Positions 1-64,000 of a DNA stretch of 64,000 nt are shown one piece after another; positions within the stretch are counted from its first letter, which is position 1; the number at the start of each line of letters is the position of its first letter. Both the position numbers and the translations under genes were made by a program. Under the pieces are notes generated by a model that did not search any database, had not been told where the DNA came from, and saw only the letters and a program-made list of their open reading frames with translations. Source of the DNA: Georgenia ruanii (lineage in GTDB: Bacteria; Actinomycetota; Actinomycetes; Actinomycetales; Actinomycetaceae); assembly GCF_009193175.1 (NCBI RefSeq), contig NZ_VUKE01000001.1, positions 497,089 through 561,088 of the forward strand, written 5' to 3'.

Positions 1-60
1 GCCGCGCGGTGCGCGCCGAAGGCGGCGCCCCCCTGCGGCGCCTCCTTGCGTCCATGGCGC

Positions 61-76
61 GGCGGCCGGGGCCGCC
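61..76 (-). terminator. Small hairpin after flp pilin gene
   Basis: A short GC-rich inverted repeat (GGCGGC, 4-base loop, GCCGCC) lies just downstream of the pilin stop codon on the minus strand. No T-tract follows. It could act as an intrinsic terminator or a 3' mRNA stabiliser. The window edge prevents seeing what comes next. Confidence 0.3.
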
Positions 77-83
77 GAGGGTC

Positions 84-287
84 TCAGCCGGCGTTGCCGA
101 TCTTGTCGAGCTGGGTCGTGATCTTCTCGCCGAGGTTGAAGCTGTTGAACGCGGTCACGGCCGCGACAACGAGAATGGCGACGATGACGACGACGCCGAG
201 GTACTCGAGGGTGCCCTGACCGGCGTCGCGGCGGTCGAGCAGCTCCTGCAGGCGGACCTTGGCGCGCACGTAGAGTCGGGTGGACAT
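84..287 (-). CDS. flp: Flp/Fap-type Tad pilin
   Basis: This 67-residue protein is the probable major subunit of the Tad (Flp) pilus. It has a short basic leader, then the Flp processing motif in which a glycine (G23) precedes four residues and Glu-Tyr (G-QGTL-EY, E28/Y29). A single hydrophobic helix follows (about residues 30-47), then a short hydrophilic tail. Prepilin peptidase should cut after G23. The ATG has a good ribosome site (AAGGAG) five bases upstream. The gene is 192 bases downstream of the coupled tad operon and on the same strand, with a possible promoter of its own, which suits a subunit needed in excess. No TadV prepilin peptidase is visible in the window. Confidence 0.9.
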   Translation of the reverse strand: MSTRLYVRAKVRLQELLDRRDAGQGTLEYLGVVVIVAILVVAAVTAFNSFNLGEKITTQLDKIGNAG

Positions 288-347
288 GTCTGCTCCTTCA
301 TCTGCTGCCTGGGTGGTCGAGCCGGACGGCTCGCCCCGACAGCCCTC

Positions 348-353
348 ACGCTA
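348..353 (-). promoter_or_regulatory. Possible -10 box for flp
   Basis: Reading the minus strand, TAGCGT fits the TANNNT consensus about 60 bases before the pilin start. There is no convincing -35. A dedicated pilin promoter here is an inference. Confidence 0.3.
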
Positions 354-412
354 GGAAGCGCGGCGGCGAAACCGTGGGGCCCACGGGCCCAACGCCGGGC
401 CCAACCCCGCCC

Positions 413-432
413 GGCCCCCGCCGTGCGGGGCC
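413..432 (-). terminator. Hairpin at end of tad operon
   Basis: An inverted repeat of about eight base pairs (left arm GGCCCCCGC, right arm GCGGGGCC, one bulged C) lies between the response-regulator stop and the pilin gene. It could terminate the coupled tad operon, leaving flp to its own promoter. The surrounding region (288-479) is extremely GC-rich, so chance hairpins are common. Confidence 0.35.
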
Positions 433-479
433 CAGGCCCGTCCCGCCGCGCCGGCCCGGGCCCGCCCCACCGCCGGACG

Positions 480-1169
480 TCACGCCCCGGACAGCCACCA
501 CGCGATCGCCTCCGCCCGGGTGCGCACCCCCAGGCCGGCGAAGATCCGGTTGACATGGTTCTTGACGGTCTTCTCCGACAGGAACAGCTGCCGGGCGATC
601 TCCCCGTTCGTCTTGCCCTCCGCGATGGCGTCCATGACCTCCCGCTGCCGCTCGCTCAGGCAGTTCTCCGGCCGCCGCGGCGCGGCGGGCTCGCGCTCCC
701 GGGCCCGGGCGGTCCGCAGCGCCTGGGCGGCCGGTGGAGAGAGCAGGAACGCGCCGCGCGCGACCGCCAGGATGCTGGCCTCGAGCTCGCCGCTGTCGAA
801 CTGGCCGTGCACCAGGTACCCGCCGGCGCCCGCCTCGACGGCGGCCTCGACCACGTCGGGGGCCTCGGAGTAGGTGAGCATGAGCACCTTGGTCCACTGC
901 GACACCTCGCGGGCGACGGCCACCCCGTCCCGGCGCGGCATGCGCACGTCGAGGAGCACCACGTCCGGCAGGGTGGCCCGCACCAGGTCCACCGCGGCCT
1001 CGCCGTCGCCGGCCTCGCCGACGAAGCGCAGCGTGTCGGAGGCCTCGACCAGCGCCCTCAGCCCCATGCGGATCACCGCGTTGTCGTCGACGATCGCCAC
1101 GCCCACCTGGGCGCGCCACAGCGCCGCCGGGTCGGACTCCGGCGGGACCAGCTCGCTCACCTCAGTCAT
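480..1169 (-). CDS. NarL/LuxR-family response regulator
   Basis: This 229-residue two-component regulator has an N-terminal receiver domain (about 22-145) and a C-terminal LuxR-type helix-turn-helix (about 170-229, with SERQREVMDAIAEGKTNGEIA). The acidic pair D28/D29, phospho-acceptor D74 (VVLLDVRMP) and T99 are present. The usual receiver lysine (YLLKD-type motif) reads YLVHG, so histidine H121 replaces it. Its start overlaps the kinase stop by eight bases, so the pair is translationally coupled and is the last element of the tad operon. It probably controls this pilus operon or flp, but no target site is proven. Confidence 0.88.
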   Translation of the reverse strand: MTEVSELVPPESDPAALWRAQVGVAIVDDNAVIRMGLRALVEASDTLRFVGEAGDGEAAVDLVRATLPDVVLLDVRMPRRDGVAVAREVSQWTKVLMLTYSEAPDVVEAAVEAGAGGYLVHGQFDSGELEASILAVARGAFLLSPPAAQALRTARAREREPAAPRRPENCLSERQREVMDAIAEGKTNGEIARQLFLSEKTVKNHVNRIFAGLGVRTRAEAIAWWLSGA

Positions 1170-2334
1170 CGTGCCCTTCCTCTCGGCAGACCACCCGCAC
1201 CCGCGTGCCCTCGCCGGCCGCGGAGACGATCGTCAGCTCGGCGCCGACCAGGCGCGCCCGCTCATGCATGCCCGTCAGCCCGTAGTGCCCGCGCGGGCTC
1301 GTCCCGTCGGGCCGGGGGCAGAACCCGCGGCCGTCGTCGGCCACGAGCACCTCGATGGCGCCGTCGTCCCGGCGCGCCAGCTCCACCTGCACCCGGGACG
1401 CCGCCGCGTGCCGCGCCACGTTCTCCAGCGCCTCCCCGACGATCGCGACCACCTCGTACCGCGCGTCGGTGCTCAGGTCGACGACGCAGCGGTGCGTGAA
1501 CGAGCAGGGCACCTCCTGGGCGGCCTCCCAGCGGGCGCACATCTCGTGCAGCACCTCGGCCAGGGGCCGGTCGGGCTGGTCCATGCGGGCCATGGTCACG
1601 ATCTGGCGGGTCTCGGCGGCGGCCTGCCGGGCGCCGTCGGCGAGGGCGGCGGCGTACTGCCGCGCCCTGTCGACGTCCTTGTCGATCCACTGCGGCAGCC
1701 CGTCGGCGAGCAGGGAGATCCCGTGGAGGGACTTGCCCAGGGAGTCGTGCAGCTCGCGGGCCAGCCGGGCCCGCTCCTCGGCGGCCGCGCGGGCGGTGCT
1801 CTCGGCCGCGGCCGCCGCGGCCAGCCGGGCCTGCCGGGCGTAGGACCCGCGGGCGGCCATGCCGAGCGCGAGCATGGACAGGAACAGGGTGGGGACGCCG
1901 AGCACCCCCATGAAGGACGGCTCCGGGTCCAGGGTCGCCTCCGAGGCCAGCACGTAGAGCGCGACCAGCATGACCCCGAGGAGCGCGGCGAGGCGCCGCT
2001 CGAACAGCACGCCGTACATCAGCGCGGTCGACAGCGTGGCGAGCACCACCGGCGAGGTGGTCCCCACCATCGCCAGCACCGCGAAGACCATGACCGAGTC
2101 GGCGACGACGGCGAGGGGGTGCCGGGCGACGAGGTCACGCACCCCCGGGACGGCCAGGGCCACGAAGGTCTCCAGGCTGAGCACGACCACGGCGACCAGC
2201 GCGGCCGGCCCGGCGCCGTCGACGACCAGCCACACGAGCGCGGCGCCCAGGCTGGCCAGGCGGGCCAGCAGGGCGGCGCGCACCATCGTCCCGGCGTGGC
2301 GGTGCAGTGGCTCGCTGGTGCTCACCGGTCTCAC
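1162..2334 (-). CDS. Membrane sensor histidine kinase (HisKA_3 type)
   Basis: This 390-residue kinase pairs with the adjacent NarL-type regulator. The first 160 residues hold several hydrophobic helices (about 20-155), followed by an alanine-rich linker. The HisKA_3 dimerisation box is ELHDSLGKSLHG with phospho-acceptor H196. The HATPase domain shows the N box (EALENVARHA, 301-310) and G boxes (DDGRGF 333-338, GLTGM 352-356). It starts with GTG overlapping the tadC stop (GTGA), so it is co-translated with the pilus machinery. The sensor part has no recognisable ligand domain. A signal from the membrane or from pilus assembly is possible but unproven. Confidence 0.88.
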   Translation of the reverse strand: MRPVSTSEPLHRHAGTMVRAALLARLASLGAALVWLVVDGAGPAALVAVVVLSLETFVALAVPGVRDLVARHPLAVVADSVMVFAVLAMVGTTSPVVLATLSTALMYGVLFERRLAALLGVMLVALYVLASEATLDPEPSFMGVLGVPTLFLSMLALGMAARGSYARQARLAAAAAAESTARAAAEERARLARELHDSLGKSLHGISLLADGLPQWIDKDVDRARQYAAALADGARQAAAETRQIVTMARMDQPDRPLAEVLHEMCARWEAAQEVPCSFTHRCVVDLSTDARYEVVAIVGEALENVARHAAASRVQVELARRDDGAIEVLVADDGRGFCPRPDGTSPRGHYGLTGMHERARLVGAELTIVSAAGEGTRVRVVCREEGHDD

Positions 2335-3236
2335 CCGCCCAGGAAGGCGCCGAAGTCGACGTCGGAGCCCACGATGAAGCCGACGATGATGAAGATCAGG
2401 GCGCCGGGCAGGAGGACGACGGAGGTCACCAGGCTCACCCGCGGCGCGGTCTGGGCGGCCTTGCGGCGCTGGCGCTGGGCGCTGTCGCGGCGCATGTCCG
2501 CGGCGATCTGGTTGAGGGACTCCGCCAGCGGGGCGCCGAGCTCCTGGGACTGCAGCAGGGCGGAGACGAAGTGGCCCACGCTCTCCGAGCCGCTGCGCCC
2601 GCGCATGGCCTGGAAGGCGTCGCGCAGCGGCAGGCCGTTGGCGATCTGGGAGATGGTGAGGTTGACCTCGTCGGCCAGGGGGCCCTTGAACCGCTCGGCG
2701 ACGCGCACCAGCGCGGCACGGAAGCTCACCCCGGCGCTGACGGTGACGGCGAGGATGTCAAGGAAGTCCGGCAGGTCCCGGTCGATCCGCTCGCGGCGGC
2801 GGCGCTGGGCCCCGGCCAGGCTCCCCAGCGGCATGAGGACCGGGACGGTCAGCGACAGCAGCGCGATGGGCACGTTGCCCATCGCCAGGAGCAGCAGCGC
2901 GAGGGGGGTGACGAGGATGACCCACAGCGCCGTCCGCTCGAGGAACCCGTCGACCGTGAGCCCGCCGGGCCGGCCCGCCTCCTCGATCCGCGTGCTCAGC
3001 GCCTCGACCTGGCGGCGGGTGAGCAGGCGCCGCAGCCGCGGCGCGAGGGCGGCCGCCAGGCGCCGCAGCGGCGAGACGCCCTCGGCCCGCCGGCGCTGCT
3101 CACGGCGCAGGAGCACGAGGTCCTCGGCGTCCAGGTGGCTGGCGGGGTCGGTGCGCAGGAGGCGGTAGCCGACCAGGAACAGCAGCGCCGCCGCCGCGCC
3201 GGCGCCGGCGAGGGCAAGGGCGAGGGCGGCGCTCAT
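2331..3236 (-). CDS. tadC: Tad pilus inner-membrane platform protein TadC
   Basis: This 301-residue type II secretion F-domain membrane protein forms, with TadB, the inner-membrane platform on which the TadA ATPase acts. An N-terminal membrane helix (about 3-25) is followed by a hydrophobic pair around 105-140. The T2SSF core is RDLPDFLDILAVTVSAG ... ALVRVAERFKGPLADEV, and a C-terminal membrane helix lies around 268-290. Its ATG overlaps the tadB stop by four bases and its stop overlaps the kinase start by four. Length and membrane layout are normal for TadC. Confidence 0.9.
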   Translation of the reverse strand: MSAALALALAGAGAAAALLFLVGYRLLRTDPASHLDAEDLVLLRREQRRRAEGVSPLRRLAAALAPRLRRLLTRRQVEALSTRIEEAGRPGGLTVDGFLERTALWVILVTPLALLLLAMGNVPIALLSLTVPVLMPLGSLAGAQRRRRERIDRDLPDFLDILAVTVSAGVSFRAALVRVAERFKGPLADEVNLTISQIANGLPLRDAFQAMRGRSGSESVGHFVSALLQSQELGAPLAESLNQIAADMRRDSAQRQRRKAAQTAPRVSLVTSVVLLPGALIFIIVGFIVGSDVDFGAFLGG

Positions 3237-4162
3237 CCGTCGAACCGCGTCATGCGGCGGATCGCGACGAACCCGCCCACGAACAGCGCCCCGCCGACGA
3301 CGAGGGCGGCCTGGCCCACGAGCTCGCGGGTCATGGCCTGGACCGTGCCGGGCTGGAGCAGGTTGAGCAGGAACAGCAGCCCGACGCCCAGGACGATCAC
3401 GAGGTATCCCGTCGCGGTCGACTGGGCCAGGGTGGTGCGCACCTCTCGGCGCACCTCCTTGCGCTCGTCGAGGGTGTCGGCGATGTCGCGGAGGGAGGAC
3501 ACGAGCGACCCGCCGCTGCGGGCGCTGACCACCAGCGTGGAGACGAGGACGGAGACCTCCCGGGAGGGCAGCCGCTCCTCCAGCTCGGCGACGGCGGTCT
3601 GCAGGCTCGCCCCGAAGTGCATGCGGGAGGCCACCCGGGCCAGCTCCGGCCCCGCGGGCGCGGCCAGCTCGCGGGAGGCCCGCTCCAGCGCCGTGGCGAT
3701 GGAGAGCCCGGCGTTCGTCGCGTTCGACAGCACCCGGGCGAGCTCGGGCATCTGGGCGACGAACTGCTCCCGGCGGCGCTCCCGCGCCCGGCCGATGTAG
3801 GCGCGGATGCCCAGCACGAACGCCCCCACGCCGCCGAGGCCGAAGATCGGGGCCAGCCCGGCGCCGAGCACCCAGCCCACCGCGCCGGCGGCGCCCAGCG
3901 CCACGGCGACGACGACGATGACCGGCCGGTCCTGCATGCCGGCGAGCATGAGCTGGCGCTCGAGCCAGCGCCCGGGCCGGGTGGCGCGCACGGCGCGGTC
4001 GAGCCGGGCGACCAGCGTGCGGCCGGCGCGGCCGTCCGCGGTCGCGACGGCCTCGGCGAGGGCGCGGCGCCGGTTCGAGGCGAGGGCGAGGTCGCGCAGG
4101 CCCGCCAGCAGGAGCACCGTGGCGGCGAGCACCCCGAGGAGGACGAGCAGCACCGTCGTCAT
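3233..4162 (-). CDS. tadB: Tad pilus inner-membrane platform protein TadB
   Basis: This 309-residue T2SSF-domain protein is the TadC partner. The start chosen is the ATG at 4162 (protein begins MTTVLLVLLG), which overlaps the tadA stop in ATGA; the frame stays open further upstream only as an artefact of GC-rich DNA. An N-terminal membrane helix (about 3-20) and a central hydrophobic pair come before the F domain (ARVLSNATNAGLSIATALER), and membrane segments lie near the C terminus. It should stack with TadC beneath the assembling pilus. Confidence 0.9.
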   Translation of the reverse strand: MTTVLLVLLGVLAATVLLLAGLRDLALASNRRRALAEAVATADGRAGRTLVARLDRAVRATRPGRWLERQLMLAGMQDRPVIVVVAVALGAAGAVGWVLGAGLAPIFGLGGVGAFVLGIRAYIGRARERRREQFVAQMPELARVLSNATNAGLSIATALERASRELAAPAGPELARVASRMHFGASLQTAVAELEERLPSREVSVLVSTLVVSARSGGSLVSSLRDIADTLDERKEVRREVRTTLAQSTATGYLVIVLGVGLLFLLNLLQPGTVQAMTRELVGQAALVVGGALFVGGFVAIRRMTRFDG

Positions 4163-5586
4163 GGCCGCGCTCCGGCGGGCTCGGTCAGCGGCGGCGGGGG
4201 CGGCGGTCCGGCGTCGACGACAGGACGGGCGCCGACGTCGACCACGGGACGGGGCCGGCCGTCGTCGTCGAGCTCGCCGGCCACCCGGAGGCGGTCGAGG
4301 AGCTGCTCGGGCACCGGCAGCTGGACGAAGGCGCCGATCCGGCCGTCCGCGCCCACCCGCTCGGGGTCCCAGTACATGACCGGCGCGATGGCGAAGTCCT
4401 CGCGGTTGCGGGAGGTGACACAGCCGACCTCGGTGACCCGGCGGGTGCCGTCGGAGCCGCGGGTGAGCTGGAGGACCACGTCGATGGCGTTGTTGACCTG
4501 GTCGCGCAGCGCGTGGAAGGGGATCTCGATGTCGCTCATCGAGGCCAGCGTCTCGAGGCGGTTGAGCGCGTCGTAGCTGGTGTTGGCGTGCACGGTGGCC
4601 AGGGAGCCCTCGTGGCCGGTGTTCATCGCCTGGAGCATGTCGAGCGCCTCGCCGCCGCGGACCTCGCCGACGATGATGCGGTCCGGGCGCATGCGCAGGG
4701 CGTTGCGCACCAGGTCGCGGATGGTGACCTGGCCGTGGCCCTCGACGTTGGCCGGCCGGGTCTCCAGGCGCACCACGTGCTCCTGGGACAGGGACAGCTC
4801 GGCGGCGTCCTCGATGGTGATGATGCGCTGCTTGGGCTGGATGAACGCCGACAGCGCGTTGAGCATCGTGGTCTTGCCCGAGGCGGTCCCGCCCGAGACG
4901 ATGACGTTGAGCCGGGCCCGCACGCACGCCGCCAGCAGGTTGGCCGTGGCGACGTCGAGGCTCTGGCGGGCGAGGAGCTCGTCGAGGCCGTAGGCCTTGG
5001 GGAAGAGCCGGATGGTCATCGTCGGCCCGTCCAGCGCCAGGGGCGGGAGGACCACGTGGACGCGGGCGCCGCGCGGCATGCGCTCGTCCGGGGGCAGGCG
5101 GGCGTCGACCATGGGGCTGGACTCGTCCACGCGCCGGTTGACGGTGGACACGATCCGGTCGATGGTCTGGCGCAGCTGCGCCTCGGAGGCGAACGCGTTC
5201 GCGGTGCGCTCGAGCTGGCCGAACCGCTCGACGTAGATGGTGCCGTGGCCGTTGACCATGATCTCGCTGACGGTCTCGTCGGCGATCAGCGGCTCGAGGA
5301 CGCCCAGGCCGATGGACTCGTCCACGACCCGCCGGATGAGGGCGTTGCGCTCCCGGGTGGTGAGGATGACGCCCTCGGTGGAGACCAGGTGCGCGACGAC
5401 CCGCTCGAGGCGGATGCGCCGCTGGGCCAGCTCGAGGCGGCCGAGCTCGTACAGGTCGACCTCGTCGAGCAGCTTGCGCTTGAAGCTCTCGACGAGCCCG
5501 TCGTCGAGCTCCTGCTTGGCCAGGGAGAGGTCGGCGCGGGTGCGGCCACCGGCGCCGGCCCCCGCCCAGTCGCTGAAGCCCCTCAT
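4159..5586 (-). CDS. tadA: Tad pilus assembly ATPase TadA (CpaF)
   Basis: This 475-residue secretion ATPase of the VirB11/CpaF class powers Flp pilus assembly and possibly retraction. The N-terminal domain (about 25-200) holds the conserved linker EIMVNGHGTIYVE. The Walker A loop is GGTASGKT (232-239), the Asp box is ITIEDAAEL (256-264), and the Walker B region is RIIVGEVRGGE (303-313) with the His box GHEGSLATVHAN. The last 60 or so residues are proline-rich and variable. Four-base overlaps join it to tadE upstream and tadB downstream. Confidence 0.95.
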   Translation of the reverse strand: MRGFSDWAGAGAGGRTRADLSLAKQELDDGLVESFKRKLLDEVDLYELGRLELAQRRIRLERVVAHLVSTEGVILTTRERNALIRRVVDESIGLGVLEPLIADETVSEIMVNGHGTIYVERFGQLERTANAFASEAQLRQTIDRIVSTVNRRVDESSPMVDARLPPDERMPRGARVHVVLPPLALDGPTMTIRLFPKAYGLDELLARQSLDVATANLLAACVRARLNVIVSGGTASGKTTMLNALSAFIQPKQRIITIEDAAELSLSQEHVVRLETRPANVEGHGQVTIRDLVRNALRMRPDRIIVGEVRGGEALDMLQAMNTGHEGSLATVHANTSYDALNRLETLASMSDIEIPFHALRDQVNNAIDVVLQLTRGSDGTRRVTEVGCVTSRNREDFAIAPVMYWDPERVGADGRIGAFVQLPVPEQLLDRLRVAGELDDDGRPRPVVDVGARPVVDAGPPPPPPLTEPAGARP

Positions 5587-5972
5587 GGCATGACCGCCGT
5601 GCGGGTGACCCGCAGCTCCGGGATGAACGGCGCCATGCGCGGGACGTCGAGGACGAGCCGGACCTTCCCGCCCGTGCCGGAGAGCTCGCGGGGCGTGAGG
5701 GTGCCGGGCAGCGAGCGGTCCACGGCCGCGGCCACCGACCCGCCCAGGCTCGCGGCTCGGGCGCCGTCGCGCACGGCCTGGTTGGCGGCGTGCACCGTGT
5801 AGACGCCCGCGAGGACCTGCAGCGTGGCGAGGGCCACGAGCACGACGACCGGGAGGACGCCGAGCATCTCGAGGGCGGCCGAGCCGCGCTCGGACCCGGC
5901 GCCGCGCAGCCGTCGACGCCGGGGCGCCGCGACGGCCGGCCGGTGCACGGCGGTGACGCGGGGGCCGCTCAC
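5583..5972 (-). CDS. tadE: TadE-like minor pseudopilin
   Basis: This 129-residue protein starts at a GTG that overlaps the upstream fusion gene's stop (GTGA). A basic 28-residue leader ends in the pseudopilin motif G-SAALE (glycine, four residues, glutamate), followed by one hydrophobic helix (about 38-58) and an exported tail. This is the TadE/TadF pattern processed by prepilin peptidase. It is the second TadE-like segment in tandem, the first being the C terminus of the adjacent fusion, so the two may play the TadE and TadF roles. Confidence 0.82.
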   Translation of the reverse strand: MSGPRVTAVHRPAVAAPRRRRLRGAGSERGSAALEMLGVLPVVVLVALATLQVLAGVYTVHAANQAVRDGARAASLGGSVAAAVDRSLPGTLTPRELSGTGGKVRLVLDVPRMAPFIPELRVTRTAVMP

Positions 5973-7585
5973 GGCCGGGGCTCCTTCACGACGTTGCGGC
6001 TGACCTCGACCTCCCAGGGCAGTCGCGCCAGGCCCGGGGCGGCGAGGGGCACGTCGACCCGGACGGTGACCTTCTCCGAGGCGGGGGCGTAGGAGACGGC
6101 GGCCGCGTCGGCGACGCCCGCGGGCAGCTCGGCCACCGCCGCGCGCTCGATGACTCCGCCGTCGCGCTCGCCCAGGGCCACGGTGCGCGCGGCCGCCGCG
6201 GCGGCGTGCCCGGTCCACACGTAGGTCAGGCCCGCCATGCCGAGCTGCCACAGCACGGCGAGGACGAGCAGCGCGACGGGCAGGACGCCGAGCAGCTCGA
6301 CGCTCGCCGAGCCCTCCTCGCGCCGGCGCCGCAGCCCGGCCCCCTGCCGGCGGCGGCCGCGCCGGGTCGACGGCGCCCCGCCGTCGGCCTCCGCGGGCGG
6401 CGACGGCTCCTCGCGGCGCCGCTCGAGCGCGGCCAGGACGCCGAGGGCGGAGCCGACCTCGCGCAGCCGCTCCCACCACTTCTTGTCGTCGACGAGCTCG
6501 GGTGCGCGGGAGTTCACCGCCTTCTCCAGGCTCCGGGTGATCTCCGGCAGGACCGCGGGCAGCAGGGGCGCGGGCGAGAGCTGGCGCAGCGTCTCCGGCT
6601 GCACCTCCTGCGCGCGGCTGTGCTTGTTGACCAGGACCCGCACGTCGGCGGGCTTGCGGGCGGCCAGGGACTCCCAGAAGGCGACGTTGCGGCGCAGCGC
6701 CCGCACGCTGATGAGGTCGGGGGTGACGACGGCGACCACCTCGTCGGCCAGCTCCACCACCGCGGCCTGCACCGGGGTGACGTGGGCGCCGGCGTCGATG
6801 ACGACGAGGTCGAACTGCTGGCGCAGCAGGGCCATGATCAGCCGCACCGCGGCGGGGGTGACCCACTCGACGTCGCGGATGTCCTCCGGCGGCAGCAGCA
6901 GGGACAGCCCGGACTCGTGCTCGAAGACGGCGTCCAGGACCGTGTGCGCGGACAGGTCGTCGGCGACCTTGGCCAGGTCGGCGACCGAGGTGCGGTACTT
7001 CGCCTCGATGAGGCTGGTGACGTCGCCCTTCTCCAGGTCGAGGTCGACCAGCAGGACCTTGAGGCCCGGGGTCTGCCGGCGCACGTCCCAGGCCAGGTGG
7101 GTGGCGATCGTCGTCGTGCCGACCCCGCCCTTGGTGCCGGTGACGGCGACCACCCGGCCGCGCGAGCCGTCCGTGGCCGCGTCCTCCCCCGCGGTGGTCA
7201 GCATGCGCCGCAGGTGGCGGGACCACTCGATGGCCCCCATGACCCGCTGCTGGACCTCGGTGAAGGAGAACGGGTGGGTGAGCACGCCGCGGGCGCCGGC
7301 GTTCATGGCGTCGGAGATGGACTCGGCGCTGCCGTCGACCACCATGAGCACGACCGAGGCGGGCCGGCGCAGGGACAGGTCGCGCACCGCCTGGTGGACG
7401 GGCTCGGGGCCGAGGGCGTCGTGGACGACGACGAGCTGGGGGTCGCGCTCGATCACCGTGCGCACGAGCTCGCTGGTGCTCTCGGCGACGGCGAGCAGCT
7501 CGACGTCGGCCGCCTCGCCGAGCTGGGCGCGGATCGCGGCGGCCATGGTCTGGTCGGCGCAGCCGATCACCACCTGGGTGGCCAT
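5969..7585 (-). CDS. CpaE/TadZ-like ATPase fused to a TadE-like pseudopilin
   Basis: This 538-residue protein has three parts. Residues 1-125 resemble an atypical receiver domain, as in CpaE/TadZ. Residues 140-390 are a MinD/ParA-like ATPase with deviant Walker A TGTKGGVGTTT (from T149), LLVDLDLEKGD and LVVIDAGAH. Then comes a basic low-complexity linker (390-424) and a TadE-like segment from 426 with the cleavage motif G425-SASVE and a membrane helix (about 431-449). Normally CpaE/TadZ localises the Tad machine in the cytoplasm and TadE is a separate exported pseudopilin. No ATG, GTG or TTG lies in frame between residues 390 and 425, so independent translation of the pseudopilin looks unlikely. 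Processing at G425 could separate the two parts. Confidence 0.85.
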   Translation of the reverse strand: MATQVVIGCADQTMAAAIRAQLGEAADVELLAVAESTSELVRTVIERDPQLVVVHDALGPEPVHQAVRDLSLRRPASVVLMVVDGSAESISDAMNAGARGVLTHPFSFTEVQQRVMGAIEWSRHLRRMLTTAGEDAATDGSRGRVVAVTGTKGGVGTTTIATHLAWDVRRQTPGLKVLLVDLDLEKGDVTSLIEAKYRTSVADLAKVADDLSAHTVLDAVFEHESGLSLLLPPEDIRDVEWVTPAAVRLIMALLRQQFDLVVIDAGAHVTPVQAAVVELADEVVAVVTPDLISVRALRRNVAFWESLAARKPADVRVLVNKHSRAQEVQPETLRQLSPAPLLPAVLPEITRSLEKAVNSRAPELVDDKKWWERLREVGSALGVLAALERRREEPSPPAEADGGAPSTRRGRRRQGAGLRRRREEGSASVELLGVLPVALLVLAVLWQLGMAGLTYVWTGHAAAAAARTVALGERDGGVIERAAVAELPAGVADAAAVSYAPASEKVTVRVDVPLAAPGLARLPWEVEVSRNVVKEPRP

Positions 7586-7586
7586 G

Positions 7587-8315
7587 TCAGTTCACCCCTT
7601 CCGGGATCGGCTGGCCGCCGAGCTGCCCGGCGTCGTAGCGGTCCTGCTCGCCGGTGCGGTCCTCGGCGGTGCCGGCGGGCAGGCCCACGAGGCGGACCTC
7701 GGCGGCGAAGGCGTCGGCGTAGGTGACGGCGAGGGCGTCGTTGGGCTCCAGGGCGAGCGTGACGGGGATGACCTGCTGCTCCCCCAGCGCGGCGCCGTCC
7801 TCCTGGACGACGGTCCGCTCGCCGGCGACGGTGACCACCCGCACGCTGCGCACGAGGACCCGCACCTGCTGGGGCAGGCCGGGCACGTCGGCGAAGACGG
7901 CGTAGATGTCGACGAAGTCGCCCGGCTCCACCCGCCCGGCGATGCCGGTGACGGCGTCGACCTCGATGGCGATCTCGCGCTCGGTGGGGCTGAGGTCGGA
8001 CGGCGGGACGAGCATGTCGGCGGTGACCATCGTGCCCTCGGCGAGGGCGACGCCGACCCGGCGGTCGACCAGGTCCTCGAGGGGTACCTGGGCCGAGTCG
8101 GAGAGCCACCGGGTGGGCACCTCGTCCTCGACGAGGGCGTCCGGGGTGAGGGTGGCGTAGGCCGGCAGCGGCCCGGAGGCGCGATAGACGGTGGTGGTGG
8201 GGCCGACGGCGCTCGCCACGCTCGAGAGGTACTGCAAGACGACGAGGAACACCCCGCCGGCCACGAGCACCGCCAGGAGCATGAAGAGGACGCCGCGGCG
8301 CTGACGGGGGTTCAT
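7587..8315 (-). CDS. cpaB: Flp pilus assembly protein CpaB/RcpC (SAF domain)
   Basis: This 242-residue protein is anchored by an N-terminal helix (about 8-28). A SAF domain follows (about 45-103: PLPAYATLTPDALVEDEVP ... RRVGVALAEGTMVTADML), then the CpaB C-terminal domain (AIEVDAVTGIAGRVEPGDFVDIY). CpaB/RcpC stabilises the pilus or secretin in other Tad systems; an actinobacterium has no outer membrane, so its partner here is unknown. One base separates its stop from the fusion gene's start, and its ATG overlaps the preceding stop in ATGA. Confidence 0.87.
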   Translation of the reverse strand: MNPRQRRGVLFMLLAVLVAGGVFLVVLQYLSSVASAVGPTTTVYRASGPLPAYATLTPDALVEDEVPTRWLSDSAQVPLEDLVDRRVGVALAEGTMVTADMLVPPSDLSPTEREIAIEVDAVTGIAGRVEPGDFVDIYAVFADVPGLPQQVRVLVRSVRVVTVAGERTVVQEDGAALGEQQVIPVTLALEPNDALAVTYADAFAAEVRLVGLPAGTAEDRTGEQDRYDAGQLGGQPIPEGVN

Positions 8316-9106
8316 GCCTCAGCTCCTGCGTGTGCGGTCTCGGCCCGGCGGACCCGGCAGTAGGGGCAGAACCCCGCGGGGACCTCTGCGCCGCACGCCG
8401 GGCACGCGACGTGCGGGCCGGGCGCCGGCGGGCCGACGGTCTCGGGAAGGGCGACCAGCTCGACGGCGCCGGGGCCGAACCGCGCCGCGGCCGGCCGGTC
8501 GAACCCGGCCACGGCGGTGACGTCCGCCGCGCCGGAGCGGTCCTGGGCGAGGTCGCGCGCCGCGGCCGGCAGGGCGCCCTCGGAGTGGAGCAGGTGCCCG
8601 CGCCGGCCGGCCGCCGCGGCACGCGCCGACGTCACCCGCTCCACCCGGGGCTCGCCGGTGAGGGTGACGAGGTAGCCGCCCGGCACGGGCAGCCAGGAGC
8701 GCAGGTGCTGGGCGAGGCTCGGGGCGGGGTGGTCCAGCCGGGCGACCTTCGGCACCCAGGCGCCGTTCCACAGGGCGGCCACGGCGGCGTCCAACACGGC
8801 CGGGGCGAGGCCGACGCTCGCGGCGTTCTGGGCGGTGTACCGCGCGGCGGCGACCAGGGCGAGCGGGCCGAGCAGCGTGGCGCGCCAGGCGACGGCCAGG
8901 CCCAGGTCCGCGGCGAGGGCCGCGTGGTGGCGCACGGCGAGCTCGTGGCGGCGCTCGCCTAATACGACGGCGTGGGTCGCTCCGGTGGCGAGGTCGGCCC
9001 AGGGGGTGGCATCGTCGGGATCGAGGCGCACGACCGCGACGTCGGTGCGGGTCAGGTCCTGCTGGGGAGCGTCGGCACAGAGCACCCCCAGAACCAGTCG
9101 CCCCAT
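8312..9106 (-). CDS. Uncharacterised protein with C-terminal zinc ribbon, first gene of tad operon
   Basis: I do not recognise this 264-residue protein. The start at 9106 is preceded by a G-rich ribosome site (GGGGGAGGGG); an upstream in-frame ATG at 9220 lies inside the divergent promoter region and is unlikely. Most of the protein is alanine-rich with no clear membrane span, and it ends with two Cys pairs (CPACGAEVPAGFCPYC) forming a rubredoxin-like zinc ribbon. It overlaps cpaB by four bases, so it is made with the Tad machine. A cytoplasmic assembly or regulatory factor is possible, with no direct evidence. Confidence 0.7.
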   Translation of the reverse strand: MGRLVLGVLCADAPQQDLTRTDVAVVRLDPDDATPWADLATGATHAVVLGERRHELAVRHHAALAADLGLAVAWRATLLGPLALVAAARYTAQNAASVGLAPAVLDAAVAALWNGAWVPKVARLDHPAPSLAQHLRSWLPVPGGYLVTLTGEPRVERVTSARAAAAGRRGHLLHSEGALPAAARDLAQDRSGAADVTAVAGFDRPAAARFGPGAVELVALPETVGPPAPGPHVACPACGAEVPAGFCPYCRVRRAETAHAGAEA

Positions 9107-9173
9107 CCGACCCCTCCCCCTGTGCAGCGGCGCGCGTGGGCCGCGGCCCCACTGCCCCCGTGGCGCCGGACGA

Positions 9174-9202
9174 ACAATGTCCCAAATGACGCGGTTTCGC
9201 AA
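9174..9202 (-). promoter_or_regulatory. Probable tad operon promoter
   Basis: On the minus strand TTGCGA (9202-9197) lies 17 bases before CATTGT (9179-9174), giving a leader of about 60 bases to the first tad gene. This is in the least GC-rich stretch of the divergent region. The hexamers are only moderate matches. Confidence 0.4.
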
Positions 9203-9210
9203 ATCTGCGA
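9197..9210. promoter_or_regulatory. Palindrome TCGCA-N4-TGCGA in the tad/DUF192 divergent region
   Basis: A perfect 5+5 inverted repeat with a four-base centre overlaps the proposed -35 of the tad operon. Its position would suit a repressor or activator site, for example for the operon's own response regulator. The binding protein is unknown. Confidence 0.4.
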
Positions 9211-9295
9211 CGGTTTTCAACCAATCGGGGCAGTACTTGTCCGCTACCGTGGCGGCGTCCGGTCACCCGGATCACCGACCGGGAGGGGGAGCGCC

Positions 9296-9646
9296 GTGCC
9301 GCAGCTGGAGGACCTGGTCGTGGACGGGCGCTCGGTGGCCCGGATCGAGGTCGCGGCCACCTTCACGAGCCGGCTGCGCGGGCTCATGCTGCGCCGTCGG
9401 CTGCCGGAGGGTCTGCTGCTGGCGCCGGAGCGGTCGGTGCACGGGGCGGGGATGCGCGAGCCGCTCGACGTCGCGCTGCTCGGCGCGGACGGGACGGTGC
9501 TGCGCACCGTGGTGCTGCACCCGTGGCGCGCCACCGGCCCCGCCCCCGGCGCCCGCGCGGTGCTGGAGGCGCCGGTGGGCGCGTTCGCCCGCTGGGGCGT
9601 GCGCGCGGGCGCGCAGGTCCGGGTGGGAGCGTGGCCGGGCCCGTGA
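9296..9646 (+). CDS. DUF192 family protein
   Basis: This 116-residue protein belongs to the DUF192 family, small beta-rich proteins of unknown activity often exported in other bacteria. Family features visible are the opening TFTSRLRGLMLRRRLPEG segment and a C-terminal VLEAPVGAFARWGVRAG region, where many members have the ELPAG-type turn. No signal peptide is present in this copy. The GTG start has a strong site (GGGAGGGGGA) five bases upstream. It is divergent from the tad operon with a shared 189-base control region, and in some actinobacteria DUF192 genes do sit beside Tad genes (recollection, not checked). Confidence 0.8.
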   Translation: MPQLEDLVVDGRSVARIEVAATFTSRLRGLMLRRRLPEGLLLAPERSVHGAGMREPLDVALLGADGTVLRTVVLHPWRATGPAPGARAVLEAPVGAFARWGVRAGAQVRVGAWPGP

Positions 9647-9701
9647 CGGTCTCGGGGTGGGCGGGCGTCGGCCGGCGCGGGGCGTCAGCCGGCGCGGGGC
9701 C

Positions 9702-10127
9702 TCAGCCGGCGCGGGTCGCGGCGCGCGCCGCCGCGCGGGCACGCAGGGCGGGCAGGTCCGCCGCGAACCACCGCTTGGCGCGGGTCTCCATGATGAAGGA
9801 CAGCGCGGGCACCACCCCACCCGCGACCATCGCGACGATGCGGCCGAAGCCCCAGCGCATGGTCGACCAGAGGTTGAACACCGTGACGATGTAGATCACG
9901 TAGATCCAGCCGTGCACGATCGCCACCCAGGTGCCGAGCACCGGCTGCCCGCCGTTGAAGCCGTACTTGAGCACCATCTCCAGGCACAGCACGAGGAGCA
10001 TCGTGCCGGTGACGAAGGCCATGACGCGGTAGGCGTTGAAGGCGCTGCGGCTCCTGCGCTCGAGGGCGGCGGCCGCGGCGTCGGCGGGGCTCTGCTGGGT
10101 GGTCTGCGGCACGTCCGGGCTCGTCAC
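9702..10127 (-). CDS. DUF3817 membrane protein
   Basis: This 141-residue integral membrane protein has a polar N terminus of about 30 residues and three hydrophobic segments (about 35-55, 65-90, 95-113). Segments such as AFNAYRVMAFVTGTML and VLGTWVAIVHGWIYVIYIVT match the DUF3817 pattern seen across actinobacteria. Function is unknown. The GTG start is preceded by AGAGGA. It runs in the same direction as the SURF1 gene 88 bases upstream and may be co-transcribed. Confidence 0.8.
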   Translation of the reverse strand: MTSPDVPQTTQQSPADAAAAALERRSRSAFNAYRVMAFVTGTMLLVLCLEMVLKYGFNGGQPVLGTWVAIVHGWIYVIYIVTVFNLWSTMRWGFGRIVAMVAGGVVPALSFIMETRAKRWFAADLPALRARAAARAATRAG

Positions 10128-10215
10128 GTCTGGTCCTCTCGGTCGGTCGGTTCTCAGTCTCTCACCGTCCGCGGGCGGTGAGCGGGCGGGCCCGCCCGGC
10201 GGGCCGGCGGGCCGC

Positions 10216-11235
10216 TCAGGCCAGCCCGGCGTCCTCGCGGCGGTAGGTGACCTCGTCGCGGACCATGCGCCACCACAGGAACAGGGCGAAGCCGCCGAAG
10301 ATCACCCACTCGACGGCGTAGGCGAGGTTCTGGATGTTCAGCCCGGTCTCCTGGGCCATGGCCGGCGGCGGGGCATGCCGCAGCCCGCTCGGCGCCACGG
10401 CGGCCCGGGTGCCGTCGGGGTTCTCGGTGAACTCCACCAGGTAGCCGCTGAAGGTGGGCCCGCCCCAGAGGTTCGCGAGCTGGGCCGAGCTGATGGCGCC
10501 GACCATGCCTTGCGGGTAGGCGGTCGACACGGCGGCCTCGGAGGCGCCCAGGTGACCGGTGACCCGCTGCTCGCCGTCGGGCACGGCCAGCAGCGCGGCG
10601 GTGGCGGCGTCGGCGGGCGCCGCCCGCCCGTCGGTGCCGACGGTGTCCGCCGGGACCCAGCCGCGCACCACGGGGAGCATGGCGCCGGCGTCCGGGCCCT
10701 TGGTCACCCACAGCGCGGTGACGACCAGGGTGGCGGGGTGACCGTCCACCTCCCGGCCCGGGACGAGGACCTGCTGGTCGGGCCGGTAGGTGCCGGTCAC
10801 CTCGACCGTCCGGGCCAGCTCATCGGCGGTGAAGGTCGTCTGGGGGTGCAGGACGTCGGCCAGCGGCACCGGGTCGGCGGCGAGGGTCGCGGCGTGGGCG
10901 GCCTCGGCCTTCGCCGCGCCGCGGATCGCCGCGCGGTCCAGCTGCCACGCGCCCAGCCGCACGCACACCACCGCGGCGGCGAGCAGGAGGACGAAGAGGC
11001 CGATGAGGCGGGGGGTCAGGGCCGCCCGCAGGTAGTCCGACCGCTCCCCTGTCATGCGCCCGCGCCGCGGCGAACCGTGGGGGCCGGGCACGGGCGCGTC
11101 CTCGGTCACGGCGCCGTCGGGCACGGGCGCGTCATCGGTCACGGCACCGTCGGGCACGGGCGCGTCCTCGGTCACGGCACCGTCGGGCACGGGCGCGGCG
11201 GGGCCGGGACGGCCGGCGACGGGGCGTGGGTCCAC
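10216..11235 (-). CDS. SURF1 family protein with repeat-bearing N-terminal extension
   Basis: SURF1 proteins help assemble cytochrome c oxidase. The core has two membrane helices, one after LTPRLIGLF and one near the C terminus ([16 protein letters not shown]), flanking an extracytoplasmic domain. Two starts compete. ATG at 11055 gives 279 residues but has no ribosome site. GTG at 11235 gives 339 residues and sits exactly six bases after TACTCT, a leaderless layout seen at many genes here. I prefer the GTG. The extra 60 residues are proline-rich and contain three tandem 11-residue units ([11 protein letters not shown], with one E to D change). Confidence 0.8.
11086..11197. repeat. 33-bp tandem repeat, three copies plus partial
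   Basis: Units begin at 11086, 11119 and 11152, with a 13-base partial unit at 11185. The period is a multiple of three and the units are in frame with SURF1. The few differences are one Glu/Asp change and a synonymous Gly change, compatible with translation. Confidence 0.9.
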
Positions 11236-11241
11236 GGGCCC

Positions 11242-11247
11242 AGAGTA
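11242..11247 (-). promoter_or_regulatory. Leaderless -10 box of SURF1 gene
   Basis: TACTCT on the minus strand ends six bases before the GTG at 11235, so transcription would begin at or next to the start codon. Confidence 0.45.
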
Positions 11248-11449
11248 CGTGGCCGCCCGGGTGCCTCGCGGTTGTGGGTGTTCCCACAGATCCCCGAACT
11301 TCCGCGGAAATCCGCCCTCCAGGGGGCGCAGGAACGGAACAGATGGGAGACACTGGCGAGGTCGGAATGAGGCCTCGACAGGCCCGGGGGCGCGGTCACG
11401 CACGGGCTCCGGGTCGTGTCAGGTGAGACCTATCGAGGAGATCCGAGAC

Positions 11450-13957
11450 ATGAGCACCACGACCACCGCCGGCGCCGCCACCAGTGCCTGGCGTCACCGC
11501 GCGGAGAGCACCACGGCCCCGCTGGACGACGAGACGCTGGAGCGTGTCGACGCCTGGTGGCGAGCGGCCAACTACCTCTCGGTCGGCCAGATCTATCTGC
11601 TGAACAACCCGCTGCTGCGCACCCCGCTGAGCCGCGACGACGTCAAGCCGCGCCTGCTGGGCCACTGGGGCACCACGCCCGGGCTGAACTTCCTCTACGC
11701 CCACATGAACCGCGCCATCTCCGAGCGCGAGCTCAGCGCCATGTACATCACCGGTCCCGGCCACGGCGGCCCGGGCCTCGTGGCCAACACCTACCTCGAG
11801 GGCACCTACACCGAGACCTACCCCGACATCACCCAGGACGAGGAGGGCATGCGCCGGCTGTTCAAGCAGTTCTCCTTCCCCGGCGGCATCCCCTCCCACG
11901 TGGCCCCGGAGACCCCCGGCTCCATCCACGAGGGCGGCGAGCTCGGCTACGCCCTCTCCCACGCCTACGGCGCCGCGTTCGACAACCCCGACCTGCTCGT
12001 CTTCGCCGTCGTCGGCGACGGCGAGGCGGAGACCGGCCCGCTCGCCACGTCCTGGCACTCCAACAAGTTCGTCGACCCGGCGAAGGACGGCGTGGTCCTG
12101 CCGATCCTGCACCTCAACGGGTACAAGATCGCCAACCCCACCGTCCTGGCCCGCATCCCCGAGGAGGAGCTGGCCGACCTCATGCGCGGCTACGGCCACA
12201 AGCCGCACTTCTTCGAGGGCGGCTTCGAGGGCGACACCCCCGCCGCCTTCCACCGCCGCTTCGCCGAGCTGCTCGACGTCGTCCTGGACGAGATCGCCGA
12301 CATCAAGGCCAAGGCCGCGACCACGCCCGAGGACCAGCTCGAGCGCCCGCAGTGGCCGATGATCGTCTTCAAGAGCCCCAAGGGCTGGACCGGCCCGAAG
12401 GAGATCGACGGCAAGCGCACCGAGAACTCCTGGCGCTCGCACCAGGTGCCGCTGGCCAACGCCCGCGACACCGCCGAGCACCTCAAGGACCTCGAGACGT
12501 GGCTGAAGAGCTACCGCGCCGAGGAGCTGTTCGACGAGTCGGGCAAGCTCAAGCCGGAGATCGCCGCGCTGGCCCCCACCGGGTTCCTGCGCATGAGCGC
12601 CAACCCCGTGACCAACGGCGGGCTGGTCCTCAAGGACCTGCGCATGCCCGACTGGCGCGACTTCGCCGTCGACGTCCAGACCCCGGGCGCGCCGATGGCC
12701 GAGGCCACCCGCGTGCTGGGCAAGTTCCTCACCGAGGTGATCCGCCTCAACCCCGACAACTTCCGCATCTTCGGTCCCGACGAGACCGCCTCGAACCGCC
12801 TGCAGGCCGTCTACGAGGTCACCAACAAGCAGTGGAACGCCGAGTACCTGCCCACCGACGACGACGACCACCTCGCCCGGGCCGGCCGCGTCATGGAGAT
12901 GCTCTCCGAGCACCAGTGCCAGGGCTGGCTGGAGGGCTACCTGCTCACCGGCCGGCACGGCCTGATGAACTCGTACGAGGCGTTCATCCACATCGTCGAC
13001 TCGATGTTCAACCAGCACGCCAAGTGGCTGAAGGTCACCGACCACATCCCGTGGCGCCGGCCCATCGCGTCCCTCAACTACCTGCTGTCCTCGCACGTGT
13101 GGCGTCAGGACCACAACGGCTTCTCCCACCAGGACCCCGGCTTCATCGACCACGTGGTCAACAAGAAGGCCGACATCATCCGGGTGTACCTGCCGCCGGA
13201 CACCAACACCCTGCTCGCCACCTACGACCACGTGCTGCGCTCGAAGCAGTACGTCAACGTGGTCGTCGCCGGCAAGCAGCCCGCGCCGAGCTTCCTCAGC
13301 ATGGACGAGGCGATCAAGCACTGCGCCCGCGGCCTGGGCATCTGGGACTGGGCGGGCACCGAGGTCGAGGGCGAGGCGCCCGACGTCGTCCTCGGCTGCG
13401 CCGGTGACGTGCCCACGCTGGAGATTCTCGCCGCCGCCGACCTGCTGCGCCGGTTCATCCCCGAGCTGAAGGTCCGCGTGGTCAACGTCGTCGACCTCAT
13501 GCGGCTGCAGGACGAGAAGGAGCACCCGCACGGCCTGAGCGACCGCGCCTTCGACACGATCTTCACCACGGACAAGCCCGTCGTGTTCGCCTACCACGGC
13601 TACCCGTGGCTCATCCACCGCCTCACCTACCGCCGGCACGGCCACTCGAACATCCACGTGCGCGGCTACAAGGAGGAGGGCACCACCACCACGCCGTTCG
13701 ACATGGTCATGCTCAACGACCTCGACCGCTACCACCTGGTCATGGACGTCATCGACCGGGTGCCGGGCCTGGGCGAGAAGTACGGCCCGCTGCGCCAGAA
13801 GATGATGGACGCCCGGCTCGAGGCCCGGATGTACACCCGCGAGCACGGCGAGGACATCCCGCGCGTCGCCGACTGGGTCTGGCCCGACGTCGGCGAGACC
13901 GCCACCGCCGAGGGCGGCCCGGCCGCCAGCATCGACACCGGCGGGGACAACGAGTAA
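11450..13957 (+). CDS. xfp: Xylulose-5-phosphate/fructose-6-phosphate phosphoketolase
   Basis: This 835-residue thiamine-diphosphate enzyme splits xylulose-5-P or fructose-6-P with phosphate, giving acetyl-phosphate plus glyceraldehyde-3-P or erythrose-4-P. Both family signatures are present: EGGELGY at 161-167 and the TPP-binding GDGEAETG from 189 in its downstream context. The GPGHGGPG loop is also visible. The ATG at 11450 follows GAGGAG by nine bases; the open frame upstream is not coding. Length is normal for the family (about 790-840). pta and ackA follow on the same strand, so the acetyl-phosphate made here is handled by its neighbours. Confidence 0.97.
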
Positions 13958-13974
13958 CGCCCACCGCGGGCACC

Positions 13975-14016
13975 GCGCGGGGGCGGGTGGGCCTTCGGTC
14001 CCACCGGCCCCCGCGC
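13975..14016 (+). terminator. Strong hairpin between xfp and pta
   Basis: Two 17-base arms pair at 16 positions around an eight-base loop. There is no T-tract. As it lies inside the apparent xfp-pta-ackA operon, it may be a partial terminator or an mRNA processing/stability element that sets xfp above pta-ackA. Confidence 0.5.
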
Positions 14017-14098
14017 GACGTCGGAGACCATCCGACACGGCCGCCTGACCGCCCCGCGCGGGCCGGGCGGCCTCCGATCGACAGGGAGGACCAGCGCA

Positions 14099-16195
14099 AT
14101 GGCGCGGAGCATCTACATCGCCTCGCCGGAGGGCTACACCGGCAAGTCCACGGTGGCGCTGGGCCTCGTGGACCTGTTCGTGCGCCGGGTGGAGAAGGTC
14201 GGGGTCTTCCGTCCGGTGACCCGCAAGGACGAGCGGGACACCGTCGTCGACCTGCTCCTCGGCCACGGCGGCGTCAACGTCAGCTACGAGGACGCCCTGG
14301 GCGTGACCTACGAGGACGTCCACGCCGACCCCGACGCCGCGCTGAGCCGGATCATCGAGCGGTTCCGCACGGTGGAGCGGGACAACGAGGTCGTCATCGT
14401 CGTCGGCTCGGACTACACCGACGTGGCCGGGCCGGCCGAGCTCGCCTTCAACGCCCGGGTGGCCGCCAACCTCGGCGCCCCGGTCCTCCTCGTCGTCAGC
14501 GCCCTCGACCGCACGCCCGCCGAGGTTGCCGCCGTCGCCGAGCTCGCCATCGACGAGATCGCGCACGACCACGCCAGCACGGTGGCCGTGCTCGCCAACC
14601 GGTGCGCCCCCGACCAGCTCGGGGCCGTGCGCGAGGCGCTGGGCGGGCGGGGCCTGCCCGCGTGGGCGCTGCCGGAGGTGCCGCTGCTGTCCGCGCCGGT
14701 GGTGCGCGACCTCATGCGGGCCCTGGACGGCGAGCTCATCCTCGGCGACGAGGCGCTGCTCGACCGGGAGGCCGAGCACATGCTCGTCTCGGGCATGAAC
14801 ACCGAGCACATCCTCGAGCGGCTCAAGGAGGGCATGCTGGCCGTCGCCGCCGGCGACCGGCCCGAGGTGCTCATCACCCTCGTCATGGCGCACGCCTCGG
14901 GGACCTTCCCCTCCCTCTCCGGCATCGTGCTCAACGGCGGCTACCGGCCCTCCCCGCAGGTGGCGAAGATGGTCGCCGGCCTGGGCCAGCGCCTGCCGGT
15001 CATCTCCACCCCGCACGACACCTACGAGTCCGCCCGCATCGTCGCCTCCACCCGCGGGGTGGTCTCGCGCGGCACCCAGCGCAAGCGCGACCTCGCGCTG
15101 GGCAACTTCGAGCAGCACGTCGACACCGAGGCGCTCGTCCACACCCTCGACGTCCCGCGCAGCGAGGTCGTCACCCCGCTGATGTTCGAGTCCGCCCTGC
15201 TCGAGCGGGCGCGGGCGGACCGCAAGCGCATCGTCCTGCCCGAGGGCGACGACGACCGCATCCTGCGCGCCGCCTCCACCCTGCTCTCCCGCCAGGTGGC
15301 GGACCTGACCATCCTCGGCGACCCGACCCGCGTCCGGTCCCGGGCGGCCGAGCTCGGCCTCGACCTCGAGGCGGCGCAGATCCTCGACCCGGCCAGCTCC
15401 GAGCTGCTCGAGTCCTTCGCCGAGTCGTACCAGCGGCTGCGCGCGCACAAGGGCATGACCCTCGACCGCGCCCGCGAGATCGTGCGCGACGTGTCCTACT
15501 TCGGCACCCTCATGGTCCAGTCCGGCTACGCCGACGGGATGGTCTCCGGCGCGGCGCACACCACCGCGCACACCATCAAGCCGTCCTTCGAGATCATCCG
15601 GACCAAGCCGGGCACGTCGATCGTGTCCTCGGTGTTCCTCATGTGCCTGGCCGACCGGGTGCTCGTCTACGGCGACTGCGCCGTGAACCCCGACCCCAGC
15701 GCGGAGCAGCTGGCGGACATCGCGATCGAGTCCGCCGCCACCGCCGCCCAGTTCGACGTCGAGCCGCGGGTCGCCATGCTGTCCTACTCCACCGGCGAGT
15801 CCGGCGCGGGGGCCGACGTCGAGAAGGTCCGCACCGCCACCCAGCTGGTCCGCGAGCGCCGCCCCGACCTCTTCGTCGAGGGCCCGATCCAGTACGACGC
15901 CGCCGTGGACGCCTCGGTGGCCAAGACCAAGCTGCCCGACTCCGACGTCGCCGGGCGGGCCACGGTCTTCGTCTTCCCCGACCTCAACACCGGCAACAAC
16001 ACCTACAAGGCGGTCCAGCGCTCTGCGGGCGCCGTGGCCATCGGGCCCGTGCTCCAGGGCCTGAACAAGCCCGTGAACGACCTCTCCCGTGGTGCGCTGG
16101 TGCAGGACATCGTCAACACGGTCGCCATCACGGCGGTCCAGGCCCAGGCGGCCGCGGCCGAGCCCGTCGCCGTCAGCAAGGAGATCCACGCATGA
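14099..16195 (+). CDS. pta: Phosphate acetyltransferase (long form)
   Basis: This 698-residue enzyme interconverts acetyl-phosphate and acetyl-CoA. It is the long three-part form: an N-terminal P-loop-like domain (ASPEGYTGKSTVALGLVDLF, residues 8-27), a central DRTGG domain, and the catalytic PTA/PTB domain from about residue 361 (FESALLERARADRKRIVLP). Conserved catalytic-domain blocks VSGAAHTTAHTIKPSFEIIR and FPDLNTGNNTYKAVQR are intact. A GGGAGGA site precedes the ATG. The stop overlaps the ackA start in ATGA, so the two are translationally coupled. Confidence 0.97.
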   Translation: MARSIYIASPEGYTGKSTVALGLVDLFVRRVEKVGVFRPVTRKDERDTVVDLLLGHGGVNVSYEDALGVTYEDVHADPDAALSRIIERFRTVERDNEVVIVVGSDYTDVAGPAELAFNARVAANLGAPVLLVVSALDRTPAEVAAVAELAIDEIAHDHASTVAVLANRCAPDQLGAVREALGGRGLPAWALPEVPLLSAPVVRDLMRALDGELILGDEALLDREAEHMLVSGMNTEHILERLKEGMLAVAAGDRPEVLITLVMAHASGTFPSLSGIVLNGGYRPSPQVAKMVAGLGQRLPVISTPHDTYESARIVASTRGVVSRGTQRKRDLALGNFEQHVDTEALVHTLDVPRSEVVTPLMFESALLERARADRKRIVLPEGDDDRILRAASTLLSRQVADLTILGDPTRVRSRAAELGLDLEAAQILDPASSELLESFAESYQRLRAHKGMTLDRAREIVRDVSYFGTLMVQSGYADGMVSGAAHTTAHTIKPSFEIIRTKPGTSIVSSVFLMCLADRVLVYGDCAVNPDPSAEQLADIAIESAATAAQFDVEPRVAMLSYSTGESGAGADVEKVRTATQLVRERRPDLFVEGPIQYDAAVDASVAKTKLPDSDVAGRATVFVFPDLNTGNNTYKAVQRSAGAVAIGPVLQGLNKPVNDLSRGALVQDIVNTVAITAVQAQAAAAEPVAVSKEIHA

Positions 16196-17379
16196 GCGCC
16201 AGCCGCACCGTCCTCGTCATCAACTCCGGGTCCTCCTCGATCAAGTACCAGCTCGTCGATCCCGATGCCGGCACCGCGCGGGCCTCCGGGCTCGTCGAGC
16301 GCATCGGGGAGAGCGCGGGGCACATCGAGCACCGTAACGACGGCGAGGTGACCGAGCGGCACGACCGGGTGACCGACCACGGCGACGGCCTGCGGCAGGT
16401 GCTCGAGCTGTTCCAGGAGGTCGGCCCGGACCTGGCCGAGGCGGGCATCGTCGCCGTCGGCCACCGCGTGGTCCAGGGCGGCCGGCAGTTCGCCGGTCCC
16501 GCGCTGGTCGACGACGACGTCGTCGCCACCATCGAGCGGCTCTCGCCCCTGGCGCCGCTGCACAACCCCGCGAACCTGCGCGGCATCCAGGTGGGGCGGA
16601 CGCTGCTGCCGGACGTGCCGCACGTCGTCGTCTTCGACACCGCCTTCTTCCAGGGCCTGCCCGAGGACGCCGCGACCTACGCCCTCGACCGGGAGGTGGC
16701 CGAGAAGTACTCGGTGCGCCGCTACGGCGCCCACGGCACCTCCCACCAGTACGTCTCGGCCCAGGTGAGCGAGATGCTCGGCCGCGACGACCTGCGCCAG
16801 ATCGTCCTGCACCTCGGCAACGGCGCCTCCGCGTCCGCCGTGGTCGGCGGGCGGGCGGTGGACACCTCGATGGGCCTGACCCCGCTCGAGGGGCTCGTCA
16901 TGGGCACCCGCACCGGCGACATCGACCCGGCCACCGTGTTCCACCTCGCCCGCAACGCGGGGATGAGCATCGACGAGGTGGACGACCTGTTCAACAAGCG
17001 CTCCGGGCTCAAGGGCCTGACGGGCGAGAACGACCTGCGCCAGGTGCACCGCCTCATCGAGGAGGGCGACGCCGCCGCCAAGCTCGGCCTGGGCGTCTAC
17101 ACCCACCGGCTGCGCAAGTACGTCGGGGCCTACGCCGCGGTCATGGGCGGCCTGGACGCGCTGACCTTCACCGCCGGGGTCGGGGAGAACGACGCCGTCG
17201 TGCGCGCCGGGGCGGTGGCCGGGCTCGGCTTCCTCGGCATCGAGCTCGACCCGGAGAAGAACGCCGCGCGCTCGAAGGAGCCGCGGGTCATCTCCACCGA
17301 CGGCTCGCGGGTGACGGTCCTGGTGGTGCCGACCAACGAGGAGCTGGCGATCGCCCGCCAGGCGATGTCGCTGCTCTGA
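16192..17379 (+). CDS. ackA: Acetate kinase
   Basis: This 395-residue enzyme makes ATP and acetate from acetyl-phosphate, reversibly. The first signature VLVINSGSSSIKYQLV is near residues 7-22 and the second, RRYGAHGTSHQYV, is around residue 178. Nucleotide-binding segments LHLGNGASASAV and FTAGVGENDA are present. With phosphoketolase upstream, this gives a complete route from sugar phosphates to acetate plus ATP, or through Pta to acetyl-CoA. It is coupled to pta by a four-base overlap. Confidence 0.97.
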   Translation: MSASRTVLVINSGSSSIKYQLVDPDAGTARASGLVERIGESAGHIEHRNDGEVTERHDRVTDHGDGLRQVLELFQEVGPDLAEAGIVAVGHRVVQGGRQFAGPALVDDDVVATIERLSPLAPLHNPANLRGIQVGRTLLPDVPHVVVFDTAFFQGLPEDAATYALDREVAEKYSVRRYGAHGTSHQYVSAQVSEMLGRDDLRQIVLHLGNGASASAVVGGRAVDTSMGLTPLEGLVMGTRTGDIDPATVFHLARNAGMSIDEVDDLFNKRSGLKGLTGENDLRQVHRLIEEGDAAAKLGLGVYTHRLRKYVGAYAAVMGGLDALTFTAGVGENDAVVRAGAVAGLGFLGIELDPEKNAARSKEPRVISTDGSRVTVLVVPTNEELAIARQAMSLL

Positions 17380-17446
17380 CCCTCCCGCGGCCGGCGGTCA
17401 TCTCCTCGCCGAGCTGGCATCTCCTCGGCCGAGCCCCGCACGAGAG

Positions 17447-17478
17447 CGGCGCCCCCTCCTGCACGGGAGGGGGCGCCG
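17447..17478. terminator. Bidirectional terminator between ackA and fumC
   Basis: A perfect 13-bp stem (CGGCGCCCCCTCC pairing with its complement) with a six-base loop lies between the convergent ackA and fumC genes. It can serve both. Confidence 0.8.
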
Positions 17479-17498
17479 TCGTCCGTCCGGGCGGGCGG

Positions 17499-18920
17499 TC
17501 AGGCCTGCTTCGGCCCGGTCATGCTGCGCACGTCGAGGGCGGCGTCGAGCTGCTCGGGGGTGATCTCCCCGCGCTCGACGTAGCCGAGGTCCTCCACGGC
17601 CGCGCGCACGGTGATGCCCTGCTTGACCGAGTGCTTGGCGATCTTCGCCGCCGCCTCGTACCCGATGATCCGGTTGAGCGGGGTGACGATCGACGGGGAG
17701 GACTCGGCCAGCTCCAGGCACCGCTCCACGTTCGCCACGAGCCCGTCCACGGTCTTGGTGGCCAGCACCCGGGAGACGTTGCCGACCAGGGTGATGGACT
17801 CCAGCAGGTTGCGGGCCATGACCGGCAGCATGACCAGCAGGTCGAAGTTGCCCTGGGCGCCGGCGAACGCGATGGCGGCGTCGTTGCCGATCACCTGGGC
17901 CGCGACCATGACGGTCGCCTCGGGCACCACCGGGTTGACCTTGCCCGGCATGATCGAGGAGCCGGGCTGCAGGTCGGGCAGCGCCAGCTCGCCCAGGCCG
18001 GTGCGCGGGCCGGAGCCCATCCACCGCAGGTCGTTGGCGATCTTCGTCAGCGACACCGCGATGGTGCGCAGCGCCCCGGAGGTCTCCACCAGGGAGTCCT
18101 GCGCGGCCTGGGCCTCGAAGTGGTTCTTCGCCTCCACCAGCGGCAGCCCGGTGTTCTCGGCGATCAGCTCGATGACCCGCTGGGAGAAGCCCTGCGGCGT
18201 GTTGATCCCGGTCCCGACGGCGGTGCCGCCCAGCGGCAGCTCGGCCAGGCGCGGCAGGGTCGCGGTGACCCGGTCGATGCCGTAGCGGATCTGCGTGGCG
18301 TACCCGGAGAACTCCTGGCCCAGGGTGATCGGGGTGGCGTCCATGAGGTGGGTGCGGCCGGACTTGACCACGTCCGCGAACTCCTCGGCCTTGCGCTCGA
18401 GCGAGGAAGCGAGCACCTCCAGGCCGGGCACCAGCTCCTCCACCACGGCCTGGGTCGCCGCGATGTGGATCGAGGAGGGGAAGACGTCGTTGGAGGACTG
18501 GGAGGCGTTGACGTGGTCGTTGGGGTGCACGGGCCGGCCCAGCCGGGTGCTGGCCAGGTTGGCCACGACCTCGTTGGTGTTCATGTTCGAGGAGGTGCCC
18601 GAGCCGGTCTGGAAGACGTCGATCGGGAAGTGGTCGTCGTGCCTGCCGGCGATGACCTCCTCGGCGGCGGCGACGATCGCCTGCGCCACGTCCTCCGGCA
18701 GCACCCCGAGCTCGGCGTTGGCCAGCGCGGCGGCACGCTTGACCTGGCCGAGGGCCGAGATGTGGTGCGACGACAGGCCACGGCCGGAGATCGGGAAGTT
18801 CTCGACGGCCCGCTGGGTCTGGGCCGAGTAGAGGGCGTCCTTGGGCACCCGGACCTCGCCCATGGTGTCGTGCTCGATCCGGTACTCCTGCGCGACTTCG
18901 CCCGTCTGCTGCTGCGTCAC
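17499..18920 (-). CDS. fumC: Fumarate hydratase, class II
   Basis: This 473-residue TCA-cycle enzyme reversibly hydrates fumarate to malate. The superfamily signature [11 protein letters not shown] lies at 320-330, and other conserved blocks are [13 protein letters not shown] and [13 protein letters not shown]. The start chosen is the GTG at 18920 with GGAG five bases upstream. An ATG nine bases further upstream opens only a four-codon frame that ends across the GTG. The length is typical for class II fumarases, which lack the iron-sulfur cluster of class I. Confidence 0.95.
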
Positions 18921-19066
18921 TGCTGCTCCATGTCTCGAGGTCGACGACGCACCGCGGCGCCGCTGTCTGTGCCCGCCCATCCTCGCACCACCGCGGTGAG
19001 CGCCGTCACGCCAGCCCGCCCGGCGGACGCCCCGGGGAGGGCACGGCCGCTCCCCCACGGTCGACG

Positions 19067-19093
19067 GGGGCGACGACGGCGAGCGGTCGCCCC
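19067..19093 (-). terminator. Terminator hairpin after ptsH
   Basis: An 8-bp stem (GGGGCGAC with GTCGCCCC) and an 11-base loop lie just downstream of the HPr gene on the minus strand. No T-tract is present. Confidence 0.45.
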
Positions 19094-19135
19094 TCCCGGC
19101 CGCCGGCGGGGCGACGACGCCGAGCCAGGGCCCCG

Positions 19136-19402
19136 TCAGGCGTCCAGGTCGGTCCCGAGCAGCTCGACGAGGCGGTCGAGCACGGCCTCGGCGCCCTCGC
19201 CCTCGGCGCTGAGGGTGACCTCGTCGCCGTGGTCGGCGCCCAGCGTCATGACGCCGAGGATGCTCGCCGCGTCGACCGGGTCACCTTCGCCCTTGGCGAT
19301 GGTCACCGGCACGCCGGAGTCGGTGACGGCCTTGACGAAGACGGCGGCGGGACGGGCGTGGAGCCCCACCTTGGAGGCGACGACGGCGCTGCGCTGAGCC
19401 AT
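19136..19402 (-). CDS. ptsH: Phosphocarrier protein HPr
   Basis: This 88-residue HPr accepts phosphate from enzyme I on H15 (VGLHARPA) and passes it to PTS sugar permeases. The regulatory serine region [10 protein letters not shown] (S47) is conserved, although an HPr kinase is not typical of actinobacteria. The ATG at 19402 is preceded by AGGAAGGA. A TATCCT -10 box lies 34 bases upstream (19441-19436). No other PTS gene is near, so the general protein is encoded alone. Confidence 0.95.
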
Positions 19403-19747
19403 GACGGTCCTTCCTGAGTTGCGGACGTGTACGCGAGGATACGCCTCGGTCGCTCGGCTGTGGGGTCGGCGGGCCGGCCCGCCCTCGGCGCCCGGCCCCC
19501 AGGCCGGCCTCGCCGAGATCGCCCGTGCGGTCGAGATCTCACCGGCCGTCCGCCGGGTGGCGCAAGCGGTGCCGGCGGCCCCTTTTTCAAGGGGCGCGTC
19601 GGCAGGGGGCGCGCTACCGTGGGTCGACACTGCGCTGCTCTCTAGCGCCCCAGCTGCGTTCTTCTCCGGCGGCCGCCCGCCCGGCGGGGCCATCGCCGAC
19701 ATCCCTCCCAGGTCGGCTCGCGTATCTCTCCGTGAAGGAGCCGACCC
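19403..19747. other. Non-coding region between ptsH and a small ORF
   Basis: This 345-base divergent spacer holds the ptsH -10 (19436-19441), which lies in a CGAGG/CCTCG inverted repeat (19434-19448). It also holds a 7-bp hairpin with a T-rich loop (19578-19595) and a lone TACCGT (19615-19620) that could be a -10 for the small downstream gene. I see no RNA gene or longer coding frame with support. Confidence 0.5.
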
Positions 19748-19933
19748 GTGCAAGACGACGACCGCAACCTGGACATCCTTCGCCGCCTCATCCATGAGCG
19801 CCCGGCGGAGCCGCGAAGCGTGTGCTCCGCCAACCGCCGGGACAAGTGGGGACGCCGGGTCGCCGAGTGCTCCTTCCAGCCGGGACACGAGAACGACCAC
19901 CGGGACGTCCACGTCGGCCGGACCTGGAAGTAG
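19748..19933 (+). CDS. Small Cys/His-motif protein
   Basis: This is a 61-residue protein of unknown function. A charged helical N terminus (residues 1-18) is followed by the pattern C-x14-C-x4-GHENDH, i.e. two cysteines and two histidines spaced to bind zinc, ending in a conserved-looking Trp. Many small actinobacterial and actinophage proteins share a similar C..C..GHxGxH motif with no known function (family resemblance from memory). The GTG start has a good site (GAAGGAG) seven bases upstream, which supports translation. Confidence 0.6.
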   Translation: MQDDDRNLDILRRLIHERPAEPRSVCSANRRDKWGRRVAECSFQPGHENDHRDVHVGRTWK

Positions 19934-19969
19934 CGCTCAGGCCGGCGCCTGCCGCTCCGCCGGCCTCGC

Positions 19970-20491
19970 TCACCGGGCCGCCGGCTCGAGCCAACGGCCG
20001 AGCACCACGCAGTCCTGCACCTCGTAGCCGTGCCCGGCGTAGAACCCCGCGGCCGGGTTGCCGGTGCGGACCATGAGCTGAACCTTCCGCGCGCCGCTCG
20101 CACCCAGCCAGGTCTCGGCCGCGCTCAGCAGGGCCGAGCCGAGCCCCCGGCCCTGCTCGGCTGGGTCGACGCCGAGGTAGTACACCCACCCTCGGTGCCC
20201 GTCGACGCCGGCCATCACCGTCCCGACGACGGCGCCGGCACGCCGGGCGACCAGGATCGTCGACGTCGTCCCCGCGCGGGCCTGGTCGAGGTCGGCGCGG
20301 GGGTCGTTCCACGGGCGGGTGAGCCCGCAGGCGTGCCACAGGCGCACGACCGCCGGCGCCTCGTCGTCGCGCATCTCACCGATCTCGACGCCCTCGCCGG
20401 CCTGTGCGGCACCACGCGTCCGGTCGATGGCGACGTCGTCGCCCGCCTCGGCCGCCCGGGGCGCGCCGTCCGCCGTCGTGCCGGCCGCCAT
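19970..20491 (-). CDS. GNAT family N-acetyltransferase (YpeA-like)
   Basis: This 173-residue protein has a GNAT acetyltransferase domain from about residue 36. The acetyl-CoA loop region is YYLGVDPAEQGRGLGSALL, followed by the ARKVQLMVRTGNPAAGFYAGHGY segment shortened here to its key Asn and Tyr. Layout resembles YpeA/RimI-like enzymes, but the substrate is unknown. The first 35 residues are variable, so a later start is possible. The ATG overlaps the guaB3 stop by one base (TGATG), so it is probably translated from the guaB3 message. Confidence 0.8.
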   Translation of the reverse strand: MAAGTTADGAPRAAEAGDDVAIDRTRGAAQAGEGVEIGEMRDDEAPAVVRLWHACGLTRPWNDPRADLDQARAGTTSTILVARRAGAVVGTVMAGVDGHRGWVYYLGVDPAEQGRGLGSALLSAAETWLGASGARKVQLMVRTGNPAAGFYAGHGYEVQDCVVLGRWLEPAAR

Positions 20492-21615
20492 CAGTACGGC
20501 GCGTAGGGCGAGACGACGACCTCCACCCGCTGGAACTCCTTGACGTCGGAGTACCCGGTGGTGGCCATGGTGCGCCGCAGCGCGCCGATGAGGTTGAGCG
20601 TGCCGTCGGCGGTGCGAGACGGGCCGTGGAGGATCTCTGCCAGCGTGCCGACCGTGCCGACCCGGACGCGCTCGCCGCGCGGCAGCTCGGGGTGGTGGGC
20701 CTCGGAGCCCCAGTGCCAGCCGCGGCCGGGGGCCTCGCTCGCGCGGGCCAGGGCGGCGCCGAGCATGACGGCGTCGGCGCCGCACGCGACCGCCTTGACC
20801 AGGTCGCCCGAGCGGCCGACGCCGCCGTCGGCGATGACGTGGACGTAGCGGCCGCCGGACTCGTCCATGTAGTCGCGGCGGGCGGCGGCGACGTCGGCGA
20901 CGGCGGTGGCCATGGGGGCGTGGATGCCCAGCGAGCGGCGGGTGGTGTGCGCGGCGCCGCCGCCGAAGCCGACCAGCACGCCGGCGGCACCGGTGCGCAT
21001 GAGGTGCAGCGCCGCGGTGTAGGTGGCGGCGCCGCCGACGATCACGGGCACGTCGAGCTCGTAGATGAACCGCTTGAGGTTCAGCGGCTCGGCGCGCGAG
21101 GAGACGTGCTCGGCGGAGACGGTGGTGCCGCGGATGATGAACAGGTCGACGCCCGCCTCGACCACGGTGCGCCAGTGCTCCTGGGTGCGTTGCGGGGACA
21201 GGCTGCCGGCCACGGTCACCCCGGCGGCGCGGATCTCCCCGAGGCGGTCGCGCACCAGCTCGGGCTTGACCGGCTCGGAGTAGATCTCCTGCATGCGGGC
21301 GGTGGCCCGCTCCGCGGGCAGCTCCACGATCTCGTCGTAGAGGGGCGCGGGGTCGTCGTAGCGGGTCCACAGGCCCTCGAGGTCGAGCACGCCGATACCG
21401 CCGAGGCGGCCGAGCTCGATGGCCGTGGCCGGGCTCATCACCGAGTCCATCGGGGCGGCGAGGACGGGCATGTCGACGTGGAAGGCGTCGATCTGCCAGC
21501 TCACCGAGACGTCCTCGGGGTCACGGGTGCGACGCGACGGGACGACGGCGACGTCGTCGAAGCTGTAGGCGCGGCGCGCGCGCTTTCCCCGGCCGATCTC
21601 GATCTCGTTGGGCAC
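20491..21615 (-). CDS. guaB3: GuaB3-family IMP dehydrogenase-related protein
   Basis: This 374-residue TIM-barrel protein is of the IMP dehydrogenase/GMP reductase superfamily. It lacks the CBS domains of true IMPDH. The segment that carries the catalytic cysteine in IMPDH reads GGGAAHTTRRSLG, with His (H223) at that place. Actinobacterial GuaB3 proteins commonly lack the cysteine and their reaction is not firmly known. The GTG start is six bases after TAGTCT (21627-21622) with no ribosome site, consistent with leaderless transcription. It sits two genes from guaB, as in Mycobacterium. Confidence 0.9.
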   Translation of the reverse strand: MPNEIEIGRGKRARRAYSFDDVAVVPSRRTRDPEDVSVSWQIDAFHVDMPVLAAPMDSVMSPATAIELGRLGGIGVLDLEGLWTRYDDPAPLYDEIVELPAERATARMQEIYSEPVKPELVRDRLGEIRAAGVTVAGSLSPQRTQEHWRTVVEAGVDLFIIRGTTVSAEHVSSRAEPLNLKRFIYELDVPVIVGGAATYTAALHLMRTGAAGVLVGFGGGAAHTTRRSLGIHAPMATAVADVAAARRDYMDESGGRYVHVIADGGVGRSGDLVKAVACGADAVMLGAALARASEAPGRGWHWGSEAHHPELPRGERVRVGTVGTLAEILHGPSRTADGTLNLIGALRRTMATTGYSDVKEFQRVEVVVSPYAPY

Positions 21616-21621
21616 CCGACG

Positions 21622-21627
21622 AGACTA
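21622..21627 (-). promoter_or_regulatory. Leaderless -10 box of guaB3
   Basis: TAGTCT on the minus strand is followed by six bases and the GTG start codon of guaB3. Confidence 0.55.
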
Positions 21628-21715
21628 CCTTCCTCGGCCGGAACCCCGCGGTGGGGCCCAGGGGGCGGTCCTCAGGTCGGCGACGGCGCGCGGTGCCGTG
21701 CCGGTGCGGCCCCGC

Positions 21716-22438
21716 TCAGTCGTCCTGGGCGGTGACCAGGCCGCGGGCGTCGTAGCGCACCGGCACCTCCCGGGCGGTGTCCCAGGGCCGGGTCCACCCC
21801 AGCTCGGTGAAGACGTGGTCGAGCAGGTTGCCGGTGAACCCCCAGATCCAGCCGGCGGGGCTGCGAAAGCCCGCGCTGCGGAAGGTCACGCCGGTGCGCC
21901 CGGGCACCGTCACGGCGGCGCGGGCCGCGGGGTCGAGCAGGGCGTCGACGGAGGCGCGGATGGTGTGCAGCACCTCACCCGGGGCGACCTTGGTGGCCAG
22001 GTGGGGCCGGGTGGTCCAGCCCAGCACCGGGGTGACGACGTAGCGGCTGATCGGGACGAGCACGGGGGGCAGCTGGCCGAGGACCTCGACGTGCTCGGGG
22101 GCCAGGCCGATCTCCTCGTGCGTCTCGCGCAGCGCCCCGGCGACGACGTCGGCGTCGTCCGCCTCGACGCGGCCCCCGGGCAGGGCGATCTGCCCGGGGT
22201 GGTGGCGCAGCCGCGGCGAGCGCTGGACGAGGAAGACGTCGGCGCCCACCGGGCCCGGCCGGGCGGCCGGTGCGAGCAGGAGCAGCACGGCGGCGGGGCG
22301 GTAGGTCCGGGCGACCGCGGGGTCGTACGCGTGGGCCCCGCCGAGCGGGCGGAACGCCCCGGCCGCGACGCGGGCGCCCAGCGCGGCGAGGGCGGTGCGC
22401 GCGGGGTCCGCGGCGAGGGCAGGGTCGGCGGCGTCCAC
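21716..22438 (-). CDS. NUDIX hydrolase (CoA pyrophosphatase-like)
   Basis: This 240-residue protein has a complete Nudix box from GGRVEADD to LRETHEEIGL, matching G-x5-E-x7-REUxEExGU, which binds Mg2+ and hydrolyses nucleoside diphosphates linked to another group. The preceding RSPRLRHHPGQIALPGG is typical of the NudL/CoA pyrophosphatase branch. The start chosen is GTG at 22438, seven bases after TACCCT, which is leaderless-like, with a weak GAGGG site overlapping. An upstream ATG at 22531 adds a non-conserved, Arg-rich stretch and is less likely. Substrate assignment is by family only. Confidence 0.85.
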   Translation of the reverse strand: MDAADPALAADPARTALAALGARVAAGAFRPLGGAHAYDPAVARTYRPAAVLLLLAPAARPGPVGADVFLVQRSPRLRHHPGQIALPGGRVEADDADVVAGALRETHEEIGLAPEHVEVLGQLPPVLVPISRYVVTPVLGWTTRPHLATKVAPGEVLHTIRASVDALLDPAARAAVTVPGRTGVTFRSAGFRSPAGWIWGFTGNLLDHVFTELGWTRPWDTAREVPVRYDARGLVTAQDD

Positions 22439-22445
22439 GTCCCTC

Positions 22446-22451
22446 AGGGTA
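22446..22451 (-). promoter_or_regulatory. Leaderless -10 box of NUDIX gene
   Basis: TACCCT on the minus strand is followed by seven bases and the GTG start of the NUDIX gene. Confidence 0.5.
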
Positions 22452-22557
22452 GGCGGGCGCCCGGGCGGGTGGTCGCCGCCACGTCGGGGCGCGCCGGGCG
22501 CCTCCCGGGCGATGTGGGTGGCGGCTGGCACAGTGCGGGGCAGAGAAGGAGGCCGCC

Positions 22558-23295
22558 ATGAGCAGCTGGTCGGCAGGACCGTTCCTCGGGTTCGACACCG
22601 AGACCACCGGCGTGGACGTCACCACGGACCGCATCGTCACCGCGGCCCTCGTGCACCGCGACGCGTACGCCACGACGGTGCGGACGTGGATCATCGACCC
22701 CGGCGTGGAGATCCCGGCGCCGGCCACCGCCATCCACGGCATCACCACGGAGCGGGCCCGCGCGGCCGGTTCGCCGCCGGCCCAGGCGCTGGAGGAGATC
22801 GCCGCGCTCGTCGTCGAGGCCCAGCTCGAGGGGGTGCCGGTGGTGGCGTTCAACGCCGCGTTCGACCTGGCGATCCTCGACCACGAGCTCGCCCGGCACG
22901 GCCTGGCTCCCCTCGGCGCACGGCTGGGCGGGGAGTGCGCGCCGGTGCTCGACCCCCTCGTGCTCGACCGGGCGCTGGACCGGGAGCGGCGCGGTGCCCG
23001 CAAGCTCGTGGACCTGTGCGCCCTGTACGGCGTGGCCGAGCGCGGGCACCTGCACACGGCCGAGGTCGACGTCGTCGCCACGCTCGACCTGCTGGCCCAG
23101 ATGGCCGCCCGCTACCCCGACCTCGCCGCCGCCCCGCTGACCGAGGTGCACGCATGGCAGGTGGCCCAGCACCGCCGGTGGGCGGAGGACTTCAACGCCT
23201 GGCGCCACGAGCAGGGCCACGCCGGTCCCGGGATGGGGCTGGGCTGGCCCATGCCGCTGGCCGAGGACCTCGCGGCGCTGCAGGCACCGGCCTGA
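22558..23295 (+). CDS. DnaQ-like 3'-5' exonuclease
   Basis: This 245-residue protein has a DEDDh exonuclease fold: FDTETTG (D13, E15), NAAFD in the middle, and HTAEVDVVATLDLL with the His and last Asp. It resembles the proofreading epsilon subunit but stands alone. A C-terminal extension (about 200-245) with several Trp and His is conserved in related actinobacterial proteins (recollection). AGAAGGAGG lies seven bases before the ATG. Its role could be proofreading in trans or RNA/DNA trimming; this is not resolved. Confidence 0.88.
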   Translation: MSSWSAGPFLGFDTETTGVDVTTDRIVTAALVHRDAYATTVRTWIIDPGVEIPAPATAIHGITTERARAAGSPPAQALEEIAALVVEAQLEGVPVVAFNAAFDLAILDHELARHGLAPLGARLGGECAPVLDPLVLDRALDRERRGARKLVDLCALYGVAERGHLHTAEVDVVATLDLLAQMAARYPDLAAAPLTEVHAWQVAQHRRWAEDFNAWRHEQGHAGPGMGLGWPMPLAEDLAALQAPA

Positions 23296-23363
23296 GCCCC
23301 GCGCCGGCCTAGAACCCGCACCGGCCGTGGCCGCCGGGCGCCCCGGCCGCCGCCCGAGGGCCG

Positions 23364-23388
23364 GCGGGCGGCGCGTGGCGCCGCCCGC
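23364..23388. terminator. Terminator between exonuclease gene and guaB
   Basis: A perfect 11-bp GC stem (GCGGGCGGCGC) with a three-base loop lies between the convergent genes, immediately after the guaB stop on the minus strand. Confidence 0.6.
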
Positions 23389-23396
23389 TCCCCCGC

Positions 23397-24941
<1,545 letters not shown>

Positions 24942-25008
24942 TCAGTGGCGTCCGACACCCCCGGGGCCGCCGCCGGGCACCCGGGCTGCTGCCGGGCACC
25001 CCGGGCGG

Positions 25009-26052
25009 CTAGCGGTTCTCCTCGACGAGGTTGGCGATCTCCTCGACGGCGGCGGGGGCGGTGCGCACGCGGCGCACGCGCGGGAGCCAGAGGTCCGGGG
25101 CGTCGGCGCCCAGGAGGAACACCTCGATGCCGCCGTCGTCGGAGGCGACCCGCACGAGCGCCTCGGTGCCGGAGGGGTTGCCGACCATGGCCAGCACCCG
25201 CGCCCCCCGCTCCTTGAGCAGGCGCAGTGCCTGGTCGGGGTCCTCGAGGTTCTCGGCGCGGATGACACGGGCCCGCACTCCCCGCTCGGCGAGCCCGCCG
25301 CCGATGACGTGGGCCTGGAGGCGGAGCTCCCCGGCAGCGCACAGCAGCACGGAGGCGCCGGCGGGGGCCAGGGCGCCGGGGCGCAGCGGCCGCACGGCCC
25401 CTTCCCGGGCGCGCTCGGCGGCCGCGGCGGCGTCGCGGACCTGCGCGAGCACGGCGGCGGAGATGACGCCCTCGGGGTCCACGCCGGGCCGGTCGGTGCG
25501 CTCGCGCTGGGCGAGCATGCCGAGCGCCGGGCGGGCCAGCCCGGTCCAGGCCTTGACGATGCCGGCGTCGCGGACCTCCTGGCCGAGCATCCGGTGCACG
25601 CGCGGCTCGTCGGGCTCCATGGCCGCCGCGGCGAGCGAGAGCGGGTCGACGAGCAGGCGCTCGTGGTGGACGCGCTCGCCCGACCCGGCCGTCGCGAGCG
25701 ACGGCGCCCACCCCTGCCCGCCGGCCTGCCCCGCCTCGTCGGCGCTCAGCGCGGCGCGGGCGGCGTCCGAGGGCGCGACGCCCTGCAGGGTGAGGTGACG
25801 CATCCGCTCGAGGCGGGCCACGTCGGCCGGGGTGTACCGCCGGTGGCTGCCGGCCTCGTGCGAGGACGGGCCCAGGCCGTAGCGCCGGTCCCAGGTGCGC
25901 AGGGTCGAGGCCGCCACGCCCAGCCGGGCGGCGACGGCGGCCACGGTCAGCGGCGCCCCGGTCTCACGGCGGGCCGCCGCGCGCCGTGGTGCCGAGTCGC
26001 GGCCTGGAGAGCCGGAAGCGGACTCACGCGCGGAGGCTGCCATGCCGGTCAC
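25009..26052 (-). CDS. MerR-family regulator with degenerate B12-type domain
   Basis: This 347-residue regulator has a MerR winged helix-turn-helix around residues 30-100 (TVAAVAARLGVAASTLRTWD ... HRRYTPADVARLERM), a helical middle, and a C-terminal Rossmann-like domain (about 225-347) laid out like the cobalamin-binding part of CarH/LitR. The E-x-H motif that ligates cobalamin is not intact: the segment reads GELRLQAH, with Arg at the usual His place. It may sense another ligand or none. The GTG at 26052 is chosen because GAGGGGA precedes it; ATG at 26076 is the alternative. It is divergent from the WhiB gene and close to guaB. Confidence 0.8.
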   Translation of the reverse strand: MTGMAASARESASGSPGRDSAPRRAAARRETGAPLTVAAVAARLGVAASTLRTWDRRYGLGPSSHEAGSHRRYTPADVARLERMRHLTLQGVAPSDAARAALSADEAGQAGGQGWAPSLATAGSGERVHHERLLVDPLSLAAAAMEPDEPRVHRMLGQEVRDAGIVKAWTGLARPALGMLAQRERTDRPGVDPEGVISAAVLAQVRDAAAAAERAREGAVRPLRPGALAPAGASVLLCAAGELRLQAHVIGGGLAERGVRARVIRAENLEDPDQALRLLKERGARVLAMVGNPSGTEALVRVASDDGGIEVFLLGADAPDLWLPRVRRVRTAPAAVEEIANLVEENR

Positions 26053-26147
26053 CGCACTCCCCTCGTCGCCATGCATCGATCTTGGCGCGGTTGCCGCAGC
26101 GTTGCCACTTCACCACGCCGAGTGCGGACGCGAAATGCCCGAATGAC

Positions 26148-26176
26148 CAACTTGCGCGGGGGTCTTGAACAAGTTG
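26148..26176. promoter_or_regulatory. Inverted repeat CAACTTG-N15-CAAGTTG upstream of whiB
   Basis: Two perfect seven-base arms flank the proposed -35 of the WhiB gene in the lowest-GC part of the divergent merR/whiB spacer. It is a candidate operator, for instance for the adjacent MerR protein. Confidence 0.4.
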
Positions 26177-26194
26177 TGCATCGGTTGCTAGGTT
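26165..26194 (+). promoter_or_regulatory. Promoter of WhiB gene
   Basis: TTGAAC (26165-26170), an 18-base spacer and TAGGTT (26189-26194) form a good promoter, giving a leader of about 50 bases with the GGAAGGA site before the ATG. Confidence 0.6.
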
Positions 26195-26253
26195 GCTTAC
26201 AGCAGCGGCGGTCATCGCCGTGCGGGACACCGAAACGGATGGAAGGAACAGCG

Positions 26254-26544
26254 ATGGCAGAGCTCTCCAGGCTTCCCGGACCGGTGATGGATCTGTGGGA
26301 ATGGCAGTACCAGGGGGCGTGCCGCGAGGCCGACCCCAACCTCTTCTTCCACCCGGAGGGGGAGCGTGGCGGCACGCGTCGCCGCCGTGACGAGGCGGCC
26401 AAGGCCATCTGCTCCGCGTGCCCGGTCATCCAGCAGTGCCGCGAGCACGCGCTGAAGGTGCGCGAGCCCTACGGCGTGTGGGGCGGCCTGAGCGAGGACG
26501 ACCGGCAGGCCATCCTGTCCCGCCCGCTGCGCCGCGCTTCCTGA
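26254..26544 (+). CDS. WhiB3/WhiD-like iron-sulfur regulator
   Basis: This 96-residue WhiB-like protein has the four cluster-binding cysteines at C23, C53, C56 and C62 (C-x29-C-x2-C-x5-C) and the GVWGG turn at 74-78, followed by a basic tail. The opening LPGPVMDLWEWQYQGAC and FFHPEGERG are close to WhiB3/WhiD, as I recall those sequences, more than to WhiB1 or WhiB2. Such proteins bind a [4Fe-4S] cluster and act with the housekeeping sigma factor in redox and developmental control. Its place near guaB and groES matches the Mycobacterium whiB3 locus. Confidence 0.92.
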   Translation: MAELSRLPGPVMDLWEWQYQGACREADPNLFFHPEGERGGTRRRRDEAAKAICSACPVIQQCREHALKVREPYGVWGGLSEDDRQAILSRPLRRAS

Positions 26545-26566
26545 GCCTGGCGAGCCAGCCACCCTC

Positions 26567-26599
26567 CCGCGGCCCCGGACGACACGTCCGGGGCCGCGG
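26567..26599 (+). terminator. Terminator after WhiB gene
   Basis: A perfect 15-bp stem (CCGCGGCCCCGGACG with its complement) and a three-base loop lie 22 bases after the stop. No T-tract. Confidence 0.75.
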
Positions 26600-26691
26600 T
26601 GCGCCCGGCCGGGCCGCCGGTGGTGGCGAGCACGCACCCGCACCGCCGCCTCCAAGCGCCGGCGCCCATCAAGGCCGGCGCCCACACACGA

Positions 26692-26725
26692 CGAAGCCCC
26701 GGACCTCGAGAGGTCCGGGGCTTCG
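26692..26725. terminator. Terminator of groES
   Basis: A perfect stem (CGAAGCCCCGGACCTC with its complement) lies just after the groES stop on the minus strand. It can also back up the whiB terminator on the plus strand. Confidence 0.8.
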
Positions 26726-26744
26726 CGCGTCAGCTAGACGAGGG

Positions 26745-27041
26745 TCACTTCTCGACGACCGCGAGGATGTCGCGCGCGGAGAGGATGAGGTACTCCTCGC
26801 CCGCGTACTTCACCTCGGTGCCGCCGTACTTGCTGTAGATGACGACGTCGCCCACGGCGACGTCGACCGGGACGCGGTTGCCGTTGTCGTCAACACGACC
26901 CGGGCCCACCGCGATCACAGTGCCCTCCTGGGGCTTCTCCTTGGCGGTGTCCGGGATGACCAGACCGGACGCCGTGGTCTGCTCGGCCTCGAGGGTCTGC
27001 ACGACGATACGGTCCTCGAGCGGCTTGATGGAGACCGACAC
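26745..27041 (-). CDS. groES: Co-chaperonin GroES (Cpn10)
   Basis: This 98-residue lid of the GroEL folding chamber has a normal length. It begins [11 protein letters not shown], has the mobile-loop region [19 protein letters not shown], and ends in the usual Cpn10 pattern. The start is GTG at 27041 with GGGGAGG upstream. Unlike the common groES-groEL pair, no groEL follows: a terminator and the WhiB gene lie directly downstream. groEL must be elsewhere in the genome. A CIRCE element overlaps its promoter, so HrcA control is expected. Confidence 0.96.
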
Positions 27042-27178
27042 TGGCGGACCTCCCCTTCGCATGAGTGATGGGACAGTTCAAGGGTTTGCGCCCCGTCTTC
27101 TCCACGCCCGCCGTCGCGGGGGTCGAGCGCCGAGGATCCGGTGCGCCGCCGCGGCCCCGGAAGGCCGCGTCTGGATTC

Positions 27179-27208
27179 AATCTAGGGCCGGGATTAGCAC
27201 TCGGTCAA
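27179..27208 (-). promoter_or_regulatory. groES promoter
   Basis: On the minus strand TTGACC (27208-27203), an 18-base spacer and TAGATT (27184-27179) form a strong housekeeping promoter about 140 bases before groES. Its -35 lies inside the CIRCE element. Confidence 0.7.
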
Positions 27209-27220
27209 GGCGAGTGCCAA
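27194..27220. promoter_or_regulatory. CIRCE element (HrcA operator)
   Basis: The nine-base arm TTAGCACTC, a nine-base spacer and GAGTGCCAA match the CIRCE consensus TTAGCACTC-N9-GAGTGCTAA with one mismatch. It covers the groES -35, so HrcA binding would block transcription until heat shock. Confidence 0.93.
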
Positions 27221-27305
27221 CGAGTGTCGCGCCTGGTCGCGGCCGGCCCGGCACGGGCGCGGCGGGCGGCCCGGCACGGAGCCCGGCACGAGGCTCGGCG
27301 CCGGC

Positions 27306-28073
27306 TCACCGCGGGGTCGGCAGCCGCGGGACGGCCGCGACCAGCCGCCGGGTGTAGGGCGCGGCCGGCTCCGCGAGCACCCGGCGGGTGGGCCCCTCCT
27401 CGACCACCCGCCCGTCCTTGAGCACGACGACGCGCTCGCACAGCGCCGCGACCGCGCTGAGGTCGTGCGAGACCATGACGACGGTGAGGCCTCGCTCGCG
27501 CTGGAGCCGGTCGAACAGCGCCATGATGCCCAGGCGGGTGCCCACGTCCAGGGCGCTGACGGGCTCGTCGGCGAGCAGCACCGCCGGCTCGGTGACGAGC
27601 GCGCGGGCGATGGCGATGCGCTGGCGCTGCCCGCCGGAGAACTCGTGGGGGTAGCGGCGCGCCGCGTCCGCGTCCAGGTCCACCGCGGCCAGGGCGTCGA
27701 CCACCGCGGCGGGGCGGTCGCCCCGGCGCAGGCCCAGCGAGACCAGCGGCTCGGCGACGATGCGGTCCACCCGCTGGCGCGGGTCGAGGGAGGAGTAGGG
27801 GTCCTGGAAGACCACCTGCACCTGGCGGCGGAAGGCCCGCATCTGCCGGCGGTCCCGGGGGTCGAGGGCAGCACCGTCGACGCTCACCCGCCCGGCGGCA
27901 GGGCGGGCCAGGCCGAGCAGGAGCGACAGCGCCGTGGACTTGCCCGAGCCGGACTCCCCGACCAGGCCCAGGCTCTGGTGGCGCTCGACGGCGAGCGAGA
28001 CGTCGTCGAGGGCGTCGGCGGCGGCGCCGCGGTAGCGGAAGCGCACGGACTCCAGGGCGAGCAGCGCGCTCAT
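27306..28073 (-). CDS. dppF: Peptide ABC transporter ATPase, DppF-like
   Basis: This 255-residue second ATPase of a dipeptide/oligopeptide/nickel-type importer has Walker A GESGSGKS, Q loop FQDPYSSLDPRQRV, signature FSGGQRQR, Walker B VLLADEPVSALD and H loop VSHD. The ATG at 28073 overlaps the dppD stop by four bases. It is the last gene of the dppABCDF operon. It is shorter than many DppF proteins, which end with an oligopeptide-transporter extension; here that tail is brief. The imported substrate is predicted only as peptide-like. Confidence 0.88.
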   Translation of the reverse strand: MSALLALESVRFRYRGAAADALDDVSLAVERHQSLGLVGESGSGKSTALSLLLGLARPAAGRVSVDGAALDPRDRRQMRAFRRQVQVVFQDPYSSLDPRQRVDRIVAEPLVSLGLRRGDRPAAVVDALAAVDLDADAARRYPHEFSGGQRQRIAIARALVTEPAVLLADEPVSALDVGTRLGIMALFDRLQRERGLTVVMVSHDLSAVAALCERVVVLKDGRVVEEGPTRRVLAEPAAPYTRRLVAAVPRLPTPR

Positions 28074-28903
28074 CGGCCCGCCCCCGCCCGGACCGCGGCG
28101 CCCGCGCCCGCGGCGCCGAGCGCGGCGTCGAGCCGTCGGGCGCCGTCGAGCAGCGTCCGGGTGTAGGGGTGCCGCGGGGCGGCGACGACGTCGGCGAGGG
28201 CCCCCTCCTCGACGATCCTGCCCGCGCGCATTACCGCCACCCGCTCGGCGACCTCGGCGACGACGGCGAGGTCGTGGGTGACGAAGACGAGGGCCATCCC
28301 CCGCTCCTGCACGACCCGGCGCAGCAGCTGCAGGATCTCCGCCTGCACGGTGACGTCGAGGGCGGTGGTCGGCTCGTCGGCGACGAGCACGGCCGGGTCG
28401 CACGCCAGCGCCATGGCCAGGGCCACCCGCTGGCGCTGCCCGCCGGAGAGCTGGTGGGGAAAGGACCGGGCCAGCCGGTCGGGCTCGGGCAGGGCCACCT
28501 CGCGCATGAGCGCGTGCACACCGGCCCGCAGCGCGGCCCCGCGCAGGCCCCGGTGGCGCCGCAGCGGCTCGGCGATCTGCCGGCCGACCCGCATGAGCGG
28601 GTCCAGCGCGCTCAGCGGCTCCTGGAAGACGAGGGCCACGGCCGAGCCGCGCAGGCGGTTGAGCGCCGCCTCGGGGGCCCCGACCACCTGCGTGCCGCCC
28701 AGCAGCACCGAGCCCTCCACGCGCAGCCCGGGCGGCAGCAGGCCCGCGACGGCGAGCGCGGTGAGGGTCTTCCCGGACCCGGACTCGCCGATCAGGCCCA
28801 GCCGCTCCCCGGGGGCGACGGCGAAGGAGACGCCGTCGACGAGCGGGCGGGCCGCGCCGCCGGCCAGGACGCGCAGCCCGCTCACGGTCAGGACGTCGCT
28901 CAT
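28070..28903 (-). CDS. dppD: Peptide ABC transporter ATPase, DppD-like
   Basis: This 277-residue ATPase has Walker A GESGSGKT, Q loop FQEPLSALDPLMRV, signature LSGGQRQRVALAMAL, Walker B VLVADEPTTALD and H loop VTHD. It pairs with DppF to drive the DppBC permease. The start at 28903 overlaps the dppC stop in ATGA. The C-terminal 20 residues are Ala/Gly-rich and variable. Confidence 0.88.
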   Translation of the reverse strand: MSDVLTVSGLRVLAGGAARPLVDGVSFAVAPGERLGLIGESGSGKTLTALAVAGLLPPGLRVEGSVLLGGTQVVGAPEAALNRLRGSAVALVFQEPLSALDPLMRVGRQIAEPLRRHRGLRGAALRAGVHALMREVALPEPDRLARSFPHQLSGGQRQRVALAMALACDPAVLVADEPTTALDVTVQAEILQLLRRVVQERGMALVFVTHDLAVVAEVAERVAVMRAGRIVEEGALADVVAAPRHPYTRTLLDGARRLDAALGAAGAGAAVRAGAGR

Positions 28904-29760
28904 CGGCTCCTCCGGGTGGGGTCGAACCGCTCGCGCAACCCGTCCGCGAGGAAGTTCGCGCCGAGCACGATGACCATGACGACCAGGCCCGGCGCGAGCG
29001 CCCCCCACGGCGCGGTCGCCACCGTACCCTGGGCCTCCTGGAGCAGGCGCCCGAGCGAGGCGTTCGGCGGCGGCACGCCGAGCCCGAGATAGGACAGGCT
29101 GGCCTCGGCCAGCACGGCGACACCGAAGAGCACCGCCACGTTGACCACGAGGCTGGGCCAGATGTTGGGCAGCACGTGGCGCACGACGATGCCCGCGGTG
29201 CCCGTGCCTGACGTCCGGGCGGCCACCACGTACTGCTGGGCCAGCACCCGCGTGGTGAGGATGCGGCCGTAGCGCGCCGCGATCGCCGAGGCCCCCAGGC
29301 CGATGGCCAGCACGACGCTCCAGGTGCTCGCGCCCTGCGCCGCGACCACCAGCATGGCCAGCAGCAGCGTGGGGAAGGCGATGAGGACGTCGAGGGCGGA
29401 GGAGACGACGTCGTCGAGCCATGCCGGGGTGAACGCGGCCGCGACGCCCACGCTCACGCCGACGACGAGCGCGACGGCGGTGGCGCCGAGCCCCACCCCC
29501 AGCGCGATCCGGGTGCCCACGATCGTCTGGCTGAGCAGGTCCCGGCCGAGCTTGTCCGTGCCCAGCCAGTGCGCCGCGCTGGGGCCCTCGAGCCGCCCGC
29601 CGGAGGTGTCGGCGAGGTCGTAGGGCAGCCAGACCAGCGAGAGCAAGGCCACCGCGGCGACGGCGGCCAGCAGCGCCACGCCGACGACGAGCGTCGCGGG
29701 CCGCCGGCGGGGCGCCCGACGTCGCGCGGGCGCCGGCTCCTGCACCTCCGCGGCGCTCAT
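28900..29760 (-). CDS. dppC: Peptide ABC transporter permease, DppC-like
   Basis: This 286-residue permease has a basic cytoplasmic N terminus (to about 22) and about six membrane helices. The motif HWLGTDKLGRDLLSQTIVG is typical of DppC/OppC, and the EAA-type loop VVAARTSGTGTAGIVVRHVLPN faces the ATPases. The ATG at 29760 overlaps the dppB stop by four bases. Confidence 0.88.
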   Translation of the reverse strand: MSAAEVQEPAPARRRAPRRRPATLVVGVALLAAVAAVALLSLVWLPYDLADTSGGRLEGPSAAHWLGTDKLGRDLLSQTIVGTRIALGVGLGATAVALVVGVSVGVAAAFTPAWLDDVVSSALDVLIAFPTLLLAMLVVAAQGASTWSVVLAIGLGASAIAARYGRILTTRVLAQQYVVAARTSGTGTAGIVVRHVLPNIWPSLVVNVAVLFGVAVLAEASLSYLGLGVPPPNASLGRLLQEAQGTVATAPWGALAPGLVVMVIVLGANFLADGLRERFDPTRRSR

Positions 29761-30722
29761 GCGGCCCTCCCGGCGGTCCGGGCGCGCAGCCGGGGGTCGA
29801 GGAGGCGCTGGACGACGTCGGCCGCGAACCCGATGGCGAGCACGAGCAGCGTGGTCACCAGGAGCACGCCCTGGATGCTGGGGTAGTCGTGCTGGGCGAT
29901 GGCCCGCACGAGCATGTTCCCGAGCCCGGGCAGGGAGAAGACGCTCTCGACGACGACGGCGCCCAGGAGGGTCGAGGCCAGCTCGACCCCGAGGATCGAG
30001 ACCACCGGCACCGCGGCGTTGCGCAGCCCGTGGCGCACGAAGGCGCCGGGCAGGCTGCTGCCCAGCGAGCGGGCCGTGCGCAGGTAGTCGCTGCCCAGGA
30101 CGTCCAGCGCGGCCGAGCGCACGTAGCGGGCCAGCGACGCGGTCATGACGAGGACGACCGTGGCCACCGGCAGGGCCAGGGCGCGCAGTGCCTCCCCCGG
30201 CCGGGCCCAGTCGTCGCGGGGGAACCCGCCGGAGGGCAGCAGCCCGAGGGACAGCGCGAAGACCCACACCAGCACCATGCCCAGCCAGAACACCGGGACG
30301 GCGATGCCGAGCTGGGCGAAGCCGGACAGCGCGACGCCGTACCAGCGGTCCGCGCCGTGGGCGGCGAGGAAGCCGACGACGCACGCGAGCAGCGCGGCGA
30401 GCACGAACGCGATCACGGTCAGCGGCACGGTGACGGCGAGCCGGGACAGGATCTCGGGCAGGACGGGGGCGCCGCTGACGAAGGAGGTGCCGAGGTCGCC
30501 GGCGAGGACCTGGCCGAGCCAGGCGACCAGCTGGGCGGGCACCGGCTCGCCGGCGCCGACCTGGGCGCGGGCGGCTGCCACCTGCTCGGCGGTGGCGTTG
30601 ACGGAGAGCAGCGCGTTGGCCGGGTCGCCGGGCAGCAGTCGCAGCAGCACGAAGATGACGACCGTCGCGACCACGAGGGACAGCAGCAGGAACGCCACGC
30701 GCCGCGCGAGGTACCGCGCCAT
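29757..30722 (-). CDS. dppB: Peptide ABC transporter permease, DppB-like
   Basis: This 321-residue permease begins with the conserved MARYLARRVAFLLLSLVVAT helix. It has about six membrane segments and the EAA loop YLRTARSLGSSLPGAFVRHG. It forms the channel with DppC. It lies 82 bases after the binding-protein gene and is co-transcribed with it. Confidence 0.88.
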   Translation of the reverse strand: MARYLARRVAFLLLSLVVATVVIFVLLRLLPGDPANALLSVNATAEQVAAARAQVGAGEPVPAQLVAWLGQVLAGDLGTSFVSGAPVLPEILSRLAVTVPLTVIAFVLAALLACVVGFLAAHGADRWYGVALSGFAQLGIAVPVFWLGMVLVWVFALSLGLLPSGGFPRDDWARPGEALRALALPVATVVLVMTASLARYVRSAALDVLGSDYLRTARSLGSSLPGAFVRHGLRNAAVPVVSILGVELASTLLGAVVVESVFSLPGLGNMLVRAIAQHDYPSIQGVLLVTTLLVLAIGFAADVVQRLLDPRLRARTAGRAA

Positions 30723-30804
30723 GAGCCCCCTTCCGAGACGGCGGTGAACGACGGCGAGCGCCGGCCGGCCGGGCGCCCGCGGGCCCGGCCGACCGGCACC
30801 GTCG

Positions 30805-32310
30805 TCAGCCCTTGGTGATGTCGAAGGCGAAGAACTGCGAGTTCAGCCCGTTGACCGGGTACCCGGAGACCTCGCTCGAGGCGACGACGATCTGCGGGTA
30901 CAGGTACAGCCAGGCGCTGGCGGCGTCCTTGGCGATCTGCTGGTTGACCAGCTTGAGCGTGGCGGCCTGCTCCTCGACGGTGCCGGCCTGCTCGGCCTCC
31001 TCGACCCACGCGGTGACGTCGGGGTTGTCGTAGCCCCAGTAGAAGTCGGGGTTGCCGTACCAGACGACGTCGCGGTCGTTGACGTGCTCCTGGAGCGTGG
31101 CCTGGAAGTCGCGCTCCTGGAAGACCTTCGAGTACCACTCGTCCGCGGAGATCGGGTTGATCTCCACCGTGATGCCGACCTTGGCCAGCTCGCCGGCGAC
31201 GAACTCGGCGACGGCCGGGTGCGGGTCGTAGGTGGGGGTGTCGAGGGTGAAGGTGAACCCGTCCGGGTGCCCGGCCTGGGCGAGGAGGGTCTTGGCCAGC
31301 TCGGGGTCGTAGGGGTTCTCGCCCGTGACGTCCTCGTACCACGGGTCCGTGGGCGGGACCATGGAGCCGATCAGGGTGCCGTACTCGCCCCAGATGGCGC
31401 CGAGCAGCTTCTCCCGGTCGATGGCCGAGTACACGGCCTTGCGCACCTCGACGCTGTCGAACGGCGCGACCCGGTCGTTGAAGGCCAGCAGCTCCTTGGT
31501 GGTCGAGGTGCCCTCGGAGATCGTGTAGTCCGGGTTGCCCTCGAACTGGGCCAGGGCGTCTGGGCTCTGGACGGAGGTGAGCAGGTCCACCTCGCCGGTG
31601 AGCAGGGCGTTGCTCTGCGCGCTGGCGTCGGTGAAGTAGTGGAAGACCACCTCCGCGTTCGCGGCCGGCTCGCCCCAGTACCCGTCCCAGCGGGTCAGCG
31701 TCAGGGTGCTGCCCCGCTTCCAGTCGCCGAGGGTGTACGGCCCGGTGCCGTCCTCGGCGTTCTTGAGGTCGGTCGCCTCGGCGCTGACGATCCAGACGTA
31801 GGAGAGGTTGTACGGGAAGGAGATCGACGGCGCGTCGAGGGTGAACACGACGGTGCGCTCGTCCGGGGTCTCGATGCCGGCGATGGTGGCGAGGGAGGAC
31901 TTGCGGGCGGACTGGGAGGTCTCGGCGGTGACCCGCTCGACGCTGCTCTTGACGTCCGCCGAGGTCAGCGCCTTGCCCGAGTGGAACGTCACGCCGTCGC
32001 GCAGGGTGACGGTGTAGGTGAGGCCGTCCTCGCTGACCGAGTAGTCGCTGGCGAGGAGGTTCTCCACCTCGCCGTCGTCGGTGAGGCGGAACAGGCCCTC
32101 GTACACGTTGCCGGTCAGGGCCTCGTTGCCGCCCTGGCCGCCGCCGTCGACGTTGCTGAGGTTCTGCGGCTCGTAGAGCGAGCCGACCTCGATGACGGCG
32201 CCTGCCGGGTCCGGTGCCGCCTCCGGCGCGCCGCCCCCGCCGCCACAGGCGGCGAGCAGGGTGGCCGAGGCCACCAGGGCGATGCTCGCGAGGGCGTGAC
32301 GTCTTCTCAT
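30805..32310 (-). CDS. dppA: Peptide-binding lipoprotein, SBP family 5
   Basis: This 501-residue extracytoplasmic binding protein captures peptide (or related) ligands for the dppBCDF importer. The signal peptide ends in lipobox LLAAC (C22), so it is lipid-anchored to the outer face of the membrane; a Gly-rich tether follows. The family 5 fold is shown by VYEGLFRLTDDGEV, LRDGVTFHSGKALTSADVK and the DPELAKTLLAQAG segment. GAGGAG precedes the ATG. It is the first gene of the operon. Ligand specificity cannot be told from sequence. Confidence 0.92.
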   Translation of the reverse strand: MRRRHALASIALVASATLLAACGGGGGAPEAAPDPAGAVIEVGSLYEPQNLSNVDGGGQGGNEALTGNVYEGLFRLTDDGEVENLLASDYSVSEDGLTYTVTLRDGVTFHSGKALTSADVKSSVERVTAETSQSARKSSLATIAGIETPDERTVVFTLDAPSISFPYNLSYVWIVSAEATDLKNAEDGTGPYTLGDWKRGSTLTLTRWDGYWGEPAANAEVVFHYFTDASAQSNALLTGEVDLLTSVQSPDALAQFEGNPDYTISEGTSTTKELLAFNDRVAPFDSVEVRKAVYSAIDREKLLGAIWGEYGTLIGSMVPPTDPWYEDVTGENPYDPELAKTLLAQAGHPDGFTFTLDTPTYDPHPAVAEFVAGELAKVGITVEINPISADEWYSKVFQERDFQATLQEHVNDRDVVWYGNPDFYWGYDNPDVTAWVEEAEQAGTVEEQAATLKLVNQQIAKDAASAWLYLYPQIVVASSEVSGYPVNGLNSQFFAFDITKG

Positions 32311-32363
32311 GGGGTTTCTCCTCGTGCTGCAGGGGCGCGGGTGCCCACCGCACCGGCTCACCG

Positions 32364-32369
32364 AACCTA
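32364..32369 (-). promoter_or_regulatory. Possible -10 box of dppA operon
   Basis: TAGGTT on the minus strand lies 53 bases before the dppA ATG. No clear -35 at the usual spacing. Confidence 0.35.
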
Positions 32370-32490
32370 ACCCGGGCCTCCGGGCGCACCGGTCAGTGGC
32401 CGCCCGAAAATCCCGGCAGGTGAGACGCCGCCCGTCGGCGCGGCAGGGGCCCGGCGCGGTCCGCCGCGCCGCCGGTGGCAGGATCGAGCG

Positions 32491-33702
32491 GTGGACCCCG
32501 CCTCCCTCACCAAGCTGCTCAGCCCCGCGGGCCAGGAGCTGCTCGGCCAGCTCCCGCCGTACTCCGAGCGCTCGGTGCTGCACGTCTCGGAGCAGCTGCG
32601 CGCGCGCGGCGTCGACGCCGACCTCGTCGCCGCCGCGCTCACCCAGTCGCGGCTGCGAGCCCGCGCGCGGGCGAAGTTCGGCGAGCGCGCCGACGCCATG
32701 GTCTTCACCCCCGACGGCCTCGAGCAGGCGACCCGGCACGTCGTCGCCCTCCAGCACGCCCGCCGCTACGCCGATGCCGGCTGCCGGCTGGTGGCGGACC
32801 TGGGCTGCGGGCTCGGCGGGGACGCGCTGGCGCTGTCGGAGCTCGGGGTGCCCGTCCTCGCCGTCGAGGCGGACGCGACGACGGCGGCCCTCGCCGCGGC
32901 GAACCTGCGCCCCTACCCCACCGCCACGGTCCGCCCGGGCGACGCGCTGGCCCTCGACCTCGCCGCCGCGGGGGTCGACGCCGTCTTCGCCGACCCCGCC
33001 CGGCGCGCGGGCGGGCGGCGGGTGTTCGACCCGGCCGCCTACTCCCCGCCGCTGGACGCGGTGCTCGCGCTGCGCGCGCGGGTGGCGGCCCTGGGCGTCA
33101 AGGTCGCGCCCGGGGTGCCCTACGCCGCGCTCCCGGCGGACGCGCACGCCCGGTGGGTCAGCGTGGACGGCGACGTCGTCGAGGCCGGGCTGTGGTTCGG
33201 CGCCGTGGCGCCCGAGGGCCCGGGCCGCTCCGCCGTCCTCCTGACCGGCGGGCGCGCCGACGTCCTCGCCGAGCGGGAGGACGCCGCCGGGGCGCACGCG
33301 CCGGACGCCCCCGCCCGCACCGGCGAGGTCCGCGCGCCCGGCGGGGTGCTCTACGAGCCCGACGGCGCCGTCATCCGCGCCGGCCTGGTCGCCCGGGTGG
33401 GCGAGCTGCTGGGTGCCGGCCTGCTCAGCGAGGGAATCGCCTACCTCACCGGCGACCGCCTGGTGGCCACCCCGTTCGCCACCGCCTATCGCGTCCTGGA
33501 CCACTTCCCCTTCGCGCTCAAGCCGCTGCGGGCGTACCTGCGGGCCCGGGACGTCGGCGCGCTGACGATCAAGAAGCGGGGCACCGCCGTCGAGCCCGAG
33601 CAGCTGCGCCGCCAGCTCGCCCTCAAGGGCAGCCGTCCCGCCACCATCGTGCTCACCCGCCTCGGCGGCCGGCACAGCGTCCTGGTCGTCGAGCCCGCCT
33701 GA
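32491..33702 (+). CDS. SAM-dependent methyltransferase with THUMP-like domain
   Basis: This is a 403-residue class I methyltransferase. A helical N-terminal part (1-95) comes before the SAM motif VADLGCGLGGDALAL, an acidic residue at AVEADA, and FADPARRAGG, the DPAR-type motif of this family. The C terminus (KPLRAYLRARDVGALTIKK) is the THUMP-like portion suggesting an RNA substrate. The target is unknown. The GTG start follows CAGGAT by six bases and lacks a clear ribosome site. It is divergent from the dpp operon. Confidence 0.85.
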   Translation: MDPASLTKLLSPAGQELLGQLPPYSERSVLHVSEQLRARGVDADLVAAALTQSRLRARARAKFGERADAMVFTPDGLEQATRHVVALQHARRYADAGCRLVADLGCGLGGDALALSELGVPVLAVEADATTAALAAANLRPYPTATVRPGDALALDLAAAGVDAVFADPARRAGGRRVFDPAAYSPPLDAVLALRARVAALGVKVAPGVPYAALPADAHARWVSVDGDVVEAGLWFGAVAPEGPGRSAVLLTGGRADVLAEREDAAGAHAPDAPARTGEVRAPGGVLYEPDGAVIRAGLVARVGELLGAGLLSEGIAYLTGDRLVATPFATAYRVLDHFPFALKPLRAYLRARDVGALTIKKRGTAVEPEQLRRQLALKGSRPATIVLTRLGGRHSVLVVEPA

Positions 33703-33817
33703 GGCCGGGCCCGGCCACGCGACCACCGGCGTCCCGTTGCCGCCGCCGCGAGCGCGGGTGTGGGATGGGGGCCGCCGTGGGGTCCGCGCAGCGCCCCCAC
33801 GATCCGGGGAGGCCGCC

Positions 33818-35458
33818 ATGTCGTGGACCATGCGCCGCCGCGCCGCCCTGGCGGGCGTGCTGCTCGCGCTCCTGCCCGGCGTCGCGGCGGCCGCGGCGGG
33901 CGCCCCGCCCGGCTCCCCCGATCGTGGACCCGCCCCGCGGCTGACCTGGTCCGCGTGCGGCACCACCCCCGCCGCCAGGGCCGCGAAGGTCCAGTGCGCC
34001 ACCGCCACGCTGCCCATGGACTACGACGCCCCCGACGGCGCGCAGGTCCGCCTCGCCGTCGCCAAGGTGCCGGCCACGAACCCCGGGCACCGGATCGGCT
34101 CGCTGTTCTTCAACCTCGGCGGCCCGGGTGGGCCCGCGGTGGACTACCTGCAGTCCCGCGGGGCGGGCCTGTTCGCCGGCCTCAACGACCGGTTCGACAT
34201 CGTCGGCTTCGACCCGCGCGGCGTCGGCCAGTCGGTGCCGGCCATCGACTGCCACGTCGACCAGGAGACCGAGGGCATCTACTCCCTGCCCGTGCCCACG
34301 CCGCTGGACATCGACGTCGACGCCTATCTCGCCAAGGCCCGCTCCTACGTCGCGGCCTGCCAGGCGCACGACGGCGCGATCCTCGCCCACGTCTCGACCG
34401 CGAACGTCGCCCGGGACCTCGACGCCCTGCGCGCGGCCGTGGGCGACCAGCGGCTGACCTACCTGGGCTACTCCTACGGCACCGTCCTCGGCGCCACCTA
34501 CGCGAGCATGTTCCCGGACCGCTACCGCGCCGTCGTGCTGGACTCCGCCGTCGACGCGCCGAGCTACCTGCACGCGCCCATGCAGAACATCGCCGATCAG
34601 ACGGCGGGCTTCGAGGACGCGCTCGACCGCTTCCTCACGGCCTGCGCGGCCGACCGGGCGGCCTGCTCGGGATTCGGCGGGAGCGAGCCGGCCGTGGCCT
34701 ACGACGACCTCCTCGCCGCGGCCGAGCGGGCCCCGATCCCCGCCGCGGGCTACGCCGCGGACCCCCGCCCCGTGACCGCCGACGACATCCGCACCGCCAC
34801 GATGTCGCTGCTGTACGCCAAGCAGCTGTGGGGGTACCTCGCTCTCGCGCTGGCCCACGCCGGGGGCGGGGACGGCGCTCTGGTCCGGGCCTTCGTCGAC
34901 CGGTTCTACGACCGGCGGCCGGACGGGACCTACGCCCCCACGCTCGACCGGTACTTCACCATCACCGCGGCCGAGCAGGACTACCCTCGCGACCACCTGG
35001 GCCGCTACCTCGGCCGCGGGGCGCGCTCGTGGGCCGACTACCCGCACTTCTGGGGCAACAGCGGCTACGCGGAGATCAGCTACTCGCTGTGGCCCACCCA
35101 CGACCCGGACGCCTACCGCGGCCCGTTCCGGGTGCCCGACGGCGCGCCCACCGCGCTCGTCGTCAACCTCACCCACGACCCGGCCACGCCCTACCCCGGG
35201 GCCCGGCACCTGGTCCGCGTGCTCGGCAACGCCCGGCTGCTGACGGTCGACGGCGACGGGCACGGCGCCTACGGGATGAGCTCGGCCTGCGTCAACGGCG
35301 CCGCGGAGGCGTACCTGGTGAGCGGGACGCTGCCCGCCGCCGGGACGGTGTGCGCCCAGGACGTGGCCTTCCGCGCGCCCCAGCCGGTGCCGGCGGCCGC
35401 CTCGGACGGTGCGCTCGCGGACGCGGTCGCGGCCCTCGTGCCGGTCGGGGCGGGCTGA
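33818..35458 (+). CDS. Secreted alpha/beta hydrolase, TAP-like
   Basis: This 546-residue protein belongs to the tripeptidyl aminopeptidase-like hydrolase family of actinobacteria. A signal peptide (about 1-30) has basic MRRRAAL and a hydrophobic stretch ending in alanines. The oxyanion region is FNLGGPGGPAVDYL and the nucleophile elbow GYSYGT. A C-terminal TAP-like segment has the acid in THDPATPYPGA and the His in GDGHGAYG. It is probably released to digest peptides outside the cell; the peptide importer is divergently nearby, but a link is only suggested by position. GGGGAGG precedes the ATG at 33818. Confidence 0.88.
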   Translation: MSWTMRRRAALAGVLLALLPGVAAAAAGAPPGSPDRGPAPRLTWSACGTTPAARAAKVQCATATLPMDYDAPDGAQVRLAVAKVPATNPGHRIGSLFFNLGGPGGPAVDYLQSRGAGLFAGLNDRFDIVGFDPRGVGQSVPAIDCHVDQETEGIYSLPVPTPLDIDVDAYLAKARSYVAACQAHDGAILAHVSTANVARDLDALRAAVGDQRLTYLGYSYGTVLGATYASMFPDRYRAVVLDSAVDAPSYLHAPMQNIADQTAGFEDALDRFLTACAADRAACSGFGGSEPAVAYDDLLAAAERAPIPAAGYAADPRPVTADDIRTATMSLLYAKQLWGYLALALAHAGGGDGALVRAFVDRFYDRRPDGTYAPTLDRYFTITAAEQDYPRDHLGRYLGRGARSWADYPHFWGNSGYAEISYSLWPTHDPDAYRGPFRVPDGAPTALVVNLTHDPATPYPGARHLVRVLGNARLLTVDGDGHGAYGMSSACVNGAAEAYLVSGTLPAAGTVCAQDVAFRAPQPVPAAASDGALADAVAALVPVGAG

Positions 35459-35577
35459 GGCCGTCGCGGCGCGGAGCCGGCCGGGGCCGCCGGGCCGGGC
35501 CCGCCGGGCCGGGCCCACCCGCCGCGTCGGCGGGGCCGGGCGGGCGCCGCGGTCCGGGCAGGCGGCACACTGACCCC

Positions 35578-36708
35578 GTGAGCCTGCCCTTCGCCTCCTC
35601 CCCGCGCTCGTCCGTCGGCATCGAGTGGGAGCTCCAGCTCGTCGACGCCGACTCCGGCGACCTGCGCCAGGCGGCGCCGTCGGTCCTGGACGGTGTCGCC
35701 GGCCCGGACGGGCGCCCGCACCCGCACGTCCACCCCGAGCTGCTGCTCAACACCGTGGAGGTGGTCTCCGGCGTCAACCGCACCGTCGGCGGCGCGGGCG
35801 CGGACCTGGCCGGGGCGATCGAGGACCTGCGGCCGGTGACCGAGGCGCTGCGCATCGAGCTGGCCAGCGCCGGAACGCACCCCTTCGCCCGGCCCGCCTA
35901 CCAGCGGGTGACCGACAAGGAGCGCTACGCCACCCTCATCGACCGCACCCGCTGGTGGGGCCGGCAGATGCTGCTGTACGGGGTGCACGTGCACGTCGGC
36001 GTCGAGGACCGGGCGAAGGTGCTGCCCCTCATCGGTGCCCTGCTCACCCGCTTCGCGCACCTGCAGTCCCTCGCCGCCTCCTCCCCGTTCTGGGGCGGGG
36101 AGGACACCGGGTACGCGTCCAACCGGGCGATGATGTTCCAGCAGCTGCCCACCGCCGGGGTGCCCTACCAGTTCTCCCGGTGGGGCGACCTCGAGGCCTA
36201 CGTCGAGGACATGACCCGCACCGGCGTCATCGACACCTTCAGCGAGCTGCGCTGGGACATCCGGCCCTCCCCCGCGCTGGGCACCATCGAGGTCCGCGTG
36301 TGCGACGCCGCGACCAACCTCCAGGAGGTCCTCGCCGTCTCGGCGCTCACCCACTGCCTGGTGGAGCACTACTCCGCGCGGCTCGACGCCGGCGAGACCC
36401 TGCCGACGGTCCCGCCGTGGTTCGTCGCGGAGAACAAGTGGCGCTCGGCCCGCTACGGCATGGACGCCATCCTCATCCTCGACGACGCCGGGGAGGAGGA
36501 GCTGGTCACCGACACGGTCACCCGCATGCTCGACGAGCTCGCCCCTGTGGCCGAGCGGCTGGGGTGCGTCGCCGAGCTCGGCGACGTCCGGCGCATCCTC
36601 GACGACGGCGCCTCCTACCAGCGCCAGCTGCGGGTGGCCGAGCGCAGCGGCCTGGACGGCGTCGTCGCGTCGATGGTGGCGGAGATGCGCGCCGGCCACC
36701 CCCTCTGA
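35578..36708 (+). CDS. Carboxylate-amine ligase, YbdK/GCS2 family
   Basis: This 376-residue ATP-dependent ligase of the glutamate-cysteine ligase type 2 family is typified by E. coli YbdK, which has weak gamma-glutamylcysteine activity. The family opening SVGIEWELQLVD and conserved LYGVHVHVGVEDR, FSELRWDIRPSP and TIEVRVCDA are intact. Actinobacteria make mycothiol rather than glutathione, so the product in the cell is uncertain. The GTG start at 35578 lies six bases after CACACT and has no ribosome site. Confidence 0.9.
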   Translation: MSLPFASSPRSSVGIEWELQLVDADSGDLRQAAPSVLDGVAGPDGRPHPHVHPELLLNTVEVVSGVNRTVGGAGADLAGAIEDLRPVTEALRIELASAGTHPFARPAYQRVTDKERYATLIDRTRWWGRQMLLYGVHVHVGVEDRAKVLPLIGALLTRFAHLQSLAASSPFWGGEDTGYASNRAMMFQQLPTAGVPYQFSRWGDLEAYVEDMTRTGVIDTFSELRWDIRPSPALGTIEVRVCDAATNLQEVLAVSALTHCLVEHYSARLDAGETLPTVPPWFVAENKWRSARYGMDAILILDDAGEEELVTDTVTRMLDELAPVAERLGCVAELGDVRRILDDGASYQRQLRVAERSGLDGVVASMVAEMRAGHPL

Positions 36709-36774
36709 CCCGACGCGGCGCGACGCCCGCCCCGGGCACCGCATCGCCCGCCTCCCATCTCCAACGTCGCCCAC

Positions 36775-36793
36775 TACTTGTCAATACCAAGTA
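36775..36793. promoter_or_regulatory. Palindrome TACTTG-N7-CAAGTA at padR promoter
   Basis: A perfect six-base inverted repeat with a seven-base centre covers the -35 hexamer of the padR gene. It is a good candidate for self-repression by the encoded PadR protein. Confidence 0.55.
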
Positions 36794-36807
36794 CCTGGCG
36801 ATACATT
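36778..36807 (+). promoter_or_regulatory. Leaderless promoter of padR
   Basis: TTGTCA (36778-36783), an 18-base spacer and TACATT (36802-36807) are followed by exactly six bases and the GTG start codon. This is a complete promoter with transcription starting at the initiation codon. Confidence 0.75.
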
Positions 36808-36813
36808 CCCGTC

Positions 36814-37182
36814 GTGCCTCCCCGACGCCCGGCGCCGCCGCGCGACCCCCAGCTGCTCAAGGGCGTGCTGCCCATGCTCGTGCTCGCCCTGCTCCGCGAG
36901 AGCGACTCCTACGGCTACGAGCTGGTCACGCGCCTGCAGGACGTGGGGCTCGAGGACATCGCCGCCGGTTCCGTCTACCCGGTCCTCACGCGGCTGGAGC
37001 GCGACGGGGACGTGGAGTCCTACCTCGTGCAGTCCTCCGCCGGCCCGGCCCGCAAGTACTACCGGCCCACCGCCGCCGGGCTCCAGCGCCTCGTCGCCCA
37101 GCGGCGCGCCTGGCAGGCGCTGAGCGACGTCGTCACGCTCGCCCTCACCCCTCCCCCGCACCCCAAGGAGCACCGGTCATGA
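36814..37182 (+). CDS. PadR-family transcriptional regulator
   Basis: This 122-residue PadR repressor has a winged helix (about 12-85) with LLKGVLPMLVLALLRESDSYGYE, GSVYPVLTRLERDGDVES and the wing AGPARKYYRPTAAG, and a short C-terminal helix for dimerisation. The GTG at 36814 is chosen because the promoter -10 ends six bases before it; an earlier TTG frame start would lie inside the promoter. The next gene overlaps its stop by four bases (ATGA), so the pair forms a self-contained regulatory unit. Confidence 0.9.
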   Translation: MPPRRPAPPRDPQLLKGVLPMLVLALLRESDSYGYELVTRLQDVGLEDIAAGSVYPVLTRLERDGDVESYLVQSSAGPARKYYRPTAAGLQRLVAQRRAWQALSDVVTLALTPPPHPKEHRS

Positions 37183-37721
37183 CCACCCCGCCGGCCGTCC
37201 CCGTTCCCGTCGCGCGGCCCGGGCTGCGCGACCGCGTCCGCCGCGAGGCCTACCTGCTGCGCCTCCAGCTCTGGCTGGACACCTACCCGGGCAAGCCGCG
37301 CCGCGCCCTGGTGGCGCAGCTGCGCGCCGACCTCGACGCCGCCGCGGCCGACACCTCGATGGCGCGGGCGATCGCCGGGCTCGGCAACCCGCGCGCCCTC
37401 GCCGCCGAGTACCTCGCCCTGCTCCCCCGCGACCGCCCGCGCTGGCTCGTGGGTGCCACCTGGGCGGCGGCCTGGCTGGTGGCCTGGCTGCTGGCGGTGA
37501 CGACGTTCGCCGCCGCCCTCGTCCAGGTCGCCGACGGCGCGGGGCCTGCCGGCGTGGCGGCGCGGCTGCTCTGGCTCGAGCTCACGGTCGTCGCGACGGA
37601 CGCCACGTTCTCGGTCAGCAGCGAGGGCTTCCCCTGGGGCCTCGTCCTTGCCCTCGTCCTGCTCGTCCTCGGCGCCCGGGGCTGGCGGGTGGTCCCGGCG
37701 CTGCGGCCCGACCACCCCTGA
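37179..37721 (+). CDS. Membrane protein with HAAS-like domain, PadR partner
   Basis: This is a 180-residue protein. The N-terminal half (about 18-85) is a helical cytoplasmic segment similar in layout to HAAS signalling domains found beside PadR regulators (AYLLRLQLWLDTYPGK, GNPRALAAEYLALLP). Two membrane regions follow (about 90-118 and 150-168). It is translationally coupled to padR and has its own AAGGAG site. Such pairs are widespread but their signal is unknown. It might gate an export or envelope response. Confidence 0.75.
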   Translation: MTTPPAVPVPVARPGLRDRVRREAYLLRLQLWLDTYPGKPRRALVAQLRADLDAAAADTSMARAIAGLGNPRALAAEYLALLPRDRPRWLVGATWAAAWLVAWLLAVTTFAAALVQVADGAGPAGVAARLLWLELTVVATDATFSVSSEGFPWGLVLALVLLVLGARGWRVVPALRPDHP

Positions 37722-37771
37722 CCCGCGGCGGGGCGCCGTCGGCCGCGGGGCGCCGTCAGCCGCGCCGACGG

Positions 37772-39538
37772 TCAGCCGGTCCGCCGGGCCGGCGCCGGGG
37801 CCGGGGCCGGTTCCTCGTGGTGCACGTACCGGCGCCCCCGCAGCGCCGACGCGGCGGCGGCCACGAGGCACGCCACGGCGGCGAAGGTGAACGCCGCCGT
37901 GAGCCCGTGCGCGAAGGGGTCGGAGATCAGCGCCGGGAAGAAGCTGCGCCCGGTGAGGTAGGCGGCGTGCTCGGCGGGCAGGTGCCCGAGCACGCCCGGG
38001 CCGAGCAGGCTCTGGATCGGGTTGTACCCGAGCAGGGAGGCGAAGAGCACCGCGACGGGCGGCAGCGCGGCGACCCGCGCCGCGTCCGCGCCCGGCACGC
38101 CCTGGGCTGTCAGCCCGGCGACGAGGGCGTGCGGCAGGGACCGGGCCAGGCCGGAGATCATGAGGCTGAAGAAGATCCCGATGGAGAGCACCATCGCCGC
38201 GTTCTGAAAGGTCGTGCTCATCCCGGCGCCCACCCCGCGCTGGTACGGCGGCAGGCTGTTCATGATCGCCGCCCGGTTGGGCGCGGCGAACAGGCCCATC
38301 CCGATGCCGCTGAGCAGCAGCACCGCGGCGAACTCCCCGTAGCGGAAGTCCACCGGCAGCACCATCAGGCCCACGAAGCTCAGGGCGGCCAGCACCATGC
38401 CGCCGGTGGCGAAGAGCCGCGGTCCGAACCGGTCCGACAGCCACCCGGAGACGGGCCCGGCCACGATGAACCCCACCGTCAGCGGCAGCATGTAGATCCC
38501 CGCCCACAACGGGGTGCTGGCGAAGGTGTAGCCGTGGCGCGGCAGCCAGATGCCCTGCAGCCAGATGATGAGGATGAACATCAGCCCGCCCCGGCCGAGC
38601 GAGGACAGCAGCCCGGCGAGGTTGCCGGCCGTGAAGGCCCGGATGCGGAACAGGTCGAGGTGGAACATCGGCTCGGCCACCCGCCGCTCCACGAGGCAGA
38701 AGACCGCCAGCACCGCCGCGCCGCCGACGAGGGCGACCAGCACGGCGGGCTTGGTCCAGCCCATGGCGTGCCCGCCGTAGGGCTGGATGCCGTAGGTGAT
38801 CCCCACGAGGACGGCGACGAGGCCGACGGCGAAGGTGAGGTTGCCCCACCAGTCCATCCGGGCGGGCCGGCGCAGCCCGGTGTCGTGGAGGCTGAGGTAC
38901 GCCCAGACGGTCCCGGCGACGCCGACGGGCACCGAGACGAGGAAGACCAGGCGCCAGTCGATCGGCGCGAGCACCCCGCCGATGATCAGCCCCAGGAACG
39001 ACCCGGCGATCCCGGCCACCTGGTTCAGTCCCAGGGCCAGGCCCCGCTGCTCGACCGGGAAGGCGTCGGTGATGATGGCGCTCGAGTTCGCCATGAGCAT
39101 CGCCCCGCCCACGCCCTGCAGGATCCGCATGGCGATGAGCCACAGCGCCCCGCCGGTGCCGTGCAGCCAGGTCACCGAGAGCAGGATCGAGAACACCGCG
39201 AACACCGCGAAGCCGGCGTTGTACATCCGGACCCGACCGAACATGTCCCCGAGCCGGCCGAAGCTCACCACCAGCACGGCGGTGACGACCATGTAACCCA
39301 TGATCAGCCACAGCAGGTAGCTGGTGTTGCCCGGCGTGAGCGGGTTGATGCCGATGCCGCGGAAGATGTCCGGCAGGGCGATGAGCAGGATGGAGGCGTT
39401 GATGGTCGCCATGAGCACACCGAGGGTGGTGTTGGACAGGACGACCCAGCGGTAGCCGGGACTGGCGGTCGCCGCGCTCGCGCGGAGGCGGCGCCGGGCG
39501 GCGCGGGAGACGACCGGCCGGCTCACCGTTGTGCTCAT
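37772..39538 (-). CDS. MFS drug/solute exporter, DHA2 (EmrB/QacA) type
   Basis: This 588-residue proton-driven exporter has about 14 membrane helices. Family motifs include NASILLIALPDIFRGI in helix 1, GRLGDMFGR (motif A) after helix 2 and the helix-5 motif region ending in GGVLAPIDWRLVF. The start chosen is the ATG at 39538, with GGAG upstream and a TATGTT -10 some 15 bases further; an upstream GTG would lie inside that promoter. The substrate is not predictable. It is convergent with the padR pair, and PadR regulators often control such pumps, so a link is possible. Confidence 0.9.
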   Translation of the reverse strand: MSTTVSRPVVSRAARRRLRASAATASPGYRWVVLSNTTLGVLMATINASILLIALPDIFRGIGINPLTPGNTSYLLWLIMGYMVVTAVLVVSFGRLGDMFGRVRMYNAGFAVFAVFSILLSVTWLHGTGGALWLIAMRILQGVGGAMLMANSSAIITDAFPVEQRGLALGLNQVAGIAGSFLGLIIGGVLAPIDWRLVFLVSVPVGVAGTVWAYLSLHDTGLRRPARMDWWGNLTFAVGLVAVLVGITYGIQPYGGHAMGWTKPAVLVALVGGAAVLAVFCLVERRVAEPMFHLDLFRIRAFTAGNLAGLLSSLGRGGLMFILIIWLQGIWLPRHGYTFASTPLWAGIYMLPLTVGFIVAGPVSGWLSDRFGPRLFATGGMVLAALSFVGLMVLPVDFRYGEFAAVLLLSGIGMGLFAAPNRAAIMNSLPPYQRGVGAGMSTTFQNAAMVLSIGIFFSLMISGLARSLPHALVAGLTAQGVPGADAARVAALPPVAVLFASLLGYNPIQSLLGPGVLGHLPAEHAAYLTGRSFFPALISDPFAHGLTAAFTFAAVACLVAAAASALRGRRYVHHEEPAPAPAPARRTG

Positions 39539-39600
39539 CAGCGCGCTCCGGGGGTGGGCTTCCCAACATAACCCCACTCGGCGACACCCGTCGTCCGGGG

Positions 39601-40644
39601 CTACACGCGGACGGTCTCCAGCGGCATGCCCGAGTCGGTGGGCAGGTCCAGGGACGACGGCGCCGTCCCCTCGCGCACCAGGGCGGAGCCGAGGGCCGCG
39701 ATCATCGCGCCGTTGTCGGTGCAGTACCGGATGGGCGGGATGCGCACGGTGATGCCGTGCTGCTCCGCCCGCTCCGCGGCGAGCGACCGCAGCCGGGAGT
39801 TGGCCGAGAACCCGCCGCCGACGACGAGGGTGTCGCAGCCGTGGTACTGGCAGGCGGCCAGCGCCTTGGCGGTGAGGACGTCGGCGACGGACTCCGAGAA
39901 GCCGGCGGCGACGTCGGCCGCCGGGACGGGCTCGCCGCGGTCCTCGCAGCCCTCGACGTACCGCGCGACCGCCGTCTTCAGGCCCGAGAAGGAGAAGTCG
40001 TAGGGGTGGCGGACCTTGTCCTTGCCGGTCGACAGGCCGCGGGGGAACCGGATGGCGTCGGGGTCGCCCTGCTGGGAGAGCCGGTCGACGTGCGGGCCGC
40101 CGGGGTAGGGCAGCCCCAGCAGCCGCCCGACCTTGTCGAACGCCTCGCCCGCGGCGTCGTCGAGGGTCTGCCCGAGCTCGGTGACGCCGGTGGCGATGTT
40201 GTCCACCAGCAGCAGCGAGGTGTGGCCGCCGGAGACGACCAGGGCGATGAACCGGTCGGGGAAGGCGCCGTGGACCAGCTCGTCGACGGCGGCGTGCCCG
40301 ATGACGTGGTTGACCCCGTACAGCGGCTTGCCGGTGGCCAGCGCCAGGGCCTTGGCGCCGGACACGCCCACGGTGAGGGAGCCGACCAGGCCGGGCCCGG
40401 CGGTGACGGCGATGGCGTCGACGTCGGCCAGGTCCACCTCGGCGGCCGCGAGGGCGGCGTCGATCGTGGGCACGAAGGCCTCGAGGTGGGCCCGGGAGGC
40501 CACCTCGGGGACGATGCCGCCGTAGCGGGCGTGCTCGTCCATGGAGGAGGCGGTGACGTCCGCGAGCAGCTCGCGGCCGCGCACGACCGCCGCGCCGGTC
40601 TCGTCGCAGGAGGTCTCGATGCCGAGGATGAGGGGTTCGCTCAC
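39601..40644 (-). CDS. tsaD: tRNA t6A37 threonylcarbamoyltransferase TsaD
   Basis: This 347-residue catalytic subunit transfers threonylcarbamoyl to A37 of ANN-decoding tRNAs. Metal ligands H113 and H117 are in [10 protein letters not shown], and the ASKHA nucleotide loops [14 protein letters not shown] and [13 protein letters not shown] are intact. The GTG start is six bases after TACCCT (40656-40651) with no ribosome site, so it is probably leaderless. Its partners tsaB and tsaE lie about 5-7 kb away, beyond the sdh operon. Confidence 0.96.
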
Positions 40645-40650
40645 CGCACC

Positions 40651-40656
40651 AGGGTA
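40651..40656 (-). promoter_or_regulatory. Leaderless -10 box of tsaD
   Basis: TACCCT on the minus strand ends six bases before the tsaD GTG. Confidence 0.55.
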
Positions 40657-40766
40657 CGCGCGCGACGGCGGCGGCCGGCGGGGCGCCGTCGAGGGGGCGT
40701 CACGCCGGGCGTGACCTCTGGCCGCCGGGCGGAGCGGGAACGGCCGCGGCCCCGGGGCGGGAACGG

Positions 40767-40800
40767 CCGCGGCCCCCGGGCGAGAACCCGGGGGCCGCGG
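40767..40800 (-). terminator. Terminator of sdhCAB operon
   Basis: A perfect 14-bp stem (CCGCGGCCCCCGGG with its complement) and a six-base loop follow the sdhB stop. The left arm is part of a 23-base direct repeat (units at 40734 and 40757), so half of the terminator has been duplicated. Confidence 0.75.
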
Positions 40801-40815
40801 CAGGGGCGGGACGGC

Positions 40816-41559
40816 TCAGCGGCCGTGCACCATCGCGCGCTCGAGATCGGCGTTGAGCGTGGAGATGACGTCGAGCGGGATCTCCTTGGGGCACACCGCG
40901 GCGCACTCGCCGATGTTGGTGCACCCGCCGAAGCCCTCGGCGTCGTGCTGGGCGAGCATGTTGACCACGCGGGCGTCCCGCTCGGGCTGGCCCTGGGGCA
41001 GCAGGCCGAGATGGGTCACCTTGGCGGCGGTGAACAGCATCGCCGAGGCGTTCGGGCAGGCCGCCACGCACGCGCCGCAGCCGATGCACGCCGCCGCCTC
41101 GAAGGCGCGGTCGGCGTCCGGCTTGGGCACCGGCATCGCGTGGGCGTCCGGCGCGGCGCCGGTGTTGACCGAGATGTACCCACCGGCGTCGATGATGCGG
41201 TCGAACGAGGAGCGGTCGACCACGAGGTCCTTGATGACTGGGAACGCGCTGGAGCGCCACGGCTCGAGGGTGATGGTGTCGCCGTCCTTGAAGGACCGCA
41301 TGTGCAGCTGGCAGGTGGTGGTGCGCTCCGGGCCGTGCGCGACGCCGTTGATGACGATGCCGCACATGCCGCAGATGCCCTCGCGGCAGTCGGAGTCGAA
41401 CGCCACCGGGTCCTCGCCGCGCGCGGTGAGCCGCTCGTTGAGCACGTCGAGCATCTCGAGGAAGGACATCTCCTCGGAGACCCCGGGCACCTCGTAGTTG
41501 ACCAGGCGGGGCTCGGCGTGCGGACCGGCCTGGCGCATGACCCTGATGTTGATCTTCAC
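40816..41559 (-). CDS. sdhB: Succinate dehydrogenase iron-sulfur subunit
   Basis: This 247-residue subunit carries electrons from SdhA flavin to the membrane cytochrome. The N-terminal [2Fe-2S] motif is [10 protein letters not shown]. Two C-terminal clusters use [12 protein letters not shown] and [12 protein letters not shown]. The GTG start overlaps the sdhA stop (GTGA). It is the last gene of the operon. Confidence 0.96.
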
Positions 41560-43541
41560 TTGTAGCTCCGCTGCTTCATCTCGATGTTCTCGTAGACCAG
41601 GGGTTCCTTGTGCAGGACCGGCGCCTGGTCGCCCCCCGCCCACTCCCACGCCGCGACGTAGGCGAACTCGTCGTCGTGGCGCAGGGCCTCGCCGTCCTCC
41701 GTCTGGGACTCCGCCCGGAAGTGGCCGCCGCAGGACTCGCGGCGGTGCAGGGCGTCGATGCACATGAGCTCGCCCAGCTCGAGGAAGTCGGCCACCCGGC
41801 CGGCGCGCTCCAGCGCCTGGTTGAGCTCCTCGTTGGTGCCGAGCACCTTGACGTCGCGCCAGAACTCCTCGCGCAGCGCGCGGATGAGCTCGATCGCCTT
41901 CTTGAGCCCCTCCTCGGTGCGCTCCATGCCGCAGTACTCCCACATGATGTGGCCCAGCTCCTTGTGGAAGCTGTCCACCGAGCGCGAGCCGTTGTTGGTG
42001 AGGAAGTACTTGATGCGCTCGCGCACCGACGTCACCGCCTCGACCACCGCCGGGTGGTCCGAGGAGACCTTCTCGAACGGCCCGTCCGCGAGGTAGTCGT
42101 TGATGGTGTTGGGCAGCACGAAGTAGCCGTCGGACAGGCCCTGCATGAGCGCCGAGGCGCCCAGCCGGTTGGCGCCGTGGTCGGAGAAGTTCGCCTCGCC
42201 GGCCACGAACAGGCCCGGGATGGAGGACTGCAGGTCGTAGTCCACCCACAGCCCGCCCATCGTGTAGTGCACGGCCGGGTAGATGCGCATCGGCACCTCG
42301 TAGGGGTTGTCCCCGGTGATGCGCGCGTACATGTCGAACAGGTTGCCGTACTTGGCGGACACCGCCGCCCGGCCCATCCGCTGGATGGCCTCGGCGAAGT
42401 CGAGGTAGACGCCGCGCGAGACGCCGTCGACCTTGGGGCCCACGCCGTAGCCCTCGTCGCACACCTGCTTGGCGGCACGGGAGGCGATGTCGCGGGGCAC
42501 GAGGTTGCCGAACGCGGGGTACTTGCGCTCGAGGTAGTAGTCGCGCTCGTCCTCGGGGATCTGCCGCGGGTCGCGGTCGTCGCCCTTCTGCTTCGGCACC
42601 CAGATGCGCCCGTCGTTGCGCAGCGACTCGCTCATCAGGGTGAGCTTGGACTGGTAGTCGCCGGAGACCGGGATGCAGGTGGGGTGGATCTGCGTGTAGC
42701 AGGGGTTGCCGAAGAAGGCGCCCTTGCGGTGGGCCCGCCACGTGGCGGTGACGTTGGACCCCATGGCGTTGGTCGACAGGTAGAACACGTTGCCGTAGCC
42801 GCCGGTGGCGAGGACGACGACGTCGGCCAGGTGTGTCTCGATCGCGCCGGTGACCATGTCCCGGGCGATGATGCCGCGGGCGCGCCCGTCCACGACGACG
42901 ACCTCGAGCATCTCGTGGCGCCGGTGGGTGGTCACGGTGCCCGCGGCGACCTGCCGCTCGAGCGCCTGGTAGGCGCCCAGCAGCAGCTGCTGACCCGTCT
43001 GGCCGCGGGCGTAGAAGGTGCGCGAGACCTGCACGCCGCCGAAGGAGCGGTTGTCGAGCAGGCCGCCGTACTCGCGGGCGAACGGCACGCCCTGGGCCAC
43101 GGCCTGGTCGATGATGTTCGCGCTGACCTCGGCCAGCCGGTAGACGTTGGACTCGCGCGAGCGGTAGTCCCCGCCCTTGACGGTGTCGTAGAACAGCCGG
43201 TGCACCGAGTCGTTGTCGTTCTTGTAGTTCTTCGCGGCGTTGATGCCGCCCTGCGCGGCGATGGAGTGCGCCCGGCGCGGGGAGTCCTGGTAGAAGAAGG
43301 CCGACACGTTGTAGCCCGCCTCGCCGAGCGTGGCGGCGGCGGAGGCGCCCGCCAGGCCGGTGCCGACCACGATGATGTGCAGCTTGCGGCGGTTGGCCGG
43401 GTTGACCAGCCGGGCCCGGAACTTGCGCTCCTCCCAGCGGTCGCGCAGCGGCACGTGCGGCGCCTTGGTGTCGCCGATGTTCGCGCCCTCGCGGTACAGC
43501 CCGTTGATGAGGTCGCTCTGGGTCTCGATGGTTTGCGTCAT
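41556..43541 (-). CDS. sdhA: Succinate dehydrogenase flavoprotein subunit
   Basis: This 661-residue flavoprotein oxidises succinate to fumarate. The FAD dinucleotide fold is [16 protein letters not shown] (58-73) and the covalent FAD histidine is H92 in [11 protein letters not shown]. The long N terminus and overall length match the SdhCAB type of actinobacteria rather than the shorter proteobacterial form. It is coupled to sdhB by overlap and lies 13 bases after sdhC. Confidence 0.96.
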
Positions 43542-43554
43542 GGTGGTGTCGTCC

Positions 43555-44250
43555 TCAGTTCAGGAAGCCGAGCAGGATGGCCGTCGGGGGCGCCATGAAC
43601 CCGACCAGGAGCAGGCCGGCCACCACGTAGGCGGCGAGGTTGAGGCCGCGCTGGCGGCGCCGGTTGTTCTGGCCCAGGGTCTGCGCGGCGCTCCACACCC
43701 CGTGCCGCACGTGCATGGAGAGCATGACGATGGCCACGAGGTATGCCAGCCAGACGTACCAGACCCCGAACGCGGCGACGAGGCGCTGGTAGGGGCTGTC
43801 GAACGTGCCGCCGACGTTGATGGTCAGCGTCGTGAACTGCAGCAGGTGGAAGATGACGAACGCCAGGATGATGAGCCCGCCCCAGCGCATGGTCCGCGAG
43901 GAGTAGGTCTGCACCTGCCGCTTGTGCATGACGTACCGCGTGTGGCGGGCCGCCCGGGCCCGGGCCCACAGCGTCACCGCGGCGGCGAAGTGGACGACCA
44001 GCGCGACGACGAGGACGACGCGCTGGATCCACAGGAAGCCCTCGTGGGGCAGGTACGGGTACAGCAGCGTGCGCAGGCTGGCCGCGTAGCCGTCGAAGGC
44101 CTCCTGACCGGCGAAGGCCTTGAGGTTGCCGTACATGTGCAGGAGAACGAAGAGGACGAAGATGACGCCGGTGACGGCCATCGACGCCTTGAGGGCGACG
44201 GTGGTGTAGCGGGCGCGGCGCGGCCTCGTCGGCGCGGTGGTCGTGACCAT
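43555..44250 (-). CDS. sdhC: Succinate dehydrogenase cytochrome b subunit
   Basis: This 231-residue single membrane anchor has five predicted membrane helices (about 20-40, 68-90, 113-137, 155-180, 200-222) and histidines in helices (HMYGN, VVHFAA, FHLLQF, MHVRHG) able to hold two hemes, as in type B succinate:menaquinone reductases. No sdhD is present, which fits that type. The ATG at 44250 has AGGA and also a TACGAT -10 seven bases upstream, so either a short-leader or leaderless start is possible. Confidence 0.9.
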
Positions 44251-44585
44251 GGTCCTGATCGTACCGAGTTCTAGGTCACAGCTGCGCCACCGTCCGGGCG
44301 CCTGTGCGGCAATTCGTTCGCATACCGGCCACGACGTGGGCCGGATCACACCCGTTACCGGGATCCGACCGCGCCGCTCGTCCGTTACTCCCCGCCGCGG
44401 TGCGCACCGACCGGCGGTGGCGCGGCGCCGCCCGCCCCGCCCCGCCCGCCGGGCCCTGGCGGGCGCGACGCGGGCATCGTCCGATGTGTTCGCTCATTAG
44501 ACGAGTGTTCGCTGGGCTGGCACCAGGGGGCTCGAGGGGCGCTCGTGGCGACCACGTTCCGACCGGGTGCGCGTTTCCCGGACGG
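44251..44585. other. Regulatory region upstream of sdhCAB
   Basis: This 335-base region contains the TACGAT -10 (44258-44263) and an imperfect inverted repeat CCGGCCACG/CGTGGGCCGG (44325-44344). Two direct-repeat pairs are also present: CCGTTAC at 44352 and 44382, and GTGTTCGCT at 44486 and 44505. I find no coding frame with support. The spacing of the repeats suggests regulator sites for the sdh operon. Confidence 0.45.
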
Positions 44586-45443
44586 TCACCCGCCGCCGGT
44601 GGCCGCCGGGCGGGCGGGGTCGGCGGACCACTGCGACCAGGAGCCGGGGTAGAGCGCGGCCGGCACCCCGAGGCTGGCCAGGGCGGCCACCTGGTGGGCG
44701 GCGGTGACGCCCGAGCCGCAGTAGACCGCGACGGGGGCGTCGCCGCCGACGCCCAGGGCCGCGAAGCGCGCGCGGAGCTCCGCCGCCGGGCGGAAGGTGC
44801 CCGCGGGCGTGAGGTTCTCGGTGGTCGGGGCGCTGCGGGCGCCGGGCACGTGGCCGGCCCGCGGGTCCACCGGCTCCACCTCGCCGCGGAACCGCTCCCC
44901 CGCCCGGGCGTCGAGCAGCACGCCGGTGGCCGGCCAGGCGGCGGCGCCGTCGGCGTCGACCGTGGGCATCGCCGCGGCGCCGGACGCCACCAGCGGCAGG
45001 ACCACGTCGCCCTCGGCGGGGCGGACCTCGCCGGTCTCCACCGCCAGTCCGGCGTCCTGCCAGGCGGCCAGGCCGCCGTCGAGGAGCCGGACGTCGGCGA
45101 GGCCGGCCCAGCGCAGCAGCCACCAGGCGCGGGCCGCGGAGGTGCCGCCGACGGCGTCGTAGGCGACCACCCGGTCGCCGTCGCGGACACCCCAGCGGCG
45201 CGCGGCGGCCTGGAGGTCGGCCGGGGCGGGCAGCGGGTGCCGGCCCGCGGCGGGCGAGGGCGCGGCGGCGAGCTCGGCCTCGAGGTCGACGAACACCGCG
45301 CCGGGCAGGTGGCCGGTGCGGTAGGCGGCCCGCCCGTGCGGGGCGCCCAGCGCCCAGCGCACGTCGAGCAGCACGGGCGGGCGGGGGCCGGCGAGCTCGG
45401 CGGCCAGCTCCCCGGGCGTGACGAGCACGTCCTGGCGGGTCAT
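44586..45443 (-). CDS. sseA: Thiosulfate/3-mercaptopyruvate sulfurtransferase (rhodanese)
   Basis: This 285-residue tandem rhodanese transfers sulfur from thiosulfate or 3-mercaptopyruvate to a thiophile such as cyanide. The N-terminal domain is inactive (no loop Cys); the C-terminal loop is YCGSGVTA, with the catalytic Cys. The CGSGVTA loop is seen in the SseA group. The ATG overlaps the rimI stop by four bases, so it is the last gene of the long glmS operon. Confidence 0.88.
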   Translation of the reverse strand: MTRQDVLVTPGELAAELAGPRPPVLLDVRWALGAPHGRAAYRTGHLPGAVFVDLEAELAAAPSPAAGRHPLPAPADLQAAARRWGVRDGDRVVAYDAVGGTSAARAWWLLRWAGLADVRLLDGGLAAWQDAGLAVETGEVRPAEGDVVLPLVASGAAAMPTVDADGAAAWPATGVLLDARAGERFRGEVEPVDPRAGHVPGARSAPTTENLTPAGTFRPAAELRARFAALGVGGDAPVAVYCGSGVTAAHQVAALASLGVPAALYPGSWSQWSADPARPAATGGG

Positions 45444-45943
45444 CGTCCGCCCGCCTGCTCGCTGCCGACCGGGCCGGGGCCGCGGCGCAGCTCGGCGCGC
45501 ATGACGATGGCGTCCTCCCCCTCGGCGACGTAGTAGTGGCGCCGCCGGCCGATGGGGACGAAGCCGGCGCGGGCGTAGAGCGCCTGGGCGCCGTCGTCGG
45601 AGGCGCGCACCTCCAGCAGCACGCTGCGCGCGCCCTGCCCGCGGGCGAGGTCGAGGAGGGCGCCGAGCAGCTGGGTGGCGATGCCGCGGCGGCGGTAGCC
45701 GGGCGCGACGCCGATGGTCATCACCTGCGCCTCCTCCCCCGCGGCCAGGCCCGCCCAGCCCACCAGCAGCTCGCCGGGGCCGTCGTCGACGACCGCGGCG
45801 AGGTAGGTGCGGCCCGCGGTGACCAGCTCCTCGTCGTAGACCCGCCGGCTCCACGCGCCGCGGCCGAAGAGCTGGGGCTCGAGGGCGAGCACCCGGTCCA
45901 GGTCGGCGGCCGTGAGCGGGCGCAGCCGGGCCGGGGCGCTCAT
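45440..45943 (-). CDS. rimI: RimI-like ribosomal protein S18 N-acetyltransferase
   Basis: This 167-residue GNAT enzyme has the acetyl-CoA loop TIGVAPGYRRRGIATQLL and the substrate/coenzyme segment VLLEVRASDDGAQALYARAG, which closely follows RimI. Known RimI acetylates the alpha amino group of S18. Its position next to tsaB is conserved in many bacteria. Both ends are joined by four-base overlaps to tsaB and sseA. Confidence 0.9.
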   Translation of the reverse strand: MSAPARLRPLTAADLDRVLALEPQLFGRGAWSRRVYDEELVTAGRTYLAAVVDDGPGELLVGWAGLAAGEEAQVMTIGVAPGYRRRGIATQLLGALLDLARGQGARSVLLEVRASDDGAQALYARAGFVPIGRRRHYYVAEGEDAIVMRAELRRGPGPVGSEQAGGR

Positions 45944-46626
45944 GCGGTGGCGCGCTTGGGCGCCGCCGCCACGTGCACGTCGGGGCGGCGCAGGTAGCGC
46001 GGCTCGGTGCCGAGCTCGACCTCCGCGCCGTGCTCCCGGCGCGCCAGGCGGGCGCGCACCAGCCGCGCGAGGACGGCGGGGTCGAGCACGGCGGGCAGGC
46101 CGGCGGTGGCGGGCAGGTCGGCGGGGTACAGGGCGGCGCCCGCGCCGGCGACGAGCGCGCCGGCGGCCGCCTCGGCGGCGACCGCCGCGCGGGCCACCTC
46201 GGGCCCGGCCAGCCGCTCGACGTCGTCGGCGCCCAGCGCCCGATAGCGGGCCCAGTAGACCTCCCGGCGGCGGGCGTCGGTGGCCACGAGCACCTCGGCG
46301 TCCGGCCGCGCGTCGAGCGCCTGGCGGGCGAGGACGTCGAGGGAGCTGACGCCGTGCACGGGGACGGCGCGGGCCCGGCCCAGCGCGGCGGCGGTGACCA
46401 GGCCCACCCGCAGCCCGGTGAACGGCGCCGGGCCGGTGCCGACGGCGATCGCGTCGGCGTGCGAGCCGGCGGTCATGACGTCCTGGACGAGCGGGCCGAG
46501 GGTCTCGGCGTGCCGGCGGGGGTCGGCGCTGTGCGCCGCCCGCAGGAGGGTCGTCGGCCCGGTGGCCGGGGCGTCGACGAGGGCCACGGCGCTGCCGCTG
46601 GAGGTATCGATGCACAAGATCCGCAC
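45940..46626 (-). CDS. tsaB: tRNA t6A biosynthesis protein TsaB
   Basis: This 228-residue ASKHA-fold partner forms the core dimer with TsaD. The opening RILCIDTSSGSAVALVD and GTGPAPFTGLRVGL are typical. TsaB itself lacks the metal site and is not catalytic. It lies 42 bases after the secreted membrane protein gene and overlaps rimI. Confidence 0.93.
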   Translation of the reverse strand: MRILCIDTSSGSAVALVDAPATGPTTLLRAAHSADPRRHAETLGPLVQDVMTAGSHADAIAVGTGPAPFTGLRVGLVTAAALGRARAVPVHGVSSLDVLARQALDARPDAEVLVATDARRREVYWARYRALGADDVERLAGPEVARAAVAAEAAAGALVAGAGAALYPADLPATAGLPAVLDPAVLARLVRARLARREHGAEVELGTEPRYLRRPDVHVAAAPKRATA

Positions 46627-46668
46627 CCCGCCAGGGTAGTGCGGTGCCGTGCGGGGCCGCCGGTCCGG

Positions 46669-47499
46669 TCAGCGCCGCGTCGCGCGCCGGGGGTGCCGCT
46701 CGCGCGCCCGGACGCCGCGCCCGGCGTCCTCGGGCCGGCGCAGCCACACGATCACGCCGGCCCACACCAGCAGCACCACGACGACACCGGCCACCCACAC
46801 GACCGCGCCGCTGCCGCCCGCCCGGGCCTGCTCGGCGGCCGAGCCGGGCTCGGCGCTGGCCGCCTGGTGGTAGCGCTCGTAGCGCTGGGCCACCAGCGGC
46901 TGGTAGACCTCCACCGGCACGGCGCCGGCGAGGGCGTCGCGGGCGGCGGCGTCGAGCGGGCGGACCTCGCCGTCGCCGACGGCGAACCACCCGTCGAGCG
47001 GCTCGTCGTGCACCAGCGGGGTGGCCAGGTCGAGGCCGCGGACCGCCTCCCCCAGGGCGGCGTCGCCGCGGACCTCGGCGTGCAGCTGCCGGCCCGCCCC
47101 CTCCCGGCCGGCGAGGAGGACGCCCACGGCCGCCTCGCCCAGCTCGAGCGGGGCCGCCCACTGCTCGGGGCTGGCGGGCTGGACGGCGGGGGTGAGGTCG
47201 GTGCCCGCCAGCAGCCCCTCGGACCACGTCATCACGGTGCGCACCGGGCCGACGCGCACCTCGCCGCGCTGCTGCGGCGTCAGCTCGGGCAGCTGGGCGG
47301 CGCCGGCGATGACGGCGTTGGGCCCCTCGGCCCGGAACCACTCGGCCACCTCGGCCGGGACGCCGGGCCCGACGGCCGGCGCGGGGGTGCTGGTCGCGGC
47401 GTCGTCGTCGCGCGCGGCCTGGGCGGGACCGGCGGGGCCGAGCACCAGCCCCGCCGCGACGGCGAGGGCCGCCACGGCCGCGGAGGCGGCAGCCCTCAC
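46669..47499 (-). CDS. Uncharacterised secreted, C-terminally anchored protein
   Basis: I do not recognise this 276-residue protein. It begins with a signal peptide (about 1-28, ending AQA) followed by an extracytoplasmic domain of about 190 residues with no cysteine. A membrane helix follows near the C terminus (about 232-252: VVWVAGVVVVLLVWAGVIVWL) and a short basic tail, so it is anchored with its bulk outside. The GTG start overlaps the tsaE stop (GTGA), so it is co-translated in an otherwise cytoplasmic tRNA-modification operon. A cell-envelope role is likely from topology only. Confidence 0.75.
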   Translation of the reverse strand: MRAAASAAVAALAVAAGLVLGPAGPAQAARDDDAATSTPAPAVGPGVPAEVAEWFRAEGPNAVIAGAAQLPELTPQQRGEVRVGPVRTVMTWSEGLLAGTDLTPAVQPASPEQWAAPLELGEAAVGVLLAGREGAGRQLHAEVRGDAALGEAVRGLDLATPLVHDEPLDGWFAVGDGEVRPLDAAARDALAGAVPVEVYQPLVAQRYERYHQAASAEPGSAAEQARAGGSGAVVWVAGVVVVLLVWAGVIVWLRRPEDAGRGVRARERHPRRATRR

Positions 47500-48014
47500 C
47501 GCGGATCCAGGGCGCCGGGCAGGTCGACGTCGGCCCACCGCGGCCCCACGCCGCGCACGAGCACCTCGCGCGGGCTCGACCCGGCGAGCGCGGCGACCGG
47601 GGCCTCGGCCGCCGCCCCGCCGCGCGGGCGGCGCACCTCGACCTCGAGCCGGTCCTCGGCCAGGGCCTCGACCTTGCCCTCGCCCCACTCCACCACGGTC
47701 ACCGACTCCTCCAGGGAGGTGTCGAGGTCGAGCGCGTCGACCTCCTCCAGGGAGCCGAGGCGGTAGGCGTCGACGTGCACGAGGTCGGGCCCGGCGCCGA
47801 GCGCGGGGTGGACGCGGGCGATGATGAAGGTCGGGGAGGCGACCTGGCCGCGCACGCCCAGCCCGGTGCCGATGCCCTGGGTCAGGGTGGTCTTGCCCGC
47901 CCCGAGCGGGCCGCTGAGCAGCACGAGGTCCCCCGCGCGCAGCAGCCCGGCCAGGCGGGTGCCCAGCGCCCGGGTGGCGTCGGCGTCGGCGACGGTGAGG
48001 GTCAGGTCGGTCAT
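47496..48014 (-). CDS. tsaE: tRNA t6A biosynthesis ATPase TsaE
   Basis: This 172-residue P-loop protein is needed for turnover of the TsaBD complex. Walker A is GPLGAGKT (35-42), with SPTFII and HVDAYRL downstream, and VEWGEGKVEAL near the end is typical. Overlaps of four bases join it to alr and to the secreted-protein gene. Confidence 0.94.
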   Translation of the reverse strand: MTDLTLTVADADATRALGTRLAGLLRAGDLVLLSGPLGAGKTTLTQGIGTGLGVRGQVASPTFIIARVHPALGAGPDLVHVDAYRLGSLEEVDALDLDTSLEESVTVVEWGEGKVEALAEDRLEVEVRRPRGGAAAEAPVAALAGSSPREVLVRGVGPRWADVDLPGALDPR

Positions 48015-49225
48015 GCGTCCTCCCGCCCGGCCGGCACGTGCACCCGCGGCACGCGCGAGCCCAGCCGGGTGACGATCTCGTAGTTGATGGTGCCCACGAC
48101 GGCGGCCCAGTCGTCCGCCGTCGGCGTGCCGTCCCGGCCGTCGCCGAAGAGCACGGCGGTGTCGCCCACCGCCACGTCGGTGCTCTCGGGTCCGAGGTCG
48201 AGGATGACCTGGTCCATGCACACCCGCCCGGCGATGTGGTAGCGCCGGCCGGCCACCGCGACGGGGCCGAGGCCGGAGGCGGCGCGGGGGATCCCGTCGC
48301 CGTAGCCGAGCGGCACGACGCCCAGGTGGGTGTCGGTCGTGGTCACCGCCGTGTGCCCGTAGGACAGCGGCGTGCCGGCGGGGGCCGCCTTGACGACCGT
48401 GAGGCGGGCCTCGAGGGTCATCGCCGGGCGCAGGCCCAGCGCCGCCGAGGAGGCGACGGCGGGGGCCGGGGACAGGCCGTAGACGGCGATGCCCGGGCGC
48501 ACGAGGTCGAAGTGCGTGGCCGGGTGGAACAGGGTGCCGGCGGAGGCGGCGAGGTGGCGCACCCGCGGGCGCAGCCCGGCCCGCTCGGCCTGGTCCAGCA
48601 TCTCGGTGAAGACCTCCACCTGCCGCCCGGTGGCGGGGTGCTCCGGCTCGTCGGCGCAGGCCAGGTGGGACCACACGCCCACGACGTCCATGCTGCCCTC
48701 GGCCTGCGCGGCGGCCGCGGCGGCCACCAGCGCGCCGAAGGCCTCCGGCCGCGCGCCGCCGCGCCCCATGCCGGTGTCCACCTCGAGGTGGACGCGGGCG
48801 GTGCGGCCGGTGGCCCGGGCGGCGGCGGCGATCTCCGCCACCGCCCACGGCGCGCCGGCGGAGAGGTCGATGTCGGCCTCGAGCGCGCGGGCGAGCGGGG
48901 CGCCGGGGGCGAAGATCCAGCTGAGGATGGGCGGGTGCGCGGCCGCGGCGTCCGCACCGTCGGCGTCCAGCCCGGCGCGCAGCTCCAGCGCCTCGGCGAG
49001 CTGGGCGACGCCGAGCCAGGTCGCCCCGCCGGCCAGCGCGGCGCGGGCCACCGGCAGCAGCCCGTGCCCGTACGCGTCGGCCTTGACCACGGCCATCACC
49101 GCGGCCTCGGGCGCCGCGGCGCGCAGCACGCCGACGTTGTCGGCGATGGCGCCCAGGTCGACGACGGCGCGCGCCGGGTGGACGTGCACCCCGGCGGGGC
49201 GCGTGGCGGTCTCGGGCAGGCTCAC
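48011..49225 (-). CDS. alr: Alanine racemase
   Basis: This 404-residue PLP enzyme makes D-alanine for peptidoglycan. The PLP lysine is K48 in AVVKADAYGHG, and the C-terminal barrel has the conserved SYGHTAV and GRVCMDQVILDLG. The GTG start has GAGGGG upstream. It lies 31 bases after nnr and overlaps tsaE. Confidence 0.95.
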   Translation of the reverse strand: MSLPETATRPAGVHVHPARAVVDLGAIADNVGVLRAAAPEAAVMAVVKADAYGHGLLPVARAALAGGATWLGVAQLAEALELRAGLDADGADAAAAHPPILSWIFAPGAPLARALEADIDLSAGAPWAVAEIAAAARATGRTARVHLEVDTGMGRGGARPEAFGALVAAAAAAQAEGSMDVVGVWSHLACADEPEHPATGRQVEVFTEMLDQAERAGLRPRVRHLAASAGTLFHPATHFDLVRPGIAVYGLSPAPAVASSAALGLRPAMTLEARLTVVKAAPAGTPLSYGHTAVTTTDTHLGVVPLGYGDGIPRAASGLGPVAVAGRRYHIAGRVCMDQVILDLGPESTDVAVGDTAVLFGDGRDGTPTADDWAAVVGTINYEIVTRLGSRVPRVHVPAGREDA

Positions 49226-49256
49226 GCCCCTCAGTCTCCCACCTGGGCCCGGCCGC

Positions 49257-50825
49257 TCAGCGCAGCAGCGCCCCGACGGCGCCCGGCAGCGCGGCCGCGA
49301 CGTCCTGGGCGGTGATCGGGGCGCCGGGCCCGGACCCGTCCGGGCCCTGCCCGGCGGCGCGGCGCGCCGCCCGGCCGTGCACGAGGGCGGCGGCGGCGGC
49401 CAGGCGCGCGGGCAGGGCGGTCAGCCGGCCCTCCTCGTCGGCGGCGATCGCGTCGCCGTAGCCGGCCAGCAGCGCGCCGAGGACGCCGGCGAGGACGTCC
49501 CCGGCGCCCGCCGTGGCCAGCCAGGGGGTGGCGTCGGCCTGGGCGTACAGCGGCCCGTCCGGGGCGGCCACGACCGTCGCCGCACCCTTGAGCAGCACGG
49601 TGGCGCCGGTGATCTCCGCGGCGAGGCGGGCGTGCCGGGCGGGGGCCGCCTCGACGTCCGCCCGGGTGACCTCCTCCCCGCGGGCGGTGAGCAGCGTGGC
49701 CAGCTCGCCGGCGTGCGGGGTGAGCACCACGGTGGCGGGCAGGTCGGGGTGGCCGTCGTCGTGCACGAGGCTGAGCCCGCCGGCGTCGAGCGCCACCGGC
49801 AGGCGGGCGGCCAGGGCGGCGGCCAGGCTCTCCTCCATGGCCTGGGTGCGGGCGGCGTCGTCGGGGTCGATGCCCGACCCGATGACCCAGGCCTGGACCC
49901 GGCCGGGGGCGGCGACCACCTCGGGGTGGCGGGCGTGCACCAGCCCGGTGGGCACCTCCGGGCCGCGGTAGCGCACCATGCCGAGCCCGGCGCCCACGGC
50001 GCCGGCGACGGCGAGGACCGCGGCGCCGGGGAAGGCCTGCGAGCCGGCGACCACCCCCAGCACGCCGCGGGTGTACTTCTGGTCGGCGGGCCCGGGCACC
50101 GGCCACAGGTCGGCGACGTCGGCCGGGGCGAGCCGGCACACGGCGGGCGCCGCGGCGGCGAGGTCGCCGTCGAGGCCGAGGTCGACCACCTCGACCCGGC
50201 CGGCCACCGCGGCGGCCGGGGGCAGCAGCAGGCCCGGCTTGGCGGTCCCCATGGTCACCGTGACGTCGGCGGGCAGCACCGGGCCCGGCAGGGCGCCGTC
50301 GTCGACGCCGATGCCGCTGGGCACGTCCACGGCCACCACCACCGGCTCGTCCGGGGAGGCGGCCTTCTCGGCCGCGAGCGCGCCGACCACCGCGGTCAGC
50401 GGCGCGCGCAGCGGGCCGCGGGCCCCGATCCCGGTCAGCCCGTCCACCCAGACCCCGGCGGCCCGGGCGAGGGCGACGACGGCGCCGGGCACGTCCGGCG
50501 CGGCGAGCACCTCGTGCACGCGCACCCCCGCGGCCCGGGCGGCGGCCAGGCCCGCCGCGGGCGGGCGCTCGCCGAGCAGCGCCGCGTGCACCTGGCACCC
50601 GCGGCGGGCCAGGTGGGTGCCGGCGAACAGGGCGTCGCCGCCGTTGTTGCCCCCGCCGACCAGGAGCAGCACCACCGAGCCGCTGACGCGGTGGCCGCGC
50701 TCGCGCAGCTCGGCGGCGACCCGGGTGGCGAGGGCGAAGGCGGCCCGGGCCATCAGCGGCTCCCCGGCGGTCAGGCGGGGAGCCTCGGCCTCGCGGACGG
50801 CGGCGACGGTGTGCGCGCGGATCAT
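49257..50825 (-). CDS. nnr: Bifunctional NAD(P)HX epimerase/dehydratase
   Basis: This 522-residue metabolite-repair enzyme combines two activities. The N-terminal YjeF epimerase domain (about 1-215, with [14 protein letters not shown]) interconverts the R and S hydrates of NAD(P)H. The C-terminal ADP-dependent dehydratase (about 235-510, ribokinase-like, with [14 protein letters not shown]) restores NAD(P)H. The fused form is usual in bacteria. It lies between acpS and alr, a conserved arrangement in actinobacteria. Confidence 0.94.
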
Positions 50826-50871
50826 GGCCCCATCGTGCCCCGCCGCGCCCGATCCGGCCGTCCGATGGGCG

Positions 50872-51240
50872 TTATTCGCGGGGAACGTCCGGACCTTCGG
50901 CCACCACCATGGCCGAGGCGATGCCGCCGTCGTGGGTGATGGACAGGTGCCAGCGGGTGATGCCGAGCGCCGCCGCGCGGGCGGCCACCGTGCCGCGGAT
51001 CTCCACCACCGGCGCCGACCCGGCGATGCGGTGGACGGTGCAGTCGTGCCACCGCATCCCCGGCGGGGCGCCGAGGGCCTTGGCGATGGCCTCCTTGGCG
51101 GCGAACCGCGCCGCCAGGGAGGCGTCGGGCAGGTCGCGCTCCTCGGGGGTGAAGATCCGCTCGCGCAGCCGCGGGACGCGCGCGAGCTCGGCGACGAACC
51201 GGGCCACGTCGCACACGTCGACGCCGACCGCGACGATCAT
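50872..51240 (-). CDS. acpS: Holo-[acyl-carrier-protein] synthase
   Basis: This 122-residue enzyme transfers 4'-phosphopantetheine from CoA to a serine of ACP. The Mg-binding Asp is in [12 protein letters not shown] and the second motif [13 protein letters not shown] holds the Glu and Lys. The coenzyme A it consumes starts with the pantothenate kinase gene just beyond glmS. Confidence 0.95.
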
Positions 51241-51268
51241 CGCCGCCCCCGCCCGGCGTCGTGGGCGC

Positions 51269-53125
51269 TCACTCGACCGTGACGGACTTGGCGAGGTTGC
51301 GCGGCTGGTCGACGTCGTAGCCCTTCGCGCCGGCGAGCGCGCAGGCGAAGATCTGCAGCGGCACCACGGTGACCAGCGGCATCATCAGCGTCGGGGTGCG
51401 CGGGACGCGGAAGACGACGTCGGCGAACTCGTTGACCGCCTCGTCGCCCTCCTCCGCGATGACCAGGGTGCGCGCGCCGCGGGCGCGGACCTCCTGGATG
51501 TTGGAGACGACCTTGTTGTGCAGCACGGGGCGCCGCGGGGTCGGGACGATGAAGAAGACCGGCTGGCCCTCCTCGATCAGCGCGATCGGGCCGTGCTTGA
51601 GCTCGCCCGCGGCGAAGCCCTCGGCGTGGATGTAGGCGAGCTCCTTGAGCTTCAGCGCCCCCTCGAGGGCCACGGGGTAGCCCACGTGCCGGCCGAGGAA
51701 GAGCACGGAGGAGGCGTCCTTCATCGCCTCGGCGACCGCGCGGACCTCGTCGGCGTGGTCGATGACGTGCTGGATCTTCTCGGGCAGCTTGCCCAGCTCC
51801 TCGAGGTAGCCGGCCACCTCGTCGGGGAACTTGTTCCCGCGCAGCTGGGCGAGGTAGAGCCCGAGCAGGTAGCAGGCGGTGATCTGGGCGAGGAAGGCCT
51901 TGGTGGAGGCGACGGCGACCTCGGGCCCGGCGTGGGTGTACAGCACCGCGTCGGACTCGCGCGGGATGGTCGAGCCGTGGGTGTTGACGACGGCGAGCAC
52001 CTTCGCGCCCTGCTCGCGGGCGTGGCGCACGGCCATGATCGTGTCCATGGTCTCCCCGGACTGGGAGATGGCCACGACGAGGGTCTTCTCGCTCACCACC
52101 GGGTCGCGGTAGCGGAACTCGTGCGCGAGCTCGACCTCGACCGGGATGCGGCACCAGTGCTCGACGGCGTACTTGGCCACGTGCCCGGCGTAGGCGGCGG
52201 TGCCGCAGGCGATGACGATGATCTTGTCGACGCTGCGCAGCACGGCCTCGTCGATGCGCAGCTCGTCGAGGACGAGGTTGCCCTGCCCGTCGGTGCGCCC
52301 GAGGAGGGTGTCGGCCACCGCCTTGGGCTGGTCGTGGATCTCCTTCTCCATGAAGGTCCCGAAGCCGCCCTTGACCGCGGCGTTGGCGTCCCAGTCCACG
52401 GTGAAGCGGCGCCCCTCGGCGGGGTTGCCGTCGGCGTCGACCACGCGCACGTCGTCGGCGGTGATGGTGACCACCTGGTCCTGGCCCATCTCCAGCGCCT
52501 CGCGGGTGTGGGAGATGAAGGCGGCGACGTCGGAGCCGAGGAAGTTCTCGCCGTCGCCCAGGCCGATGACCAGCGGGGAGTTGCGGCGGGCGCCGACGAC
52601 GGTGCCCGGCTCGGCGGCGTGCACGGCCAGCAGGGTGTAGGCGCCCTCGAGCCGGCGGGTGACGGCGAGCATCGCCGCGGTGAGGTCCTCGCTCTCGGCG
52701 TACGCGCGGGCGAGCAGGTGCGCGACGACCTCGGTGTCGGTCTCGGACTGGAAGCTCACCCCGGCGTCGAGCAGCTCGACCTTGAGGGTCTGGAAGTTCT
52801 CGATGATGCCGTTGTGGATGACGGCGAGGCGGCCGTCCTCGCTCAGGTGCGGGTGGGCGTTGAGGTCGGTGGGCGCGCCGTGGGTGGCCCAGCGGGTGTG
52901 CCCGATGGCCACGGTGCCGGCGGGCAGCGGGGCGGTCTCGAGCGCCTCGCGCAGGTTGCTCAGCTTGCCGGCGCGCTTGGCACTGGCGAGGCCGTCGGGG
53001 GTGACGACGGCGACGCCCGCCGAGTCGTACCCGCGGTACTCCAGGCGGGCCAGGCCCTCCATGGCCACCTCGAGCGGACGGTTGCTGGGGGCGGCGGAGC
53101 CCACGTACCCGACGATTCCACACAT
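51269..53125 (-). CDS. glmS: Glutamine--fructose-6-phosphate aminotransferase
   Basis: This 618-residue enzyme makes glucosamine-6-phosphate, the entry to UDP-GlcNAc. The protein begins MCGIVGYVG with catalytic Cys2. The N-terminal glutaminase domain runs to about 225, then two SIS domains follow (around 300-430 and 470-600), and it ends in KSVTVE. The ATG is seven bases after TATCCT (53138-53133) with no ribosome site, so it is probably leaderless. It heads a co-directional operon reaching to sseA. glmM lies 2 kb away. No glmS ribozyme fits in so short a leader. Confidence 0.97.
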
Positions 53126-53132
53126 GCGCGTC

Positions 53133-53138
53133 AGGATA
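53133..53138 (-). promoter_or_regulatory. Leaderless -10 box of glmS
   Basis: TATCCT on the minus strand ends seven bases before the glmS ATG. Promoter of the long glmS-sseA operon. Confidence 0.6.
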
Positions 53139-53257
53139 ACTGGCGGGCGGCGGGGCGCCGCCATGATCGGGCTCACGCCCGTGGGCCCGGGATTCCGGAC
53201 GGGCCGATGGACGGCCGTCGTCGCCCGCACGCCTGCGGGTACGCCACACTAAGGGCC

Positions 53258-54214
53258 GTGCCCGCCCCATCCCGCGCCGTCGCCACCTCCCCGTTCGTCG
53301 AGTTCGACCGGGACGCCTGGAGCCGGCTGGCCGCCACCACGCCGCTGCCGCTGACCGACGCCGACGTCGTCAACCTCCGCGGGCTGGGCGACCCGCTGGA
53401 CCTGGCCGAGGTGGACGTCGTCTACCGGCCGCTGTCGGGCCTGCTCCAGCTGTACGCGGCCGCCACCCGGGCGCTGCACCAGGCGACCTCGACGTTCCTC
53501 GGCGAGCGGGCCACCCGCACCCCCTACGTCATCGGGGTGGCCGGGTCGGTGGCCGTGGGGAAGTCCTCCACGGCCCGGCTGCTGCGCGAGCTGCTGCGCC
53601 GCTGGCCGCAGACCCCGCGCGTGGAGCTCGTCACCACCGACGGGTTCCTCTACCCCAACGCCGAGCTGGAGCGGCGGGGCCTGCTCGAGCGCAAGGGCTT
53701 CCCGGAGTCCTACGACCGGCGGGCGCTGCTGCGCTTCGTGGCCGCGGTCAAGGGCGGCGCCGCGGAGGTCGCGGCGCCGCTGTACGACCACGTGGGCTAC
53801 GACATCGTCCCGGGCCAGCACCAGGTGGTGCACCGGCCCGACGTCCTCATCGTCGAGGGCCTCAACGTCCTGCAGCCGGCGCGGGCCCGGGCGGACGGCA
53901 CGTCCTCCCTGGCGGTGAGCGACTTCTTCGACTTCTCCATCTACGTCGACGCCCGCACGGCCGACGTCAAGCGGTGGTACGTCGACCGGTTCCTCAAGCT
54001 GCGCCGCACCGCGTTCTCGCAGCCGAGCTCCTACTTCCGCAAGTACGCCGACCTCGACGACGCCGCCGCGGTGGCCAGGGCCGAGTCCATCTGGGACGCC
54101 ATCAACGCCCCCAACCTCGCCCAGAACATCCTGCCGACGCGCGGGCGGGCCACGCTGGTGCTGACCAAGTCGGCCGACCACAGCATGCACCGGATGCGGC
54201 TGCGCAAGCTGTAG
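53258..54214 (+). CDS. coaA: Pantothenate kinase, type I
   Basis: This 318-residue enzyme phosphorylates pantothenate, the first and regulated step of CoA synthesis. The P-loop is [12 protein letters not shown], and the [21 protein letters not shown] and [12 protein letters not shown] segments are typical of the type I kinase. The GTG start at 53258 is seven bases after CACACT and lacks a ribosome site. The gene is divergent from glmS and ends six bases before the converging DedA gene. Confidence 0.95.
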
Positions 54215-54220
54215 GGCCCC

Positions 54221-55093
54221 TCAGGCGTCGGCCGCCGCCGGGCCCGTGCCGCGCAGCTCCCAGCCGTCGTCGCCGGCGCGCGGAGCCTCGGTGGGGCGGG
54301 GCTCCCGGTGGCGGGTCTCCCGGGGGCGGGCCTGCCGGGGGCCGGCCTCCGGCCCCCGGGCCGCCTCGTCCGCCGACGTCGCCTGGGCCGGCGACGGCAC
54401 CGGGACCGCCGGGGCAGGGGCCGGCTCGGTGCCGGGCGCGGGCAGGTCCTGCTCCAGGATCTCCTCGGGGGTGGGCACCGTCGGGAACCACCGGCGCTGG
54501 ACCACCCCGAGCAGCTTGTCCACGCCCAGCCCCACGAACACGCCGCCGACCACCCCGACGGCGACGCCCACCAGCGGGTGGTCGTGGAGGAAGACCCCGG
54601 CGCTCATCCCCAGCACCGTGGAGTAGCTGCCCCACATCAGGGCGGCGACGGCGACGATGACCACGAACCGGCGCCGCGGGTAGCCCACCGCCCCGGCCGT
54701 CATGTTCACCGCCACCCGCCCGATGGGCACGAACCGGGCCGAGAGGATGAAGACGGTGCCGCGCCGGGCGAGGGCGTGCTTGGCCCACCGCAGGGTCGCC
54801 TGGCCGCGGCGCGAGGAGAACAGCCGGAGTCTGTCGATCGGGAGCTTCGTGCCGATCGTGTAGGCGATGACGTCGCCGCAGAACGCGCCCACCGCGCCGG
54901 CGAGGATCAGCAGCCAGAGGCTCGGCCCGTCACCGGCGACGGCCAGCACGGCGACGGCGATGATGACCGACTCGCTCGGCACCGGCGGGAAGAACCCGTC
55001 GATGGTGGCCAGGATCACGACGGCCAGAAGGATCCACGGCGACCCCGCCAGCCCGAGGACGGCGTCCTGGATCACGGTCATGGCCTCGTGCAA
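54221..55093 (-). CDS. DedA family membrane protein
   Basis: This 290-residue DedA/VTT-domain protein belongs to a family linked to undecaprenyl-phosphate or lipid flipping and envelope homeostasis. DedA motifs FFPPVPSESVIIA, GAFCGDVIAYTIG and ARFVPIGRVAVNMTAGA are intact, with re-entrant and membrane segments to about residue 195. The last 80 or so residues form a proline-, alanine- and charge-rich cytoplasmic tail unusual in length for DedA. Start: TTG at 55093 has an excellent GAGGAG site; ATG at 55081 is the alternative. Confidence 0.88.
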   Translation of the reverse strand: MHEAMTVIQDAVLGLAGSPWILLAVVILATIDGFFPPVPSESVIIAVAVLAVAGDGPSLWLLILAGAVGAFCGDVIAYTIGTKLPIDRLRLFSSRRGQATLRWAKHALARRGTVFILSARFVPIGRVAVNMTAGAVGYPRRRFVVIVAVAALMWGSYSTVLGMSAGVFLHDHPLVGVAVGVVGGVFVGLGVDKLLGVVQRRWFPTVPTPEEILEQDLPAPGTEPAPAPAVPVPSPAQATSADEAARGPEAGPRQARPRETRHREPRPTEAPRAGDDGWELRGTGPAAADA

Positions 55094-55258
55094 GTCGGCT
55101 CCTCGGGTCCGACGCCCGGCGGCGCCAGCGCCGCGATGGCGCCTGCCACCAACGGTACGTCACGGCACCGAGCCGCGGGATGGGGGTCGTCCCCGAGCCG
55201 TCCCTGGTCCGGCCGGGGGGGGTTCGTCAGGGGTGCGAGGGGGCCGGCCGGCCGGGCG

Positions 55259-56608
55259 TCACAGGGCCAGCCGGTCGCGCACCACCCCGGCGAGCCGGTG
55301 CGCGGCGGAGTCGGCCTCCTCCTGCGTGCCGGCCTCGACCATCACGCGCACGAGCGGCTCGGTGCCGGAGGGGCGCAGCAGCACCCGGCCCGTCTCGCCC
55401 AGCTCGGCCTCGACGGCGGCGACGGCGTCGGCCAGCCCCTCGTCGCTGGCGGCGCGGTTCTTGTCCACCCCGGCGACGTTGACGAGGACCTGCGGCAGCC
55501 GGGTGACGACGGCGGCGAGGTCGGCGAGCGTGCGGCCGGTGCGCACCACCTGCGCGGCGAGGAGCAGGGAGGTGAGGACGCCGTCGCCGGTGGTGGCGTG
55601 CTGGGCGTTGATGATGTGGCCGGACTGCTCCCCGCCGAGGGTGTACCCGCCGGCGCGCATCGCCTCGAGGACGTACCGGTCCCCCACGCCGGTCTGCACC
55701 GTGGCGATGCCGGCCTCCTTCATGGCCAGCAGCAGCCCGAGGTTGCTCATCACCGTCACGACCAGGGTGTCGCCGGCGAGCGTCCCGTCGGCCTGCATGG
55801 CCGTGGCGAGCAGCCCCAGGATCTGGTCGCCGTCGACGAGGGCGCCGGTGTGGTCGACGGCGAGGCACCGGTCGGCGTCGCCGTCGTAGGCCACGCCGAA
55901 CGCCGCGCCGGAGGCGACGGTGACGGCCTGGAGCTGCTCGGGGTGGGTCGAGCCGCAGTCGCGGTTGATGTTGCGCCCGTCCGGGGAGGCGTTGATGACG
56001 ACGACGTCGGCGCCCGCCTCGCGCAGGGCCAGCGGCGCGATGTCGCTGGCGGCGCCGTTGGCGCAGTCCACGGCGATGCGCACCCCGCGCAGGTCGGTGC
56101 CGGCGGCCGCGACGAGGTGGTCGATGTAGTTGCGGTCGGCCAGCGCCGACTCGACGGTGATCCGGCCGACGTCCCCGCCCACCGGGCGCTCCCAGTCCGC
56201 GGCGAGGCCGGCCTCGATCTGGTCCTCGATGGCGTCGTCGAGCTTGAACCCGCCGCGGGCGAAGAACTTGATGCCGTTGTCCGGCATGGGGTTGTGCGAG
56301 GCGGAGATGACGACGCCGAGGTCGACGTCGGTGCTGGCGGTCAGGTGCGCCACCCCGGGGGTGGGCAGCACCCCGACCTGGGTGACGTCCACGCCCGCGC
56401 TGGCCAGGCCCGCGGCGACGGCGGAGGAGAGGAACTCCCCGGAGATGCGGGTGTCCCGGCCGATGACGGCCCGCGGCCGGCGCTCGGCGAAGTCGCCCGA
56501 CGCGGTCAGCACCCGCGCGGCCGACGCGCCCAGGGCGAGCGCGAGCTCGGCGGTGACGTCGCGGTTGGCGAGTCCTCGCACGCCGTCGGTGCCGAAGAGC
56601 CGTGCCAT
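55259..56608 (-). CDS. glmM: Phosphoglucosamine mutase
   Basis: This 449-residue enzyme converts glucosamine-6-P to glucosamine-1-P, the step after GlmS toward UDP-GlcNAc. Phospho-serine S104 is in ISASHNP, the metal loop is YDGDADRC and the phosphate-binding loop [11 protein letters not shown]. The ATG at 56608 follows AGGAGG. The order rplM-rpsI-glmM with glmS and coaA nearby is conserved in actinobacteria. Confidence 0.97.
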
Positions 56609-56767
56609 GTGGTGTCCTCCTGTGCTGCGGGTGCGTGCCGTGGTGGGCGACGGGGCGGGGCCTCGCCGGGGCCGGGCCCGGCGGGCGGCGCGCCGGTCAC
56701 GCCGGTCGCGTCTGCTCGGGGCGCTGGCCCGGCTCGGGTGCTGGGCCGGCCCGCGCGAGCCGGATCC

Positions 56768-56791
56768 ATGGTGCCACCTCTGGCGCACCAT
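56768..56791. promoter_or_regulatory. Inverted repeat ATGGTGC-N10-GCACCAT upstream of glmM
   Basis: A perfect seven-base inverted repeat with a ten-base centre lies about 160 bases before glmM, in a locally AT-richer patch. It could be an operator for glmM; no known regulator is assigned. Confidence 0.35.
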
Positions 56792-56840
56792 CTTGGTCCG
56801 GAACGTGGGTCGGGACGCCCGCGGGGCGCCCGGACGCACC

Positions 56841-56874
56841 ACGGCCCCGTCCGCACGAGGCGGGACGGGGCCGT
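56841..56874 (-). terminator. Terminator of rplM-rpsI operon
   Basis: A perfect 12-bp stem (ACGGCCCCGTCC with its complement) and a ten-base loop follow the rpsI stop by 15 bases on the minus strand. Confidence 0.75.
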
Positions 56875-56889
56875 CGGTGGGAGCGCCGG

Positions 56890-57381
56890 TCAGCGCTTGG
56901 AGTACTGCGGGGCCTTGCGGGCCTTCTTCAGACCGGCCTTCTTGCGCTCGATGGCGCGGGCGTCGCGGGTGAGGAACCCGGCCTTCTTCAGCGCCGGGCG
57001 GTTCGACTCACGGTCGATCTCGTTGAGCGCGCGGGCGATGCCCAGGCGCAGCGCGCCGGCCTGGCCGGAGATGCCGCCGCCGCTGATGCGGGCGATGACG
57101 TCGAAGCGGCCGTCGATGTCCAGGAGGGTGAACGGCGAGCGCACCAGCTGCTGGTGCAGCTTGTTCGGGAAGTAGTCCTCGAGCGTGCGCCCGTTGATCG
57201 TCCACTGCCCGGTGCCGGGCACGAGGCGCACGCGGGCGACGGCCTCCTTGCGGCGGCCGAGGGCCTGGCCGGGGGCGGTCAGGGACTGACCCTGGCCGCC
57301 GGCGGGAGCGGCGCTCTCGCTCGTGTAGCTGCTGGGGACGTTCTCGTCGTCCAGCTCGATGTCGGAAGTGGTCTCAGCCAC
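56890..57381 (-). CDS. rpsI: 30S ribosomal protein S9
   Basis: This 163-residue S9 has an actinobacterial acidic N-terminal extension of about 40 residues before the conserved core ([17 protein letters not shown] ... [20 protein letters not shown]). It ends in KAPQYSKR, the tail that reaches the decoding site. It lies 42 bases after rplM in the usual operon. Confidence 0.98.
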
Positions 57382-57423
57382 AGTTCTCCTTCAGTCCTTG
57401 TCCTGCGGTGCCGGCAGCCGGAG

Positions 57424-57867
57424 CTACTGGGCGACCTGGGTGATCTCGAAGGTCTGCGGCTTCTGCGCGCTGTGCGGGTGCTCCGCACCGCGGTAGACCT
57501 TCAGCTTGCTGAGCTGGGCGCGGCCGAGGGAGTTCTTCGGGAGCATGCCGCGAATCGCCTTCTCCACGGCGCGCTCCGGCTTCTTCTCCAGGAGCTCGGC
57601 GTAGTTGGTGGCCTTCAGCCCGCCCGGGTAGCCGGAGTGGCGGTACGCAAGCTTCTTCTCGAGCTTGTTACCGGTGAGGGCGACCTTGTCAGCGTTGATG
57701 ACGATGACGAAGTCGCCGTTGTCCACGTGCGGGGCGAAGGTCGGCTTGTGCTTCCCACGGAGCAGGGCGGCGACCTGGGTCGCCAGTCGGCCGAGGACGA
57801 CGTCGGTAGCGTCGATGACGTACCAGTTCTTCGTGACGTCGCCGGGCTTCGGTGTGTACGTGCGCAC
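57424..57867 (-). CDS. rplM: 50S ribosomal protein L13
   Basis: This 147-residue L13 starts at GTG 57867 ([20 protein letters not shown]) with GAAGG eight bases upstream. The frame stays open upstream, with an ATG adding 22 non-conserved residues, but the core begins here as in other actinobacteria. The family signature region [20 protein letters not shown] is intact. Transcription probably starts about 150 bases upstream, leaving a structured leader. Confidence 0.97.
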
Positions 57868-58214
57868 GGGCGTAGCCTTCGTTTCTTCAGCGTTCTTGTC
57901 GTCGGGTACAGCTATGGCGGCGCTGGAACCCATGGTCAATGTGGTGCTCGCTGCGCGCATCCGCGCCGCTGCGCCGGCGAGTGGGAGCACCGGGAGCGCA
58001 TGGGGATGCACAACGACGTCCCAGGGTACTGTGCGGCGAGCGACGGGGTCAAAACTTTGCGGACCGAACTCGCGCGTGAGACCCGCCACGTCCGGCGCAC
58101 CGCTCCACGGTCCCGGGTGCCGTCGCCCTCCCACGCGGGCTCAGCGGCCCCGGGCGCCGTCGTCCGACCGCTCCGACTCAGCGGACCCGGGCGCCGTCGT
58201 CCGACCGCTCCGGC
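57868..58214. other. Leader and promoter region of rplM, plus tail repeats
   Basis: This 347-base stretch holds, reading the minus strand, the 37-bp repeats at the end of the neighbouring ATPase gene, a strong promoter (58023-58052), and a leader of about 150 bases. A hairpin in the leader pairs GGTGCTC (57943-57949) with GAGCACC (57985-57991). A second TTGACC lies at 57939-57934. No extra gene is supported. Confidence 0.55.
58023..58052 (-). promoter_or_regulatory. Promoter of rplM-rpsI
   Basis: On the minus strand TTGACC (58052-58047), an 18-base spacer and TACCCT (58028-58023) form one of the strongest promoters in the window, as expected for ribosomal protein genes. Confidence 0.7.
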
Positions 58215-58239
58215 TCAGCGGACCCGGGCGCCGTCGTCC
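58140..58239. repeat. 37-bp tandem repeat, about 2.7 copies, at the 3' end of the ABC-F gene
   Basis: Units begin at 58141, 58178 and 58215. The last unit contains the stop codon and final codons (DDGARVR) of the ATPase gene; the other two are near-identical copies beyond the stop, differing at a few bases. The gene's 3' end has been duplicated in tandem. Confidence 0.85.
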
Positions 58240-59906
58240 TCCCACACCGGCTCGGCGGTCTCCACGACCGAGCCGTCGGCGCCGACATGGAGGAACCGGT
58301 CGAAGCCGCGGGTGAACCAGCGGTCGTGGGTCACGGCCAGCACGGTGCCCTCGTACGCCGCCAGGCCGGCCTCGAGCGCCTCCGCGGAGTGCAGGTCGAG
58401 GTTGTCCGTCGGCTCGTCGAGCAGGAGCAGCGTGGCACCGGAGAGCTCGAGCAGCAGGATCTGGAACCGGGCCTGCTGCCCGCCGGAGAGGGTCTCGACC
58501 CGCTGATCCGCCGCGTGGGCGAGGTCGTAGCGGTCCAGCACCCGGCCGGCGTGCTCGCGGCCCATCCCGCCCCGGCCGCCCTCCCCGCGGTGCAGCACGT
58601 CGAGCAGCGTGCGCCCGGTGAGGTCGCGGCGCTGGTGGCTCTGGGCGAACCAGCCGGGCCGGACCCGCGCCCCCAGGCGGGCGACGCCGGTGTGGCCGAC
58701 GGGCGGCACGGGCTGGCCGTCGGCGGGCAGGTGCTCGGGGCCGGGATCGGTGCCGCCGGCGGCGAGCAGGCGCAGCAGGTGGGACTTGCCCGTGCCGTTG
58801 GCGCCGAGGACGGCGACCCGCTCGCCGAACCACACCTCCAGGTCGAACGGCCGGGTGAGCCCGCTCAGCGCGAGGGCCTCGCAGACGACGGCGCGCCGGC
58901 CGGTGCGCCCGCCCCGCAGCCGCATGGTCACCTGCTGCTCGGTCGCCACCGCCTCGGGCGGGCCGGCCTCCTCGAACCGGGCCAGCCGGGTGCGAGCGGC
59001 CTGGAGCCGGGAGGCCATGTCGGCGTTGTAGGCGGCCTTCTGCTTGTACATGACGACGAGCTGGCGCAGCTTGGCGTGCTCCTCGTCCCACCGCCTACGC
59101 AGCTCCTCCAGCCGGCTCATCCGCTCGGCCCGGGCGGCGGGGAAGGTGGCGAAGGAGCCGCCGTGCACCCACGCCGTCGCGCCGGCGGGGCCGGGCTCGA
59201 GCGCGGCGACGTGCGTGGCGGTGCGGGAGAGCAGCTCGCGGTCGTGGCTGACGAACAGCACCCCCTTGGCGGTGGCGCGCAGCTGGTCCTCGAGCCAGCG
59301 CTTGGTCGGCACGTCGAGGGAGTTGTCCGGCTCGTCGAGGACGAGCAGCTCGGCCGGGCCGCGCAGCAGCGCGGTGAGCACGAGGCGCTTGGCCTCCCCG
59401 CCCGACAGCGACGTCACCGCGCGCCACTGCGCCCGCTCGAACGGCTGCGCGAGCACCTCCTGGGTGATCTCGTCCCAGCCCGCCTCGGCGGCGTACCCGC
59501 CCACGTCCGCCCAGTCCGCGAGCGCCTGGGCGTAGGCCAGCTGGGCGGGCTCGTCGTCGTCGGTCATCATCGCGAGCTCGGCGGCGGCCAGGCGCGAGGC
59601 CACCTCCCGCAACCGGTCCGGCGCGTGCTCCACGAGCAGGTCGCGCACGGTGCGCTCGTCCGCCGTCCGCCCGACCAGCTGGCCCATGACGGCCAGGGAC
59701 CCGCCGCGGCCGACGGCGCCGCGGTGCGGGGCCAGCTCCCCGGTGGCGATGCGCACCAGCGTCGTCTTCCCCGCGCCGTTGGGGCCGACCAGCGCGACGC
59801 GCTCGCCCGGCCCCACCCGCAGCGACACGTCGGCGAGCAGCCCGCGGCCGTCGGGAAGGTCGTAGCCGATGCCGGCGAGGTCGAGGTGGGCCACGGGCCC
59901 CAGCAT
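58215..59906 (-). CDS. ABC-F-like tandem ATPase
   Basis: This 563-residue protein has two ABC domains and no membrane segments, the layout of ABC-F proteins that act on the ribosome (translation factors or antibiotic protection) rather than in transport. Domain 1 has GPNGAGKTT, LSGGEAKRLVL and LLVLDEPDNSLD. Domain 2 has GANGTGKSH, LSGGQQARFQIL and LLLLDEPTDNLD. A charged helical linker (about 265-330) joins them. The DEPDNSLD motif departs from the usual DEPTNHLD. The ATG at 59906 is chosen; a GTG four codons later is possible. Antibiotic protection cannot be claimed from sequence. Confidence 0.85.
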   Translation of the reverse strand: MLGPVAHLDLAGIGYDLPDGRGLLADVSLRVGPGERVALVGPNGAGKTTLVRIATGELAPHRGAVGRGGSLAVMGQLVGRTADERTVRDLLVEHAPDRLREVASRLAAAELAMMTDDDEPAQLAYAQALADWADVGGYAAEAGWDEITQEVLAQPFERAQWRAVTSLSGGEAKRLVLTALLRGPAELLVLDEPDNSLDVPTKRWLEDQLRATAKGVLFVSHDRELLSRTATHVAALEPGPAGATAWVHGGSFATFPAARAERMSRLEELRRRWDEEHAKLRQLVVMYKQKAAYNADMASRLQAARTRLARFEEAGPPEAVATEQQVTMRLRGGRTGRRAVVCEALALSGLTRPFDLEVWFGERVAVLGANGTGKSHLLRLLAAGGTDPGPEHLPADGQPVPPVGHTGVARLGARVRPGWFAQSHQRRDLTGRTLLDVLHRGEGGRGGMGREHAGRVLDRYDLAHAADQRVETLSGGQQARFQILLLELSGATLLLLDEPTDNLDLHSAEALEAGLAAYEGTVLAVTHDRWFTRGFDRFLHVGADGSVVETAEPVWEDDGARVR

Positions 59907-60048
59907 CGCCCGCCGCGACCGGGCCGGTCCACGCAATTTCGGCAGGCGGGCGCGGCCATGCCGGCCCCGGGTGCGCACCCGCGCGGCCGCCCGGCGGGCG
60001 GCCCGGCCTCCCGGTGCGGGCCCCCGGGGCCGGTGGCACGCTGGCAGC

Positions 60049-60648
60049 ATGAGCACCGACGGCAACACCGAGATCCCCAGCACCGAAGGCTCCCCCGGCG
60101 GCGACCAGTTCCTGCCCGACGAGTCGTGGCAGCCCGGCGAAGAGGACATGCTCCTCGACACCCCCGCGGACGACGTCCTGGACGAGGGGCTCAACCCGCC
60201 GGACGAGGACCCGCTGGCCGGCGAGCCCCTCACCCAGGAGGACCTCGTGGCGGGCGACACGCTGGACGAGCGGGTCGCCCGCGAGGAGCCCGAGGTGTGG
60301 GAGGAGCAGCGGCCGGACGCGGAGGCCTCGCCCTACGCCGGGCCGGGGCCCACGGGCGAGCCGGCCCCCGACAACGTCGCCGACGCCGGCGTCGGCCGCC
60401 TCGTCGCCGAGCCCGACGACGACGACCCCTCCGACCAGGTCGGCGAGGAGCAGGACGTCCTGGCCGAGGACGTCGGGGTGGACGGGGCCCGGTTCCTGCC
60501 CGAGGAGGCCGCCATGCACGTCACCGATGGCGACGACCTCGCCGTCGACGAGGGCAGCAGCGTCGAGCCGGAGGACGAGGACCTCACCGCCGCGCAGCGG
60601 GACTTCACGGGCGAGGCCGACGCGACCGACGAAGAGGGGCGGGCCTGA
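60049..60648 (+). CDS. DUF5709 family acidic protein
   Basis: This is a 199-residue, strongly acidic, probably disordered protein with no membrane segment. It has the DUF5709 pattern of actinobacteria: an opening DESWQPGEEDMLLDTPADDVLDEG-type stretch in the first 50 residues, a central ERVAREEPEVW, and a C-terminal GARFLPEEAAMHV. Function is unknown. The ATG is six bases after CACGCT and lacks a ribosome site. It is divergent from the ABC-F gene. Confidence 0.8.
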   Translation: MSTDGNTEIPSTEGSPGGDQFLPDESWQPGEEDMLLDTPADDVLDEGLNPPDEDPLAGEPLTQEDLVAGDTLDERVAREEPEVWEEQRPDAEASPYAGPGPTGEPAPDNVADAGVGRLVAEPDDDDPSDQVGEEQDVLAEDVGVDGARFLPEEAAMHVTDGDDLAVDEGSSVEPEDEDLTAAQRDFTGEADATDEEGRA

Positions 60649-60683
60649 CCGGCGCCTGCCCGCCGCGCCACCGGCCGCGCGCC

Positions 60684-60689
60684 TAGACT
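60684..60689 (+). promoter_or_regulatory. -10 box of fdhD
   Basis: TAGACT fits TANNNT and lies 27 bases before the fdhD GTG, which has its own GGGAGG site, giving a short leader. Confidence 0.5.
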
Positions 60690-60716
60690 GCACCGCACCA
60701 CGAGGGAGGTGCGGCG

Positions 60717-61553
60717 GTGCGAGCGACGAAGCGACGCCCGGTGGTGCGGCTGACCGCCGACGGCGCCCGCCGCGCCCGCGCGGACACCCTCGCCGGCGAG
60801 GAGCCGCTGGAGATCCGGGTGGCCGGCGCCCCGTACAGCGTCACCATGCGCACCCCGGGCGCCGACTTCGACCTCGTGGCCGGCTTCCTCGTCTCCGAGG
60901 GGGTGATCTGGGACGCCGGCCAGGTCGCGTCCGTCGGCTACGGGGCGGGGGTCAACCCCGACGGCACCCGCAGCTACAACGTCGTCGAGGTCCGCCTGGC
61001 CCCGGGGGTGGCCCCGCCGGCGCCCACGCTGACCCGGCACGTCTACACCTCCAGCTCGTGCGGCATCTGCGGCACCGCCTCCATCGAGGCGGTGACCCGC
61101 GCCTCGCGGTTCCCGCCCGCCGGGGACGACCTGCGCATCCGGCTCGAGGAGCTCCTCGCCCTCGGCGAGCGGCTGCGCCGCGGCCAGCAGGTCTTCGACA
61201 CCACCGGCGGGGTGCACGCGGCCGGCCTGTTCGCCGTCGACGACGACGGGACGGCCCGCCTGGAGTGTCTGCGCGAGGACGTCGGCCGGCACAACGCCGT
61301 CGACAAGACCGTCGGCTGGGCGCTGCGGGAGGGGCGCCTGCCGCTGCGCCGCGCCGTCCTGCAGGTCTCCGGCCGGGCGTCCTTCGAGCTGGTGCAGAAG
61401 GCGCACATGGCCGGGGTGCCCGCGCTGGCGGCGGTCAGCGCCCCCTCCGCGCTCGCCGTCGAGCTCGCCGAGGAGTGCGGCCTCACCCTCGTCGGGTTCA
61501 GCCGGGGCGAGAGCGTCAACGTCTACGCCGGCGAGCACCGCATCCTCGCCTGA
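60717..61553 (+). CDS. fdhD: Formate dehydrogenase accessory sulfurtransferase FdhD
   Basis: This 278-residue protein delivers sulfur from a cysteine desulfurase to the molybdenum cofactor of formate dehydrogenases. The CxxC persulfide motif is SSCGICG (C115, C118), and FDTTGGVHAAGLF and REDVGRHNAVDK are conserved. GTG start with GGGAGG upstream. No formate dehydrogenase gene lies in the window, so its client is elsewhere. Confidence 0.95.
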   Translation: MRATKRRPVVRLTADGARRARADTLAGEEPLEIRVAGAPYSVTMRTPGADFDLVAGFLVSEGVIWDAGQVASVGYGAGVNPDGTRSYNVVEVRLAPGVAPPAPTLTRHVYTSSSCGICGTASIEAVTRASRFPPAGDDLRIRLEELLALGERLRRGQQVFDTTGGVHAAGLFAVDDDGTARLECLREDVGRHNAVDKTVGWALREGRLPLRRAVLQVSGRASFELVQKAHMAGVPALAAVSAPSALAVELAEECGLTLVGFSRGESVNVYAGEHRILA

Positions 61554-61593
61554 GGGGTGGCTGCCGACCTCGAGGCGGGCGGGGGACCCGCGC

Positions 61594-62499
61594 CTAGGGC
61601 AGCACCCGGCGCGCCCGGGCCTGCCGCGCCCGGGCGGCGAGCTCGTGGTCGGCCGGGTAGGCGACCTCCTCGAGCGTCAGGCCGTGGGCCGGGGCCACCG
61701 TCACGGCGGCGTCGCGAACCCCGGCGGCGAGCACCCGCGCGGGCCAGCCCACCGGCCGGCGCCCCTCCCCCACGGCCAGGCACGCCCCCACCAGGGCGCG
61801 GACCATGGAGTGGCAGAACGCGTCCGCCCGGACCTCGGCGACGACCAGCCCCGGGTCCGCGGCGCCCGCGGGCAGCCGCCGCCAGCGCAGGTCGAGCAGG
61901 GTGCGGATGGTGGTCGCCCCCTCGCGCGGTTTGCAGTAGGCCGCGAAGTCGTGCTCGCCGAGCAGCCGCTGCGCCGCGGCGTCCATCGCGGCGACGTCGA
62001 GCGGGCGGCCGTGCCAGAGCACGTCCTGGCGGCGCAGCGGGTCGCGGCGGGCGACGTCGTCGGCGATCCGGTAGGCGTAGCGGCGCCACACGGCGGCGAA
62101 GCGGGCGTCGAACCCCGCCGGGGCGGCGGCGGCGCGGTGGACGACGACGTCGCTCGCCCCGCGCGGGGCGCCGCCCCGGCCGAGCACCCCGGCGAGGCGG
62201 GCCACCAGCGCCTCCCCCGGGCTGCGGTCGCTGCGCCCGGGCACGGCGGCCCAGGCCGCGGCCGGGACGTCGACATGGGCCACCTGCCCGCGGGCGTGCA
62301 CGCCGGCGTCGGTGCGGCCCGCCACCGTCAGGCGGGCCGGCCCGGGCAGGCGCAGCACCGTGGTGAGCGCCTGCTCGAGCACCCCCTGGACGGTGCGCAG
62401 CCCGGGCTGGGTCGCCCAGCCGGCGAAGGCCGACCCGTCGTAGGCCAGGTCCAGGCGTACCCGGACGGCGGGCGCCTCGGCGGGGTCGGTGCTGGTCAC
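61594..62499 (-). CDS. truA: tRNA pseudouridine(38-40) synthase TruA
   Basis: This 301-residue enzyme isomerises uridines 38-40 in the tRNA anticodon arm. The catalytic Asp is D64 in [10 protein letters not shown], and the opening [16 protein letters not shown] is typical. A loop of extra residues around 95-110 lengthens it slightly over the E. coli enzyme. The GTG start is six bases after TAGCCT (62511-62506) with no ribosome site, so it is probably leaderless. Confidence 0.95.
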
Positions 62500-62505
62500 G
62501 AGGGC

Positions 62506-62511
62506 AGGCTA
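62506..62511 (-). promoter_or_regulatory. Leaderless -10 box of truA
   Basis: TAGCCT on the minus strand ends six bases before the truA GTG. Confidence 0.55.
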
Positions 62512-62672
62512 ACGCCCCCGCCGGACCTCCCCCGCGAACGGAGGGATACCGTCCGCCCCGTCCCCCTTCCGCCCCACAGGGGCGCGTGGCAGGGTGGAAT
62601 TCCGGCCACGACCCGCGGGCCGCGGCCGGGCTCCAGGTTCGTACAACGACGTCCGACGAAAAGGAGGCCGCT

Positions 62673-63893
62673 GTGGGCGGCAACAAGGCAGTCAGCTACG
62701 CAGGACCCGGCAAGGTGGAGGTCATCGACACCGACTACCCGACGTTCGAGCTCAAGGACGGCCCCGGGGTCAACCCGGCGAATGTGGGCCGCAAGGTCAA
62801 CCACGGCGTCATCCTCAAGGTGGTGGCCACGAACATCTGCGGCTCCGACCAGCACATGGTGCGCGGCCGGACGACGGCGCCCGAAGGCCTCGTCCTCGGC
62901 CACGAGATCACCGGCGAGGTGGTGGAGACCGGGCCGGACGTGGAGTTCATCAAGGAGGGCGACCTCTGCTCGGTCCCGTTCAACATCGCCTGCGGGCGGT
63001 GTCAGAACTGCAAGGAGGGCAAGACCGGCATCTGCCTCAACGTCAACCCCGACCGGCCGGGCTCGGCCTACGGGTACGTCGACATGGGCGGTTGGGTCGG
63101 CGGCCAGGCGCAGTACGTGCTCGTGCCCTACGCCGACTGGAACCTGCTGAAGTTCCCGGACAAGGACCAGGCCATGGAGAAGATCATGGACCTGACCATG
63201 CTCTCGGACATCTTCCCCACCGGCTACCACGGCGTGTTCACCGCCGGGGTGCGCACCGGCTCGACGGTCTACATCGCCGGCGCCGGCCCGGTGGGCCTGG
63301 CCGCCGCGACCGCGGCGCAGCTGCTCGGTGCCTCGGTGGTCATCGTCGGCGACCTCAACAAGGAGCGCCTGGCCCAGGCCCGCAGCTTCGGCTGCGAGAC
63401 GGTCGACGTCTCCGAGGGCGACCCGAAGGACCAGATCGAGCAGATCCTCGGGGTGCCCGAGGTGGACTGCGGCGTCGACGCGGTCGGCTTCGAGGCGCAC
63501 GGCCAGGGCAAGGAGGCCGCCGAGGAGAAGCCGGCGACCGTGCTCAACACCGTCATGGACATCACCAAGGCGGGCGGGGCGCTGGGCATCCCGGGCCTGT
63601 ACGTCACCGGTGACCCTGGCGCGAAGGACGAGGCCGCCAAGGTCGGGTCCCTCTCGATCCGTATCGGGCTCGGCTGGGCGAAGTCCCACTCCTTCACCAC
63701 CGGCCAGTGCCCGGTCATGCGGTACCACCGGCAGCTGATGAACGCGATCCTGCACGACAAGACGCAGATCGCGAAGAACGTCAACGCCACGGCCATCTCG
63801 ATCGACCAGGCGCCGCAGGGGTACAAGGACTTCGACTCCGGCGTCGCCAAGAAGTTCGTGCTCAACCCGAACGAGATGATCAAGGTCGGCTGA
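62673..63893 (+). CDS. fdhA: Glutathione-independent formaldehyde dehydrogenase
   Basis: This 406-residue zinc- and NAD-dependent medium-chain dehydrogenase resembles the Pseudomonas putida formaldehyde dismutase/dehydrogenase. The catalytic zinc region is NICGSDQHMVRGR with GHEITGEV, the structural zinc uses CGRCQNCKEGKTGIC, and the NAD fold is IAGAGPVGLAAATAAQLLG. The long insert typical of this subfamily is present (YVDMGGWVGGQAQYVLVP). The GTG start has a near-perfect AAGGAGG five bases upstream, suggesting strong translation. Formaldehyde goes to formate, so fdhD nearby may reflect a shared C1 theme, though its enzyme is absent. Confidence 0.9.
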   Translation: MGGNKAVSYAGPGKVEVIDTDYPTFELKDGPGVNPANVGRKVNHGVILKVVATNICGSDQHMVRGRTTAPEGLVLGHEITGEVVETGPDVEFIKEGDLCSVPFNIACGRCQNCKEGKTGICLNVNPDRPGSAYGYVDMGGWVGGQAQYVLVPYADWNLLKFPDKDQAMEKIMDLTMLSDIFPTGYHGVFTAGVRTGSTVYIAGAGPVGLAAATAAQLLGASVVIVGDLNKERLAQARSFGCETVDVSEGDPKDQIEQILGVPEVDCGVDAVGFEAHGQGKEAAEEKPATVLNTVMDITKAGGALGIPGLYVTGDPGAKDEAAKVGSLSIRIGLGWAKSHSFTTGQCPVMRYHRQLMNAILHDKTQIAKNVNATAISIDQAPQGYKDFDSGVAKKFVLNPNEMIKVG

Positions 63894-63909
63894 CACCCGG
63901 CCGGCGCCC

Positions 63910-63948
63910 AGGGCCCCGGCGCGGCGGTGACCCGCCGGCCGGGGCCCT
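63910..63948 (+). terminator. Terminator of fdhA
   Basis: A long inverted repeat (arms of about 17 bases, one bulge, AGGGCCCCGGC pairing with its complement) follows the stop by 16 bases. Confidence 0.75.
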
Positions 63949-64000
63949 TCCTCGCGTCACGCCTCGGGAGTACCTCGGCGCGCAGCGGCTCGTGTCACGC

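Follow-up and report, generated by a model that had tools for sequence, protein, structure and literature searches.

A single gene of Georgenia ruanii encodes a TadZ/CpaE-like ATPase and a TadE pseudopilin in one chain, with a class III (prepilin peptidase) cleavage motif where the two meet. This domain order recurs among Actinomycetota, in which 69 loci proved to be fused, in 67 genomes belonging to 15 families; 33 split loci were compared with them. On the basis of sequence comparison, we estimate at about 0.7 the probability that the fusion is a Tad-pilus polyprotein cut by prepilin peptidase after G425. The parts are known and their joint arrangement is new; the use made of the prepilin peptidase is probably new as well.

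The fused gene

The gene occupies positions 5969–7585 (minus strand) of the window, by which we mean the whole stretch of 64,000 nucleotides that was analysed. It is a single open reading frame of 538 amino acids with an ATG start and no internal stops. The original prediction had placed an ATPase and a pseudopilin together in this frame, and the coordinates, the strand and both Pfam domains agree with it: AAA_31 is found at residues 144–299 (40.4 bits, cut-off 27) and TadE (PF07811) at residues 425–467, with 23.9 bits, about 1 bit above the cut-off of 22.9.

The TadZ/CpaE-like part (6470–7585, minus strand) comprises residues 1–372, its C-terminal border being a working estimate. It is followed by the linker (6311–6469, minus strand; residues 373–425), which is Arg-rich, contains no in-frame ATG, GTG or TTG and ends in G425. 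The cleavage motif, G425|S-A-S-V-E430 (6296–6313, minus strand), is conserved in the 69 fusions (see below). The TadE1 pseudopilin part (5969–6310, minus strand; residues 426–538 and the stop codon) carries the PF07811 match and consists of one hydrophobic helix followed by a domain predicted to face outside; it groups with the TadE1 genes of the split loci. A structure model of the fusion was built from two near-identical sequences and has a mean pLDDT of 40.8, and is not usable for a fold search.

The ATPase resembles TadZ/CpaE in its atypical Walker A motif and in its place in a Tad operon beside RcpC/CpaB and CpaF, the role of TadZ and its atypical Walker A being as given in PMC6668835 and PMC13170226. 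It differs in that the chain adds a linker and a TadE domain, in that it stands apart from classic TadZ, and in its score with the NCBIfam model TIGR03815 (CpaE_hom_Actino), which at 53.9 bits is below the cut-off of 154.45, so that the equivalog is not assigned. Among 16 solved chains matching the TadZ part by sequence, 15 are ParA/MinD-type ATPases and the remaining one is a de novo protein. Residues 11–115 give a weak receiver-like match (Pfam Response_reg, 21 bits), under the cut-off of 30.2. The P-loop is KGGVGTTT (window positions 7109–7141, residues 149–159). Its first lysine, K152, is kept in all 102 members of the TadZ clade, and the usual P-loop lysine is missing from all 102, residue 157 being T, A, V, S or C. 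This is a fixed departure from Walker A in the TadZ clade.

The pseudopilin part is like the TadE/TadF pseudopilins in its PF07811 match and in having G|xxxxE followed by one hydrophobic helix. G425 is followed by SASVE (residues 426–430) with glutamate at +5, as had been claimed, and the joint further shares with class III signal peptides the basic side before the cut and the hydrophobic stretch after it. The difference from both lies in the leader, since 425 residues precede the cut site in place of a short hydrophilic leader; prepilin leaders are given as 6–26 residues, or about 15–30 for type IVb, in a review (PMC4471445). Maturation of TadE and TadF is attributed to TadV (PMC10499894, citing Tomich et al. 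2006).

Genomic context

The fusion sits in a Tad operon, all of whose genes named here are on the minus strand. Directly upstream is RcpC/CpaB (7587–8315), with PF16976 and TIGR03177 above cut-off. On the other side lies a separate pseudopilin gene, TadE2 (5583–5972; PF07811, 33.1 bits), whose GTG start overlaps the TGA stop of the fusion and is preceded by AAGGAG. It is followed by the CpaF/TadA motor ATPase (4159–5586; PF00437, 216.5 bits) and by two T2SSF platform genes, one of the TadB type (3233–4156; PF00482, 72.5 bits; start provisional, scanned from 4156) and one of the TadC type (2331–3236; PF00482, 80.5 bits). A Flp-like pilin candidate at 84–287, identified by a script scan and by its translation, has the joint G|QGTLEY behind an ordinary 23-residue leader.

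Directly downstream of TadC and in the same direction, positions 480–2334 contain frames that, judged by eye from their translations, resemble a histidine kinase and a response regulator; they are perhaps regulators of the pilus. Past the window edge (L146, near 4334, minus strand) there is a frame with a G|AATLE joint followed by more than 400 residues; it may encode a TadG-like tip protein belonging to this cluster.

Distribution of the fusion

A listing of domain orders in actinobacterial genomes had been suggested with the original prediction, and the recurrence of the ATPase–TadE order in the 69 loci is its outcome. The genus, family, order, class and phylum samples, which overlap, were searched with the whole protein; the counts for family, order and class include strong matches only (E 1e-35 or better), and the frame and the TadE domain were read by script. 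In the genus sample (nine genomes), all four genomes with the TadZ type of the window are fused, so that the alternative once considered, two separate genes with a frameshift in close relatives, is not what is found. The sequence of Georgenia thermotolerans (NZ_VUKF01000006.1) is 98 per cent identical over residues 1–537, with the same frame open. The TadZ type is present in 22 of the 200 genomes of the family sample (21 fused, one split), in 27 of the 396 of the order sample (24 fused, two split, one interrupted by a contig end) and in 49 of the 296 of the class sample (19 fused, 30 split). The phylum sample (296 genomes) adds nine genomes outside the class, every one with the fusion, for 10 fused loci. 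A plasmid search (tblastn) gave no matches to the fusion at E 1e-10.

Weaker TadZ-like loci (phmmer E above 1e-28) were treated as classic TadZ and left out of the counts, and L135 (E 2e-31, without TadE) was assigned to the outgroup. Also left out were L004, L024, L027 and L049 (duplicates), L053 (at a contig end) and L143. As a control, an in-frame TadE domain was found in none of 22 weaker, classic-type TadZ loci, with a profile trained on fusion-type TadE that a diverged TadE could escape. The locus L143 (G1084:C15) has a TadZ of this type beside which no TadE was found; its genome is one of the nine from outside the class and has two fused copies elsewhere.

Fused and split forms

More distant orthologues carry TadZ and TadE as two genes, and this two-gene form is a natural alternative state. 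In the 33 orthologous split loci, the same TadE is a separate gene next downstream of TadZ; the TadE1 start nearest the TadZ stop has an offset of −1 in 14 of 32 cases and of −5 in six. In two split loci of the window's order, L067 and L068 (f7g42), the TadZ frame extends by 262 and 216 Pro/Ala-rich residues, which look like a linker retained when the join was broken.

Fused and split TadE1 have a common origin. A branch with a support of 99 separates the two together from TadE2, with one change, in a tree of 204 rows and few columns. By the same grouping we reject the possibility that TadE1 is a stray copy of TadE2.

For the TadZ part, a tree was made by a quick method from 102 rows and seven classic TadZ outgroup sequences; a branch with support 100 separates the fusion's clade from these seven. 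The fused or split state changes at least seven times on this tree, and four of the changes are forced by starred (strong) branches. In a thinned tree of 83 rows, from which 19 rows including the long-branched L045 and L142 had been dropped, there are six changes, and the AU test rejects the grouping of all split loci in one clade (p-AU 1.8e-62), a group that was named after the tree had been seen. At the base of the clade there are six branches, three wholly fused and three mixed; the mixed branch g148 is split in 22 of 27 cases. The fused state is probably the older, the join having been broken, or broken and remade, several times, a direction that is read from a tree with long branches and an unresolved base. 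The two states stand in for each other, as would be expected if the fusion yields two products.

Conservation of the cleavage motif

The linker and TadE part of the 69 fusions were aligned without anchoring on the cleavage motif. Gly-1 is present in all 69 and forms the most conserved column of the region. Position +5, the third most conserved column, is always acidic (67 E, two D); at position −3, 62 fusions have E or D and seven have Q. The TadE domain beyond the helix contains strongly conserved columns as well. Counted from where the match to residues 1–372 of the window protein ends, the linker is between 32 and 253 residues long (59 fusions). An invariant Gly-1 behind a linker that varies both in sequence and in length points to processing, and a peptidase most likely still uses this glycine. 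An unused glycine would be expected to have drifted somewhere among sequences whose identity falls to about 30 per cent; the leader glycine is described as absolutely critical for prepilin processing (PMC4471445). Common ancestry could explain part of the conservation, since G and E are also kept in split TadE1 (Gly-1 33/33, Glu+5 33/33) and in TadE2 (102/102 and 101/102), where the motif was chosen by a pattern that favours these residues.

Two further columns of the alignment are of note. One, in the Arg-rich stretch of the linker, is R in 62 of the 69 fusions; the other, column 499 at the C-terminal end of the TadE1 domain, is Glu in 68 of them and is the second most conserved C-terminal column.

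In eight pairs of related fusions, some of which differ by few changes, dN/dS is 0.05–0.21 for TadZ, 0.07–0.69 for the linker and 0.04–0.50 for TadE. The range is highest in the linker, which is thus the loosest part of the chain.

A prepilin peptidase (PF01478) is found above cut-off in all 58 fused genomes examined out of the 67, and in three of three split genomes. It is also present in 12 of 14 control genomes, so its presence in the fused genomes argues only weakly for a cut. The genome of the window has two A24 peptidase matches, on contigs C35 and C18, the latter inside a second Tad locus. None was found on the contig of the window; the enzyme would therefore have to act in trans, from another locus.

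Alternative explanations

The chain could remain whole, as the original prediction had also allowed. It would then be a membrane-anchored ATPase, with a TadE part that has ceased to enter the pilus and instead tethers TadZ to the pilus platform. A long and variable linker would suit such a tether, which is also sterically sensible because the CpaE ring and the minor pilins are placed at the same platform in Caulobacter (PMC13170226). We nevertheless consider it rather unlikely, since it leaves the Gly-1 of all the fusions without explanation. We know of no role for this glycine in an uncut tether. The conservation of TadE beyond its helix and the low dN/dS of this part also speak against a tether, as does the interchange of fused and split forms, the split loci having no tether at all. 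In the alignment of the fusions, a spaced hydrophobic pattern is preserved beyond the ATPase domain, a further point against a tether, although the helical moment at the TadZ end is weakly above that of shuffled sequences (0.475 fused, 0.455 split, 0.423 shuffled). What had been proposed, a chain either cut or tethering, stands as regards the fusion and its joint, which are real and conserved; of the two outcomes, the cut, which we infer, is the better supported, by the invariant Gly-1 and by the interchange of states.

Two products could also arise by translation, as the full-length fusion and a TadE1 made from a start inside the linker. At least one in-frame ATG, GTG or TTG is present within the last 60 codons before the glycine in 55 of the 69 fusions, with a Shine–Dalgarno match of at least four bases in 25; a four-base match accompanies 34 of 103 in-frame linker starts, against 21 per cent of 87 out-of-frame starts. 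Such matches are, however, well above this level at the starts of split TadE1 (24 of 32, the 33rd gene having no start near the TadZ stop), the positions of the starts within the linkers scatter widely, and 14 fusions, that of the window included, have no start at all within the 60 codons. The window's gene had been said to contain none at residues 390–425; this is true, and the free stretch is longer (residues 358–425), since the last in-frame start, a GTG, is codon 357 and belongs to the TadZ part. As a general source of TadE1 an internal start is rejected for these 14 fusions and could operate in the others, and we judge the explanation improbable. Hardly credible is an artefact of assembly or sequencing, or a decaying locus. 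The linker has about 87 per cent G+C (measured over 6311–6465), against 75 per cent for the whole window, and G+C-rich stretches are prone to indel errors. We reject error and decay because the fusion recurs in so many genomes, at least 14 of the 69 loci coming from genomes listed as a single contig, because the frame is intact in the 98 per cent identical relative, and because dN/dS is below 1 in TadZ, linker and TadE alike.

Proposed mechanism and significance

If the fusion is a polyprotein, the chain would insert through the TadE helix, the TadZ-type ATPase staying in the cytoplasm, and the cut after G425 would be made by a prepilin peptidase whose gene lies elsewhere in the genome. Once freed, TadE1 would be a mature pseudopilin and, with TadE2, would serve in the base or priming complex of the pilus; TadZ would be released and would act at the same membrane platform beside CpaF. 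The ATPase and linker would in effect serve as a leader peptide. In a study of Caulobacter, in which predicted models were set in a tomogram map, the TadZ homologue CpaE is fitted at the inner membrane as a ring around the CpaF motor, with the minor pilins at the platform above this ring (PMC13170226); the two halves of the fusion would thus act at one place. In the same model, each machine contains six dimers of CpaE and few minor pilins. With such unequal copy numbers, equal production of the two halves would be a by-product rather than an evident purpose, and the fixed 1:1 ratio that had been proposed as a result of the cut fits poorly as its purpose.

A more elaborate reading, doubtful as a whole though conceivable, makes cleavage a checkpoint of assembly. 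As yet uncut, the chain would bring the pseudopilin to the TadZ-marked site; only there, at the platform and the peptidase, would TadE1 be cut free, priming the pilus, and TadZ would then be released to act on CpaF. If this is true, the start of a pilus would include the release, by prepilin peptidase, of an ATPase until then anchored in the membrane.

No description of a TadZ/CpaE–TadE fusion was found in the open-access full-text literature, in a search that included few subscription papers and no preprints; the statement in the original prediction that no such Tad polyprotein was known agrees with this. No precedent for a folded domain as a prepilin leader was found in the literature consulted on leaders. 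In Micrococcus luteus, said to have no TadZ orthologue, a fused TadB–TadC frame is reported for the tad-2 cluster (PMC4322843). There too, two Tad genes of an actinobacterium share one frame, but the partners are two platform proteins, and the description of that fusion does not mention a peptidase site at the joint.

If the chain is cut, prepilin peptidase tolerates a folded domain, several hundred residues long, in the role of a ‘leader’, and prepilin searches keyed on short N-terminal leaders would miss such substrates. If it is not, the protein would be a MinD-like ATPase anchored in the membrane, its pilin domain outside, which would be stranger still. Cut or not, the domain order is spread across a phylum. 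The fused and split loci provide a natural series for asking what TadZ and TadE do together, their cooperation being a step in the assembly of Tad pili that is poorly understood.

Other Tad loci of Georgenia ruanii

The genome of Georgenia ruanii apparently contains three Tad-type loci: that of the window (contig C11), L144 (C18) and L147 (C22). The locus on C22 was judged from Flp-like and TadE-like frames beside a TadZ match. Of the three, only the one on C18 has an A24 peptidase match. The locus on C18 has its own Flp, TadE, TadE/G-like gene, RcpC, TadZ-type ATPase, CpaF and two platform genes.
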